64,000 nucleotides of DNA, from the NCBI GenBank assembly GCA_011947345.1, contig JAAVTG010000670.1, positions 372,001 through 436,000 on the forward strand, read 5' to 3'. This document shows positions 1 to 64,000 of this stretch, piece after piece. Every line of letters begins with the position of its first letter. The stretch's first letter is position 1. The stretch is from Phytophthora quininea. Its lineage: Eukaryota; Oomycota; Peronosporomycetes; Peronosporales; Peronosporaceae. The position numbers and the translations under genes were made by a program. The notes below the pieces were generated by a model. The model saw nothing but the letters and a program-made list of their open reading frames with translations. It was not told the DNA's origin and ran no database searches.

Positions 1-2
1 AA

Positions 3-752
3 TTTGCTACAGAATTTTGGGAGGAACATGCAGCCTACCCTGACTCTGCAATTTTTAATGTTGACGAGACTGCAATCTATTTCGACACGCCCCCCACAAA
101 ATCTGGGCCATTAAGGGACGTAAAGGCTCCGTCAAGGTGAAGCACGTCCAGAACAACTCGGGTAGGCTTACTGCTGTGCTTACAATCAGAGCGGACGGTA
201 AGTTTTTCTATTAGTTTTTAATATTTTCTGAGCTAATTTTTTTACAGGAAAAAGCTACCTATTCTCTTCATATTGCGAGGAATGCCAGGTGGTGCCGTGG
301 AGACCGATGAGCTTCCAACATATCCTGTAGGACATGTGTACACAGTCCAGGAGAATAGCTGGATGGACGCTACGGTCTGGCAAACATTCGTAAAGAGTCT
401 ACTGAAGTACGAAATCGACGCTCCCTCCGTACTTCTTTTGGATAATTTTGAGTCCCACGTATCGAAAGAAGGTCAAAATATCGTGGCGGATGAGACGTCT
501 GCCATTGTGTGCCCAGTTCCTCCTAACAGCACGTCCGTGTGCCAACCCCTCGATGTTGGGGTCATGGGTCCGCTGAAAAAGAAACTTGTCGCAGAGTGGC
601 TACGCGATAACGTTGCTGCTACTCGGACTGCCAAGGAAAAGCGCCGTGAGGCAGTGCTGCGTACAATTCGTGCGTGGGAAGACATATCAAGTGAGTGCGT
701 TGTCCGCAGTTTCGAAAAGGCAATTCCGAAGGAGCCGATCGCTTTAGTGTAG
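3..752 (+). mobile_element. pogo/Tigger-type DDE transposase remnant, 5' end outside window
   Basis: The reading holds the C-terminal catalytic half of a pogo/Tigger/jerky-type transposase. The three acidic blocks are visible: FNVDETAIYFD near base 50, LLLDNFESH near base 440 and QPLDVGVMGPLKKKL near base 545, giving a DDD-type triad. The frame is broken near base 101, where one A appears to be missing before the KIWAIKGRKG block. A GT..AG intron-like segment lies at 198-247, but splicing it does not restore frame with the block that starts near base 250. The segment is therefore best read as a decayed copy, or a copy with sequencing indels. The family call is secure from the motifs; activity is unlikely. 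Confidence 0.8.
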
Positions 753-1172
753 GACAATATACAAGATTCAGCAATAGCTTCAATATTGACCAATAGAAAT
801 TGAGTTTTGTTTTCGGGTCTTTCGGGGTCGAGTTTCCATGTCATTTGTCCTTTCTCTAACTATATAGCAAGTCCACGTCGGGGTGGGGTCGAGTTTCACC
901 GTCGTTGTCTGTATCTTTTACATAAATAAATTCATTTTACAATTACAGTCCTGCATTCACTCAGTGCGTGTTCATTTTCAATTAAAAAGTAAGACGACTT
1001 TTAGTTAATAAAGACGAGTTTATGAGGGGTTTGAGTAAAAGTAAAACGGAATTTTGGATTGTGCAATATCAGTTTTGGTGCGCCTTGTAACTTTGTGAAA
1101 CTATAAAAATAACATTCAAAACTTGACAGTAGAATAAAAATAACAGTTTGAATAACTCAACAATGAGTTGTT
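753..1172. other. AT-rich gap without a recognised gene
   Basis: The stretch is AT-rich, with several AATAAA-like strings and no sustained coding signal. It probably holds the 3' end of the pogo-type element. I did not find a convincing terminal inverted repeat. Confidence 0.4.
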
Positions 1173-1565
1173 TTATTGAAGAGCCTTAAGAGGATCCTCT
1201 AGTTGCGCTAGGTTACTCGCAGGAACAGGAGAAGCGTCTATTAGCGATTCCAAACGAGTCTGCAAACTCGAGTCGATGGATGTGTCGATGTCTGGGATCT
1301 TCAACAGCAGCGTGTCCAAAATGCTTGGTAAAGGGAGTGTTTCCTTAAAGAAATACCCAAGTTTTTGCTTAAGAAAATACGCTTTGTTTTGCGCCTTTCT
1401 TGTTTTCTTGCGCTGTACCTCTCGCTTCTTTTGTGCCCTCTTGAAGAACCCGTTTTTCTTCTTCAGGTACCTTCTTTTAGAGTACACCGTCGCCAACACT
1501 TTCTTGCACTTCGGGCAGCTCCGCTTTGCGATGGCGTGGCACTTTGGCTTCGCCTTCGGTTGCAT
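1173..1565 (-). CDS. small basic hypothetical protein with a CxxC pair
   Basis: An intact 130-codon frame begins at an ATG (1563-1565). The product is very basic in its N-terminal half, with a SCPKCKK knuckle near residue 16 and long Lys/Arg stretches up to about residue 75. The C-terminal half is acidic and leucine-rich. A single CxxC pair could be half of a zinc site, but no partner pair is present. I do not recognise a family. It lies between transposon remnants and may belong to one. The overlapping plus-strand frames look like antisense shadows. Confidence 0.35.
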   Translation of the reverse strand: MQPKAKPKCHAIAKRSCPKCKKVLATVYSKRRYLKKKNGFFKRAQKKREVQRKKTRKAQNKAYFLKQKLGYFFKETLPLPSILDTLLLKIPDIDTSIDSSLQTRLESLIDASPVPASNLAQLEDPLKALQ

Positions 1566-1648
1566 TTAGGAAACTGATGTAATTTGAAGTCGGTGGCTGT
1601 ATTGTGCGAAGACGGTTGTTGAGGTTAAGTTGTCATTTTATTTCTGCA

Positions 1649-1942
1649 ATGTCGGACGCTCTGTCCGGCATGATTGACCTTGCCCTCCAGCAAGTATTGA
1701 AGAGGCCAGATCCTATCCCCTCGTCGCAGCACGAGGCAGCCATGACTGATAGGAAGACGCAGGGTTTGCAACGTGTTGGTCGGGTGGTGCCGGTTTCGGA
1801 AGATGACTGGGACTCCGTGGGTATCATATTCAACAAGTACGCGCCCACACAGCGGGACATTGACGCCCAGGAATACGGAGCGCCTTTCAACAATCTCGTA
1901 AAAACAATCAAGAGCACCGGCGAGGACACTCCACCGTGGTAG
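1649..1942 (+). CDS. hypothetical protein resembling the oomycete DUF6818-type domain, probably broken
   Basis: The frame starts at ATG 1649. It contains the block DDWDSVGIIFNKYAPTQRD followed by a GAPFNNLVKTIKSTGED segment. The spacing of Trp, the (Y/F)N pair and the KxTG-like motif recalls the domain annotated DUF6818 in many oomycete repeat-associated proteins; this is from memory of the family, not a search. The frame ends at a TAG right after PPW. A neighbouring frame continues with a plausible VVDGARRLGVAIAQKT block to about 2040, which suggests a frameshift or a degraded gene. Function unknown. Confidence 0.35.
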   Translation: MSDALSGMIDLALQQVLKRPDPIPSSQHEAAMTDRKTQGLQRVGRVVPVSEDDWDSVGIIFNKYAPTQRDIDAQEYGAPFNNLVKTIKSTGEDTPPW

Positions 1943-3568
1943 TTGATGGGGCCCGCCGTCTAGGCGTCGCCATAGCCCAGAAGACAGCCGTCGCAGCCTT
2001 TGATGCGTGTTCAAGACCATCCGTCATCCGCACGCGTGTGACTAAGGGTCGCCTCCATCTTCACGAAGGAGAAATGGGAGATTGCCCTCGAGGATTAAAA
2101 AGTTTTGCGTAGCGGTCAGGCGGACCCACCACAGCAGCCCATGACAGCAGTGCTAGCCCCTCCACCTCTGCCTCGAACTTAGAATGTTAAGATCGCACGT
2201 GCGAGACCAGGATCTGTGCCCGTTTTTGACTTAATGCTTGCGGGTCTTACACGCCTAACAGACTTGTGGGCCGGTCGGGTCGCCGTCCTCTGGCGGAAGG
2301 TGAGCCTGCGAACCATCATTCAAGCAGCAAAATTGAGATGCGTTAATTGTCAGTCTTTATTATTTATGGGTATGAATATAATGTTTTGTGTTATTGAAAT
2401 GATTAAATACGCCCCTCAGTCGACATACGCAATGTTTTGGCGTTATCTTGACCTGCGCCAGTTTAGCAGCGCCGATTACGTAGATCTGGCTGAGGAAATG
2501 CCAATGTCGGCCACAAACCAGCACATCGAGGTGCTGCAGGCTCAGCTTGGGATGTGGAGTTCATCTCCAAGAAGTTGCAATCAAGCCACCTCAACTTGCT
2601 TGATAGACGAGATCTACCCACCTAATAGCAACGCGGAGCCCCAGTGTATTGAGTTCGGAGATCGCATTCTATAGCGGCATAAGATGGGCACTGTACGTCT
2701 TGCTGAGCGTCATCCCTTAACATCGTGAAGCGTCTCTTTAGCGCCGCTAGAATGCTACTGTGGTACGAGTGGAACCGACTCGCACCGATCACTCTTGAGA
2801 TGATTATCTTTTTTATGAAGAGTATTGAGATGTGACAGTTGTTGACGCGTGCATCTAGACAGCTAGATGCTTATTGGTTCAACTGATAATGTTTTTTTAG
2901 CAAGTTCGTATTATTTATTTGTTTTGGCTATGGCATTGCCTGCCGCTACATATTCTTGCTCTCCACAGAAATAGGTATAAATGATAATGTAGGGTTCCTT
3001 GCTAATCGATGACCTAAGCAACTTCGTACTTGGCGCGTCCTTTTAACATATTTTATCACTGATTTACCACGAATGTAACCGGTTAAATTGGGCTGCATGA
3101 AATACGCCTGTTAGTGGGGCGCGCAAGAAGTCGTGTGGTGGCTACAGATTTAGGGTGTACTAAAACAATGACTACCTAGACATCATGAACCGATTCATTG
3201 GACCGCGGACCGTCTACCTGGTCGTAACTTGTCGGCTCCTCTATACTTTGTAGCCATATACTTTTTATTTCGGAGTGACTGCTGTCACATCCTGAAAACA
3301 AAAACGATACAGGTATGTAGACGGTATGTGGCTCGTCTGTAATTTACAACTCGGCGCCGTTACCTGTGAAAAGTTATAGCTGATTTGCGCTGTCGCATGC
3401 TACGCATTCGGCGATTTGTGGCGCAGGAACAAAAGGCGGGGAGAAGCGGAAAGGGGACGGACGAATGACCAGCGTATGCAAGCAATCGCGACCGGTATGT
3501 ACTAAAGATGTATATCAGCTACATGACGGTCGGCTGGATTCACAAGTACGTGTTCTGTAGGAAAGTTG
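1943..3568. other. long gap with no supported gene
   Basis: Only one open frame over 100 codons occurs (2216-2674, +). Its composition is not convincing and I recognise no motif in it. The rest is AT-rich with short frames. The right part leads into the Mutator-like element, so some of it is likely that element's 5' flank. No terminal inverted repeat or target-site duplication could be fixed by eye. Confidence 0.4.
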
Positions 3569-6500
3569 TGGCGACAGCGACTCGGAATTTAATCCAGAAA
3601 GCGATGGCCTTAGCTCCGAGTCAGAGCGCCCTTGGAAAATTCGTGCGGGAACTCGCACTATGCTAGATCCGGTTGTTACTGAAACCGGCAAGCGTCACGA
3701 ACCCGCCACACAAATGCACTCATACACACCTATGGAGTCATCGGTGTTTAAGGACTGGGGGACTTTTTCAGTGCTTTCAATGAATATTGCAAGACCACGC
3801 ACCAACCGTTCAGGTAATAATGTTGGGTATTTTTAAGTTTTTACTAAATGATTTTTTCTCCTTTTGAAAAGAAGACGAAGCACCATTAGTGTTGCTAGCC
3901 GGAATAAAAGTGGGGAAACGGTCGTGGCAATATCCTAACCAGCGGAATGGAACGTCTACCAAATAATATTTGTGTGTATGGATGGATGGTCTACGCAAAG
4001 CAGGGTTAAGTTCGCAGTAGTTGTAACTAAACATAATGTACACTAATTAATATTTTTAGGCAAAGGAATTCGCCTGATGCAAAACTTTCAAGGTTGCAAT
4101 TGTTCGGCGCAGATGGTTGCAACTACCAAGAGCATCAGGATTGATGCAGACTTTGCGGTCCACGTAGCACAACAACGAACGACGCACACGTATTCGCTAA
4201 ACGAGCATATCTGGAAGGCTTATGCAGAAAACCGGCGTATCGATGACCCGAAAATCATTAACATGGTTCGTAAGTTTATTGCAATGGACTCCAAGTTCGA
4301 AAAACTCCATCGTTTCGTGCTCGACAATACTGGTAAGTTCATGCAGGTTGGGTTTCGATAGTATGTAGAAGATTTTACAGTATGTGTGTATATGTGAATG
4401 CTCCAGACTAAGAGGTCACTTCACAGGACGTGCGCAACATGATACAGAATGTGAAATCCGAGGATGTGGAAGAGCGCGTGCGCAACCTTTTAAATGATTT
4501 CAAGGCAGAGAATGCAGGAAACACGGCGCAGCGGTGTGTGAATGACGAAAATGTTGCAACTGGTATGACTTTTCAAAATGCTGGTATGCGGAAGATGTTC
4601 TCTCTGTTTATGCTGAAGTTATTCTGGTGGATTCCACACACAAGATCAATGATTTACGGTACAAACTAATCTCGTTCATGGTAATGGACGCATTCTGCAA
4701 GGGGCAATTTGTTCAGCATGCTCTCGTCGGAGGAGACGAATGAAAATATGGAAAATGTGGTGGAAGCATTTCAAACAAACAACGCTGATTGGAAGCTAGT
4801 GGACGTTATAATGGTATGTTGCTGTCTATTAGATTGAATCGCCATAAAAACTAACGTATGTAGTATTGACAACCCAAGTCAACAAGGACATGAAGGAGAT
4901 AGCGATGTTGGAGGAGATGTTTCCGCGGACACGTGTGTTGCTGTGACGGTTCCTCGTACTGAAGTGGCTTAAACAAATTGAAGGTGCGTTATAAGCTACA
5001 CGTATCGATATACAAAGGAAATAGTTCTGGGGGTGGGGAGTGGGGGTGATTCAGGTGCCGAAGGTAACCACCCTTTCGTGAAGTACTTTAAAGACAATTG
5101 GGACACCTGCAAACAGCATTGAGCGCAATATTTACGACAGGATGTTCCACATTTAGGGAACAACACGAGCAATCGCATAGCGTCAGGCTGGAGTAAGCTA
5201 AAACCTGAAATATGTGGGGACACTCCTCTCGGTGAATACGTGGAGTCGATTATTGCACTGCAACTGCTAAAGGAGCGAGTGTTCGAGCGAAATACCAATG
5301 TGTTGTTGAGTGTGGTTTGTACGTGGTACTATTTGGCTCTACTATCTATTCATTTTTATATGGAGCGCATTGGCGATAGCATCCATACTGAATACGATTC
5401 GGAAATGAATTCGCTTTTACACGAAACTACCGAGCACGCTGCTGACCTTGTGTTCCCTGGTTACGTGTACGCGGCGAAGGTCAGACAATAGAATATATGT
5501 TGGTATGTATTGACATGTGTCTTCTACGCCTACAGATATCTACCATCATGGCATATAAAAAGAGAAGAGTGTTTTTTCAGCGTCAGTAGCGGTGGTGCTG
5601 GCGCACTGGACTACACATCGGACTTGGAGCAGTGGGAATGTTCTTGTTCGTTTGTGAGAACAATGCTTCCTCCATGTTAGCATGCCATCTACTTCCGCAG
5701 AATAATAAGGCAACAAACTGATGATGAAGATAATGTTTACTCAGTGCAATAAATATTTCTGCATGTATTGTTCTGGATGGGCGTCAAGCCACTCATTTCG
5801 ATTGGCAAAGTACATCAACGGTGGCGCACATACTACGACATGCCACAGACGACACATGTACAGCCTATTCGAGACGTACAAGTCAAGAACGTTGCACCCC
5901 GACCGTATGCCCTCGATGAGCGGCAGAAATGGCGAGCATTCAGGGCATTGCAAGACAAAGTTACGCCATTGCAAATGGCACCAAACGCTTTAAGCAGTTA
6001 TACGCAGCTCTTGAAGTTTTTCTCGGGATTATTGAAGGCTCGGGTGTACCGCTAGTTACTACTGGTTCATGGTCCAAAAACGACGACGGCGCTTTGAGTG
6101 ACGCTCTAACCGACATGCTCCCCAGTGGTGATGATGAGGAAATACCTGAATCACAGCCAAGCAAACGCGAAAAGGAAGATTTGCCTGATGCTGATTTTGA
6201 ACCAGCACCCAAAGTCCGAGCTGAGCAAGTAGCACCCACGCTTGACAGTCCCGCTTCAGTCGGTGCTTCAGATTAACCTAAGTCAATGCTACCTGCGTGC
6301 AATAACTCTAGTAGTGAACCTTCAACCACCTTGAGCAAGCCGTTCAAGCTCAGCAAAGTGAGTGGTCGACCAAAGGCGACGAAAAAGACGCGATCTTAGT
6401 ATCCCAAAAAGGAGAAAACACCAATTCAAGAGTCCGAAGACGCCATTTCGCTGGATCTGGACAGTTCAGAAGAGTCTGATGACTATCGTCTCCATGAATC

Positions 6501-7411
6501 AAAGACTCCATCTCCGGTGGCTTTTAGGTCAGTATGTGGCGCTTCATATGAATCGCTCACATACAATAAGTGGCATGACGCGGTTATGAATTTGCCGGTA
6601 CGAAGCGTGAAGACAACGACAGTGAAGCGGATTGCCGGTCAAGGCAAACAAAGGAACGCGAACTCCGACCGTCTTGATAAAGTCTTCGCTGTTCTCCGTG
6701 ACACGGCGGTTTACGCGCGGGTTCGCATAAAACACAACGAGGTAAGAGCTGCGATAAGTTTTTATATGTGGTAATATGTGTTAATGCTTCCGGTTTGCAT
6801 TTGCTATTGAATCTAATTATTGTTGTAGCTTTGTTTTATGTATAAAGCATTTGCTTTTCGTACCGACGAAAGGCTGAATGATAAGTGCATCCGAATCGCC
6901 GTTTATACAATGATGAAAGAACAGACAAATGTTGAGATTGTTGACGCAAGTATGCTCCATCACATCAAGGGGAACGAGATCCATCTCCATGAAAACCTTT
7001 GCGATGCGTTTCACCGCGAAACCGGGATTATTTTTATGCCTGTAAACATCAGCAATATGGATTGGTGTTTGTGGATGGTGGACTTCATGAAAAGGGCTGA
7101 TAATCCAACTCGATCCGCCCCAAAGCGCCCAGGACATGTTTGCCTAAGTAAAATCTGCAAGCCGTACATCGCATCATTGTTAAAGGGTAACTACGCCATA
7201 TTCAAGAATACAAAAGGACGACGAAATCCGCCAAAGCGACGGCTACAACTGCGGCGTCATTGTTATTCACTGCATGGAGAGTTATATTCGCGGACGCGTC
7301 GTCAAACAACCAACTTCATTGCTGCTTCAGAGCATTCGTGTTTCCTACTTCATCGAAGTTCTTCGTCGCGTTCGTCCCGAGAAGAACTCACGTTTATTTG
7401 GGTAGCAAGGT
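3569..7411 (+). mobile_element. decayed Mutator-like element: DDE transposase, SWIM finger and Ulp1-like protease
   Basis: Pieces of one multi-exon gene can be followed across frames. Near 3730-3812 an FNEYCKTTHQPF segment ends at a GT donor. Near 3870-4040 comes a region containing IIFVCMDGWST, typical of the N-terminal DNA-binding-like part of such transposases. At 4077-4660 the MULE core follows, with the first catalytic Asp in VILVDSTHKIN (codon 4630-4632). Near 4890 VNKDMKE stands where VDKDM is usual, so the second Asp is Asn. At 4944-4946 TGA replaces the Cys of the CxxHVLKWL block. Near 5612-5690 a SWIM finger CxCx(9)CxH has TAG (5678-5680) between Cys and His. Near 7040-7411 a C48/Ulp1 domain keeps DGYNCG but has DW in place of the catalytic HW. 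Clearly inactive as read; the ends are not defined. Confidence 0.75.
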
Positions 7412-7919
7412 TTTTTGCATTAAGATACGATGAAATCCATACATTTGCTACGTGTAGTTCATACTCTTGTTGCGCGCTTCTGGCGCGAGCCTGTCGATCA
7501 CTTATACCGTCACGGAAATATAACCACTGCAAACGAATTTTATGTGTTTGCGCAAACAGTAGTGTGTGGGTACAATGTACCTGTAGAGACGGCCTTTTTA
7601 TTTTCTTACACAAATCTACCAGACGAGAGAGCATCGATCGTGAAGATGAAGGAAGTCGAGAAGCGCATCGGTTCCGTGCTCCCAGAGGAGTTTGGGATGA
7701 TCTAGACAACTGGAGACGCGGCACCGGTCTACCACTTCAAGAATCTATCTACTCGCGCCTCGGTGGCCTTCCTCCGGCGGATTATTACCGTGAACAAAGC
7801 TATCTGATCCATGTGCACGAGCGACCTTCGACAAGCAAACTCCGTCAGTGTGGAAGCAGTCCCAAGATTGCACATCGACGTTCATTGCTTTTACAACTCT
7901 AACACAAACTACGACAAAA
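7412..7919. other. gap between the Mutator-like element and the GH81 gene
   Basis: A 91-codon frame occurs at 7430-7705 (+), including the segment GNITTANEFYVFAQT. I recognise no family in it, and it may be the tail of the neighbouring element. The remainder has no supported feature and ends at the convergent 3' end of the GH81 gene. Confidence 0.35.
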
Positions 7920-10314
7920 CTATGCACCAGTCTGGGCTGCGGTGCTGTTGCTGCGAGCGGCGGCATTGTAGAGTGCCCACGACCGGGTAAGACCATCGTC
8001 CATCACAGCCTCTTGCAGTTTGGTGAGCGCGTCCTCCTGGTCCACAGCAGCCTCGTTGACCAGCAGCAGCGATAGCCAGGCGTTGGTCGTGTTGGCTTCC
8101 GTGACGATGGCCTCCTTGGACAGGATGTCGTTCCATTCTTGCTGGATGAACTCGGTCGTGCGCACCATGGCGTTGATCGGCGACACTGGGATCATCTGGA
8201 TGCCGTGGATCGCGTACTTCTCGGAGCTGAACCACGTCGCGTACGCCGCCTTGTTGTCGAAGAAGATGCCGGTCACGTGGTTCGGCACGAACTCGGGCGG
8301 GTGGATTGTGTTGTCCGACTTCATGAGGAAGTACGTGCGGATAGCGCGTGCGTTCAGACGCAGCATGAGACTGCCCAGGTCTTCCACCGCCTTGTTCTTG
8401 CAGACTTGTCCCCACAGCTTCATGCCGTAGTAAAAGTTGACATCCTCCGAAGTACTCTCCTCGTCCTTGCCGTCTTGCATGGGCGTGACGCCGTGGGAGT
8501 ACGAGTGGCCGAGGTAGAACGAGAAGTGTCTGAACCGGGGAAGAACGGATCGTCGGTGCTCGGGTTGGCGACATCGCGCAGCATCATCCAGATCATGTCC
8601 TCCAGCTCCTTCATGCGCTTCCACGTAGGGTCCAAACTCTTCAGCATAGCGGAAGCAGTGACCCAGTACCCGTAGTGGTAGTGGTGGTCATTGTACACCG
8701 AGTTGCCGAAGTCTGCGTTGACATCTTTGGCGGTGAAGCTCTGGCTGCTGACGAGACCTCCGTACGACGTCTCGTAGTTGAGAGGGGCTCCAGAGTGTTG
8801 TCGAGGAACGGCTCAATCATCTTCTCCAGCTTCGTGAGGCAAGTGGACAGCAAATTCTTGTCCTCGCCAACGACGGCGGGGTCTGCCGCCATGAGGCACA
8901 GCGACGCGTACTTTTGGTAAAGCTTGCCGTTGAAGTACCAGCTCGTCTTGTTGAGGGACCAGTCGCCGGCAATGTCCTCCTCGAGAGTCTTCAGTAGACC
9001 CACCTGTTTGACAACGTCGGCGGTTGGTTTGGTCGTCGGGTAAAAGTCCACTTCGAGGTCGTCCTCGTCTTCGGAGAGCGTCCACGTTCCTGTTGTGGTG
9101 ACCTGGCCGACCATCTTGCCTCGGGTCGTCGAATTCAAAACGATTGCTCCAGGAGCGTCTTCGGTGATGGCGTCCGTCAAGACGGGAAGGTGGTGAGGCA
9201 GCGCAAAGTGAAGAAGTCCATTGGTCGCGCAGCTCTTGCCCACTGCCTCCCATTTCAGAGAATATCCGGTTCGAGTCTCCACCGCCACATTACCGCCGCG
9301 AACCAAACAGGTTGCGTACTTGTCGTACACGGATGTGGCATCGCTGCTCGGCAGAACCGCAACACGAATCGTGCCGGTGTAGACGTCGCTGGAAACCAGC
9401 TTCTTGCCAGACTCGTCGAGAGCGAAGGTCGCTTTTGATCCCGTGTAGACCACCCACGTCTGGTTGCCGCCGATGTCCACGATGTACTTGCCGGTCTTGG
9501 TCTTGTCGACGATCGTCATGACATACTCGGACTCGATGCTGGCCGTCAACCGGTCGTAGGTTGCCGTCACAAATGCCATGCCGTGGACCAGCGCAGAGTC
9601 CAAGCACTGCTTCTTGTTGTCGAGGCATGCGCGGACGCGAACGCCAAAGTCGCTGATGGAGTAAATTTCGTAGAGAGGTTTCGCCTCGCCGGCAAACTCT
9701 TTGGCGGACAGAGTGATGTCGTTGACGAAGTCGTGCAGATAAAACTCGGCGACGCCGTCCGTAAGTGGGGACAGCTGACGGTAGTTGTACGAGTAGCACG
9801 CTTGGATGCCGTACGGAGCTTCCTTGGGCAATTTGACGGCGTACGGGTTGGACCAGCCAGGGTTGGCCCTCGTGTTGAGCTCTTCGGTGGTGGTGTGGAT
9901 GAGGTTTCCCCACCACTTGTTCGTCGGTAGGGGCTTTTTCAGCAAAGGCTCAGCCACGTTGATGATCGGCGCCATGTCTCCGAGTGCATTGCGCGGGAAC
10001 ATTTCCTTTGACGGTTCTTCTGTTGAAAACGGCGCGAAGAAGTGGCCTCCTGCGGTTGATGAACCGGTGGTGGGGGTAGCGGCAGACCCAGCGGCCGAGA
10101 TAGCTGCAGAATCAACGGCGAATTCTGAAGTGGAGTCGGATCCTGAAGCAGAGTTAAGCGCAGATTGAGTCGTGGAAATGGCTCGCTCCTCGCCATGCAC
10201 AGTGCCCTCGCGGTACGATGCGTCTTCTTCAACAAGCGAGAGGTCGAAAGCAGCGGTCGACGTTATGGTCATGGCCATCGCCACAGCGGCGTGCATCCAT
10301 CGTGTGAGCTTCAT
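7920..10314 (-). CDS. secreted GH81 endo-1,3-beta-glucanase, frame broken twice
   Basis: About 798 codons, the usual size for the family. The chosen start (ATG at 10312-10314) gives MKLTRWMHAAVAMAMTITST, a good signal peptide, followed by a Ser/Thr/Ala-rich stretch. The GH81 domain begins near residue 100, with LPTNKWWGNLI and then SNPYAVKLP. The catalytic half carries YNDHHYHYGYWV and, near the end, FPRFRHFSFYLGHSY and EESTSEDVN, which hold the expected acidic residues. GH81 enzymes hydrolyse internal beta-1,3-glucosidic bonds, the main wall glucan of oomycetes. Two shifts interrupt the frame, at 8784-8787 and 8537-8540. Each is cured by one extra base in a four-base G run, restoring EPPLNYET and FFPRFRHF. 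I favour consensus error over a pseudogene. Confidence 0.88.
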
Positions 10315-11271
10315 TCGTGAGCGAGTCTTGCGCAGCACTTGCCCACTAACTAGGAAATTTAAGAATGGTTGACTGGAACAAGTCTGTTGTGTGCTGGTGA
10401 CTACGACGGCAACACGAGCGAAAAATCCCAGCGCAGATCCCATGACGAATTGTTTGCGGTAGGACACTCAGCCACGTCGGAATGGATCCCACAGCGATTT
10501 TGCAGCTCGTCATGTGGGATCCGATGCGGGGCAGCTGGACTGGCAGAACATCGGCACGACCGCCTTGCCGTTGACCTGGTAATCTGACGTCGTGAAATGC
10601 TGTGGTGCTGGTGCACGAGCCTAAAAACTTTTAAACGCCAGAGAGCTTGCATCACCAGGATGGGACTTCGGGCAGTGCATCGAAATGCGCAAATCTGCTG
10701 AAGTCGCACTGCGGCAAGCATGATAAAACATGTCCGCTCTCACATTGGTCGAGCATGGCATTGTTGCTTTCCCGACACGAGCGCGTCGTGTTGGAAACAC
10801 TCTACGGCAGCCTGACCGACTGCTCGTTGCCATCAACGAATTTGTCGGCGGAGTAGGTGATGCTCGCTCGCCGATCTCCGCCACTTTCCTTCTTGAGCTC
10901 TGCTTGCTGCTTGACTTTACTGTCCGTGCAAGCGAGTGCTGCGCGTTGACACTTTTGGTCGCAGCTGGAGAAAGAGAAAGCTGGAGCACCTGGAACTGCA
11001 GAACAGCGAGCCAATATTACGAGTCTCAAGATGTGTCGAAGCGCTTCAAACAAAGGTTCGTCAGCATGGCCCCGAGGGCTCATTTCATTGCCCGTTGCCA
11101 TGCATGACGAAGGCTATCCAAGCGCTAAACTAGCGGCGCAATGAGTCAGAAGGCGTCATTACATGTTGCTTTCGTCTGGTTGCCTTCTCCTGCCTGAGAA
11201 AGTGGTGGGTGGCCGTCCAACTGCCGTTCGCCAAAAGCAAACACCGTCGAAGCGTCGCCAGTCTGCAAGTC
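10315..11271. other. divergent intergenic region, GH81 (-) and J-domain gene (+)
   Basis: About 950 bp separate two outward-facing start codons, so this must hold both promoters. No gene is supported; the open frames here are short and overlap on both strands. I could not assign an oomycete initiator element with confidence. Confidence 0.4.
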
Positions 11272-12163
11272 ATGGCCATCTCCGTGTCGGAGGCGTACGC
11301 GACGCTGGGGCTGGAGCAGGACGCCAGCCCCGAGCAGGTCAAGAAGGCCTACCGCAAGCTGGCGCTGCAGTTCCACCCGGACAAGAACTCGGACTCGGCG
11401 GCCACCGCCACGTTCCAGAAGCTCTCGGCCGCCTACAAGCGGCTGGACGACCACGCCAACGGCGTGCAGGACAGCGACGACGAGGACTTCTTCGAGGTGG
11501 CCGTGCCGTCCATGGAGGAGATGCTCTTCATGTTCGACATGCTGTTCGGCATGGCCGGCGCTCGCCCCGTCGTGGCGGCAAGCGAAACAAAGGCAGGGGC
11601 GTGCACGTCAACATGCGGCGCCGAGGGGGCCGCCAGCAATCGCCCTTCGGCCCGTCCTACATGGAGGAGGAGCTCATGGACATGTTCGCGCACCAAATGA
11701 TGTTTGGCGACGTCGAGGACTGCATGTTCGAAGAGGACTTGATGATGGACGGGAATTCGTCTCGGAGAGTCCTCCCTGGAGCTTCCAAGAAGACAAACCG
11801 GCGACGACGCCGAAGAGCAACCGAGCCAAACCCAAGACCCCCAAACCGGCGAAGAAGAAGAACGTTTTCTCGGCCCCACCGCCGGTGGGCAGCAAAGTCT
11901 GCATCTATGGAAGACAGGAAGCGGTACGGAGTCATTTGGAGGGGGCTGTGCGAAGTGCTTCACTAATGCTGTGTCCTGTGTATGCTTAGGAGGTCAAGTT
12001 CGTTGGCAACGTCCACTACGCCAAAGGCTCGTTCGTGGGTGTCGCGCTGACTGCCCCGGAGGGCAAGAACGACGGCTCGGTGAAAGGCGTGCGGTACTTT
12101 GAGTGCGCTCCGTGCCACGGGCTGATGGTGCGTCCCGAGGATGTGACGCCGCTGGCGGCGTGA
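11272..12163 (+). CDS. J-domain (DnaJ) and CAP-Gly domain fusion protein
   Basis: The start ATG 11272 opens a type J-domain: SEAYATLGLEQDASPEQVKK, then AYRKLALQFHPDKN with the HPD tripeptide near residue 38. An acidic, Met-rich middle follows (EELMDMFAHQMMFGDVED), then a Lys/Pro-rich linker. The C-terminus is a CAP-Gly domain: GSKVCIYGRQEA before an intron and EVKFVGNVHYAKGSFVGVAL, GKNDGSVKGVRYFEC after it. The intron is 11924-11989 (GTACGG..CTTAG, phase 0). J-domains stimulate Hsp70; CAP-Gly domains bind tubulin or EB-protein C-termini, so a chaperone role at microtubules is inferred. The frame breaks at 11565-11568 (CCCC) and 11751-11753 (GGG), each cured by one more base of the run. The stop is at 12161-12163, convergent with ABC copy A. 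Confidence 0.82.
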
Positions 12164-12310
12164 GCGAGAGCTGGAGGCGTTTTCAACGAAAGCAGAGACG
12201 AAAGAAGTCCATGCGTAACTCATTTTTAATGCAAACAAAGCGCGACACTGGACTGGTCTGTTCATGCAGTGGATGCATCGGTCGAGCTGGAGAGTCTCTC
12301 GCGTCGGAGC

Positions 12311-15300
12311 TTATCTCTTGAGGTGGCTCACGTACTTGAGCGTCACGAAGATGGCGATCTGCACCACGACCCAGACGACCAGCAGCGCCGCCATGAACCT
12401 GTACTTGAGTCCTGGCCGGAAGTCGTACGTGTTCTCGATGAAGGCCGACACGGTCATGTTCTTGGTCGTGTTGCCTGAAGTGACGGCGATGATGTCGTGG
12501 TTGTCTCCGAATTGGATGCCCACCAGAGCAGCCAGCGAGTAACTCGACGGCATCAAGTACGTGAACCACTTGTAGCCGGGCTTCATGGCCGTACGGGGCA
12601 GTAGGTAGCCGCCGAAGAGGTTGAACAAGCACGACAAAGCTCCCACCGCCACGTTCGCCACCTTCTCGTTCGGCATCAGCACCGACATCCACTGACCCAC
12701 GTACGTGCACGCCGACGTGTAGAGGTAGAAGACGAACATGAAGAAGAAAAAGTCGCCGGCGTCGTTGCTCCAACTAACCAGCCAGTACTCGATGGTCACG
12801 AACAGGATGATCACCACGATCAGGTACGGGATCTCGGCGAACCACAGCGACAGACTGTACGGCAACGGGCCGTAGTAGCTCGACATGCGTTCACGGTAGA
12901 ACACGGCGCGCTCGGCGCACGTCACCTCCAGCACCGTCATGAGGTTGGTCACGCCGATGAAGTCCATGCTGTTGTAGATGAGACCGATGTGCGAGTTGAT
13001 CTTCTTGACGCTGCCAGCGGAGAGCTTGTAGAACGTGGTGCCGAAGATGATGGCGAAGATTGGGAACAGGAACACGCGCATGAAGTTGTACTGCGGGTTG
13101 CGCCAGTATGTCAGGCGCTGCTTCGTGGTCAGCTCCTTGAGCTGGTTCCAGAAGCCCGTGGCGATCGGACGGTAGTTCAGCGTCGAGTGGCGAACAAATT
13201 GGTCCGAAACTTCGCACAACTGCAGTGTGCGTTCGCGGTTCTGGCGGTACAGCTCACTGTTGGCATACTCTACCGAGTAGTCCTTCACGTCACGGCCGAT
13301 ACCAGCGCCGATCACCTCCAACATGTACGTGGCCGGGTTGTACTGCGGGCGGATCTCTTCTGTGCCAGGGATCGACGCAAAGTACTCCAACATCGTTACC
13401 GAGTCCACGCCGAGGTCGCCAAAGTACGCAGCGTAGCCTCCCTTCTGCAGCAGCAGCAGACCGTCGAACAGCTCGAAGATCGAGATGCTCGGCTGGTGGA
13501 TCGTGCACACCACAGTTCGACCCGTGCGGGCGATCGACTGCACGCCGCGCATCACAATCAAAGCCGACCGCGCGTCCAGACCACTCGTCGGCTCGTCCAG
13601 GAACAAGATGCTCGGGTTCGAGACCACCTCCACGCCAATGGTCAAGCGCTTCTTCTGCTCCACCGACAGACTCCCGACCATTTCACCAGCGATCGTTGTC
13701 AGCTCCAACAGCTCCAACGTCTCGTGCACCAGATTCATGCGCTCCTGCTCCGTGAACTCTGGGGGCAAGCGCAGGTTGGCCGAAAACACCAGCGCCTCGT
13801 AGATCGACGCGGCCTCCGAGTGGATGTCCATCTGCTCGCAGTACGCCGTGATGCGGCTGAAGTTGGCCGGGTCCTTGAGCTCCCCGTTGACGTAGATCTC
13901 GCCCTCAATGCGGCCCCCAGTTTTACGGCCGGCGATCACGTCCATCAGCGTCGTCTTGCCGGCACCGGTGGCGCCCATGAGTGCGACCATGCGGCCTGGC
14001 TCAAAGTGCGCCGTGATCTTCCGCAGTAGCTGCCTCTCTTCGCCCGATGGCAGTGTCACGTAGTAGTCCAAGTCCTTGACGCAGAGGTTGGAAGGGTGAA
14101 CGGCAGTCCGCCAGCCTTCACTTTCCCCTGCCATCCGTTTGTGCTGACGGAGTGCTCACTTCAACGTACACGTTGTGGTTCTCTTCTTCTTCCACGGCTT
14201 TGGCGCTCACTCCTTTGAACTTCTCGTATCGAATGTAGTGCAGCGCTAGAGCGTTGAACGTCGTGAAGGCAAAGTAGTAGACGATCAGGACGATGATGCC
14301 GAACCAAATGTAGTCCGTGCCTTGCTTGATCGAGAAGCTGTCCAGCCACGTCCTGCTCTGAGCAGCAGTGTATCGGCTGCTCGAGAACTCCGACAGCATA
14401 TTGGCACGAAGCGCCCACGAGATCGGAGAGAACCAGTACATCCAGATCCAGTAGTCGGGGATCAAGTCCGCCAAGATGATGTTGCCCGAGAACAACAGGA
14501 AGAAGCTCACCGAGATGGCAGCCAACGCCTGCCCGATTGTGATGCTTGGGGCAAGCGAGCTCAACAACGTCATGTAGGCACTGATGGCGTGCTGGAAGCA
14601 CAGCAGCACCAGGTAGAACACGATGTACTTCTCGAACGTGCGCGTCAAGCCACTCATGAAGTAGAAGAACGTGCCCAGGAAGAAGGACACGGCCATATTC
14701 ACCGGAATTTGCACCACGCTCTCAGCAATCGCATAGGACGACGTGCGGAAGAAGTTGCGTGGGCGTTGCTTGTAGAACACCTTGCGGAGTTGGAACGAGA
14801 TGGTGATCTGCTGCCACGCCTGACGCTGGAACAGCGCGATACTGAAGAAGATCATACGCAGGTAGTAGGAAGAGTTGACGTCGTAGTAGAGCATGCCCAT
14901 GACAATACCGATGATCAGGGCCTCGAACATCTTGCCCCACAACAGCGGCGGGTCTCGCAGCCACACCAATTTCTGGCGGTTCAACAGCAGCATCGTGCTG
15001 GGGATGAAGGCCAAGCCAAACTCCGACTTCTGCTTGGAGCGAGCCAGGTTCGCCACACTCTTGGCCTTCTTGAAGTCCTCGGCGTTTTCGAACTGGTGCT
15101 CGTTGAATCCCTTGCTGATGGCCTCGTGCGTCTTGCGGTAGATGTTGGACTGGCAAAAGAGGTTGTTGAAGTCCTCGGACGACACCGGCAGGCTCTTGCT
15201 CGCCACCTTGCCGTTGGCGTATCGTTGGCCTCGACCAGACGTCACTTCGATCAGGAAATCGGCCGGATCCACGCGAGGCGGGCAGCTGAAGCCACGCTCC

Positions 15301-16370
15301 TCGAAGTAGTCCAGGATCTCCGTCCTAGCTCCGTGATAGGTCAAATAGCCCTCGTTGATCATCAAGATGTCGTCGAACATCTCCACCACCTCGGGCGTCG
15401 GCTGCAGCAGCGCAATGACAGCCGATCCGCCCAGCGTCTTGCACCACATGCGCAGCGACTTGATGATGTCGAAGGTGGCAGCGCTATCGAGACCCGTGGA
15501 GATCTCATCGCATAGGAACAAGCTCTGGCCGCCCACCAGCACCTCGCCAATGGTCACACGCTTGCGTTCTCCGCCGCTGACACCTCGCAGCAGCGCGTCG
15601 CCCACCACCGTGTCGGCACATTCTTCTAGCCCCAAGATATTGATGAACAGCTCGGTTCGTAGCGCCGCAATGTCGCGCATCTCCTCCGGCTGGTCCTCCG
15701 GTCGCCCATTCACGCACGTGTCGGCGAACTTGAACGTCTCGCGCACCGTCAGCGTCGGGATGTGGTTGTCCGTCTGGTCCACGAGTCCAGCCAGCTTGAT
15801 CAGGTCGATCTCGTCGCCACGGAGACCCGAGTACAGGATCTCTCCGCCGATCTCGGTCTTGGAGTTGTCCTGCAGCTTGCCGGCCAGCGCCTTGAGGAAT
15901 GTCGACTTGCCTGAGCCGGGGTTGGCCAGGATCAGCGTCAGCGTGCCGGGCTTGATGATGCCGCTCATGGGTTGCAGCGCGTGCTTGGTGACCATCTTGG
16001 GGCGGTGCCAGGGGGTGAGGATGCCGCGCAAATGCGACCCCACGGTGCCATGATCCTCCACCGTGGCGGGCTTCTGCACCTTGAACGACAGGTTCTCGAA
16101 GCGCACCTCGGGCGTGGGCAGCTGGATGTTGACCTTGCGGGACAGGTGGTCGTACTTCTTGTAGAAGCGCTCGAGGCCGCCGTCCAGCATGGCCTCCAGG
16201 TTGTCGGCGCGCAAGGTGCTGTAGTGACTGGCCATGGTGTCGCGGTACGAGTCCTGCAGGCTGCGGAAGTTGAGCGAGCGGTAGACGTCGGGCACGTCCT
16301 CCTGGTCGCCGCCCTCGGGCTGCAGGAGCTTCATCTTGGCCTCCTCCGTGGCCGCGTCCTCCTTGGACAT
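12311..16370 (-). CDS. full-size PDR/ABCG transporter, copy A
   Basis: About 1,352 codons in the order NBD1-TMD1-NBD2-TMD2, the reverse layout typical of pleiotropic drug resistance exporters at the plasma membrane. NBD1 has Walker A ANPGSGKST (about residue 150), signature VSGGERKRV and Walker B LFLCDEISTGLD. NBD2 has GATGAGKTT (about 800), a degenerate signature LSVEQKKR and LFLDEPTSGLD. Each TMD shows about six hydrophobic helices. I chose the ATG at 16368-16370 because the peptide LLQPEGGD..VPDVYRSLNFRSL matches the starts of the other copies; the frame is open upstream to 16502. The frame is interrupted in the inter-half linker at 14125-14128 and 14094-14096, each consistent with one missing base in a C/G run. 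This copy is intact at the codon where B-E are altered (near 15845). Confidence 0.9.
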
Positions 16371-17514
16371 CGTGCGTGGGGCTTGGTCGGGCTTGGAGAC
16401 TTGTGCACCGGGCGAGGAATTGAGGAGTGAGCGATTTGACTCGCGTGGCGGCGTGGCAGCGTGGCGGCGTGGCAGCGAGGCGGCGAGACCCAGCAGCGTC
16501 ATTCGACCCAGGGCGACATACTAGGTTTTGTATGCAGGTTGAAGTGGGATTGCAAGAGGGTTCAGAAGGACATCACGCGTGTCAGAGACCGGCCTTTCGG
16601 ACCCCTGTCGCGTGCACGCCAACAGATGGTTGCCCCGAGAAACACGTTACCGCCAGACTTGCCCGCTGGAGGAAACCTTGGATTCGAGCGGGGTGGGGTG
16701 AATGGCACGAGCTGGGGCGCACGCTGTCGTATCGTGTAGCGTACAGGGCGGCTCTGTCGTCGGAGCTCCACCATCGCTCGGTCTCCGCTGCCAGGGTTAG
16801 ACCGCATCATTTGCTGGAAGATCGCAAAAAATGAGCAAGTCCTTCTTTGGATTAATTGGAGGACACTGCAGATGCGCTCTATGCCTGTGCAGATTGCGCC
16901 GTCGTGGCTGAAAGCGGCACAAGCCGTTGTGGAGAGCGCGCCTCTCGACGGCGACCGGCTGCCGTGGTCAAGCTGCACGCGCGGCTTCATGCGGTACTTG
17001 ACCAACACGCTAGCTGTCACGCACACCCGCGGCATCACCAGACAGCGTGTCTCCTCATCCATTCTGACTCGCAGCGCCACAATCGGAGCGCCCAGCCAGG
17101 CAACCTCACGCAGCAGTCACGTCGCCGTCCATGACACGGAGCACATGCCGCTGCCTGCTGCCCTGCAGCGTGGCTGGGCTCCTCGGGGGCAATTTTCGCG
17201 GCGCTGCAGGCAAAAAGCGGCAACATATTCCAGGTGACAGGTGTCAGTCATGCTCATTTGCTCTTCACGCTCACCCTCTTCTACGCCTTGCCGTCTCTGA
17301 ACCCCTCGACAGAATAGAGCTGCTTCATCGGCACGCTTGCTCAGCAAGGAGAGGCCCGCGGCCGCGGCAAATCGCGCAGACATCACGTGCAAGACGGACA
17401 AGGAAAGCTTTTTCATCGTGTGTGGGGGGCAACTTCAACATGGAGATGGGCAACAAGTGCCCTTGGCTCACCGCCCCGGGGCACTTTCCAAGTTGCCGTG
17501 CACGTTTTGGATCG
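16371..17514. other. divergent intergenic region between ABC copy A and the F-box gene
   Basis: About 1.1 kb between outward-facing starts, so promoters for both are expected. A GC-rich minisatellite lies close to the ABC start. Open frames here (for example 16856-17134 +) have no recognisable content. An alternative in-frame ATG for the F-box gene lies at 17440. Confidence 0.4.
16445..16485. repeat. short GC-rich minisatellite
   Basis: A 16-bp unit, GTGGCGGCGTGGCAGC, occurs twice in tandem (16445-16460, 16461-16476) with a partial third copy. It lies about 75 bp upstream of the start of ABC copy A, in its probable 5' UTR. Confidence 0.7.
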
Positions 17515-18530
17515 ATGCGGCTGGAGGAGCTGCCGGAGGAGGTGGTGGCGGCGCTGTGCGGCTTCCTGTCGGGCTTCGACGCCTTCCAGCTCTCGCACAC
17601 GAGCGGGTGGTGGCTGCGGCTGCTGTCGGACGGGCTGCTCTGGCACGAGCGCCTCGTGCACGGGCCGATCCCGGAGAACCAGCGGCACCTGCTGCACACG
17701 TGGAAGCGGCGCTACGTGCTGGCGCGCTCCATGCGCTTCCACGGACTCGGCTCGGACGACAACGACGAGCTGGCGCGGGCCTCGTTCGCCTGCGTCGAGT
17801 ACCCGCCGCCCACGGACTGGGGGCAGTTCCGCCGCATGTACTTTGCGCTGCGCACGCTGTACGACGAGAGCTTCAGCTTCGACCTGTGGTTCAGTCTGCT
17901 ACCGCCCAACAAGGAGGACGCAGCGCGATCGCCGCCGCCGTACTGGGGCGGTGTCATCTTCGGCCTGCAGTCAGACGAGCGCAAGAGCAGTCACTGGCCG
18001 CAGTACCACCAGCAGTTCGTCATGGTGGACTCGAAGCGCAACCTGTACTGCTCGGTGCTGGACGCCAAGAAGGTGGTGGCACCGAGCCTGCGCAGCGAGC
18101 GCTGGTATCATCTCGTGCTGACCTACGACCGCGAGCGGCAGCGCCAAGACGTCTTCGTGGACGGCGACTGCGTGTGGTCGACGAACGGTGCGCCCCACCG
18201 CGAATGGCAGCACCTTTGCACGAGCAGGTGGGCACGGGGTATGTCACCGCCGGCGGAGAGGACTTCCCGCACGCCGAGTTCACGGGCTGGTACGGCTTCA
18301 ACGGCCTGCTGGACGAGTTCCGGTTCTACAGCGGCGTGTTGCCCAGCGAAGACGTGCGGCATCTCGCTCGCGGCGGCGAGCTGTCTCCGAAGCGGCTGCA
18401 GGGCACCATGAAGTACCCGGGGCTGCGAGGCCCGCAGTCGCGCATCAACGTGGAGCTCGTGAGCTGCACGCGGCCGTCCGAGGGCAGGCCCGTCGAGGTC
18501 CTGCCCGCCAGCAGAGCTCGCGCGACGTGA
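17515..18530 (+). CDS. F-box protein with a LamG/concanavalin-like C-terminal domain
   Basis: The start ATG 17515 places an F-box at the N-terminus: MRLEELPEEVVAALCGFLSG followed by LSHTSGWWLRLLSD and LLWHERL. From about residue 90 the protein looks like a concanavalin-A-like (LamG) sandwich: SFSFDLWFSLLPP, RWYHLVLTYDRERQRQDVFV, and near the end GWYGFNGLLDEFRFYSGVL. F-box proteins recruit targets to SCF ubiquitin ligases; a sugar- or protein-binding LamG fold as substrate receptor is inference. The frame shifts at 18215-18217 (TTT); one added T restores HLLHEQVGTGYVTAGG and joins the two halves. The stop is at 18528-18530. An alternative start at 17440 would add 25 residues. Confidence 0.7.
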
Positions 18531-21129
18531 GCGACGGTATCTAGACCAGATACTGTTGTCGTCAACGTCGGTTCAAGTAATAGTATTTCTGCGTACGAGA
18601 CGGGACTTGTTCCGGCCTTTTACCCATCACCATCGCAAAAGAGTGGATTCGCGGCTGAGGCTCGCTTCACGGCAAGTTGCCCTGCAAGGCGAGGTGAGGA
18701 GGCAAGGCGAGCAAGTGTACAAACTGTTGCTTGTGGAGGCTCGACTTGACCAGCAGAAGGCGAGGCGAGAAGACCAGGCGAGATGGCATGGATAGACAGA
18801 CAGCAGAGCAAACGAACGATGGATCAAGGGGCGTGAAAACCTCCAGTGTGGGCTCGGCTCGCCTGATAGCAGAGACCTGGTCCGTGATTCAGCGTGTTGA
18901 ATGATCTCTCAGCACACGGGATACGAAGCCCACGCTCGATTCAGTCGTGGCATCGCCTCGATTGCACGGCGGGACCCGTTCCGATCGCAAGTGCGGCCAG
19001 GATTGAAGAGGAGCTGCCCATGCTCGTCTGCGGCGCAACGCCTCGAGATGCATGCGTCCAACGCGTTTTCGTCGCTGGAAGGCCATTGCGGAAGCTGTTG
19101 GCCCGTGGCCGACAAGGTTGCCGCAGCGCGCGGAAGTTCCGGCCTGCACGATCCTGGAGATGCGAGATTGCACAAAAAGGCAAGTCGGCACTCGCGGTCA
19201 TCGTGGATCGACAAGGGTCACGACGCTGGTCTGTTGCGCGTGGCGAAGGCTCACTGGAGGCGTTGCAGGCCGCCATTGCCGTGCTGATACGACGAACTGC
19301 TCGCGTCAAGCGCGCCGCAAAGTGTTCATGTCAAAATTGGGCAAATCGGATCCCAATTTAATATCTTTCTCAATTTTGGGTGCCAAATGGGTACATTACA
19401 GGGAAAGTGCATTCTAGGTGCGATAAAAGGACATTGTAGAGTGCACGCTCCGGTCGAGCATAGCACCCACGAGCGCTTCGTGCGTGCTGTGCTCCGAGGT
19501 GAACGCACACGGCACCATGCGGTTGTGGCCGCAGACACCTCCGCTCACGCTTCGCTTGCGCACATGCCATCGCGAGGGAATGCAGCCGGCGGCAGCCAAT
19601 AACGAGCCCCACCAACCTTCCCGTGGACAAGCGCGCTTTAGAGTTTTAAGCGCTTAAAATGGAAGTGCGAGTGATGGTCAGCAAGTTGAACTTTTGGCGT
19701 GGTCAACGAAGGCCTGCGATTGACGCGCAAAGCCCTCCGCGTCGCGCTTCATTCGGCTCGAGATGCAATTGAAAGCAATGCCGATCACCCTCTCCTTCTG
19801 GTGCAAAATGCTGGATCCAAAAGGCCGGCCGAGAAAGCACCAGCGCCAACCACTGCGCTCAATCCACTCCTAGCGCGCGGGCTGCAGAGAGATTCGCTAG
19901 CACTGGTATATAGCATCGGGGACTGGCACTGCAAGCGATATACACGGTGCACGCATCGCCGACCAGATGCGCCAGACTCTCCATTTTCACGAGGGGAAGA
20001 TTGGCGGGCCGTATGTATCGCTCTTCTTGAGCGTTCTTGGAATGGGAAGCACGTCGCGACGGCACAGCAGGATGCAGCATTGAGCTCTGCTGCACGGCGA
20101 GCTGGGCTCTTCGCGTTGAGCACTGGGGCAAGAGATTAACGTTTAATTTACTACGTGTCGTAACGCGACTAGCTCACATACGTCTGCCAGCACCGCAAAA
20201 AAGCCCGCGCAGGTCACGAAGAAGAGGCCTGACGGACAGCTCGCTGTATGACGGGGTACTCGCCCGCAATCTTGCACCGGGAGGGCCGAAGGCAGCTTTG
20301 GTTCACGGAGAGTAAGATGGTTGAGCAGTGACGGCGAATGTTCAGGAGGACTCGGCTGTTTGAAAGAAAAAAATCCTCGCGCGCCTGTCCCATGCACGTA
20401 TGCACTTTTCCATATGAAAAAATATTTGTGGCCGAACAAAAGATATCCGAGACCGCGGCAATTGTGACACCTCCTGTTGCCACGCTGGCCACGACGAGGA
20501 GCTCGTCTAACTTGACGTCCTCGACGCAGCCCTCAGCCTCTCCTCTGCCTTCTTTTGGAGCGGCCTCGGCCTCCTCGGGCTCCGAGCCCGAGGCGGCACT
20601 TCCTGCAGGTTGCGAGCGGACGCGCGCTTTGATTTGTCGCTTGATTTGCTGATCAAAGGCAAGACACCGTCTGAATAGGCCGGAACAAGCGCGGCCCCAA
20701 GGCCCAGCTGTTTCCCATCGACACCATTCAACACCCCAGTTTTCACAGGGGTGCTCTTGGCACGCTCAGCTATTATACTTGTTGCTTTGCGGGGCTGAGC
20801 GCCAGGCCCAGGCTCTGCTTTCCGTCGGTCTCCGACACGGACGCAGACGCAGCGCTGTTAAAACTGAAGTGTCTGATCTGCCTCTGGACCGCCTCTTTGC
20901 GTCCGATCGTTGCATCGCCACTGAAACACTGCCACGTACTTGCCGTGTCCCCGAGACGCCCATCAAAAACCTGCCCTCCTGCCTGCCGCTTCCAGAGCCC
21001 CTCGCTGCTCGGACTCCGAGTCGGGGTCCTCGAAGCTCCGCATCGTCCGGCCACTCTGCAATTTGCTCGGCGCGACGCAAGTTGGACCCCACGCCCCCGA
21101 ATCGTAGAGCCCAAGTCGACCCGCCGACC
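18531..21129. other. 2.6-kb gap with no supported gene
   Basis: No open frame here shows a domain or coding bias I can defend. A perfect 16-bp palindrome TTTTAAGCGCTTAAAA lies at 19644-19659. AT-richer sequence around 19320-19440 could be an old repeat. The last few hundred bases should contain the promoter and 5' UTR of ABC copy B. Confidence 0.4.
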
Positions 21130-24100
21130 ATGGCCGAGGACCAAGCCAAGCCCGCGGCCAGCAACACCAACCTGCTGCAGCCGGAGGTCAACGACAATGG
21201 CGAGCAGGTGCCCGAGGTCTACCGCTCGCTCAACTTCCGCAGCCTGCAGGACCCGTACTCCCACTCGCGCGACACCATGGCCAGCCGCTACTCGACGCTG
21301 CGCGCCGACGACCTCGACACGATGCTCAGCGGCGGCCTCGAGCGCTTCTACAAGAAGTACGACCACCTGTCCCGCAAGATCAACCTGCAGCTGCCGACCC
21401 CCGAGGTGCGCTTCGAGAACCTGTCCTTCTCGGTGCAGGTGCCGGCCAAGGCCGGCCCTCACGGCACGGTGGGGTCGCACCTGGCGCAGATCTTCACGCC
21501 GTGGGAGAAGGTGCCCATGACCACCAAGCACGCGCTGCACCCGATGAGCGGCATCATCAAGCCGGGCTCCATGACGCTGATCCTGGCCAATCCGGGCGCC
21601 GGCAAGTCGACGTTCCTCAAGGCGCTGGCCGGCAAGCTGCAGGACAACGCCAAGACCGAGATCGGGGAGAGATCCTGTACTCGGGTCCGCGGTGATGAGA
21701 TCGACCTGATCAAGCTGGCTGGACTCGTGGACCAGACGGACAACCACATCCCGACGCTGACGGTGCGCGAGACGTTCAAGTTCGCCGACATGTGCGTGAA
21801 CGGGCGACCGGAGGACCAGCCGGAGGAGATGCGAGAGATCGCGGCGCTGCGCACGGAGCTGTTCCTCAACATTCTGGGTCTGGAGAACTGCGCCGACACT
21901 GTTGTTGGTGACGCGCTGCTGCGCGGTGTCAGCGGTGGTGAGCGCAAGCGTGTGACCGTGGGCGAGGTGCTTGTCGGTGGGCAGAGTCTGTTCCTGTGTG
22001 ATGAAATCTCTACGGGTCTCGATAGTGCCGCCACGTTCGACATCATCAAGTCGATGCGTACTTGGTGCAAGACGCTGGGTGGATCGGTCATTGTGGCCTT
22101 GCTGCAGCCGACGCCCGAGGTGGTGGAGATGTTTGACGACATCTTGATGATCAACGAGGGCCACATGGTGTACCACGGTCCCCGTACTGAGATCTTGAGC
22201 TACTTCGAGGGACACGGATTTACATGCCCGCCTCGTGTTGACCCGGCTGATTTCCTTATTGAGGTGACGTCTGGCCGTGGTCACCGTTATTCCAACGGCA
22301 GCGTTCCCCACAAGGACATGGCCGTCACGTCGGAGGACTTCAACAACCTGTTCTGCCAGTCGAGCATCTACAAACAGACGCACGAAGCGATCAGCAAGGG
22401 ATTCAACGAGCACCAGTTCGAAAACGCCGAGGACTTCAAGAAGGCCAAGAGTGTGGCGAACCTGGCTCGCTCCAAGCAGCAATCGGAGTTTGGTTTGGCC
22501 TTCATGCCGAGCACCATGCTGCTGCTCAACCGCCAGAAATTGGTGTGGCTGCGTGATCCCCCGCTGCTGTGGGGCAAGCTGATTGAAGGTCTCGTCATCG
22601 GTCTTGTCATGGGCATGATCTACTTCAACGTCAGCTCGGCGTACTACCTGCGTATGATCTTCTTCAGTATCGCGTTGTTCCAGCGCCAGGCGTGGCAGCA
22701 GATCACCATCTCGTTCCAACTCCGCAAGGTGTTCTACAAGCAGCGTCCGCGCAACTTTTTCCGCACGACGTCGTACGCCATTGCGGAGAGTGTGGTGCAG
22801 ATCCCGGTGAATGTGGCGGTGTCGTTCATTCTCGGTACGATCTTCTACTTCATGAGCAACCTGACGCGCACGTTCCAGGAGTACATCGTGTTCTACCTGG
22901 TGCTGCTGTGCTTCCAACACGCCATTATCGCGTACATGACGATGCTGAGCTCTCTGTCGCCGAGCATCACGGTGGGTCAGGCACTGGCGTCGATCTCGGT
23001 GAGCTTCTTCCTGCTGTTCTCGGGCAACATCATCTTGGCGGACCTGATCCCGGACTACTGGATCTGGATGTACTGGTTCTCTCCGATCTCGTGGGCTCTG
23101 CGCAGTAACATGCTGTCGGAGTTCTCGAGCGACCGATACACTTCTGCCCAGAGCCGAACCCTGCTGGACAGCTTCTCCATTTCGCAGGGCAAGGAGTACA
23201 TTTGGTTTGGTATCATCGTCCTGGCGGCGTACTACTTTGTCTTCACGACGCTGAACGGTCTGGCGCTCCACTACATCCGGTACGAGAAGTACAAGGGTGT
23301 GAGTGAAGGCGCTGACGGACAACGCATCGGAGGAAGACAACGTGTACGTCAAGGTGAGCACCCCGGTGCTGGTGAGAACGGCTCAAAGCCCAGCCAGAAC
23401 AGTGGACTACCATTCACGCCGTCGAACCTGTGCATCAAGGACCTGGAGTACTTTGTCACGCTGCCGTCGGGCGAGGAGAAGCAGCTACTGCGGGGAATCA
23501 CGGCCCACTTCGAGCCGGGCCGCATGGTCGCGCTCATGGGCGCCACCGGTGCCGGCAAGACGACGCTGATGGACGTGATCGCCGGCCGTAAGACGGGTGG
23601 CCGCATCGTGGGCGACATCATCGTGAACGGCGAGCCGAAGAACCCGGCCAACTTCAGCCGCATCACGGCGTACTGCGAGCAGATGGACATCCACTCGGAG
23701 GCCGCGTCGATCTACGAGGCGCTGGTGTTCTCTGCGAACCTGCGTCTGCCGCCCAACTTCACGGAGGAGGAGCGCATGAACTTGGTGCACGAGACGTTGG
23801 ATCTGCTGGAGCTGTCGGCGATTTCGAGCGAGATGGTAGGGAGTCTGTCGGTGGAGCAGAAGAAGCGCGTGACGATCGGCGTGGAGGTGGTGGCGAACCC
23901 GAGCATCTTGTTCCTGGACGAGCCGACGAGTGGTCTGGACGCGCGGTCGGCTTTGATTGTGATGCGCGGCGTGCAGTCGATCGCCCGCACGGGTCGGACG
24001 GTGCTGTGCACGATCCACCAGCCGAGCATCTCGATCTTCGAGCTGTTCGACGGTCTGCTGCTGCTGCAGAAGGGCGGCTACACGGCATACTTCGGCGACC

Positions 24101-25202
24101 TGGGAGTGGACTCTGTGAAGATGCTGGAGTACTTTGCGTCGATCCCCGGCACGATGGAGATCCGCCCGCAGTACAACCCGGCCACGTACATGTTGGAGGT
24201 GATCGGCGCTGGTATCGGCCGTGACGTCAAGGACTACTCGGTAGAGTATGCCAACAGCCCGCTGTGCCGCTCGAACCGCGAGCGTACGCTTGAGTTGGCT
24301 GAGGTTTCGGACGATTTGTTCGCCACTCGACGCTGAACTACCGTCCGATCGCCACGGGCTTCTGGAACCAGCTCAAGGCTCTGACGGTTAAGCAGCAGCT
24401 GACGTACTGGCGCAACCCGCAGTACAACTTCATGCGCATGTTCCTCTTCCCGTTGTTTGCCATCATCTTCGGCACGACGTTCTACCAGCTATCGGCTGAC
24501 AGTGTGAAGCGTATCAACTCGCACATCGGTCTCATCTACAACAGCATGGACTTCATCGGCGTCATCAACCTCATGACGGTGCTGGAGGTGACGTGTGCCG
24601 AGCGTGCCGTGTTCTACCGCGAGCGCATGTCGAACTACTACGGCCCGCTGCCGTACAGTCTGTCGCTGTGGTTCGCCGAGGTCCCATACCTGATCGTGGT
24701 GATCATCCTGTTCGTGACGATCGAGTACTGGCTGGTGGGCTGGAGCTCGAACGGTGGCGACTTCCTCTTCTTCCTGTTCGTCTTCTACCTGTACACGTCG
24801 GTGTGCACGTACGTGGGCCAGTGGATGTCTGCGCTGATGCCGAACGAGAAGGTGGCGAACGTGGCGGTGGGTGCGCTGTCGTGTCTGTTCAACTTGTTCA
24901 GCGGCTACTTGCTGCCTCGCACGGCCATGAAGGCTGGCTACAAGTGGTTCTCGTACTTGATGCCGTCGAGCTACTCTTTGGCTGCTCTGGTGGGCGTGCA
25001 GTTCGGCGACAACCAGGACATCATCACGGTGACTTCTGGCAACACCTCGACGGACATGACGGTGTCCGACTACATCGAGAGCATCTATGACTTCCGGCCG
25101 TCGCGCAAGTACAACTTCATGGTCGGCCTGATCGTGATCTGGGCGGTGCTGCAGGTGGCTATCTACCTCACGTTCAAGTACGTGAGCCACCTCAAGAGAT
25201 AA
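21130..25202 (+). CDS. full-size PDR/ABCG transporter, copy B (frame-altered)
   Basis: Same NBD1-TMD1-NBD2-TMD2 architecture as copy A, about 1,357 codons from ATG 21130 (MAEDQAKPAASNTNLLQPE). Walker A of NBD1 reads NPGAGKST and that of NBD2 GATGAGKTT. The frame stays open to 24336 because two sets of indels cancel. At 21664 one base and near 21690 two bases are missing relative to copy A, giving IGERSCTRVRGDE in place of IGGEILYSGLRGDE. At 23304 two bases and near 23374 one base are missing, rewriting part of the linker. An uncompensated one-base loss at 24313-24314 (GATTT for GAATTT in copy C) then splits off the last TMD, which continues in another frame to 25202. Near-identical to copy C from about 21345 to 24950. 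Either a damaged gene or consensus error. Confidence 0.85.
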
Positions 25203-25604
25203 GTCATTACGGCTGATAGCTGCCGCCTAACCTGATGCCAAGTCAAGTCGACTTCGACAGCAGCGAAGGGATAGCTGCAGCTACATAACTTTGCTTTTTC
25301 AAAGTAGCTTTTCTGTTTGTTCTTCCAACAACTGTGCTGTATTTGATCTGCGGTCTTGTGTTTTCGCGCTCTGAGATTTCGGTGGTGGTTCCTAACGATT
25401 TCAGATATCTTCAGTCTGAGCGCGGACAATGAAAGTGTTCCCGGTGTCTGTTGTGGAGATGGACGTCGATGTCGATGCCATTGGACGTATCGACAGTCAG
25501 CAGTAGCTTACTCGAAAAATGTTCAGCACCTGACGAAGACTGAATTGTGCGCGGAGAACACTTTTCGATTTGGAGCTTGCTTCTGGTTGAATTCACACCT
25601 AGTG

Positions 25605-25832
25605 GAGAAGGTGAGGCCAGCAAAGCGTTTAAAGTCGCATGGTGCTCCTCCTCGCGAACACAGCGTTGTATAGGTCCGTTCATCCGCGTGGAAGGAGCCG
25701 TCCAGGCAAGCACCGAGCCCAACACACACAATGTTTCGTAGTCGAGGTGCCGCTATGCCGAGCTGGTCAGCGCACGCTGGTCCGATATGAGCTCATGACT
25801 TTCCATCCCAAACTAATATCTTTTTGTTGCTT
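25605..25832 (+). repeat. left arm of a 228-bp inverted repeat
   Basis: This stretch is the reverse complement of 26114-26340 with only a few mismatches. Matching short open frames on opposite strands (25639 + and 26307 -) share their first 64 residues. The spacer is 281 bp. Confidence 0.9.
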
Positions 25833-26113
25833 TGGACGGCGTTGAAGCCTGAGGCCAGCGCAGCAAACGTGAAAGCGAAGCTTCTCGCTTAGGAAATGTT
25901 ATAGCTAACGTGCCAGTGAACGGCAAATTGTCGTCGACGATAAACGATCATCGCACTTTTTACATTGTTTGCTAAAAAAAGAGTATGGTTTGCTTAGAAA
26001 CACTACCGTAGGCAGCTGAAAAGATGAAATCACTATTGGCAAGCTGCCATAGTTTCTTGTGCACAAGGAACTACACTACACAGCACGTCCACTAAAAACT
26101 ATCCCAGCCGTTC

Positions 26114-26340
26114 AAGCAACAAAAAGATATTAGTTTTGGATGGAAAGTCATGAGCTCATATCGGACCAGCGTGCGCTGACCAGCTCGGCATAGCGGCACC
26201 TCGACTACGAAACATTGTGTGTGTTGGGCTCGGTGCTTGCCTGGACGGCTCCTTCCACGCGGATGAACGGACCTATACAACGCTGTGTTCGCGAGGAGGA
26301 GCACCACGCGCCTTTAACGCTTTGCTGGCCTCACCTTCTC
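26114..26340 (-). repeat. right arm of the 228-bp inverted repeat
   Basis: Partner of 25605-25832 on the opposite strand. Beyond the arm ends similarity drops but does not vanish, so the arms look like the best-kept core of an older, larger inverted duplication. Confidence 0.9.
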
Positions 26341-26930
26341 GGCTGGGGTGGGCTCAAGGGAGAAGCTCAATCGTACCGGCAAATTGAAGGTGTTGTCAGC
26401 GCACACACACACTCGCGTCCGGTTCTCTCGAAATTGTTGGCGCTGAACCGCGAACGTGGTTGCTGGGCCTGCAGTTTTTGAGGTTTTGTAGTTTGTTTTC
26501 CGGTGGTACCAAAGGCAGCGCTCGATCTCGTTTGTCAAGCATACATGCCCATCCGTGCAACAAGCACCGAGACACTTTACGCCATTTCCCTCGTTAGACT
26601 GAAGATATCTGAATATCGTGTCGCTGAGGACCATTTGCAGTCTTCGTTTGAGTCACCACGTTTGCACTTGAGTGAAATTCCATCGGAGACGATCCAAATG
26701 TGAAATTGTTATGCCAAGTCTGCCCCTTTCCACTGCACTCTTCGTTACTACTCATCGACAAGAGTCCAGCAAATGAGCCTCGAAAGCAGTTGAGCGGAGG
26801 AATACACACAACTAGCAAAGGGACCTTTAATTCACAGCACCGCTCCAATCGATCGCCGTCAGAATTCACTCTTCATTTTTCCTCGCTCCCCAACAAGCCA
26901 GCGTCTCCAATCGACTCCATCGTGTAAGAA

Positions 26931-29900
26931 ATGACGAAGGTCAAAGAAAAGATGGGTCTCCTGCATCCTGAAGCCACCGAAGGAACAGCTGAGGAGGTCC
27001 CTCAAGTGTATCGGTCGCTCAACTTTCGCAGTCAACGTGACCCGTACAGCACCCGAGAGTCCATGGCAAGTCGGTACAGCACCCTTCGCGCAGACAACGT
27101 CGAAACGATGTTGAATGGCGGTCTTGAGCGCTTCTACAAGAAGTACAACCACCTGTCCCGCAAGATCAACCTGCAGCTGCCGACCCCCGAGGTGCGCTTC
27201 GAGAACCTGTCCTTCTCGGTGCAGGTGCCGGCCAAGGCCGGCCCTCACGGCACCGTGGGGTCGCACCTGGCGCAGATCTTCACGCCGTGGGAGAAGGTGC
27301 CCATGACCACCAAGCACGCGCTGCACCCGATGAGCGGCATCATCAAGCCGGGCTCCATGACGCTGATCCTGGCCAACCCGGGCGCCGGCAAGTCGACGTT
27401 CCTCAAGGCGCTGGCCGGCAAGCTGCAGGACAACGCCAAGACCGAGATCGGGGAGAGATCCTGTACTCGGGTCTCCGTGGCGATGAGATCGACCTGATCA
27501 AGCTGGCCGGCCTCGTGGACCAGACGGACAACCACATCCCGACGCTGACGGTGCGCGAGACGTTCAAGTTCGCCGACATGTGCGTGAACGGGCGACCGGA
27601 GGACCAGCCGGAGGAGATGCGAGAGATCGCGGCGCTGCGCACGGAGCTGTTCCTCAACATTCTGGGTCTGGAGAACTGCGCCGACACTGTTGTTGGTGAC
27701 GCGCTGCTGCGCGGTGTCAGCGGTGGTGAGCGCAAGCGTGTGACAGTGGGCGAGGTGCTTGTCGGTGGGCAGAGTCTGTTCCTGTGTGATGAAATCTCTA
27801 CGGGTCTCGATAGTGCCGCCACGTTCGACATCATCAAGTCGATGCGTACTTGGTGCAAGACGCTGGGTGGATCGGTCATTGTGGCCTTGCTGCAGCCGAC
27901 GCCCGAGGTGGTGGAGATGTTTGACGACATCTTGATGATCAACGAGGGCCACATGGTGTACCACGGTCCCCGTACTGAGATCTTGAGCTACTTCGAGGGA
28001 CACGGATTTACGTGCCCGCCTCGTGTTGACCCGGCTGATTTCCTTATTGAGGTGACGTCTGGCCGTGGTCACCGTTATTCCAACGGCAGCGTTCCCCACA
28101 AGGACATGGCCGTCACGTCGGAGGACTTCAACAACCTGTTCTGCCAGTCGAGCATCTACAAACAGACGCACGAAGCGATCAGCAAGGGATTCAACGAGCA
28201 CCAGTTCGAAAACGCCGAGGACTTCAAGAAGGCCAAGAGTGTGGCGAACCTGGCTCGCTCAAGCAGAAGTCGGAGTTTGGCTTGGCCTTCATCCCCAGCA
28301 CGATGCTGCTGTTGAACCGCCAGAAATTGGTGTGGCTGCGTGACCCGCCGCTGTTGTGGGGCAAGATGTTCGAGGCCCTGATCATCGGTCTTGTCATGGG
28401 CATGATCTACTACGACGTCAACTCGGCGTACTACCTGCGTATGATCTTCTTCAGTATCGCGTTGTTCCAGCGCCAGGCGTGGCAGCAGATCACCATCTCG
28501 TTCCAACTCCGCAAGGTGTTCTACAAGCAGCGTCCGCGCAACTTTTCCGCACGACGTCGTACGCCATTGCGGAGAGTGTGGTGCAGATCCCGGTGAATGT
28601 GGCGGTGTCGTTCATTCTCGGTACGATCTTCTACTTCATGAGCAACCTGACGCGCACGTTCCAGGAGTACATCGTGTTCTACCTGGTGCTGCTGTGCTTC
28701 CAGCACGCCATTATCGCGTACATGACGATGCTGAGCTCTCTGTCGCCGAGCATCACGGTGGGTCAGGCACTGGCATCGATTTCGGTGAGCTTCTTCCTGC
28801 TGTTCTCGGGCAACATCATCTTGGCGGACCTGATCCCGGACTACTGGATCTGGATGTACTGGTTCTCTCCGATCTCGTGGGCTCTGCGCAGTAACATGCT
28901 GTCGGAGTTCTCGAGCGACCGATACACTTCTGCCCAGAGCCGAACCCTGCTGGACAGCTTCTCCATTTCGCAGGGCAAGGAGTACATTTGGTTTGGTATC
29001 ATCGTCCTGGCGGCGTACTACTTTGTCTTCACGACGCTGAACGGTCTGGCGCTCCACTACATCCGGTACGAGAAGTACAAGGGTGTGAGTGTGAAGGCGC
29101 TGACGGACAACGCATCGGAGGAAGACAACGTGTACGTCAAGGTGAGCACCCCGGTGCTGGCGAGAACGGCTCAAAGCCCGGCCAGAACAGTGGACTACCA
29201 TTCACGCCGTCGAACCTGTGCATCAAGGACCTGGAGTACTTTGTCACGCTGCCGTCGGGCGAGGAGAAGCAGCTACTGCGGGGAATCACGGCCCACTTCG
29301 AGCCGGGCCGCATGGTCGCGCTCATGGGCGCCACCGGTGCCGGCAAGACGACACTGATGGACGTGATCGCCGGCCGTAAGACGGGTGGTCGCATCGTGGG
29401 CGACATCATCGTGAACGGCGAGCCGAAGAACCCGGCCAACTTCAGCCGCATCACGGCGTACTGCGAGCAGATGGACATCCACTCGGAGGCCGCGTCGATC
29501 TACGAGGCGCTGGTGTTCTCTGCGAACCTGCGTCTGCCGCCCAACTTCACGGAGGAGGAGCGCATGAACTTGGTGCACGAGACGTTGGATCTGCTGGAGC
29601 TGTCGGCGATTTCGAGCGAGATGGTAGGGAGTCTGTCGGTGGAGCAGAAGAAGCGCGTGACGATCGGCGTGGAGGTGGTGGCGAACCCGAGCATCTTGTT
29701 CCTGGACGAGCCGACGAGTGGTCTGGACGCGCGGTCGGCTTTGATTGTGATGCGCGGCGTGCAGTCGATCGCCCGCACGGGTCGGACGGTGCTGTGCACG
29801 ATCCACCAGCCGAGCATCTCGATCTTCGAGTTGTTCGACGGTCTGCTGCTGCTGCAGAAGGGCGGCTACACGGCATACTTCGGCGACCTGGGAGTGGACT

Positions 29901-30991
29901 CTGTGAAGATGCTGGAGTACTTCGCGTCGATCCCCGGCACGATGGAGATCCGCCCGCAGTACAACCCGGCCACGTACATGTTGGAGGTGATCGGCGCTGG
30001 TATCGGCCGTGATGTCAAGGACTACTCGGTGGAGTATGCCAACAGCCCGCTGTGCCGCTCGAACCGCGAGCGTACGCTTGAGTTGGCTGAGGTTTCGGAC
30101 GAATTTGTTCGCCACTCGACGCTGAACTACCGTCCGATTGCCACGGGCTTCTGGAACCAGCTCAAGGCTCTGACGGTTAAGCAGCAGCTGACGTACTGGC
30201 GCAACCCGCAGTACAACTTCATGCGCATGTTCCTCTTCCCGTTGTTTGCCATCATCTTCGGCACGACGTTCTACCAGCTATCGGCTGACAGTGTGAAGCG
30301 TATCAACTCGCACATCGGTCTCATCTACAACAGCATGGACTTCATCGGCGTCATCAACCTCATGACGGTGCTGGAGGTGACGTGTGCCGAGCGTGCCGTG
30401 TTCTACCGCGAGCGCATGTCGAACTACTACGGCCCGCTGCCGTACAGTCTGTCGCTGTGGTTCGCCGAGGTCCCATACCTGATCGTGGTGATCATCCTGT
30501 TCGTGACGATCGAGTACTGGCTGGTGGGCTGGAGCTCGAACGGTGGCGACTTCCTCTTCTTCCTGTTCGTCTTCTACCTGTACACGTCGGTGTGCACGTA
30601 CGTGGGCCAGTGGATGTCTGCGCTGATGCCGAACGAGAAGGTGGCGAACGTGGCGGTGGGTGCGCTGTCGTGTCTGTTCAACTTGTTCAGCGGCTACTTG
30701 CTGCCTCGCACGGCCATGAAGGCTGGCTACAAGTGGTTCCAGTACGTGATGCCGTCGAGCTACTCTTTGGCTGCTCTGGTGGGCGTGCAGTTCGGCGACA
30801 ACCAGGACATCATCTCGGTCACGGCCAAGAACATCACCAAGAACATGACGGTGTCGGCCTTCATCGAGAAGACGTACGACTTCCGTCCGGACCGCAAGTA
30901 CAACTTCATGGCGGGGTTGCTGGTGATCTGGGTGGTGCTTCAGCTGGCCATCTACCTCACGTTCAAGTACGTGAGCCACCTGAAGAGATAA
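26931..30991 (+). CDS. full-size PDR/ABCG transporter, copy C (mosaic, frameshifted)
   Basis: About 1,353 codons from ATG 26931. The first 63 codons (MTKVKEKMGLLHPEATEGTA...) use lower-GC codons than the other copies, then the sequence switches near 27120 to near identity with copy B. A short piece at 28262-28440 instead follows copy A (FIPSTMLLLNRQ, KMFEALIIG, YYDVNS). The last 250 bases from about 30738 follow copies D/E (SVTAKNITKNMTVSAFIEKT). Walker and signature motifs are as in copy B. The frame breaks near 27450 (shared with B), 28260 (lost C), 28543-28546 (TTTT for TTTTT) and 29159. The pattern fits gene conversion among paralogues plus consensus indels. Confidence 0.85.
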
Positions 30992-32387
30992 CCGCCCAAA
31001 CCTTGTTAACCGCTGGAGTCCGATCACCGACTGGAGACGATCGTGATATGGCTGCACTCCTTTTCGACCTCTTTTTGCTCGATGTCATCGATCAAAGTGA
31101 AGATCGTGGCCTGAATAAAATATGTTTGCTTGGTTCTTGTGTCTCTCCAATTAATCCACGAAACTTGAGTTGAGTTGAATATCCCCAAGGATGCGAGTGG
31201 GGGAACCCTTGGCCACAGCACCGTGCATGGGGAGATTGCTCCACGGGATCCGGACCCTCCCTCCGCCATCTACGTAGCAGTATGACAGGGATGTGGCCTC
31301 TTGCAAGAGAGGCAGACGTGCTTTCCTCCGTGCAGGAAGGTGCGTCGGGCAAATTCCCAGCCCAAACACGTGGTACCGATATACTGGTACAATACCGGTG
31401 GTAAAGGGGTTCCATGGTAGCCCCTTCTATTCGCACACCCGCGTCATTAATTCGATCGTGCCGCAATGATTGCGCCACGCGGGTGTTTTGTGTGGAGCTT
31501 CTATTCGGATCCCTTCGCGCTGAATAGAAGCTCTTTTGTAGTCGTGGTTACCGTTATATTACCGATATACCGGTACAGTACCGGTGACATAGCGTGGTCG
31601 CCGCTGTACCGGTTCGTTGGTTCCATACCGGTTCAGTACCGACATCTATAAAGGGCAGATAGCGCGGCTGCGAAGCAGGCACACTAGATGCCTGTCATCG
31701 CAGCCTAGCGACTTGTTCAAAAAGCAAACGTCCATCCCAGCCTTCGCGAAGCCCTAGTTCTGAGAGAGTAACCCAGCCCAAGTTTACCGGTCATGGCAAC
31801 GGTGGTCACTACCGGTAATTACCAGTACGATGTTGCCTCGCTACAGAACCAGTCGGCGTTGGTGCGGATCTTGCCGCCTTTCGACCTTTTCAGGGCTGCA
31901 TGGAGTGCAGTATGAACACGCTGAATGCTCGACCAAGGCTTGCTTGACTAGCGATCTCGTGTTTCCCCTTCAGCCGAGGAACAGCTGCAGTTGCGCTGCG
32001 AACACGTCGGACGCAAATAGTGCCCCACCAAGGAAGCGCCGTCTGCGGGTCGTGTTCGTGTCTGTATCCAAAGCAGTTCGGCCTGCTGTGCAAGCGTCTG
32101 GGCGCTGCAGTCGTGTTTTTAGCGAGGCGAGGCGGTTCATGCGCTAAGCGCTGCGACTCAACTTTCCTGAGACTTACTTGGTGATCTGCCTCACTTCCAT
32201 AGATTTCTTGGCGTTTGTATGCCTCCCGACGGTTGGAATATCTTTCCAGATAAAACGCTTCGATGCATATTCCGCGCCAGTCAAAAGGATTCGGCAGTTA
32301 GCTTTGGCGAGGGGAACTCGGTCGACACTGCGCGATCCGCCGACTCGCCTCGACTCGCCTCGGATCGCTCTCTTCGCGTGCACCGAC
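30992..32387. other. intergenic region rich in short ACCGGTA-type motifs
   Basis: No gene is supported. Between about 31375 and 31820 the strings TACCGG/CCGGTA recur many times, with inverted pairs such as CCGATATACCGGTACAGTACCGG. A TATAAAG-like string follows near 31650, which could mark a repeat-element promoter or solo-LTR remnant. The final 200 bp, including a tandem CGACTCGCCT pair at 32341-32360, should be the MYB promoter/5' UTR. Confidence 0.45.
31804..31850 (+). repeat. dispersed repeat copy 1, also at 61822-61867
   Basis: The string GGTCACTACCGGTAATTACC, followed by AGTACGATGTTGC, is matched with a few changes at 61822 onward. In both places a CCCAGCCCA string lies upstream. Two copies 30 kb apart point to a shared mobile element, not identified further. 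Confidence 0.6.
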
Positions 32388-33336
32388 ATGCAGGACCCCA
32401 GCGGCAGCCGCAAAGAGCGCAAGCCCGTGTGCAAGTGGACGGACAAGGAGGATCTGCTCATGATCAAGCTCGTGCAGAAGTACGGCACCCGCCACTGGAC
32501 CATCATCGGCACCAAGCTGCCTGGCCGCAACGGCAAGCAGTGCCGCGAACGGTTGGTCGCCCACTTCAACCTGTAGCTCGGTTCTAGACGTTGAATCCCA
32601 AATCGTGACAGATCTGTTGGCCGTTTGCTTGCTTCCTCTCAGGTGGCACAACCAGCTCGACCCGGCAATCCGCAAGGAACCGTGGACGGCGGACGAGGAG
32701 CTCCAGCTCAAGGAGCTGCACGACAAATTCGGCAACAAGTGGGCCGAGATCGCCAAGATGCTTCCCGGACGGACGGACAACGCCATCAAGAACCACTGGA
32801 ACTCCAGCAAGAGGCGACTCAAGCGCGGATCGACGCCTGCGACTGCGTCGCAGCGCAAGCGTCGCGGATCAAGAGCTACGTCCTCGTCGTCTTCTGCATC
32901 CCTCCTGTCGGATGAGAGCAACGAAGGCCCTGATGCACTCAACGCACTCATGAAGACTGAGCAGATGGACTTTGGCTCGCTGTACGCGAGCTCGTACATG
33001 CACTCGCCGCTGGCGATCCGAGCTGGACAGCTCGGCAGCCCACAGAACGCGCTGTGCTGGACCCCAACAGACGCCGCACACAGACTTCATGCCGCCTGGA
33101 ACGCCAACAGCCTGCAGATGCCATGCTGGATCGGAGGAGTTGACCTGCCTCCCAACATCGAGCCGACCAGCACCAAACTGGCGTCGGATCGCGCCACAAC
33201 GTTGAGCCGCAAGCGTCTGCTGTGTGAAGCTGAACTGAAAATGTTCCCGGGTAGCCCGGCCACCGAGAGCGAGGATCCGTCGCTTGATCTGCTGGCTGAG
33301 GCCGCATTGCTGCAGTCGATCGGCCGCGCACTGTAA
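32388..33336 (+). CDS. R2R3-type MYB transcription factor
   Basis: ATG 32388 ([20 protein letters not shown]) starts exon 1, which encodes the first repeat (W..EEDLLMI-like, then [21 protein letters not shown]). A 91-bp intron, 32552-32642 (GTTGGT..CTCTCAG), splits the Arg codon before WHNQLDP. Exon 2 holds the second repeat with [39 protein letters not shown]. Trp spacing and the recognition helices match animal/oomycete-type MYB R2R3 DNA-binding domains. The C-terminal 170 residues are low-complexity Ser/Arg then unstructured, with an acidic tail ending LLQSIGRAL. No frameshift is needed. Its last 94 bp are part of the large inverted repeat. Confidence 0.9.
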
Positions 33337-36300
33337 GCGAACTGCTCCACATGGGGCTGCAGCCTACGGGTGCAGGACGACACGTTTTATTATTGTATTC
33401 GTTGATATTTAGCGATGCATCATCGCTTCGATGGCTGGGTCTAGTTGATGCACTTGTTTCGGTACTCGATGTCAACTGTCGTTCACAAGTCGCAGATCTC
33501 GGTTCGCTCGACATCGACGCCTTCGTGCAATGCCAATCTACACTTTAACAACGACTCGATAATGCATCGAATAGAAACAAACAAAATGTATTCATGACTA
33601 CAAGTAAAGTGGCTACCTCATGTACAACCTCTACAGCAACAACGTCTTCACAACTCAAAGTTCACAACTCGAGTCGACTGCCGGCCGCAATGCACCACAC
33701 CTATCTCTTCAGGTGGCTCACGTACTTGAACGTGAGGTAGATGGCCAGCTGCAGCACCACCCAGATCACCAGCAACCCCGCCATGAAGTTGTACTTGCGG
33801 TCCGGACGGAAGTCGTACGTCTTCTCGATGAAGGCCGACACCGTCATGTTCTTGGTGATGTTCTTGGCCGTGACCGAGATGATGTCCTGGTTGTTGCCGA
33901 ACTGCACGCCCACCAGAGCAGCCAAAGAGTAGCTCGACGGCATCACGTACTGGAACCACTTGTAGCCAGCCTTCATGGCCGTGCGAGGCAGCAAGTAGCC
34001 GCTGAACAAGTTGAACAGACACGACAGCGCACCCACCGCCACGTTCGCCACCTTCTCGTTCGGCATCAGCGCAGACATCCACTGGCCCACGTACGTGCAC
34101 ACCGACGTGTACAGGTAGAAGACGAACATGAAGAAGAAGAAGTCGCCGGCATTCGCGCTCCAACCCACCAGCCAGTACTCGATCGTCACGAACAGGATGA
34201 TCACCACGATCAGGTACGGGATCTCGGCGAACCACAGCGACAGACTGTACGGCAGCGGGCCGTAGTAGTTCGACATGCGCTCGCGGTAGAACACGGCGCG
34301 CTCGGCACACGTCACCTCCAGCACCGTCATGAGGTTGATGACGCCGATGAAGTCCATGCTGTTGTAGATGAGGCCGATGTGCGAATTGATCTTCTTGACG
34401 CTGCCCGCCGACAACTGATAGAACGTGGTGCCGAAGATCACGGCGAAGATCGGGAACAGGAACATGCGCATGAAGTTGTACTGCGGGTTGCGCCAGTACG
34501 TCAGGCGCTGCTTCTTGTCAGAGCCTTGAGCTGGTTCCAGAAGCCCGTGGCGATCGGACGGTGATTCAGCGTCGAGTGGCGAACAAACTCGTCCGAAACC
34601 TCAGCCAATTGCAGTGTGCGCTCGCGGTTCGAGCGGCACAGCTCACTGTTGGCATACTCTACCGAGTAGTCCTTGACATCGCGACCGATACCAGCGCCGA
34701 TCACCTCCAACATGTACGTGGCCGGGTTGTACTGCGGGCGGATCTCCATCGTGCCGGGGATCGACGCAAAGTACTCCAGCATCTTCACAGAGTCCACTCC
34801 CAGGTCGCCGAAGTACGCCGTGTAGCCGCCCTTCTGCAGCAGCAGCAGGCCGTCGAACAGCTCGAAGATCGAGATGCTCGGCTGGTGGATCGTGCACAGC
34901 ACCGTCCGACCCGTGCGGGCGATCGACTGCACGCCGCGCATCACAATCAAAGCCGACCGCGCGTCCAGACCACTCGTCGGCTCGTCCAGGAACAAGATGC
35001 TCGGGTTCGCCACCACCTCCACGCCGATCGTCACGCGCTTCTTCTGCTCTACCGACAGACTCCCTACCATCTCGCTCGAAATCGCCGACAGCTCCAGCAG
35101 ATCCAACGTCTCGTGCACCAGGTTCATGCGCTCCTCCTCCGTGAAGTTGGGCGGCAGACGCAGGTTCGCAGAGAACACCAGCGCCTCGTAGATCGACGCG
35201 GCCTCCGAGTGGATGTCCATCTGCTCGCAGTACGCCGTGATGCGGCTGAAGTTGGCCGGGTTCTTCGGCTCGCCGTTCACGATGATGTCGCCCACGATGC
35301 GGCCACCCGTCTTACGGCCGGCGATCACGTCCATCAGCGTCGTCTTGCCGGCACCGGTGGCGCCCATGAGCGCGACCATGCGGCCCGGCTCGAAGTGGGC
35401 CGTGATTCCCCGCAGTAGCTGCTTCTCCTCGCCCGACGGCAGCGTGACAAAGTACTCCAGGTCTTTGATGCACAGGTTCGACGGCGTAAACGGCAAGCCG
35501 CCGCTGCGTCCGTTCGTCACGACGTCGCCGGCGACCGGCGTGCGAACCTCCACGTACACGTTCTCTTCCTCTGACGCGTTGTCCGTCAGCGCCTTCACGC
35601 TCACACCCTTGTACTTCTCGTACCGGATGAAGTGCAGCGCCAGACCGTTCAGCGTCGTGAAAAGGAAGTAGTACCCAACCAGGACGCCGATGCCGATCCA
35701 GATAAACTCCGTGCCTTCAGTGATCGAGAAGCTGTCCAGCGCCTTCTTGCTCTCAGCAGCAGTGTATCGGCTGCTCGAGAACTCCGACAGCATGTTGCTG
35801 CGCAGCGCCCACGAGATCGGAGAGAACCAGTACATCCAGATCCAGTAGTTCGGGATCAGGTCCGCCAAAATGATGTTGCCCGAGAACAGCAGGAAGAAGC
35901 TCACCGAAATCGACGCCAGCGCCTGACCCACCGTGATGCTCGGCGACAGAGCGCTCAGCATCGTCATGTAAGCGCTGATGGCGTGCTGGAAGCACAGCAG
36001 CACCAGGTAGAACACGATGTACTCCTGGAACGTGCGCGTCAGGTTGCTCATAAAGTAGAAGATCGTGCCCAACACGAACGACACCGCAATGTTCACCGGG
36101 ATCTGCACCACACTCTCCGCAATCGCGTACGACATGGTGCGGAAGAAGTTGCGCGGACGCTGCTTGTAGAACACCTTGCGCAGGTCGAACGAGATGGTGA
36201 TCTGCTGCCACGCCTGGCGCTGGAACAGCGCGATACTGAAGAAGATCATGCGCAGGTAGTACTTGTTGTCCACGTTGTAGTAGATCATGCCCATCACGAG

Positions 36301-37959
36301 GCCGATGACCAGCGCCTCGATCAGCTTTCCCACAGCAGCGGCGGGTCTCGCAGCCAAATGAGCTTCTGACGGTGCAGCAGCAGCAACGTGCTCGGAACGA
36401 ACGCAAGACCGAACTCCGACGTCTGCTTGAGCGAGCCAGGTTGCCCACGCTCTTGGCCTTCTGAAATCCTCGGGGTTCTCGAACTGATGCTCGTTGAAAC
36501 CCTTGCTGATGGCCTCGTGGGTTCTTCGGTAGATGCTTGACTGGCAGAACAGGTTGTTGAAGTCCTCCGACTTCACCGCCAGATCCTTCTTGGCCACTCG
36601 GCCGTTGGCGTACCGGTCGCCGCGGCCCGAAGCCACCTCGATCAGGAAGTCGGCGGGGTCGACGCGAGGTGGACAACTGAAACCGCGCTCCTCGAAGTAG
36701 TCCAGGATCTCCGTCCGCGGGCCGTGGTACACCATGTAGCCCTCGTTGACCATCAAGATATCGTCGAACTGCTCCACCACCTCGGGCGTCGGCTGCAGTA
36801 AAGCGACGATCACCGAGCCGCCGAGCGTCTTGCACCACGTGCGCAGCGACTTGATGATGTCGAACGTGGCGGCACTGTCCAGACCAGTCGAAATCTCGTC
36901 ACACAAGAACAGACTCTGGCCACCGATCAACACTTCACCCACGGTCACACGCTTGCGCTCGCCACCGCTGACACCGCGCAGCAAGGCATTGCCCACCACC
37001 GTGTCGGCGCAGTTCTCCAGACCCAAGATCTGCAGGAACAGCTCGGTGCGCAGCGCCGCGATGTCGCGCATCTCCTCCGGCTGGTCCTCCGGTCGCCCAT
37101 TCACGCACGTGTCGGCGAACTTGAACGTCTCGCGCACCGTCAGCGTCGGGATGTGGTTGTCCGTCTGGTCCACGAGTCCAGCCAGCTTGATCAGGTCGAT
37201 CTCGTCGCCTCTCAGCCCGGAGTACAGGATCTCCCCCGATCTCAGTCTTGGCGTTGTCCTGCAGCTTGCCGGCCAGCGCCTTGAGGAACGTCGACTTGCC
37301 GGCGCCCGGGTTGGCCAGGATCAGCGTCATGGAGCCCGGCTTGATGATGCCGCTCATCGGGTGCAGCGCGTGCTTGGTGGTCATGGGCACCTTCTCCCAC
37401 GGCGTGAAGATCTGCGCCAGATGCGACCCCACCGTGGCCGTGGCGCCCGCGACCGCAGGCACCTGCACCGAGAAGGACAGGTTCTCGAAGCGCACCTCGG
37501 GGTCGGCAGCTGCAGGTTGATCTTGCGGGACAGGTGGTTGTACTTCTTGTAGAAGCGCTCAAGACCGCCGTTCAGCATGGCCTCCAGGTTGTCCGTCCGC
37601 AGCGTGCTGTAGTGGCTCGCCAGCGTGTCGCCGCCTCGGTTCGAGTACGGATCCTGCAGGCTGCGGAAGTTGAGCGAGCGGTAGACGCCCGGCACCTCCT
37701 CGCCCGCGTCGTTTGCCTCCGGCTGCAGCAGACTCATCTTGGCGGTTGTCGGAGTGATTGACGGTCGAGGCTGAAGACAGGTAGTCTAGTAGCGACGGCG
37801 GTGTCTCGAGTCTCGGTCGGGATCGCCTGGTCGCTGGGGGGTCTCGGATGTCCGAGGAGGATGCAAGAGTGCGGGGTTGGAAGCTGCGAGATTGCAGAGA
37901 CCCTCCAGCAGTGGTAAGCAGACCCCATGAGGACCTAGCCGCCTGGCCCAAGCGTCCTC
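33243..37959 (-). repeat. left arm of 4.7-kb inverted duplication
   Basis: Reverse complement of 39758-44479, ending at GTTCCC on the left (inside the MYB gene) and at CGTCCTC on the right (222 bp upstream of the start of ABC copy D). Differences seen by eye are a few substitutions and single-base indels in runs. Spacer: 37960-39757, 1,798 bp. Confidence 0.93.
33701..37737 (-). CDS. full-size PDR/ABCG transporter, copy D
   Basis: About 1,346 codons from ATG 37735-37737 (MSLLQPEANDAGEEVPGVYR) to the stop after VSHLKR. NBD1 carries NPGAGKST and VSGGERKRV, NBD2 carries GATGAGKTT, LSVEQKKR and LFLDEPTSGLD. The inter-half linker (TPVAGDVVTNGRSGGLPFTP) is intact. Comparison with copy E shows single-base losses at 37499-37502 (G run), 36463, 36429, 36329-36331 and 34517, all absent from E. 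At 37231-37237 there is also a two-base loss shared with E. Because each D-only loss has an intact counterpart in E, a working reading frame for this gene is likely to exist. Confidence 0.88.
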
Positions 37960-38308
37960 GGACAGCCGTGCAGGACGGAAGGAAGACGACGACGGTCCTC
38001 AAATTTGATGGCGTCCATGTGTTTAGCGCGGTGGTATTCACGCCTAAAGAGGATGCTTTTGCTTATGTTTTTTAGCATCTTATTAGGGGTCCAGCTGCTT
38101 GGCCTGGTACAGTATGTGGGCCTTCCGCATGTTGTGTGCAAGGAAGACGTATCGGTATCCAGATTCTACTGCTGGATACGATGCTACCACGACAAGGAGG
38201 CAACAACCGAGGCGTGTATCTTGGTGGAACATTTCCTAGTGACAGTATCTGCATCGAGTAACCAACAAAACGATGAAAAACTAACCACCACAACACCAAA
38301 GCACATTT
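37960..38308. other. gap between ABC copy D and the methyltransferase gene
   Basis: No supported gene. It holds the region upstream of the left repeat arm and the 3' flank of the minus-strand methyltransferase gene. The long plus-strand frame across it (38005-38469) runs antisense into that gene and is rejected. Confidence 0.4.
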
Positions 38309-39613
38309 CTAACGAGGCAATTCATTTGTTGTGCTATTGCAAAAGTTGGAGTGCTGCCGAAGCGCGCGCTCCTCGTCGAATTCTCGACTGCACTTCAAGC
38401 ATTTACGCTTGGCGGCAGCGCGCGGTTGTAGCTTTTGCCAATGCCCGTCAAACTCTTCCTTCGTTTTGAACGATATCCGACAGATCGAGCATGTTTTACC
38501 TTGACCTTCATGAGCAGAAGAACACTCAGTGTCCTCCTGAGTTACATCTTTAGAGGACGACGCTATCTTCCCGGTAGAGTCAATTGTCACAGCTCGACTT
38601 GCAGTTTCGGCTTCTGCGCACGTCTGCTGCTTTTCATACCAGTCAGGCTTGATAGACGGGTCGTTGCCGTGCTTGGCTAGTTGATGCTGTCTCCTGGCAT
38701 CTTCTTTCTTGAATGTGCGCTCGCAAAACTCGCACTGCAGCAGCACTTTGGCCGGCTTGCCGGCTTCCAACTCGTGCACCATGTGCACGTGCGTCCTCAA
38801 TCCTTGCGCTGACTTGAAGCTCCTGTCGCACTGATCACACGCAAACTCGAGCTTTAGCTCGCTCTCGGCCTTGCGCTTTCTGGACGGCGTATCCTTGATC
38901 GCCGCTACAACGTCCCCAACAGCATTCTCCTCTCCGTCCTTACGTCGTCTGAAAATGAAAAGTGTGCTGCTCTGCTTCTTCCGCTCTCCGTGGAGCGTCA
39001 CCTGGTGGAACGACTTGCCGTTCTGGTGCCGCTTGCGTTCGTACGGGAGGCTGTAGTGTCCATCGTTGTCCACATCGTCTACCTGCTTGTGCAACTTCAA
39101 TCCTGCAGCGTGAGCTCGTTGCACAGCCTGCCATCGCTCGGGCTGTCCTTCTGCCAAAGTCAAGTGGATCCCACTGTCCTCATGTGTCTCCGAAGCGTCC
39201 AGCACTTCCAGTGCCGACGAATAAAAGTGGGAAAGGAGACTTTGGTGTCGTGCAACATTTTCTTCTCCACAGTGCGGGTGGTTGAAAACGACCGAGTCGA
39301 AAAGGACCCTTTTGCCAGCTTGTCCACTCGAGGCAGCGCGGATCGATTCTCGCACGTTCGTAGCGTCCACCCTGTGTAATACCGTCGCCCCCAGCTCCGT
39401 TAACTGTTCAACCAAACGTCCACTTTCCGGGTACTTGTCCACCAGCTCCTCGTAGCTGTCATAGGAAGAAGCCGTCAAGCGAATCCTCTGATGACAGTCC
39501 TTCGCTACTTTTGCGAGCGCCAGCGAGTACGAAAAGTTGCCGTCCCCCACGGTTAAAACGCGGCGACAGGATGTAGGAGCAGCAGCGGTCGAGGGCGGTG
39601 GAGACGTCGCCAT
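38309..39613 (-). CDS. BMT5-like (DUF2431) Rossmann methyltransferase with C2H2 zinc fingers
   Basis: An unbroken 434-codon frame. Residues about 15-210 match the BMT5/DUF2431 fold: VLTVGDGNFSYSLALAKVAK (SAM-binding loop), FDSVVFNHPHCGEEN, then SHFYSSALEVLD and SFHQVTLHGERK. In yeast, BMT5 methylates N3 of a uridine in 25S rRNA. The C-terminal half has C2H2-type fingers: CDQCDRSFKSAQGLRTHVHM then VH, CEFCERTFKKEDARRQHQLA then KH, a CSICRISFKTKEEFDGH finger, and CLKCSREFDEERALRQH near the end. A role in RNA recognition by the fingers is inferred. It is the unique sequence between the two arms of the 4.7-kb inverted repeat and, unlike its neighbours, shows no frameshift. Confidence 0.85.
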   Translation of the reverse strand: MATSPPPSTAAAPTSCRRVLTVGDGNFSYSLALAKVAKDCHQRIRLTASSYDSYEELVDKYPESGRLVEQLTELGATVLHRVDATNVRESIRAASSGQAGKRVLFDSVVFNHPHCGEENVARHQSLLSHFYSSALEVLDASETHEDSGIHLTLAEGQPERWQAVQRAHAAGLKLHKQVDDVDNDGHYSLPYERKRHQNGKSFHQVTLHGERKKQSSTLFIFRRRKDGEENAVGDVVAAIKDTPSRKRKAESELKLEFACDQCDRSFKSAQGLRTHVHMVHELEAGKPAKVLLQCEFCERTFKKEDARRQHQLAKHGNDPSIKPDWYEKQQTCAEAETASRAVTIDSTGKIASSSKDVTQEDTECSSAHEGQGKTCSICRISFKTKEEFDGHWQKLQPRAAAKRKCLKCSREFDEERALRQHSNFCNSTTNELPR

Positions 39614-39980
39614 CTCCCGCGGCGAAGTCGCAGCTCACCGACGAATTGGATGGATAACAGGGCTCTATTTTTTGAAGATTTTTTTAGGAATCCACTAAAT
39701 CATATTCCGCATGGCCGATGGGAGAGCACCGTGCTGGTCTTAGGACTCCGGCTGGTTGAGGACGCTTGGGCCAGGCGGCTAGGTCCTCATGGGGTCTGCT
39801 TACCGCTGCTGGAGGGGTCTCTGCAATCTCGCAGCTTCCAACCCCGCACTCTTGCATCCTCCTCGGACATCCGAGACCCCCCAGCGACCAGGCGATCCCG
39901 ACCGAGACTCGAGACACCGCCGTCGCTACTAGACTACCTGTCTTCAGCCTCGACCGTCAATCACTCCGACAACCGCCAAG
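39614..39980. other. divergent promoter region, methyltransferase (-) and ABC copy E (+)
   Basis: The outward-facing starts are 367 bp apart. The right 223 bp (from 39758) belong to the inverted repeat and equal the region upstream of copy D; the left part is unique. D and E therefore share only about 220 bp of upstream sequence. Confidence 0.6.
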
Positions 39981-42900
39981 ATGAGTCTGCTGCAGCCGGA
40001 GGCAAACGACGCGGGCGAGGAGGTGCCGGGCGTCTACCGCTCGCTCAACTTCCGCAGCCTGCAGGATCCGTACTCGAACCGAGGCGGCGACACGCTGGCG
40101 AGCCACTACAGCACGCTGCGGACGGACAACCTGGAGGCCATGCTGAACGGCGGTCTTGAGCGCTTCTACAAGAAGTACAACCACCTGTCCCGCAAGATCA
40201 ACCTGCAGCTGCCGACCCCCGAGGTGCGCTTCGAGAACCTGTCCTTCTCGGTGCAGGTGCCTGCGGTCGCGGGCGCCACGGCCACGGTGGGGTCGCATCT
40301 GGCGCAGATCTTCACGCCGTGGGAGAAGGTGCCCATGACCACCAAGCACGCGCTGCACCCGATGAGCGGCATCATCAAGCCGGGCTCCATGACGCTGATC
40401 CTGGCCAACCCGGGCGCCGGCAAGTCGACGTTCCTCAAGGCGCTGGCCGGCAAGCTGCAGGACAACGCCAAGACTGAGATCGGGGGAGATCCTGTACTCC
40501 GGGCTGAGAGGCGACGAGATCGACCTGATCAAGCTGGCTGGACTCGTGGACCAGACGGACAACCACATCCCGACGCTGACGGTGCGCGAGACGTTCAAGT
40601 TCGCCGACACGTGCGTGAATGGGCGACCGGAGGACCAGCCGGAGGAGATGCGCGACATCGCGGCGCTGCGCACCGAGCTGTTCCTGCAGATCTTGGGTCT
40701 GGAGAACTGCGCCGACACGGTGGTGGGCAATGCCTTGCTGCGCGGTGTCAGCGGTGGCGAGCGCAAGCGTGTGACCGTGGGTGAAGTGTTGATCGGTGGC
40801 CAGAGTCTGTTCTTGTGTGACGAGATTTCGACTGGTCTGGACAGTGCCGCCACGTTCGACATCATCAAGTCGCTGCGCACGTGGTGCAAGACGCTCGGCG
40901 GCTCGGTGATCGTCGCTTTACTGCAGCCGACGCCCGAGGTGGTGGAGCAGTTCGACGATATCTTGATGGTCAACGAGGGCTACATGGTGTACCACGGCCC
41001 GCGGACGGAGATCCTGGACTACTTCGAGGAGCGCGGTTTCAGTTGCCCACCTCGCGTCGACCCCGCCGACTTCCTGATCGAGGTGGCTTCGGGCCGCGGC
41101 GACCGGTACGCCAACGGCCGAGTGGCCAAGAAGGATCTGGCGGTGAAGTCGGAGGACTTCAACAACCTGTTCTGCCAGTCAAGCATCTACCGAAGAACCC
41201 ACGAGGCCATCAGCAAGGGTTTCAACGAGCATCAGTTCGAGAACCCCGAGGATTTCCAGAAGGCCAAGAGCGTGGGCAACCTGGCTCGCTCCAAGCAGAC
41301 GTCGGAGTTCGGTCTTGCGTTCGTTCCGAGCACGTTGCTGCTGCTGCACCGCCAGAAGCTCATTTGGCTGCGAGACCCGCCGCTGCTGTGGGGAAAGCTG
41401 ATCGAGGCGCTGGTCATCGGCCTCGTCATGGGCATGATCTACTACAACGTGGACAACAAGTACTACCTGCGCATGATCTTCTTCAGTATCGCGCTGTTCC
41501 AGCGCCAGGCGTGGCAGCAGATCACCATCTCGTTCGACCTGCGCAAGGTGTTCTACAAGCAGCGTCCGCGCAACTTCTTCCGCACCATGTCGTACGCGAT
41601 TGCGGAGAGTGTGGTGCAGATCCCGGTGAACATTGCGGTGTCGTTCGTGTTGGGCACGATCTTCTACTTTATGAGCAACCTGACGCGCACGTTCCAGGAG
41701 TACATCGTGTTCTACCTGGTGCTGCTGTGCTTCCAGCACGCCATCAGCGCTTACATGACGATGCTGAGCGCTCTGTCGCCGAGCATCACGGTGGGTCAGG
41801 CGCTGGCGTCGATTTCGGTGAGCTTCTTCCTGCTGTTCTCGGGCAACATCATTTTGGCGGACCTGATCCCGAACTACTGGATCTGGATGTACTGGTTCTC
41901 TCCGATCTCGTGGGCGCTGCGCAGCAACATGCTGTCGGAGTTCTCGAGCAGCCGATACACTGCTGCTGAGAGCAAGAAGGCGCTGGACAGCTTCTCGATC
42001 ACTGAAGGCACGGAGTTTATCTGGATCGGCATCGGCGTCCTGGTTGGGTACTACTTCCTTTTCACGACGCTGAACGGTCTGGCGCTGCACTTCATCCGGT
42101 ACGAGAAGTACAAGGGTGTGAGCGTGAAGGCGCTGACGGACAACGCGTCAGAGGAAGAGAACGTGTACGTGGAGGTTCGCACGCCGGTCGCCGGCGACGT
42201 CGTGACGAACGGACGCAGCGGCGGCTTGCCGTTTACGCCGTCGAACCTGTGCATCAAGGACCTGGAGTACTTTGTCACGCTGCCGTCGGGCGAGGAGAAG
42301 CAGCTACTGCGGGGAATCACGGCCCACTTCGAGCCGGGCCGCATGGTCGCGCTCATGGGCGCCACCGGTGCCGGCAAGACGACGCTGATGGACGTGATCG
42401 CCGGCCGTAAGACGGGTGGCCGCGTCGTGGGCGACATCATCGTGAACGGCGAGCCGAAGAACCCGGCCAACTTCAGCCGCATCACGGCGTACTGCGAGCA
42501 GATGGACATCCACTCGGAGGCCGCGTCGATCTACGAGGCGCTGGTGTTCTCTGCGAACCTGCGTCTGCCGCCCAACTTCACGGAGGAGGAGCGCATGAAC
42601 CTGGTGCACGAGACGTTGGATCTGCTGGAGCTGTCGGCGATTTCGAGCGAGATGGTAGGAGTCTGTCTGTAGAGCAGAAGAAGCGCGTGACGATCGGCGT
42701 GGAGGTGGTGGCGAACCCGAGCATCTTGTTCCTGGACGAGCCGACGAGTGGTCTGGACGCGCGGTCGGCTTTGATTGTGATGCGCGGCGTGCAGTCGATC
42801 GCCCGCACGGGTCGGACGGTGCTGTGCACGATCCACCAGCCGAGCATCTCGATCTTCGAGCTGTTCGACGGTCTGCTGCTGCTGCAGAAGGGCGGCTACA

Positions 42901-44020
42901 CGGCGTACTTCGGCGACCTGGGAGTGGACTCTGTGAAGATGCTGGAGTACTTTGCGTCGATCCCCGGCACGATGGAGATCCGCCCGCAGTACAACCCGGC
43001 CACGTACATGTTGGAGGTGATCGGCGCTGGTATCGGTCGTGATGTCAAGGACTACTCGGTAGAGTATGCCAACAGTGAGCTGTGCCGCTCGAACCGCGAG
43101 CGCACACTGCAATTGGCTGAGGTTTCGGACGAGTTTGTTCGCCACTCGACGCTGAACACCGTCCGATCGCCACGGGCTTCTGGAACCAGCTCAAGGCTCT
43201 GACCAAGAAGCAGCGCCTGACGTACTGGCGCAACCCGCAGTACAACTTCATGCGCATGTTCCTGTTCCCGATCTTCGCCGTGATCTTCGGCACCACGTTC
43301 TATCAGTTGTCGGCGGGCAGCGTCAAGAAGATCAACTCGCACATCGGTCTCATCTACAACAGCATGGACTTCATCGGCGTCATCAACCTCATGACGGTGC
43401 TGGAGGTGACGTGCGCCGAGCGCGCCGTGTTCTACCGCGAGCGCATGTCGAACTACTACGGCCCGCTGCCGTACAGTCTGTCGCTGTGGTTCGCCGAGAT
43501 CCCGTACCTGATCGTGGTGATCATCCTGTTCGTGACGATCGAGTACTGGCTGGTGGGTTGGAGCGCGAATGCCGGCGACTTCTTCTTCTTCATGTTCGTC
43601 TTCTACCTGTACACGTCGGTGTGCACGTACGTGGGCCAGTGGATGTCTGCGCTGATGCCGAACGAGAAGGTGGCGAACGTGGCGGTGGGTGCGCTGTCGT
43701 GTCTGTTCAACTTGTTCAGCGGCTACTTGCTGCCTCGCACGGCCATGAAGGCTGGCTACAAGTGGTTCCAGTACGTGATGCCGTCGAGCTACTCTTTGGC
43801 TGCTCTGGTGGGCGTGCAGTTCGGCAACAACCAGGACATCATCTCGGTCACGGCCAAGAACATCACCAAGAACATGACGGTGTCGGCCTTCATCGAGAAG
43901 ACGTACGACTTCCGTCCGGACCGCAAGTACAACTTCATGGCGGGGTTGCTGGTGATCTGGGTGGTGCTGCAGCTGGCCATCTACCTCACGTTCAAGTACG
44001 TGAGCCACCTGAAGAGATAG
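39981..44020 (+). CDS. full-size PDR/ABCG transporter, copy E
   Basis: Inverted twin of copy D, from ATG 39981 (MSLLQPEANDAGEEVPGVYR). The motifs are the same, and TMD1 is complete here (FVPSTLLLLHRQKLIWLRDP). The frame is disturbed at 40482-40490 (two-base loss shared with D, turning IGGEILYSGL into another frame), at 42658-42660 (GG for GGG before the LSVEQ signature) and at 43157 (lost T in the CTGAA(T)CACC string). The last two are intact in copy D. The stop follows VSHLKR at 44018-44020. As with D, the locus is probably a functional gene blurred by indels, except for the shared lesion, which needs checking. Confidence 0.88.
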
Positions 44021-44384
44021 GTGTGGTGCATTGCGGCCGGCAGTCGACTCGAGTTGTGAACTTTGAGTTGTGAAGACGTTGTTGCTGTAGAGGTTGTACA
44101 TGAGGTAGCCACTTTACTTGTAGTCATGAATACATTTTGTTTGTTCCTATTCGATGCATTATCGAGTCGTTGTTAAAGTGTAGATTGGCATTGCACGAAG
44201 GCGTCGATGTCGAGCGAACCGAGATCTGCGACTTGTGAACGACAGTTGACATCGAGTACCGAAACAAGTGCATCAACTAGACCCAGCCATCGAAGCGATG
44301 ATGCATCGCTAAATATCAACGAATACAATAATAAAACGTGTCGTCCTGCACCCGTAGGCTGCAGCCTCATGTGGAGCAGTTCGC

Positions 44385-44479
44385 TTACAGTGCGCGGCCG
44401 ATCGACTGCAGCAATGCGGCCTCAGCCAGCAGATCAAGCGACGGATCCTCGCTCTCGGTGGCCGGGGCTACCCGGGAAC
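44385..44479 (-). pseudogene. truncated copy of the MYB 3' end
   Basis: This piece encodes only the last roughly 31 codons of the MYB protein (up to [15 protein letters not shown] and stop, TTA at 44385-44387), carried over with the inverted duplication. It has no start or DNA-binding domain. One extra G (GCCGGGGCT versus GCCCGGCCA on the other arm) breaks even this piece. Confidence 0.85.
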
Positions 44480-44741
44480 GCCATTGTCAGAATCTATTCG
44501 CTACCCAGAAGTGTTACAGCCAGAAGCGCGCCATTGGCTTTGCCGCTTCGTAGTTTGCATCCGAGCCGGCTTGCAGGATTTCTTCCCGAAATTGAACTGC
44601 ATGATGTGTCATCTTTGAGTCACCATCCCGAACTCGATCTTTTCGTCGTTTGTCACGCTGATGCAGATCAAAATCGGCAGTATGTAGTTCACTTCTGAAT
44701 CCGTCAAGAACCACCCAGGTCTCTTAAACAACCAGCTCGCC

Positions 44742-45636
44742 ATGCGCAGTATTCTCACCCCACCAAACTGGCAGCTGATGACTGACGACGTCATCGGTGA
44801 GGTCTTGCAGCGCTCAAAGTATCGGAATGGTGACGACTGCGTCACGGACGACGTCCAACAAGCTTCTGGCGCTTGTGGACAATCCTCAGCTGCCCCACAA
44901 GAGACTCAAGAGAATGAGGATTCGTGGAGAGAGCTGGGCGCTGCCGTGGCTGCAGTCGACGCCAAGAATCGAGAGCGATGCCGACTCAACATGGTGCGCT
45001 ACAGGAGAAGACAACGCGAGAAATTCCTCGCCAATGAAAAGCACGTTAGGGAGTTGAAAGAAGAAATCCGAAAGCTCGAGTTGCAGAAGCGACAAGTGGC
45101 GCTGGGAGTGTCTACTGGAGCCGTTCCGTGGTGTGCAGTGGCCGAGTATTTCCGCCTCTTTCGCTTTGGTTACAAGGCCCCAGAGTATGAGCATCAACCT
45201 CATGTGCAGCTCGATTTTCTGCGAGTTGTGCTGACGCCGGACATTGTCGACGGTCCGCGACGCGGCCTCGACGCTCTGGTGAAGTGCTGGGAGTCGATCA
45301 TGCAGTGCTGCCAGGACTTTGAGTTCCATCTCAAGCGCCTTGAGAACGGCGTTGACGGTGCTGTGACTGCGGTCACCACGGCCTCCTACACGATCTCGGA
45401 AAGCACGCTGCGGCTGGTTTTCCCCACCTTTAGCCAACAAGGAGACTCTACTGGTGGCCAAATTGTTGGGCAAGAGGATTCATGTTCGAGACGAGATTAC
45501 GTTCTACTGGGACGACGATAAGAGTCAAATCAAGATGCTGGTCGTCAAGCTCGACATGGTGACTGCGCTGTTGGACCTGCTCGGCAATCTCAGAGACGTC
45601 TCTCGTGTATTGAAGGAAACGCTGGTGACGCTGTAG
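44742..45636 (+). CDS. oomycete-type bZIP transcription factor with Cys in the basic region
   Basis: ATG 44742 opens a frame whose residues about 78-120 form a bZIP: RERCRLNMVRYRRRQREKFL, then a leucine-heptad region HVRELKEEIRKLELQ. Aligned to the classical N-x7-R basic signature, the Asn position is Cys (C-x7-R), a variant known in Phytophthora bZIPs. The C-terminal part (AVAEYFRLFRFGYKAPEYEH through LDALVKCWESIMQ) resembles the conserved tail of such oomycete proteins. The frame changes near 45426, and continues as LLVAKLLGKRIHVRDEITFY to the stop at 45636. One extra base in the GTTTTCC string, or two missing, would explain it. Confidence 0.75.
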
Positions 45637-45742
45637 CTCCGTCGATTTTGCTGGTAGAGAAAGCGGCGTAACAGTACCAGGCCACAGGAGGCAGGTTAAT
45701 GGATTCCGCTGCTTAATCACTCGTTTGACCCGGTCCATAGCG

Positions 45743-46608
45743 ATGTCTTGTCAGGTTGTCGGCCAATTTGCTGCCGACGTTGCGCTGACCAACTTTCTGA
45801 GCGAGATGGACGAGTTGTTCGGCGATCCAGACCCAAGTACCGGCGCGGTCCCTATAGCAGCAAAGCCGGCGACGGATCCACGCCGTCGAAAGCGGCGGAT
45901 CTCCTCTTGGTTACGTCAGAAGCAAGAGATCGAGGCTCACCGGGCAGACTGCTGCTTTAGAGCACCGATTGAGGCAGCTCCAGACACAATCGACTTCTAC
46001 CATGCATCGAACGTGTTTGGACGGTCTCGCGGAGGACAACGAGCACTGGAAGGCAATAGCCGAGATCGCTCTGCGACGACGTCTTGCAGCTCAACACGAG
46101 ATTGCGACACAAACTTCAAACGCCGTCCGAAGTGATAGCCGCGAGCTTGAAGCACAGCAACAGCAGCTAGTTGCTAAGTGCGGAGCATTCAAGAGGGCGG
46201 CGGATTACGGGCAGACTGGAGATCAATGCACGACTCGGAGGTCTGTGGACATCGTGGCCAGTCGCTTTGCCATCGCCATGGGAATGCTGTTGTTTGTCCA
46301 AGCATGCTCGAAATGGTCGATGGGGAAACCTGGAAGTATTCTACTGATGAACTCGGTTGGGTCGTGGTGTGTGAGCCCCAGTCGAACAACAGATACTCCG
46401 TTAATGGGAACTCGAAGATAAGTCAGTTCCGAGCGATAATGAAGCTTCGGCCGAACAACCACGTTGTTGACGGGTGCGCTTGGCGACATTGTCATTCCGT
46501 CAATCCACAAGATTTTGAGCACGAACCTCCAGTCCCTCGAGAACGTCCTATTCGACTCGGCTCGGCAGATCTGAACGAAAGGCATCAGCTCAAACAGCAG
46601 CCCGGTCG
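45743..46608 (+). pseudogene. degenerate coiled-coil protein, resembling the oomycete M96/START-like family
   Basis: From ATG 45743 a frame reads NFLSEMDELFGD, then RRRKRRISSWLRQKQEIEAH. The coiled coil continues in a second frame: LEHRLRQLQ, NEHWKAIAEIALRRRLAAQH. A third frame holds ETWKYSTDELGWVVV. The order of short acidic head, basic patch, then a coiled coil with a WKxIAExxxRRR signature recalls the M96 mating-specific/START-like proteins common in Phytophthora; this is a recollection, not a search result. At least two shifts interrupt it. The second inverted repeat starts inside or just after its 3' part (46609). Confidence 0.45.
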
Positions 46609-46717
46609 GGTGAAACCTACAAGGAGCTGTGCTAGTCGCCAAAACCGTTATGAATGGACCGAGGCCGATGCGTTTCACCTGCAGCGTGGCACCTTGTCCT
46701 GTGGCGCATGAACCGTT

Positions 46718-47591
46718 AACCGCAGCGAGGATTTCTCAGCACGGCGCAATTGCGCGCCAGGACGACGCCGGTTGATGTCGACAGCAAGTGAACGCTGCGC
46801 TGCCGACCTCCATTGCCGGCATGACTAGCTCAGCGATCGCCTGAAAATTTACTCGCAATGCAAAACCGCACCGCGGGAAGAACCGGCAAATCCACGGCGA
46901 AGCTCCGCTGTGAAGTTCCGCTCGGGTCTTGTCTCGACCGCATTCGGACCGGTTGTTCCGCCACCCGAGAGATGAGGACACCATGGTCAACATGGCGGCG
47001 CCATACCATGCAGCACCGCGATCGGCGCTCAATAGTAAAATCGACGCTCACAGCTGCCGCAGCCACTTCGCGTGGGTCCCAGCCAAACTTTGGTCCGAAA
47101 TTCTTGCTAGCCCGCACAATCGGCTGCAACTTCTACATGGATACAGAGCTCTTCAACGTGATACTAGTACTGCACCGAGGCATATCCTGCATGCGTGGAG
47201 CAAATGTTTTCGAGCGCCGAGGCTGTTCCCGCCAGATGGCCCGTTCCGCTTGGAGCGGCGATTCGCTGAGCAAAGGGGGCATCCTCCCCAAGGGGACAGG
47301 CCTACAAAGACACCTCGATTGCTGCCGACTCCCATCGAGAGGAAAAGTTTCGCTCGGCGGTTGATTCGACCGGGCCCGTAGGAGAAGGTCTCTTTACCGG
47401 CTGCAGCGACGGGAAGCACCCGATGCGGCAGCTCCTCCAAGTCGAAGCTGTGAAACGATGATCGGCGATCGCGGCCGTTTCGGTCTGCAGGATCCGCTCC
47501 TGAACTTGTCACTCGTCTCGGCCCACGCAGCGCTCGGATCGCATCCGGTTCACTTCCAAACTTGCGTCTTGGCGGCAACGAGTCCCCACCG
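46718..47591. other. upstream region of the GH5 gene, inside the repeat arm
   Basis: No supported gene; several overlapping frames on both strands are mirrored in the other arm. About 870 bp that should contain the GH5 promoter and 5' UTR. Confidence 0.4.
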
Positions 47592-49676
47592 ATGAAGATG
47601 CACGGGTTCCTGCAGGCTGCCGCTGTGGCGACAGCACTTGGCGCCGCCACCGCTGCCACCGCCAACCCAACCGTCGACACCACCACCACCACCAACAACA
47701 ACAACGTTGCCACCCACAAGAGCGCCAAGTGGGTCTGGGAGAACGAGGAGGACCCGGCGTTCGTGGGCTTCTTCGCCGACTTCCGCACCAACGACGACAA
47801 CATGACGTGCTCCAGCGACCTGCACGCGCGGCCGTTCGACAAGCAGGTGCGCGGAGCCAACCTGGGCGGCTGGCTCGTGCTCGAGCCGTGGATCACCCCA
47901 CGCTCTTCTACCAGTTCCTGGGCACGCAGGAGCGCTACGGCGACCGGGCGCCCGAGAAGACCGCCATGGACACGCACACGTTCTGCACGGCGCTGGGCAA
48001 GCACGAGGCCAACCGCCAGCTCCGCCGCCACTACGCCTCGTGGGTCACCGAGGACGACATCCGCGAGATGGCGCAGGCTGGCGTCAACTCGCTGCGCGTG
48101 CCCGTGGGCGATTGGATGTTCCGGCCGTACGAGCCGTACGTGGGCTGCACCGACGGCGCCGTGGAGGCGCTGGACCGCGTGGCCGACCTGGCGCAAAAGT
48201 ACGACATCGAGCTGCTGCTGGACATCCACGGCCTCGTGGGCTCGCAGAACGGCTTCGACAACAGCGGCAAATCGTCGACGGTCAAGTGGACGTCCACGAT
48301 GAGCTCGCACCCGGTGGGGGCGACCACGTTCGAGCACTGGGCGGTGCGGACGGCCGAATGGGCCGGCGAGTTCGACGCCGAGACCGGCACCTACACGTCG
48401 GTCAACTACGAGCACCTGGTGCACTCGCTGGACACAGTGGTGGCGATCGTGGAGCGGTACGCGAAGCACCCGGCCGTGGTGGGTCTCGAGCCGGCCAACG
48501 AGCCGTGGGAGCTGACGCCCATGGAGCTGCTCAAGCAGTACTACTGGAAGGCGTACAAGCGCGTCAAGGCCCGCGCGCCGCACTGGAAGTTCGTCATCCA
48601 CGACTCGTTCCGCTTCGGCGTGCAGTACTGGTCGCAGTTCATGGTGGGGTGCCCCGACATCGCGCTGGACACGCACATCTACCAGGCGTGGATGTCCCGG
48701 GCACGCGCTCCGACTACTTCTCGAACGCGTGCCAGCAAAGTACCCGATCGCCGACATGGAGAACCACATGCCGGTGATCGTGGGCGAGTGGTCGTTGGGC
48801 ACCGACAACTGCGCGATGTGGCTCAACGGCTTCAACGACAACCTGCCAGGTTTCCCCAACACGCAGTGCCGCATGGTGGACTGCCCCGTGCAGAGCTCGT
48901 ACCTGGGCGAAGGCTTCCCGGGCACGCCGCTGGACGTGACCAAGCCGATCCAGGGACCGTACGGCACCGGCCAGTCGGGCCCGGCTTTCGGCAAGTGCCC
49001 CGTGACGAGCAACACGGCGTTCGGCCAGGACGACGACGTCGCGTTCGCGCGCAACCTGAACCTGAAGAAGCTCAACGCGTTCGCCATGGGCCACGGCTGG
49101 TACTTCTGGAACTTCAAGACGGAGCTGGGCTCGCGCTGGAACTTCCTGGAGCTGGTGCGCCAGGGCGTCTTCCCCAAGAACGTGTCGGCCTACCACGAGG
49201 ACGAGGAGGTCTTCTCGGCCTGCAGCCAGGAGGACCGCGGCGAGTTCCTGTGCGCCGCCAAGCGCGGCGTGCAGCCGCTGGATTTGGCGCGCGGCCTGGA
49301 CTACGCCTGCGGCGACGGCGTCGACTGCACCGACATCTCGATCAAGTTCCAGACGCTGGAGGAGCAGTGCGACTGGGCCTTCAACGAGCACTGGCACGCG
49401 CACCGTGAGTCCGGGGCCACGTGCGATTACGGCGGTGCCGCGCACCTGCTGAACACGATCGACGAGCCTCGGCCGGCGGTTTTGAGCAACCCGCACCGAC
49501 CCGCAGCGTTGAACGAGCAGCAGCGTCTTTCAGCCTCCGCGTCTAGTCCGTACGTGGTGGTCTTGAGCTTGGTGGGCGTCGTGGCTGGAATCGCGATCGT
49601 CGCGGTGGCAGCGGTGAAGATCATGAAGCGCCACGAGCGCCGAAAAGAGTACTCCTCGATCGTGGAGGTGTGCTAG
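47592..49676 (+). CDS. GH5 exo-1,3-beta-glucanase with C-terminal membrane anchor, copy 1
   Basis: ATG 47592 gives MKMHGFLQAAAVATALGAAT, a signal peptide, then a Thr/Asn repeat. The GH5 barrel starts with RGANLGGWLVLEPWITP, has VNSLRVPVGDWMF and LLLDIHGLVGSQNG, the acid/base Glu in EPANEPWE and the nucleophile Glu in VIVGEWSLGT. A Cys-rich extension follows and a single membrane helix, YVVVLSLVGVVAGIAIVAVA, with a basic cytosolic tail ending VEVC. This is the layout of plant-pathogen oomycete and yeast exo-beta-1,3-glucanases acting at the cell surface. The frame breaks at 47896-47899 (CCCC), about 48695 (one base fewer than the other arm) and 48737-48739 (AAA); one base in each restores WITPTLFYQF, MSPGTRSDYF and CQQKYPIADM. 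Confidence 0.9.
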
Positions 49677-50002
49677 ACGCACGATTTTGCTTTAGATTTT
49701 TTACAACAACAACTACCGACGAATAATGTACATGTAATTCTATAAACGATCGATCAATGGCATGAAATGCACCGATGTTTGTAGCCAGCGACGAAGTGAG
49801 GAAAAAAAACCGGATCAGCATCAGTCGCGACTATTCTCTTTAGACGCGAAGGTAGAATGCCACGGTAGGAATATCTACGTGGAACGGATATTAGCGTTCA
49901 CCGAGCAATCGGAAGTAACTCAATATATCATAACAATAACAGAAATGGATAGGAAAGAACGATATCTGGTTTACGATCTCTTACTCGCGCTGGCTAGCTA
50001 GG

Positions 50003-53000
50003 AACATCGGTGCATTTCATGGCATTAATCGATCGTTTGACCAGAATTACATGTATTCGTCGGTAGTTGTTGTTGTAAAAAATCTAAAGCAAAATCGTGC
50101 GTCTAGCACACCTCCACGATCGAGGAGTACTCTTTCGGCGCTCGTGGCGCTTCATGATCTTCACCGCTGCCACCGCGACGATCGCGATTCCAGCCACGAC
50201 GCCCACCAAGCTCAAGACCACCACGTACGGACTAGACGCGGAGGCTGAAAGACGCTGCTGCTCGTTCAACGCTGCGGGTCGGTGCGGGTTGCTCAAAACC
50301 GCCGGCCGAGGCTCGTCGATCGTGTTCAGCAGGTGCGCGGCACCGCCGTAATCGCACGTGGCCCCGGACTCACGGTGCGCGTGCCAGTGCTCGTTGAAGG
50401 CCCAGTCGCACTGCTCCTCCAGCGTCTGGAACTTGATCGAGATGTCGGTGCAGTCGACGCCGTCGCCGCAGGCGTAGTCCAGGCCGCGCGCCAAATCCAG
50501 CGGCTGCACGCCGCGCTTGGCGGCGCACAGGAACTCGCCGCGGTCCTCCTGGCTGCAGGCCGAGAAGACCTCCTCCTCGTGGTAGGCCGACACGTTCTTG
50601 GGGAAGACGCCCTGGCGCACCAGCTCCAGGAAGTTCCAGCGCGAGCCCAGCTCCGTCTTGAAGTTCCAGAAGTACCAGCCGTGGCCCATGGCGAACGCGT
50701 TGAGCTTCTTCAGGTTCAGGTTGCGCGCGAACGCGACGTCGTCGTCCTGGCCGAACGCCGTGTTGCTCGTCACGGGGCACTTGCCGAAAGCCGGGCCCGA
50801 CTGGCCGGTGCCGTACGGCCCTGGATCGGCTTGGTCACGTCCAGCGGCGTGCCCGGGAAGCCTTCGCCCAGGTACGAGCTCTGCACGGGGCAGTCCACCA
50901 TGCGGCACTGCGTGTTGGGGAAACCCGGCAGGTTGTCGTTGAAGCCGTTGAGCCACATCGCGCAGTTGTCGGTGCCCAACGACCACTCGCCCACGATCAC
51001 CGGCATGTGGTTCTCCATGTCGGCGATCGGGTACTTTGCTGGCACGCGTTCGAGAAGTAGTCGGAGCGCGTGCCCGGCGACATCCACGCCTGGTAGATGT
51101 GCGTGTCCAGCGCGATGTCGGGGCACCCCACCATGAACTGCGACCAGTACTGCACGCCGAAGCGGAACGAGTCGTGGATGACGAACTTCCAGTGCGGCGC
51201 GCGGGCCTTGACGCGCTTGTACGCCTTCCAGTAGTACTGCTTGAGCAGCTCCATGGGCGTTAGCTCCCACGGCTCGTTGGCCGGCTCGAGACCCACCACG
51301 GCCGGGTGCTTCGCGTACCGCTCCACGATCGCCACCACTGTGTCCAGCGAGTGCACCAGGTGCTCGTAGTTGACCGACGTGTAGGTGCCGGTCTCGGCGT
51401 CGAACTCGCCGGCCCATTCGGCCGTCCGCACCGCCCAGTGCTCGAACGTGGTCGCCCCCACCGGGTGCGAGCTCATCGTGGACGTCCACTTGACCGTCGA
51501 CGATTTGCCGCTGTTGTCGAAGCCGTTCTGCGAGCCCACGAGGCCGTGGATGTCCAGCAGCAGCTCGATGTCGTACTTTTGCGCCAGGTCGGCCACGCGG
51601 TCCAGCGCCTCCACGGCGCCGTCGGTGCAGCCCACGTACGGCTCGTACGGCCGGAACATCCAATCGCCCACGGGCACGCGCAGCGAGTTGACGCCAGCCT
51701 GCGCCATCTCGCGGATGTCGTCCTCGGTGACCCACGAGGCGTAGTGGCGGCGGAGCTGGCGGTTGGCCTCGTGCTTGCCCAGCGCCGTGCAGAACGTGTG
51801 CGTGTCCATGGCGGTCTTCTCGGGCGCCCGGTCGCCGTAGCGCTCCTGCGTGCCCAGGAACTGGTAGAAGAGCGTGGGGTGATCCACGGCTCGAGCACGA
51901 GCCAGCCGCCCAGGTTGGCTCCGCGCACCTGCTTGTCGAACGGCCGCGCGTGCAGGTCGCTGGAGCACGTCATGTTGTCGTCGTTGGTGCGGAAGTCGGC
52001 GAAGAAGCCCACGAACGCCGGGTCCTCCTCGTTCTCCCAGACCCACTTGGCGCTCTTGTGGGTGGCAACGTTGTTGTTGTTGTTGTGGTGGTGGTGGTGT
52101 CGACGGTTGGGTTGGCGGTGGCAGCGGTGGCGGCGCCAAGTGCTGTCGCCACAGCGGCAGCCTGCAGGAACTCGTGCATCTTCATCGGTGGGGACTCGTT
52201 GCCGCCAAGACGCAAGTTTGGAAGTGAACCGGATGCGATCCGAGCGCTGCGTGGGCCCGAGACGAGTGACAAGTTCAGGAGCGGATCCTGCAGACCGAAA
52301 CGGCCGCGATCGCCGATCATCGTTTCACAGCTTCGACTTGGAGGAGCTGCCGCATCGGGTGCTTCCCGTCGCTGCAGCCGGTAAAGAGACCTTCTCCTAC
52401 GGGCCCGGTCGAATCAACCGCCGAGCGAAACTTTTCCTCTCGATGGGAGTCGGCAGCAATCGAGGTGTCTTTGTAGGCCTGTCCCCTTGGGGAGGATGCC
52501 CCCTTGCTCAGCGAATCGCCGCTCCAAGCGGAACGGGCCATCTGGCGGGAACAGCCTCGGCGCTCGAAAACATTTGCTCCACGCATGCAGGATATGCCTC
52601 GGTGCAGTACTAGTATCACGTTGAAGAGCTCTGTATCCATGTAGAAGTTGCAGCCGATTGTGCGGGCTAGCAAGAATTTCGGACCAAAGTTCGGCTGGGA
52701 CCCACGCGAAGTGGCTGCGGCAGCTGTGAGCGTCGATTTTACTATTGAGCGCCGATCGCGGTGCTGCATGGTATGGCGCCGCCATGTTGACCATGGTGTC
52801 CTCATCTCTCGGGTGGCGGAACAACCGGTCCGAATGCGGTCGAGACAAGACCCGAGCGGAACTTCACAGCGGAGCTTCGCCGTGGATTTGCCGGTTCTTC
52901 GCGGTGCGGTTTTGCATTGCGAGTAAATTTTCAGGCGATCGCTGAGCTAGTCATGCCGGCAATGGAGGTCGGCAGCGCAGCGTTCACTTGCTGTCGACAT

Positions 53001-53166
53001 CAACCGGCGTCGTCCTGGCGCGCAATTGCGCTGTGCTGAGAAATCCTCGCTGCGGTTAACGGTTCATGCGCCACAGGACAAGGTGCCACGCTGCAGGTGA
53101 AACGCATCGGCCTCGGTCCATGGATAACGGTTTTGGCGACTAGCACAGCTCCTTGTAGGTTTCACC
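50003..53166 (-). repeat. right arm of 3.2-kb inverted duplication
   Basis: Partner of 46609-49779. The right end (53166) lies 264 bp from the stop codon of the large channel gene. The arm includes the same short piece that follows the degenerate coiled-coil gene on the left. Confidence 0.93.
50103..52195 (-). CDS. GH5 exo-1,3-beta-glucanase with C-terminal membrane anchor, copy 2
   Basis: Inverted twin of the gene at 47592-49676, with the same signal peptide, NEP and GEWS catalytic motifs and terminal helix. It shares the CCCC and AAA frame breaks with copy 1, but is intact at MSPGTRSDYF where copy 1 loses a base. It has its own losses in the QGPYGTG region (near 50819) and near 50132 (AAA for AAAA before EYSSIVEVC). 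It also has YHEEEV where copy 1 has YHEDEEV, an in-frame difference. The second residue block is MKMHEF instead of MKMHGF. Start ATG at 52193-52195. Confidence 0.9.
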
Positions 53167-53429
53167 GGCGATCCATGTTGCCAACATGATGTTGCTATTG
53201 CGCCGGCAATGGTAGCTTTGTGCTGACGCCTCGATTCGAGGCTCATGCCGCTCTTCAGGATCTACGCAACTAAATATTAGCAATATATTCCATCGCCATT
53301 AGCTGTAGAGGCCCAGAGGGTCCTGGTCGTGGCTCTCGATCTGCAGCAACGGGGCCTCGTAGTGATAATGAACAAAATCATCCTCCATTTCGTCGCCCGC
53401 GTTGATCTCAATGGGGACGATCGCCAACG
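52196..53429. other. GH5 copy 2 upstream region and 3' flank of the channel gene
   Basis: Up to 53166 this mirrors 46609-47591. From 53167 to 53429 the sequence is unique and carries no supported gene. GH5 copy 2 and the channel gene run in the same direction on the minus strand; the channel gene ends upstream of the GH5 promoter. Confidence 0.5.
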
Positions 53430-56400
53430 TCAATGAGGACCGTTTTCTGCGAGACCGTCGTCGTTCCCTCGCTGCTTTTGAATGTGTTTGCAGCCCCCGA
53501 TTCGAGCTTTCAGGACGAGGTCTTTGGCCTCCAGAGCACTCACTTCCTGCAATTGCGCCAACATCTCCATCGTCGACGTGTAAACGAACGAGTTCGGCAG
53601 TTCCATCTCAATTCCGTCACTGTCTCCGTGTCTTTTCAAGTCATTCCCCATTACACTATGGTCGAACGACGCTGCAGCCTGAGCGGTCCACGCAGCCTTG
53701 TTGCGAGAGCGGTACTCTGGAAATTCGCGGAGAAGGCGTTCGTACGGTTCGTGGTCGAGACGATAGAGCTCTGTGAAGGTCTGTGCAATACACGTCTCCA
53801 GTCGCGAGATCCCGTACAGCAGCGACAACTCGCCAAAGAATTCTCCTCGCTCGCGTGGACTTTCGGTCGCTTCCAGTTTGACCAGGACACGACCCTGAGC
53901 AATGAAATACATGCAACGGTCGACGTCGCCAGCCTCGACAACGGACTCGCCTTCGGAGCACACGACATACCGCAGGCAGACCAACAACGCGCGGAGAAAT
54001 GGCTCGCCCAAGCTACGAAAGACTTCGACGCGAACCACAAAGTCTTGCAGCGTTGCCAGCACGACGTCCTCGTAAAGGGCTTGCGAGACGCCGTTGATGA
54101 CGGCAAAGTCGCTCTCGCCGCGGGACCGATGCCACATGTGTCCATAGTAAGCCTTAATTTGTCGCTTGAGTGGCTTGGGGAGTTCGTGCTGCTCCAAGTA
54201 CAATTGCAGCTCCATCAACTGCTGCTCAAAGCGAGCTTCCCGACGTGTATTTGAATCTAACAACTCCCTTGGGCACCAACAAGAGCCCCGTAGATGTAAA
54301 TGGCCCAGAGAGTGATCCCAATCTCGACTAGCAGTTCTATATTGTTCATGGACAAGATGTCACCGTAAAACAGCGTAGTGATGCATTCCATCGAGAAGTA
54401 CAAGGACCGCAGGTATTTCCTCCCAAGCGAGACGTGTTCGAGAAAGTCATTGGGCACTTCTGCAGGTCCGATAAAAGTAAGCATACCGGAAGTTGACAGC
54501 CACGAGACGCCAAATTGACGCAATCCGTAGGCGCTCGCAGCAAACCAAATGCAAGCGATGAAATGGCCCATCGCGAGGTACGACGCCAAGGCACGCAGAA
54601 AGGAAATCAGAGACTCGCTCATGTCCACGTTGCAGTCGTAAACGACATACTGGAGCAGCTCCTCTACCAGATGATCGACTCGCCAAACAAAAAGAAGTCG
54701 ATTGACCCGCAAAACCATCGCGTTGTCCACCCGTTCGAGTTGATAACGGGCTCCTGTTCAATCGATACACGACCAAGTAGCAGCAACTCCAGAGGCAGGA
54801 TGGCCAAGATGTCCAACTTCAGTCCTGGGCTTGCAGTGAAAATATTTAAGAGCCTTTGCCTTCTTGAGTGTGACGCAGCCTCGCTGCTATGACTTGCAAC
54901 ACGAATTTTGTACACAATATCGATAAAGCATAGCACGTCAAGGAAGCCTTCAAACCCCGCCCACTTGTTTAAATTGCTGTTGTGCAGATCGATGAGTTCG
55001 TGTGCAAAACACACCTTGAAAGGTGTGACGATTACATAGTACAGGGCCACCACGAGCATCGTCGCGCTCCACAGTTTGCCAAGCCGCTTCAGAAGTTTGA
55101 TAAATGTTTTAACTTTCTTGTCGTTCAGCTTTAGATCTTGTCCGAGTAGCCTGAGAGTCCCCGTTTCAAGCTTACCGGAAGACGTTTTCGACCCCGAACG
55201 ACGAAAGCTTCCCATGATGCTCGAACTAGATCGCTGGAAAGAAGAGCGAAGAGCTCCAAACTTGCTTCTCCCATCGAGCTGATTCCAATCGTGGTATCGT
55301 TGATACAAGCCGATTTGGGCTTCGTACTTCGGCCGCTGACAGCGCTGTAAGGTTTCAAAATCAATGTCAGCACCGCCTGCGAGTCGCGTATCCGTGAGGG
55401 CTTTATTTTCCAGCTCGTCGTGCATATTGTCGAAGAATTTATCCCCAAATATTGGTAAAGAGCGGCAACGTCTCATTCCCATTGTTTCTGGTTCTATGGC
55501 AGTCTTTGTCTTGGATGTCAGCACTGCATTGACGAGCTGTTTGGTGATCACTGACCTACGGCGCTCGTAAATCGGCGCTTACTTTTAGAGGACTTTTTCC
55601 CAATATTACTTGCACGGGTTTGTAAGGGAAGTAGAAGGCCCGGTTTATTGACTCTGGCCTGCTGCTTCAGACTCGTTTTCCGTGGATTTCTCGCCATGAG
55701 ATCAGACCCTCGTTTTTGCTTACCAAGTTCGCCCAGACGGACCGCCTGCATTCGCTCCAAGTGTACCGATTTCTTTCGCATCAGATTGATCTTAGGTTGC
55801 AGTCGACCTGACGAAGCGTTTGATTGTGTCAGAGTGTGAGGAATCAGTGCTTGGAGCATTTTGTGCACGTTATGCTGCAGGAGTGTCATCAAGCGGAAGC
55901 GCTGCCAGCACTCGTTCTCCAGTCGACGTAGATACTCGTCCTTAAAAGTTACACGCAGGTGTTTGCTGATTGGGTTCACGTCCAGGATAAATTGGTGCAA
56001 CCCGATGTCTTTTGTTGAGCTCTGGCTGGGCGAGGTGACTGCATTTTCACGAATGTTTACACGCTTTTTGGCGCTCGTAACTGCATTTTGACATTTCGGG
56101 TCATGCTTGTCACGATGCTTTTCCTGGACAGCGCCGCTGTCACCTGAGCGGCTTGGTATTGCTGAGTGAAGTAGTCAGCTTTGGCAAGAAGAAAGTTTGC
56201 CTTGCTATCCAGCATGACCGATTCAGGTGTGGGGATTGACCCTAACGCCGATTGTGGTGATTTCGAGACCGCACGGAAGTTTATCGAGTTGCTACTCGAA
56301 ACATCCAGTACTGGCGGGACTGATTTCGTTTCTTGACGTGATAAAAGTTGGCGCTTGACCTTGTTGGCAATACGCAAACTCTGCCGCTGGTAGCGCTGAA

Positions 56401-59400
56401 TACGATTGTTAACCCAGTCAACTATGGAATGCAGCGCGTACTTCTGTTCCTGGTTGTCTGACGGATCTCCACCGGGTGTCCACAACTCCTCCCAATCGCG
56501 CTTTGATATGCGAAGAACTTCGCAGCTTGAGATTGCGCGGACTGTGACAAGACGCCGTTGGTTTGGAAGGAAGAACGCAACTTCGCCTAGTAGAGCTCCC
56601 TCCAGGATCACTGCAACGCTTGCCACACATTTTGACCAGAAAGCTGCCGCTACTCCTTTGCGCAATGCGCAGAGATGGTTTCCGGTGGTTCCTTCGAGCA
56701 AAACGTCATCGCCGGGAATGAAGAGCTCAGCATGCAATCGCAAAGCTAGATTGTTTATCTGAGACGTAGACAAAAAGGGTCTGATGGGAAGGCGAGCAAG
56801 TGAACAGCCATAGATCTCCATCGTGAGTTTCAGTCGTAGGTTTGCTGACAACTCATGCACGAGGTGGTTCAAGCCACGGCCTTGGGTTCTTTCAAACTGA
56901 GCGTGGAAGAAAAACTCGACGCGTTCCCGTAGAACCTCCGGTATATCGTGCGACGTAGCGAATGTGTCAAATGCTGTGACTCGGTTCTTGTACTTCTTCG
57001 TTTCCTTACCAAAATCCAAGATGAGCTCTGAAATCTCACCGACGATATATCCCATCGCGAACGTACAAGCTAAACAGGTTAGCACAGCCCACAGTGTTCC
57101 AGCCACACTACGGGGACGATTTCACTCGACCCGACGAGTAGTAATGTCGTAATGGCCCAGTAAAACGTCTTGGCGTAGAGAATCGGTAATGTATGCTGAT
57201 ACGCATGCAGTAGATGGTCATTTTGAAGCCAGCAATTGTCATTGTCAACGCATTCATCATCAGAAATCCACACAAAGATGCAACCAACGAAATGAGCCAC
57301 GAGAACGAGAATAATCACCAGCTTTGCAGGGCCGAGAACAGCAGACACATTCCGAGATGCGAAGTGCTGCTGCACTTGCACGATCACTTCGTCTAGATAG
57401 ACCCACAACTCAAGACAGCGAATCAGTCGAGGCATTCGACAGAGGTTAACGATGAGAGAATCGCTCCTTGTCGGCACATAGAGTGGCAACGACGCAAGCA
57501 GGTCCCATTTAAACTCAGTGCGACGATAAACTTTGTCTACGTAAGAACGATGGATCAGATTGTCAAAGCCAACTTCTGGGGAGCCAAAATAATACAATCG
57601 AAGATAAATGTCCACTGCAATGTAAAAGTCACCGCACAGATCGGTGACCCACACTGCTGTGTTGAGACTGCTGGAGAAGTGCAGGTGGGAGTGGAATCCG
57701 ACACGGAAAACGATGAACAACGCGTTATAGACGTTCCAGAGTGTGATGCCAGTAGTCCAAATGTTCGTGAACATAATGCGCGTAGCGTAAGCATCTCGAG
57801 TTAGAATTTTTGTATTTCCAGCAGCAATATCACGTTGATAGAAAAATGATGGGGTTAGTAGTACATGAGGCTTCAACTTTAAGCATTCCAGATTGCGAGC
57901 AGTGCGTCGAAAGATTTGTTGCTGCTCTGAGCAAATAACGTCTGCTTCTAACCGCATATCCCGTAAATCGTCTTCAAACTTCCTCTGGATGACGCTGAAA
58001 TGCTCTCGAGTCATGACCGAAGCGTGAACGGTCGAAGCAGCAACCAACGTAGCGGAAAAAGAACGACGAAGTAGAAATTCGCAAACTCCGTAGCTGTCCC
58101 CATCGTGAAGCCCAACACCGGTACCTTGCGAGAGCGATAGAACACGTCGACCTTGCTACTTTTTAACAACACAAAAACTCGCGACAAACGTCGCCTTCGA
58201 TGCAAATTGTTTCGCCGTTTTCGTAGCTGCGATGACGGAATTTTCCAGTAACTTCGTCGAGAAAACTCAGACTAGCCGAATCAAACAGAGCAACATTTTT
58301 CGCTGCAGTTGAATGAAGTAATGATGAGATCTGATAGCAGAGTCTGTCGGGAAGATTAGCGAGAAGTTGCGACTCGTAGGCTACTTGCCGTCCAGTAAAG
58401 TGATTATTGTAGAACCTACGAATTTCAGCACTCAATCTTTCGGAAATAGCCATCTTCCCCATGGCTGTATTCAGAGTGTTTAGCAGTTCGAGATGTTGGC
58501 GCCGAGTTGTCATCATGTTAGAGATAATGCTCGACATGGCCCCTACCACGCCAAAATTGATAATGCCGCCCACGAAGATCCAAACTGCGGCAAAATACGT
58601 TTCCGCTGTAGAGAAGGCTACAATATCTCCATAACCTACAGCTGTGAGGGTGGCTACGGCCCAGTACACTGCTCGGACGTACCCAAAGTCGATGTTGTAG
58701 ATGGCAGCTTTGTTTTCGACTGGAAACGACGTCCCCACGTTGATATAGCAATCAAACTTGACCCAAGAGCAGTTCTCAAAATGGGTTGCTTGTCGAAGAC
58801 ATTCGGAAGTGGACAATTCTAGCGAAAGAGCAAGTGAATTGTCGCTGCGGTACGCTTGTGCGGTGTGTGGGATCCAGGCCATCTCAAACCAAACACAGCC
58901 GACAATGTGCAAAAGCAGCGTGACAGCGAGCAGCAGCGAACCGATCAATTGTAGCTTGGAACTGATGCTATAGGATTCACTCAGATCACTCACCAAACTA
59001 GGTAGGAACCGCAGTCGAAGCAGTCGTGGGAATCGTAAAAACCAAAAGTACTCTCTCATAGCGCCACTTTCCAACACCAGTCCGATTGGCAGCCACGCAA
59101 ACACGTCGAGGAAGAAACCATGTTCTCGATAGGCTGCAAAGATCAGGGTGGGGTCCACAATGTTTAGCATGACGATGGGGTCCAAGTAGCCTAGATACCG
59201 TGAACGTAAAATAATATCGACACCGAAAAAGACTTCTACCATAAAACTGCACAGATAGCGAAGTCCAACAACAGGCTCCTTCGTAAATACATGCTCGCCT
59301 TCTGCCATGGCGATGAACACCGTTTGATAGGGAACCTCAAACGCGACGTAAATGGTCCCGGCAAGTCGCAACGTATCCCATAGTGTTCGAAACGACGAGT

Positions 59401-61295
59401 CTGGGTGGCTCCAGTGAACATTAACTTTCGCTCCCGGTCGGTACATCCCGATCGACATTCGGCGACTTGTCTTACGAGTACTATCTGCATCATTTACAGC
59501 TTGACCTAACAACTTCTGGGTCTTGCGCTGCTGCATGTAGTATTTGTCGAGCACGTCATGCATCTGACTGACCACACTTGCTTCCATGCCGCGATAGAAC
59601 TGGGTCACGACTGAATCAAATTTGCTCTTGTCGAGGACGTACAGCTCACAAAACGTTTTGGCTACGATTTTCTCCTCGGATTTTTCAGGGAGAGCAAACA
59701 GATCTCGGCAAAGTAGTCGCCTGCTTGATACTCTTTAAAGAACGTGCTTTTTCGTTTCAAGCTGCCGTTTGCCGACGAAACCATCGCACTGCCGCGAATG
59801 ACGAAGAACATTTGAGTAGTTATCTTCGGTTCGACAATGACGTCTGCTGGTGAATATACGCGGCGTTCAACGACGAGCACGAGCAAATTGATAAACTCAA
59901 TGCTTTCTTTGGCAAGAAAGCAGATTTGCTTCAGCCGACTGGTTTTCAGTGTAGCCACCACTTTTGACTTGAGGTGTTTAGGCAGCATTCGCTGAGCTTC
60001 CTCCCCGTCGAGACTGCGGTGACTACTCCACGAGTAGTTAAAGTAGGCGATCACTCGGCGACGAATTGACCGAGGAATTCCTTTGGAGCGCATATAATCA
60101 CGCGCATTATCTACGTGCGCTGAGTAGGCGGAATACTTGGCATTGCGAAAACGGAAAATAAACAAAAAATTGGCAAGGATGGAAGAGCTGAAGAGTGCCC
60201 TAGGAGCTGCACGAAGATGGCGTAGACCGTCTCCGCATTTGACACCGGCGTGACGTCGCTGTATCCCAGTAGTACCAGTGTTCTCGACGCCCAGTACAGC
60301 GTTCGACCGTATTTCCGCGAGATCGAAGCTCCAATTAGCTGATCCCTGATCACCCAGCTCGTCTCAACATTGGGATTGCACGCATCAAAGGAAATACCGC
60401 ACTGTAAATGTGCAATAAACATATATCCGCAAGCTGCTAAATGACATGACGCAGCACAAAAGGCGATAGTGCGGACAAGACTGTTAAAACCAGCGGATGA
60501 GAGGTGTTGGACCCAGGGTCGATGCGAGTAGATCGAGCTGAGTCGAGAAAAGCACCGGCGGAGTTTGTAGACGCGGCACAGCTTGTTAAATCGGACGAGA
60601 TGAAGCGCGTTGAACTGTCGCGAAACAAGCGGAAAGATTTCCAACGGCAAGAGCGCAACAATTTCCAGCGCCAACTCCCAAGTTCGCCCGAAGTGTTTGT
60701 GTGTGTGCATTCCACTCTCTCCTTCATCGCGTATCTCCAAGGTGCGTCGGATACTCGCCAGTGTCCATTTGGTTTTATCGTGCTTCTGCCCTTCAGCATC
60801 ACGCTTTAATTTAATATCCTTCTCCAATCCATTGATCTCTTCTTCGTACGAGATGGCATTTCTCCACAGACGGTAAACTTTCACAAACTCAACAGCGCCA
60901 GCAATATCTGCAATGACATCCAGCGGGTATAAAACACTAAGCCGCCAAGTCCAGCGATTATAGCCGCTGTCAATTTCACCAAAGGGATCATAGAGAAAGC
61001 CAATCCGGAACGGCACAGAAATGAATAAATACAACAGTATCGAGAGCTTGATAACATCGTTGATCGATTGCCTCGGTGTCCACGAAGTTAGTGCGTACTT
61101 GTTGGCCACAGCAATACGCAAGCGACGTCGAATTCGATCCATTTTTCCTCCAGAACTTTGGCTAGATACCGCCATTTTCATGAATTCATGCTTCGAACGA
61201 GAAACTGGCGACGACCCACTCGAGCTGCCAGCAATCGCCAAAACTTCCGCATCGTCGTCGTCGTAGCCAGCCACGTAAACTTTTCTCAGGGTCAT
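53430..61295 (-). CDS. giant four-repeat voltage-gated-like channel with four cyclic-nucleotide-binding domains
   Basis: Read from ATG 61293-61295 to TGA at 53430, about 2,620 codons hold four channel units, each S1-S6, pore and C-terminal CNBD. Unit 1 (61.3-59.65 kb): S4-like LVRFNKLCRVYKLRR, pore TLVLLGYSDV, CNBD GDYFAEICLL. Unit 2 (59.65-58.0): S4 FLRFPRLLRLRF, pore TLTAVGYGDI, CNBD EGDVCREF then YGVCEFLLRRS. Unit 3 (58.0-56.1): pore TLLLVGSSEI, CNBD LLGEVAFFLPNQRR. A basic linker (56.0-55.5) leads to unit 4: S4 NAMVLRVNRLL, pore TTLFYGDI, CNBD GEFFGELSLL. The unit 1 to 2 junction is one open frame. About nine one-base breaks (near 60199, 59690, 58175, 58100, 57113, 56063, 55578, 54731, 54267) mostly sit in runs and, when bridged, restore expected motifs. 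The layout resembles animal CNGK channels. Splitting into two or more genes remains possible. Confidence 0.8.
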
Positions 61296-61932
61296 ACGAT
61301 CAACACGGCAGTCTCCAACGCCCCCACAAAAATTCTACCGAGAATCATCCGAAAGCAGCAGTTTCAACAATCTAGAAATAGTCGTCATGGACAGCATTGC
61401 CCCGGAAGCTGCCATCCCTGTTGATCGGTACTTTGAAAGATGCAAGCCAAGAACCCTAACAATCTCGCGGCATTCGAACGCCCAGCACTTGGAAGATTGG
61501 TCGTAACGCGGCTGCAGATCCCTTGTGGATCGGCGCGCTGAGCGTTTCTTGGGGAAGATGTCTGCATCGACCGACACTGTGTCAAGGAGGGCATCGTCGT
61601 TAGATACGCTTCAGCTTGCAACGCCTTGCAACAATCCCAGGGCACGGCTCCGAGTGGTTGACTACTAGATCGCCGATTCTACCACTGGCACGGCCCAGTC
61701 ATCTAAGTTAAGCAATTGAAACTCTCTGATGCCGACAAATGCATTAACGAAAAATACAATTAACTACTCCGGGTAAAACTATGCTGGGGTTGGAGAGAAG
61801 CGTATACCCCAGCCCACAGCTGGTCACTACCGGTAATCACCAGTCCGATATTGCTGCTACACACCAATCCTAGTTTGTTTGTATCCGAGAGCTTGGTGTT
61901 CGAGTTGACGACACGCTCTCGATTCCAGTAGC
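61296..61932. other. gap between channel gene and retrotransposon
   Basis: No gene is supported. It should hold the promoter of the minus-strand channel gene. A dispersed repeat lies at 61822-61867. Confidence 0.4.
61822..61867 (+). repeat. dispersed repeat copy 2, also at 31804-31850
   Basis: GGTCACTACCGGTAATCACC followed by AGTCCGATATTGC matches the first copy with a few substitutions. It lies about 65 bp before the retrotransposon remnant. Confidence 0.6.
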
Positions 61933-63519
61933 ATTTTTGCAGATGACACAGTGCTATTCGCCAATGATGCTTCTTCTCTCATAAATGAACTGCAGCTCGT
62001 TGACTGCTACTGCCCGGGATCAGGAGCTAAACTCAACCACTCTAAGAGCGTAATAATGAGTCTCAATAATCACCGAAAGCCTCCCATTCTTGAACCCCTA
62101 CGATCGCTGAGGAAAGGTGACACCGTCAAGTACCTTGGTCTACCATTTGGTAATCGTGATGTTTATCGTGGCAGCGAAAACAAGTGTTTCAAGGAGAAGA
62201 GTTTACGCGCGATCTGTTTGCACATTCACGACGTGAATCCAGTGTAGCGGGCCGCTACCTCGATCAGTTTTGCTTTTTCGAAGTCGACGCCCACCTTATC
62301 CCTCCCAGGGAGGCTCGCGCCTTCCAGCCCGTGAGCCAAGCTGGATAAGTCAATAAGATGATGATGCGTTGCCCCTAACGTTATCGCGCGGTGTTGGATC
62401 GACGAAACTCGATACTTCGACCGAGTTAGCCAAACAATTAGATCACAAGCTGATGGCAAGACTTCTACTTTGGAAACGGCGAGCTCGAACACTCGTGGGA
62501 AGGCGACTAATTGTCCAAGCTATTGTACTGTCGACGATATGGTACTTTACGACGACGACTGTCATTCCCACGAGGTTTATTAAACGGTGGCAAAGCGCTG
62601 TAAAAACGTTCATACTCTACAACCGGGTTGGAGCTAGTCGTGGAGGTATTAACATCGTTCCCACTTCATTTGCCATACAAACACGGCAAGACGATGGAAT
62701 TGGGGTACCAGTGATTATGTACTGCATCCGGAGACAACGTTTTCTCTTCCTTCAAAAATTCGTCAAAGTCCTCGCTTGTCATAATGAAAACGACGAAACA
62801 GTGTGGTATAGACCCATAGCAGAATTACTACGACACCGATATGGGGAATTTGTACGTCCGTGGTCGGGAGAGTTTTTGCTACAAAATCCACCTGAACCTC
62901 CTGGATGGAAAGCAACAATGCTCCCGTTATGGTGGCGTAAACTACTGCAAGATTGGAGACGCTTAAAATGGCCAAGCAAGTACTCATTACGATACACTAG
63001 AATGAAGACACTCCAAAACTCGTTATTCAGCCCAATATGGCGGAATGCATCGACAAATTTCCAAGTGTGGCGCAGACAAGATGCTCATCGCGCACCACTG
63101 GGTACAGGACCTGTCAAGTTCCGGTGCCTCTGTAAAGAGCTTGCTTCAAAAGGCAAATGGTGTATAGCAGACTTTCTAGATACTTCCAATCGATGGCCAA
63201 CGCTCATGGTGTTTCCCAAGGGGGGTCTACCGAGCTACGTCCAATTCTGGGGTCCAGGATTGCACTGACGGATATCACCCAGCTTTATCGACAGCTAATC
63301 CAGGTATTTGAGCGGGTATTGCCACACCCAGAGACAGGTGGAATAAGCGTGGCAACGCGAGGTGCAATGCCACCGACATTTGGACTAACAGTCGGAAAAA
63401 CATCTCGTTTCTTCCCAAATCTAATATCCCAAGACTGGGACGAATGTGACGATGTGAATTGTGTTTTTCTATGGATCGCGCTGTGGAGAGTTTACATATG
63501 GAGTTTATTATGGAGCTAG
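61933..63519 (+). mobile_element. 3' part of a non-LTR retrotransposon (LINE) ORF2
   Basis: The fragment begins in the reverse-transcriptase palm with IFADDTVLFAND, followed by GAKLNHSKSVIMS and VKYLGLPFGNRD, the order seen in L1/Tad-like RTs. After a stop at 62245 and a disturbed stretch, another frame (62369-63268) holds the conserved thumb/C-terminal region: LLLWKRRARTLVGRRLIVQA, IKRWQSAVKTFI and a Trp-rich tail. A final frame continues to 63519 (TGGISVATRGAMPPTF). The 5' part with endonuclease and RT fingers is missing. Dead fragment by truncation and stops; strand and family are clear. Confidence 0.8.
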
Positions 63520-64000
63520 TGTTGGATATTACGTTCAAGAGATGAAGAGGTGTGCGATAAAACGTGTCGCTTGGGAGAAGGCGGGGGGTGCTGTCTTACC
63601 AAGGATGGGCCCTCAAGACCAGGAAGTGCGCCCAAGAAAATGTGCTCTTGAAAGGCACGCCCAAGAAATGGCGTGTCCTTGGAATGCACGTTGAAGGGAT
63701 TTCCGCTCTTGGAATGTACGCCCAAGGGCACATTGCCTTGAGCGTGAGTGCACGTTACGTCCTGGTCACCCCTCGTCCGTAAACGGGTCGCCAAGAACCA
63801 AGGTATAAATTGCCACAGTGAAAGGTATTCCTGTGTGCAACCCGTCTCGCCTGGGCTAACCTCACGATGTGTGAGGCAAGGACCTGTAAATTCCCAAGCT
63901 GCCCAAGTGACCCAAGAAGCACGGCTGCCGCCCAAGACCCAAGAAGTTCTTGGATGAACATTCCAAGGGTATATTTCTTGGGCGGCCATTTCTTCGATGG
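63520..64000 (+). repeat. imperfect CCCAAG-rich repeats after the LINE fragment
   Basis: The string CCCAAG recurs many times, often as GCCCAAGAA or inverted as TTCTTGG (for example near 63629, 63660, 63719, 63893-63960). Spacing is irregular, so it is not a simple tandem array. It could be a LINE 3' tail or a separate repeat that continues past the window end. No coding frame is convincing. Confidence 0.5.

What the first reader, a model, noticed from the sequence alone, without database searches (positions are those of the whole stretch)
53430..61295. One polypeptide with four channel units, each with its own cyclic-nucleotide-binding domain
Four successive six-helix voltage-gated-like units, each followed by a CNBD, lie head-to-tail on one strand without an internal start, promoter-sized gap or unrelated gene. 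Units 1 and 2 are joined by a plain open frame, and the other joins need only one-base corrections. A four-repeat cyclic-nucleotide-gated channel in one chain is known from animals (CNGK of sea urchin sperm and fish), where it steers sperm by cGMP. An oomycete counterpart could serve zoospore chemotaxis or cyclic-nucleotide sensing. The sequence shows the architecture; the function is inference.
Basis: partly seen in the sequence, partly recalled or inferred. Interest (0 to 1): 0.87.

Follow-up and report, generated by a model that had tools for sequence, protein, structure and literature searches.

The report
Oomycete four-in-one cyclic-nucleotide channel
This oomycete gene region encodes four ion-channel units in a row, each with a cyclic-nucleotide-binding domain; relatives in other oomycetes are annotated as one long protein, and because the four pore sequences differ from one another in a conserved way, the chain is predicted to fold into a single lopsided pore that likely passes mixed cations rather than only potassium.

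Summary
Minus strand, 61295-53430: four 6TM-CNBD units, collinear with and 54% identical to a 2,826-aa Phytophthora fragariaefolia protein over the whole query. 38 of 83 relatives cover at least 90% of the query (Phytophthora, Nothophytophthora, Globisporangium, Pythium, unnamed sources), so four units in one predicted polypeptide is common there. The window copy has at least seven frame changes. Over seven loci of this genome such changes fall mostly at homopolymers and in one direction, and two 97%-identical copies that share some show dN/dS 0.11-0.28: assembly error is likelier than decay, which is not excluded.

The CNGK comparison is right for layout, wrong for the pore. CNGK pores carry GYG/GFG (PMC4749565); here only unit 2 does. 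Units 1, 3 and 4 typically read GYDD or GFYD, GSRE and FYGD. Asp in filter 1 and Arg in filter 3 tend to be lost together. CNBD3 and CNBD4 keep the phosphate-binding arginine; CNBD1 and CNBD2 do not. Published oomycete tandem CNBD channels are two-repeat (PMC7576140). I propose a single-chain, asymmetric, cyclic-nucleotide-gated cation channel; selectivity, ligand and zoospore role are untested.

The parts
53430..61295 (-). four-unit CNBD channel gene (ATG 61295-61293, stop at 53430), interrupted by at least seven frame changes in this assembly
60139..61061 (-). unit 1, S1-S6
   Evidence: tblastn with P0001 75-400; Ion_trans
60255..60266 (-). unit 1 selectivity filter GYSD (most common in the family: GYDD)
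59609..59976 (-). CNBD1, aligned phosphate-binding Arg absent in the family (0 of 89)
58517..59380 (-). unit 2, S1-S6; 523-aa open frame 58163-59734
58625..58636 (-). unit 2 selectivity filter GYGD, the only canonical K+ filter
57988..58288 (-). CNBD2, degenerate in the family (Arg 0 of 93, Glu 0 of 95)
57020..57759 (-). unit 3, S1-S6
57121..57132 (-). unit 3 selectivity filter GSSE (most common in the family: GSRE)
56483..56797 (-). CNBD3, ligand-binding residues kept (Arg 94 of 94 in the family)
55084..56482 (-). long III-IV cytoplasmic linker, borders approximate (557 residues between units in P0001, against 75 and 78 for the other two linkers)
54266..55083 (-). unit 4, S1-S6
54359..54370 (-). 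unit 4 selectivity filter FYGD
53733..54035 (-). CNBD4, ligand-binding residues kept (Arg 79 of 81 in the family)

Best explanation
The region encodes four 6TM-CNBD channel units in collinear order, relatives of which are annotated as single proteins of about 2,700 residues, and the chain would fold as one pseudotetrameric pore likely opened by cyclic nucleotide on CNBD3 and CNBD4 and predicted to pass cations without strict K+ selectivity. Shown: the order, the per-repeat conservation of four different filters, the absence of the phosphate-binding Arg from CNBD1/2 and its retention in CNBD3/4, and the joint loss of Asp (filter 1) and Arg (filter 3) on several branches. Inferred: that Asp and Arg meet in one pore, that the ring is D-G-R-G in most of the family (S-G-S-G in this copy), that it abolishes strict K+ selectivity, and that opening would depolarise the membrane (in contrast to the hyperpolarising CNGK), probably in zoospores. 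The interruptions of this copy are most likely assembly errors; the gene itself is likely live.
For: Architecture. Each repeat position forms its own 100%-supported clade, Albugo included (14 representative proteins), so the four repeats were distinct before these lineages parted. Filters in 97 close relatives (sites with a letter): repeat 2 first and third Gly 94 of 94; repeat 1 third residue never Gly (D 59, Y 20, S 6, N 2 of 87); repeat 3 third residue never Gly (R 79, N 6, K 4, others 4, of 93); repeat 4 first residue never Gly (F 77 of 82). Co-loss: 3 of 3 Asp-loss branches carry Arg-to-Asn (branch-length-weighted chance 3.6e-4); in this genome the window (S/S), L009 (K/G) and L017/18 (G/filter lost) repeat the pattern. 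CNBD residues. Fold: the C-linker/CNBD3 model (mean pLDDT 73.5) has CNG, SthK, KCNH and HCN structures as best Foldseek matches, E 1e-15 to 6e-13, query TM about 0.47. Purifying selection: dN/dS 0.11-0.32 between near-identical copies. Homopolymers at 30 of 40 frame changes against 11.1 expected.
Against: No transcript, no electrophysiology. Arg is also lost with Asp kept: P0023, P0003, P0040 and the L011/L014/L019 copies. In the second subfamily filter 1 has Tyr opposite Arg or Lys (17 proteins), and P0101 has Ser opposite Lys. The Asp-Arg pair ranks only 247 of 21,895 inter-unit pairs by MI over 70 sequences (14 of 20,095 within the first subfamily, 55 sequences). Which CNBD1 residue stands at the Arg position depends on the alignment: second-subfamily members have an Arg in the adjoining column. 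For the window alone 3 of 7 frame changes sit at homopolymers against 2.2 expected; ten full-length HSP70 copies here are uninterrupted; and 17 of 56 matched pieces of the family in this genome hold stop codons, one piece on C865 as many as seven, so some copies do look decayed. The unit-2 model is poor (mean pLDDT 58.8). Ligand binding by CNBD3/4 is inferred from residues.
Confidence: 0.6

Rival explanations
1. A true CNGK: a K+-selective, cGMP-gated single-chain channel that hyperpolarises the cell, homologous to that of animals and choanoflagellates.
For: Same 4 x (6TM-CNBD) layout; CNBD3, the site that gates sea-urchin CNGK according to PMC4749565, is the best kept.
Against: Only repeat 2 has GYG; III-IV linker of 557 residues in P0001 against equally short linkers in CNGK (PMC6259924); pairing 1~3/2~4 not recovered. 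No protein named as an animal CNGK was among the hits, so direct phylogeny is untested.
Confidence: 0.1
2. A non-conducting descendant: the altered filters close the pore and the protein works as a voltage or cyclic-nucleotide sensor or scaffold.
For: Filters 3 and 4 depart strongly from the K+ motif (GSRE, FYGD); in the first subfamily loss of Asp was not seen to leave Arg alone, as if an unpaired charge were harmful.
Against: Filter 2 is invariant at its two glycines (94 of 94), which a dead pore would not obviously need.
Confidence: 0.2
3. The window copy is a decaying pseudogene of a live family.
For: At least seven frame changes in 7.9 kb, only 3 of 7 at homopolymers; ten HSP70 copies intact in the same assembly; stop codons in 17 of 56 matched pieces of the family.
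Against: 30 of 40 frame changes in seven loci at homopolymers, 35 of 40 in one direction; ABC transporter genes in the same window look split too, as do at least two HSP70 copies; dN/dS 0.11-0.28 between L012 and L016, which share frame changes; of the window's own six matched pieces two hold one stop each, and both lie at a frame-change end (positions).
Confidence: 0.25
4. The functional unit is a two-repeat tandem, as published for oomycetes, and four units reflect two neighbouring genes or joined gene models.
For: PMC7576140 reports two-repeat tandem CNBD channels in Aphanomyces and P. infestans; some P. infestans T30-4 models are short (P0060, 1,458 aa).
Against: Open frames cross the U2-U3 join (window 58155-57079; L010:4910-7207, 766 aa); many annotations give one protein; P0060 ends after repeat 3, so that short model looks truncated.
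Confidence: 0.04

Closest known systems
CNGK (sea urchin, zebrafish, choanoflagellate; PMC4749565)
   Same: One chain, four 6TM-CNBD repeats; not all CNBDs competent
   Different: CNGK pores carry GYG/GFG, short equal linkers, nearly identical repeats (PMC4749565, PMC6259924); here one GYG of four, a 557-residue III-IV linker, four divergent repeats (pairwise 17-24% identity in P0001)
[quoted passage not shown]
   Same: Oomycete tandem CNBD channels; repeats form their own clades
   Different: Four repeats, not two
Nav channels (DEKA filter; PMC6259924)
   Same: Asymmetric single-chain pore; in most of the first subfamily an acidic residue in repeat I and a basic residue in repeat III at one filter level
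   Different: Different superfamily branch, K+-channel-type filter, CNBDs present; position not shown to correspond to the DEKA site; selectivity untested
SthK, HCN, CNGA (single-unit CNBD channels)
   Same: Among the nearest solved structures for C-linker/CNBD and pore
   Different: Four separate subunits per channel (recalled), not one chain

Membership tests
CNBD-channel superfamily | 6TM with pore followed by C-linker and CNBD, in each repeat | tested here: met
   (CNBD2 by alignment to P0001 only)
CNGK | four 6TM-CNBD repeats in one chain | tested here: met
   by sequence, no transcript
CNGK | canonical GYG/GFG filters in the pore repeats | tested here: not met
   repeat 2 only; repeats 1, 3 and 4 deviate by position
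CNGK | repeat pairing 1~3 and 2~4 | tested here: inconclusive
   not recovered, nodes joining the repeats 14-80%
CNGK | falls in the animal/choanoflagellate CNGK clade | not testable with these tools
   no protein named as animal CNGK among the hits
CNGK | K+ selectivity and cGMP gating | not testable with these tools
   needs electrophysiology
Two-repeat tandem CNBD channel | exactly two repeats | tested here: not met
   four repeats
[quoted passage not shown] EEEE/DEKA-type filter | tested here: not met
   CNBDs present, K+-channel-type filters

The most novel reading that the evidence does not exclude
Oomycetes evolved a second, Nav-like asymmetric single-chain pore inside the cyclic-nucleotide channel superfamily: a D(I)-G(II)-R(III)-G(IV) filter ring held by an Asp-Arg ion pair between repeats 1 and 3, gated by two of four CNBDs, giving a depolarising cyclic-nucleotide-gated Na+ or mixed-cation current for zoospore steering, the opposite sign to the CNGK of sperm.
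Probability: 0.3. Interest if true: 0.85.

Novelty: new variant of a known kind. Interest (0 to 1): 0.62.

Why it matters
A review (PMC6259924, passages read) states that among four-repeat channels only the Na/Ca/NALCN lineage became asymmetric, while CNGK repeats show no obvious specialisation. An oomycete family with a different, conserved filter in each repeat and only two CNBDs that keep the binding residues would be a second case and a natural experiment on how a single-chain pore breaks four-fold symmetry. [quoted passage not shown]

Tried and rejected
Rejected: CNGK membership (filters); separate single-unit genes (open frames across the joins); introns as the general cause of the frame changes (35 of 40 intervals have a DNA gap of 11 bases or less; the other five, 53-80 bases, are not excluded); the idea that the assembly is equally noisy everywhere (ten intact HSP70 copies). 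Led nowhere: two attempts at a myosin control (not completed); a search with P0082 for CNGK relatives returned three further proteins, none named; deep repeat relations unresolved; a unit-2 model of low confidence.

Literature: among the papers listed by searches (20 of 170 listed; 20 of 155; 3; 16; 20 of 23; 2; 0; 2), I saw none that reports four-repeat CNBD channels in oomycetes; open-licence papers only, supplements not readable. Seen: passages plus part 2 of 5 of PMC7576140; passages of PMC4749565, PMC6259924, PMC12223298, PMC4820453 and PMC6264045; passages and sections 9 and 11 of PMC5322657; the rest as listings only. PMC12223298 (zoospore membrane proteome) does not mention PPTG_06812 in its main text. 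Which filter position corresponds to which K+-channel residue, and the role of the phosphate-binding cassette Arg beyond the passage in PMC4749565, are recalled.
Full report
What is there. On the minus strand from ATG 61295 to a stop at 53430 lie four successive channel units, each followed by a cyclic-nucleotide-binding domain. The open pieces, joined with X for the search, align with a 2,826-residue protein of Phytophthora fragariaefolia at 54% identity and 100% query cover (P0001). In that search 83 proteins passed E 1e-3 (7,970 candidates scored), 38 of which cover at least 90% of the query in one alignment; these are from Phytophthora, Nothophytophthora, Globisporangium, Pythium and unnamed sources. 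Albugo candida has a 2,688-residue relative (P0079; 31% identity over 59% of the query in its best alignment) in which all four units are found one by one. A second search with the unit-2 pore region of P0069 (80 hits of 206 candidates) added more members.

One chain. In the window the U1-U2 and U2-U3 joins lie in plain open frames. In paralogues of the same genome the three joins are each crossed by a single open frame, of 652, 766 and 775 codons. Together with the annotated relatives this makes one polypeptide the best reading, although no transcript was seen.

The interruptions. Against P0001 the window copy shows seven frame changes in short intervals, one of which seems to hold two changes; a further one in the III-IV linker was too loosely placed to count. 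Six other loci of this genome show 33 more. Of the 40, 30 intervals contain a run of four or more identical bases against 11.1 expected, and 35 shift the frame in the same one-base sense. L012 and L016 are 97% identical and share changes, so not all events are independent, and for the window alone there is no clear excess (3 of 7 against 2.2). L012/L016 and L011/L014 have dN/dS of 0.11-0.32 over the compared frames, which argues that these copies, L012 and L016 with shared frame changes, have been under selection. ABC transporter genes of the same window also look split: in four of them the domains found by Pfam lie in two overlapping or neighbouring frames, and of the fifth only one piece was scanned. 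Against this, ten full-length HSP70 copies are uninterrupted, while at least two others look split, and 17 of 56 matched pieces of the channel family hold stop codons, one on C865 seven; some of those copies may be decayed. I judge assembly error likelier than decay for the window copy.

The pore. I took 97 close relatives: 107 fetched proteins less ten, namely P0081, P0082, P0084, P0085, P0086, P0106, P0107 (distant), P0087 (eight units), P0080 and P0083 (other domain content). The named ones are all oomycetes. The four filters differ by position. Repeat 2 is canonical: both glycines kept in 94 of 94 with a letter there. Repeat 1 mostly reads G-Y-D-D or G-F-Y-D and never has Gly at the third place (0 of 87). 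Repeat 3 mostly reads G-S-R-E, third place never Gly (0 of 93). Repeat 4 mostly reads F-Y-G-D, first place never Gly (0 of 82). The window has GYSD, GYGD, GSSE, FYGD. CNGK pores carry GYG or GFG (PMC4749565), so K+ selectivity cannot be assumed here.

Repeats 1 and 3 together. Of 83 proteins with both sites, 55 have D/R, 14 Y/R, 4 S/N, 3 Y/K, 2 N/N and one each D/Q, D/S, D/P, S/T, S/K. On one FastTree topology rooted on Albugo, three branches lose Asp and all three also change Arg to Asn; under branch-length weighting that coincidence has probability 3.6e-4. In this genome the window (S/S), L009 (K/G) and L017/18 (Gly in filter 1, Asp in filter 2, filter 3 lost) add cases, while L010, L012 and L016 keep D/R and L011, L014 and L019/20 keep Asp with Ser. 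Arg is also lost with Asp kept in P0023, P0003 (whose filters look damaged) and P0040. Mutual information ranks the pair 14 of 20,095 in the first subfamily and 247 of 21,895 overall. I read this as an ion pair in one shared pore: an Asp may stand alone, an Arg may not, at least in the first subfamily; the second has Tyr there. The level resembles Nav DEKA in having an acid in repeat I and a base in repeat III; that the positions correspond is not claimed.

The binding domains. The phosphate-binding Arg is present in 94 of 94 CNBD3 and 79 of 81 CNBD4, and in 0 of 89 CNBD1 and 0 of 93 CNBD2; the Glu of the cassette is absent from all 95 CNBD2, while CNBD1 has Asp or Glu there (87 of 88). In the second subfamily CNBD1 has an Arg in the adjoining column, so its status is less clear. 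CNBD4 matches the SthK domain at E 2.6e-24 and CNBD3 matches SthK at 1.8e-15, with Gly-Glu and Arg aligned. The C-linker/CNBD3 model matches CNG, SthK, KCNH and HCN structures; the unit-2 model, of low confidence, has AKT1, CNGA1 and HCN1 among its best matches.

History. In a tree of 72 units from 18 proteins each oomycete repeat position forms a 100%-supported clade that includes Albugo, so the four repeats were distinct before these lineages parted. Nodes joining the repeats have 14-80% support. Thalassiosira profunda has a four-unit protein too (P0106), P. infestans a second four-unit family (P0081, present here as L023), and three unnamed proteins (P0082, P0084, P0085) have four units with GYG/GFG-type filters, so four-repeat CNBD channels look wider than published. 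PMC7576140 reports two-repeat tandem CNBD channels in oomycetes and dinoflagellates and four-repeat CNGK in animals and choanoflagellates; one short P. infestans model, P0060, ends after repeat 3, which may show how models get truncated.

Role. Cyclic-nucleotide-related genes of P. infestans are expressed mainly in sporangia and zoospores, though cyclic-nucleotide levels were reported not to change in zoosporogenesis (PMC5322657). Ion-channel domains (PF00520) are depleted in downy mildews, and those that lost zoospores share losses of flagella and calcium-domain genes (PMC6264045). None of this names the gene; a zoospore role is inference.

Noticed in passing
12.3-44.1 kb: A tandem of ABC transporter genes (four, probably five; PDR_assoc found in two) whose domains lie in two or more frames in this assembly (described only).
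   Followed up: partly
47.4-49.7 kb (+) and 50.0-52.4 kb (-): Inverted pair of near-identical genes that look like an exo-1,3-beta-glucanase (by eye), with frame changes at similar places.
   Followed up: no
61909-63268 (+): Open frames that look by eye like a reverse-transcriptase fragment just upstream of the channel gene.
   Followed up: no
L017/L018: Paralogue in which filter 1 reads GYGD and filter 2 GYDD, as if the Asp had moved from repeat 1 to repeat 2, with filter 3 unrecognisable.
   Followed up: partly
P0106 (Thalassiosira profunda): A diatom protein of 2,117 aa with four 6TM-CNBD units; the published survey reports no tandem channels in diatoms (PMC7576140).
   Followed up: partly
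P0087 (Pythium oligandrum): A 4,070-aa predicted protein with eight units (1-2-3-4-1-2-3-4): joined gene models or an eight-unit chain.
   Followed up: no
G000:C573, C866, C865, C718: Clusters of further copies of the four-unit gene; some on small contigs are 97-99% identical to others, perhaps alternative haplotypes.
   Followed up: partly
No downy mildew and no Saprolegnia or Aphanomyces name appears among the named hits; whether the database holds them was not tested.
   Followed up: no
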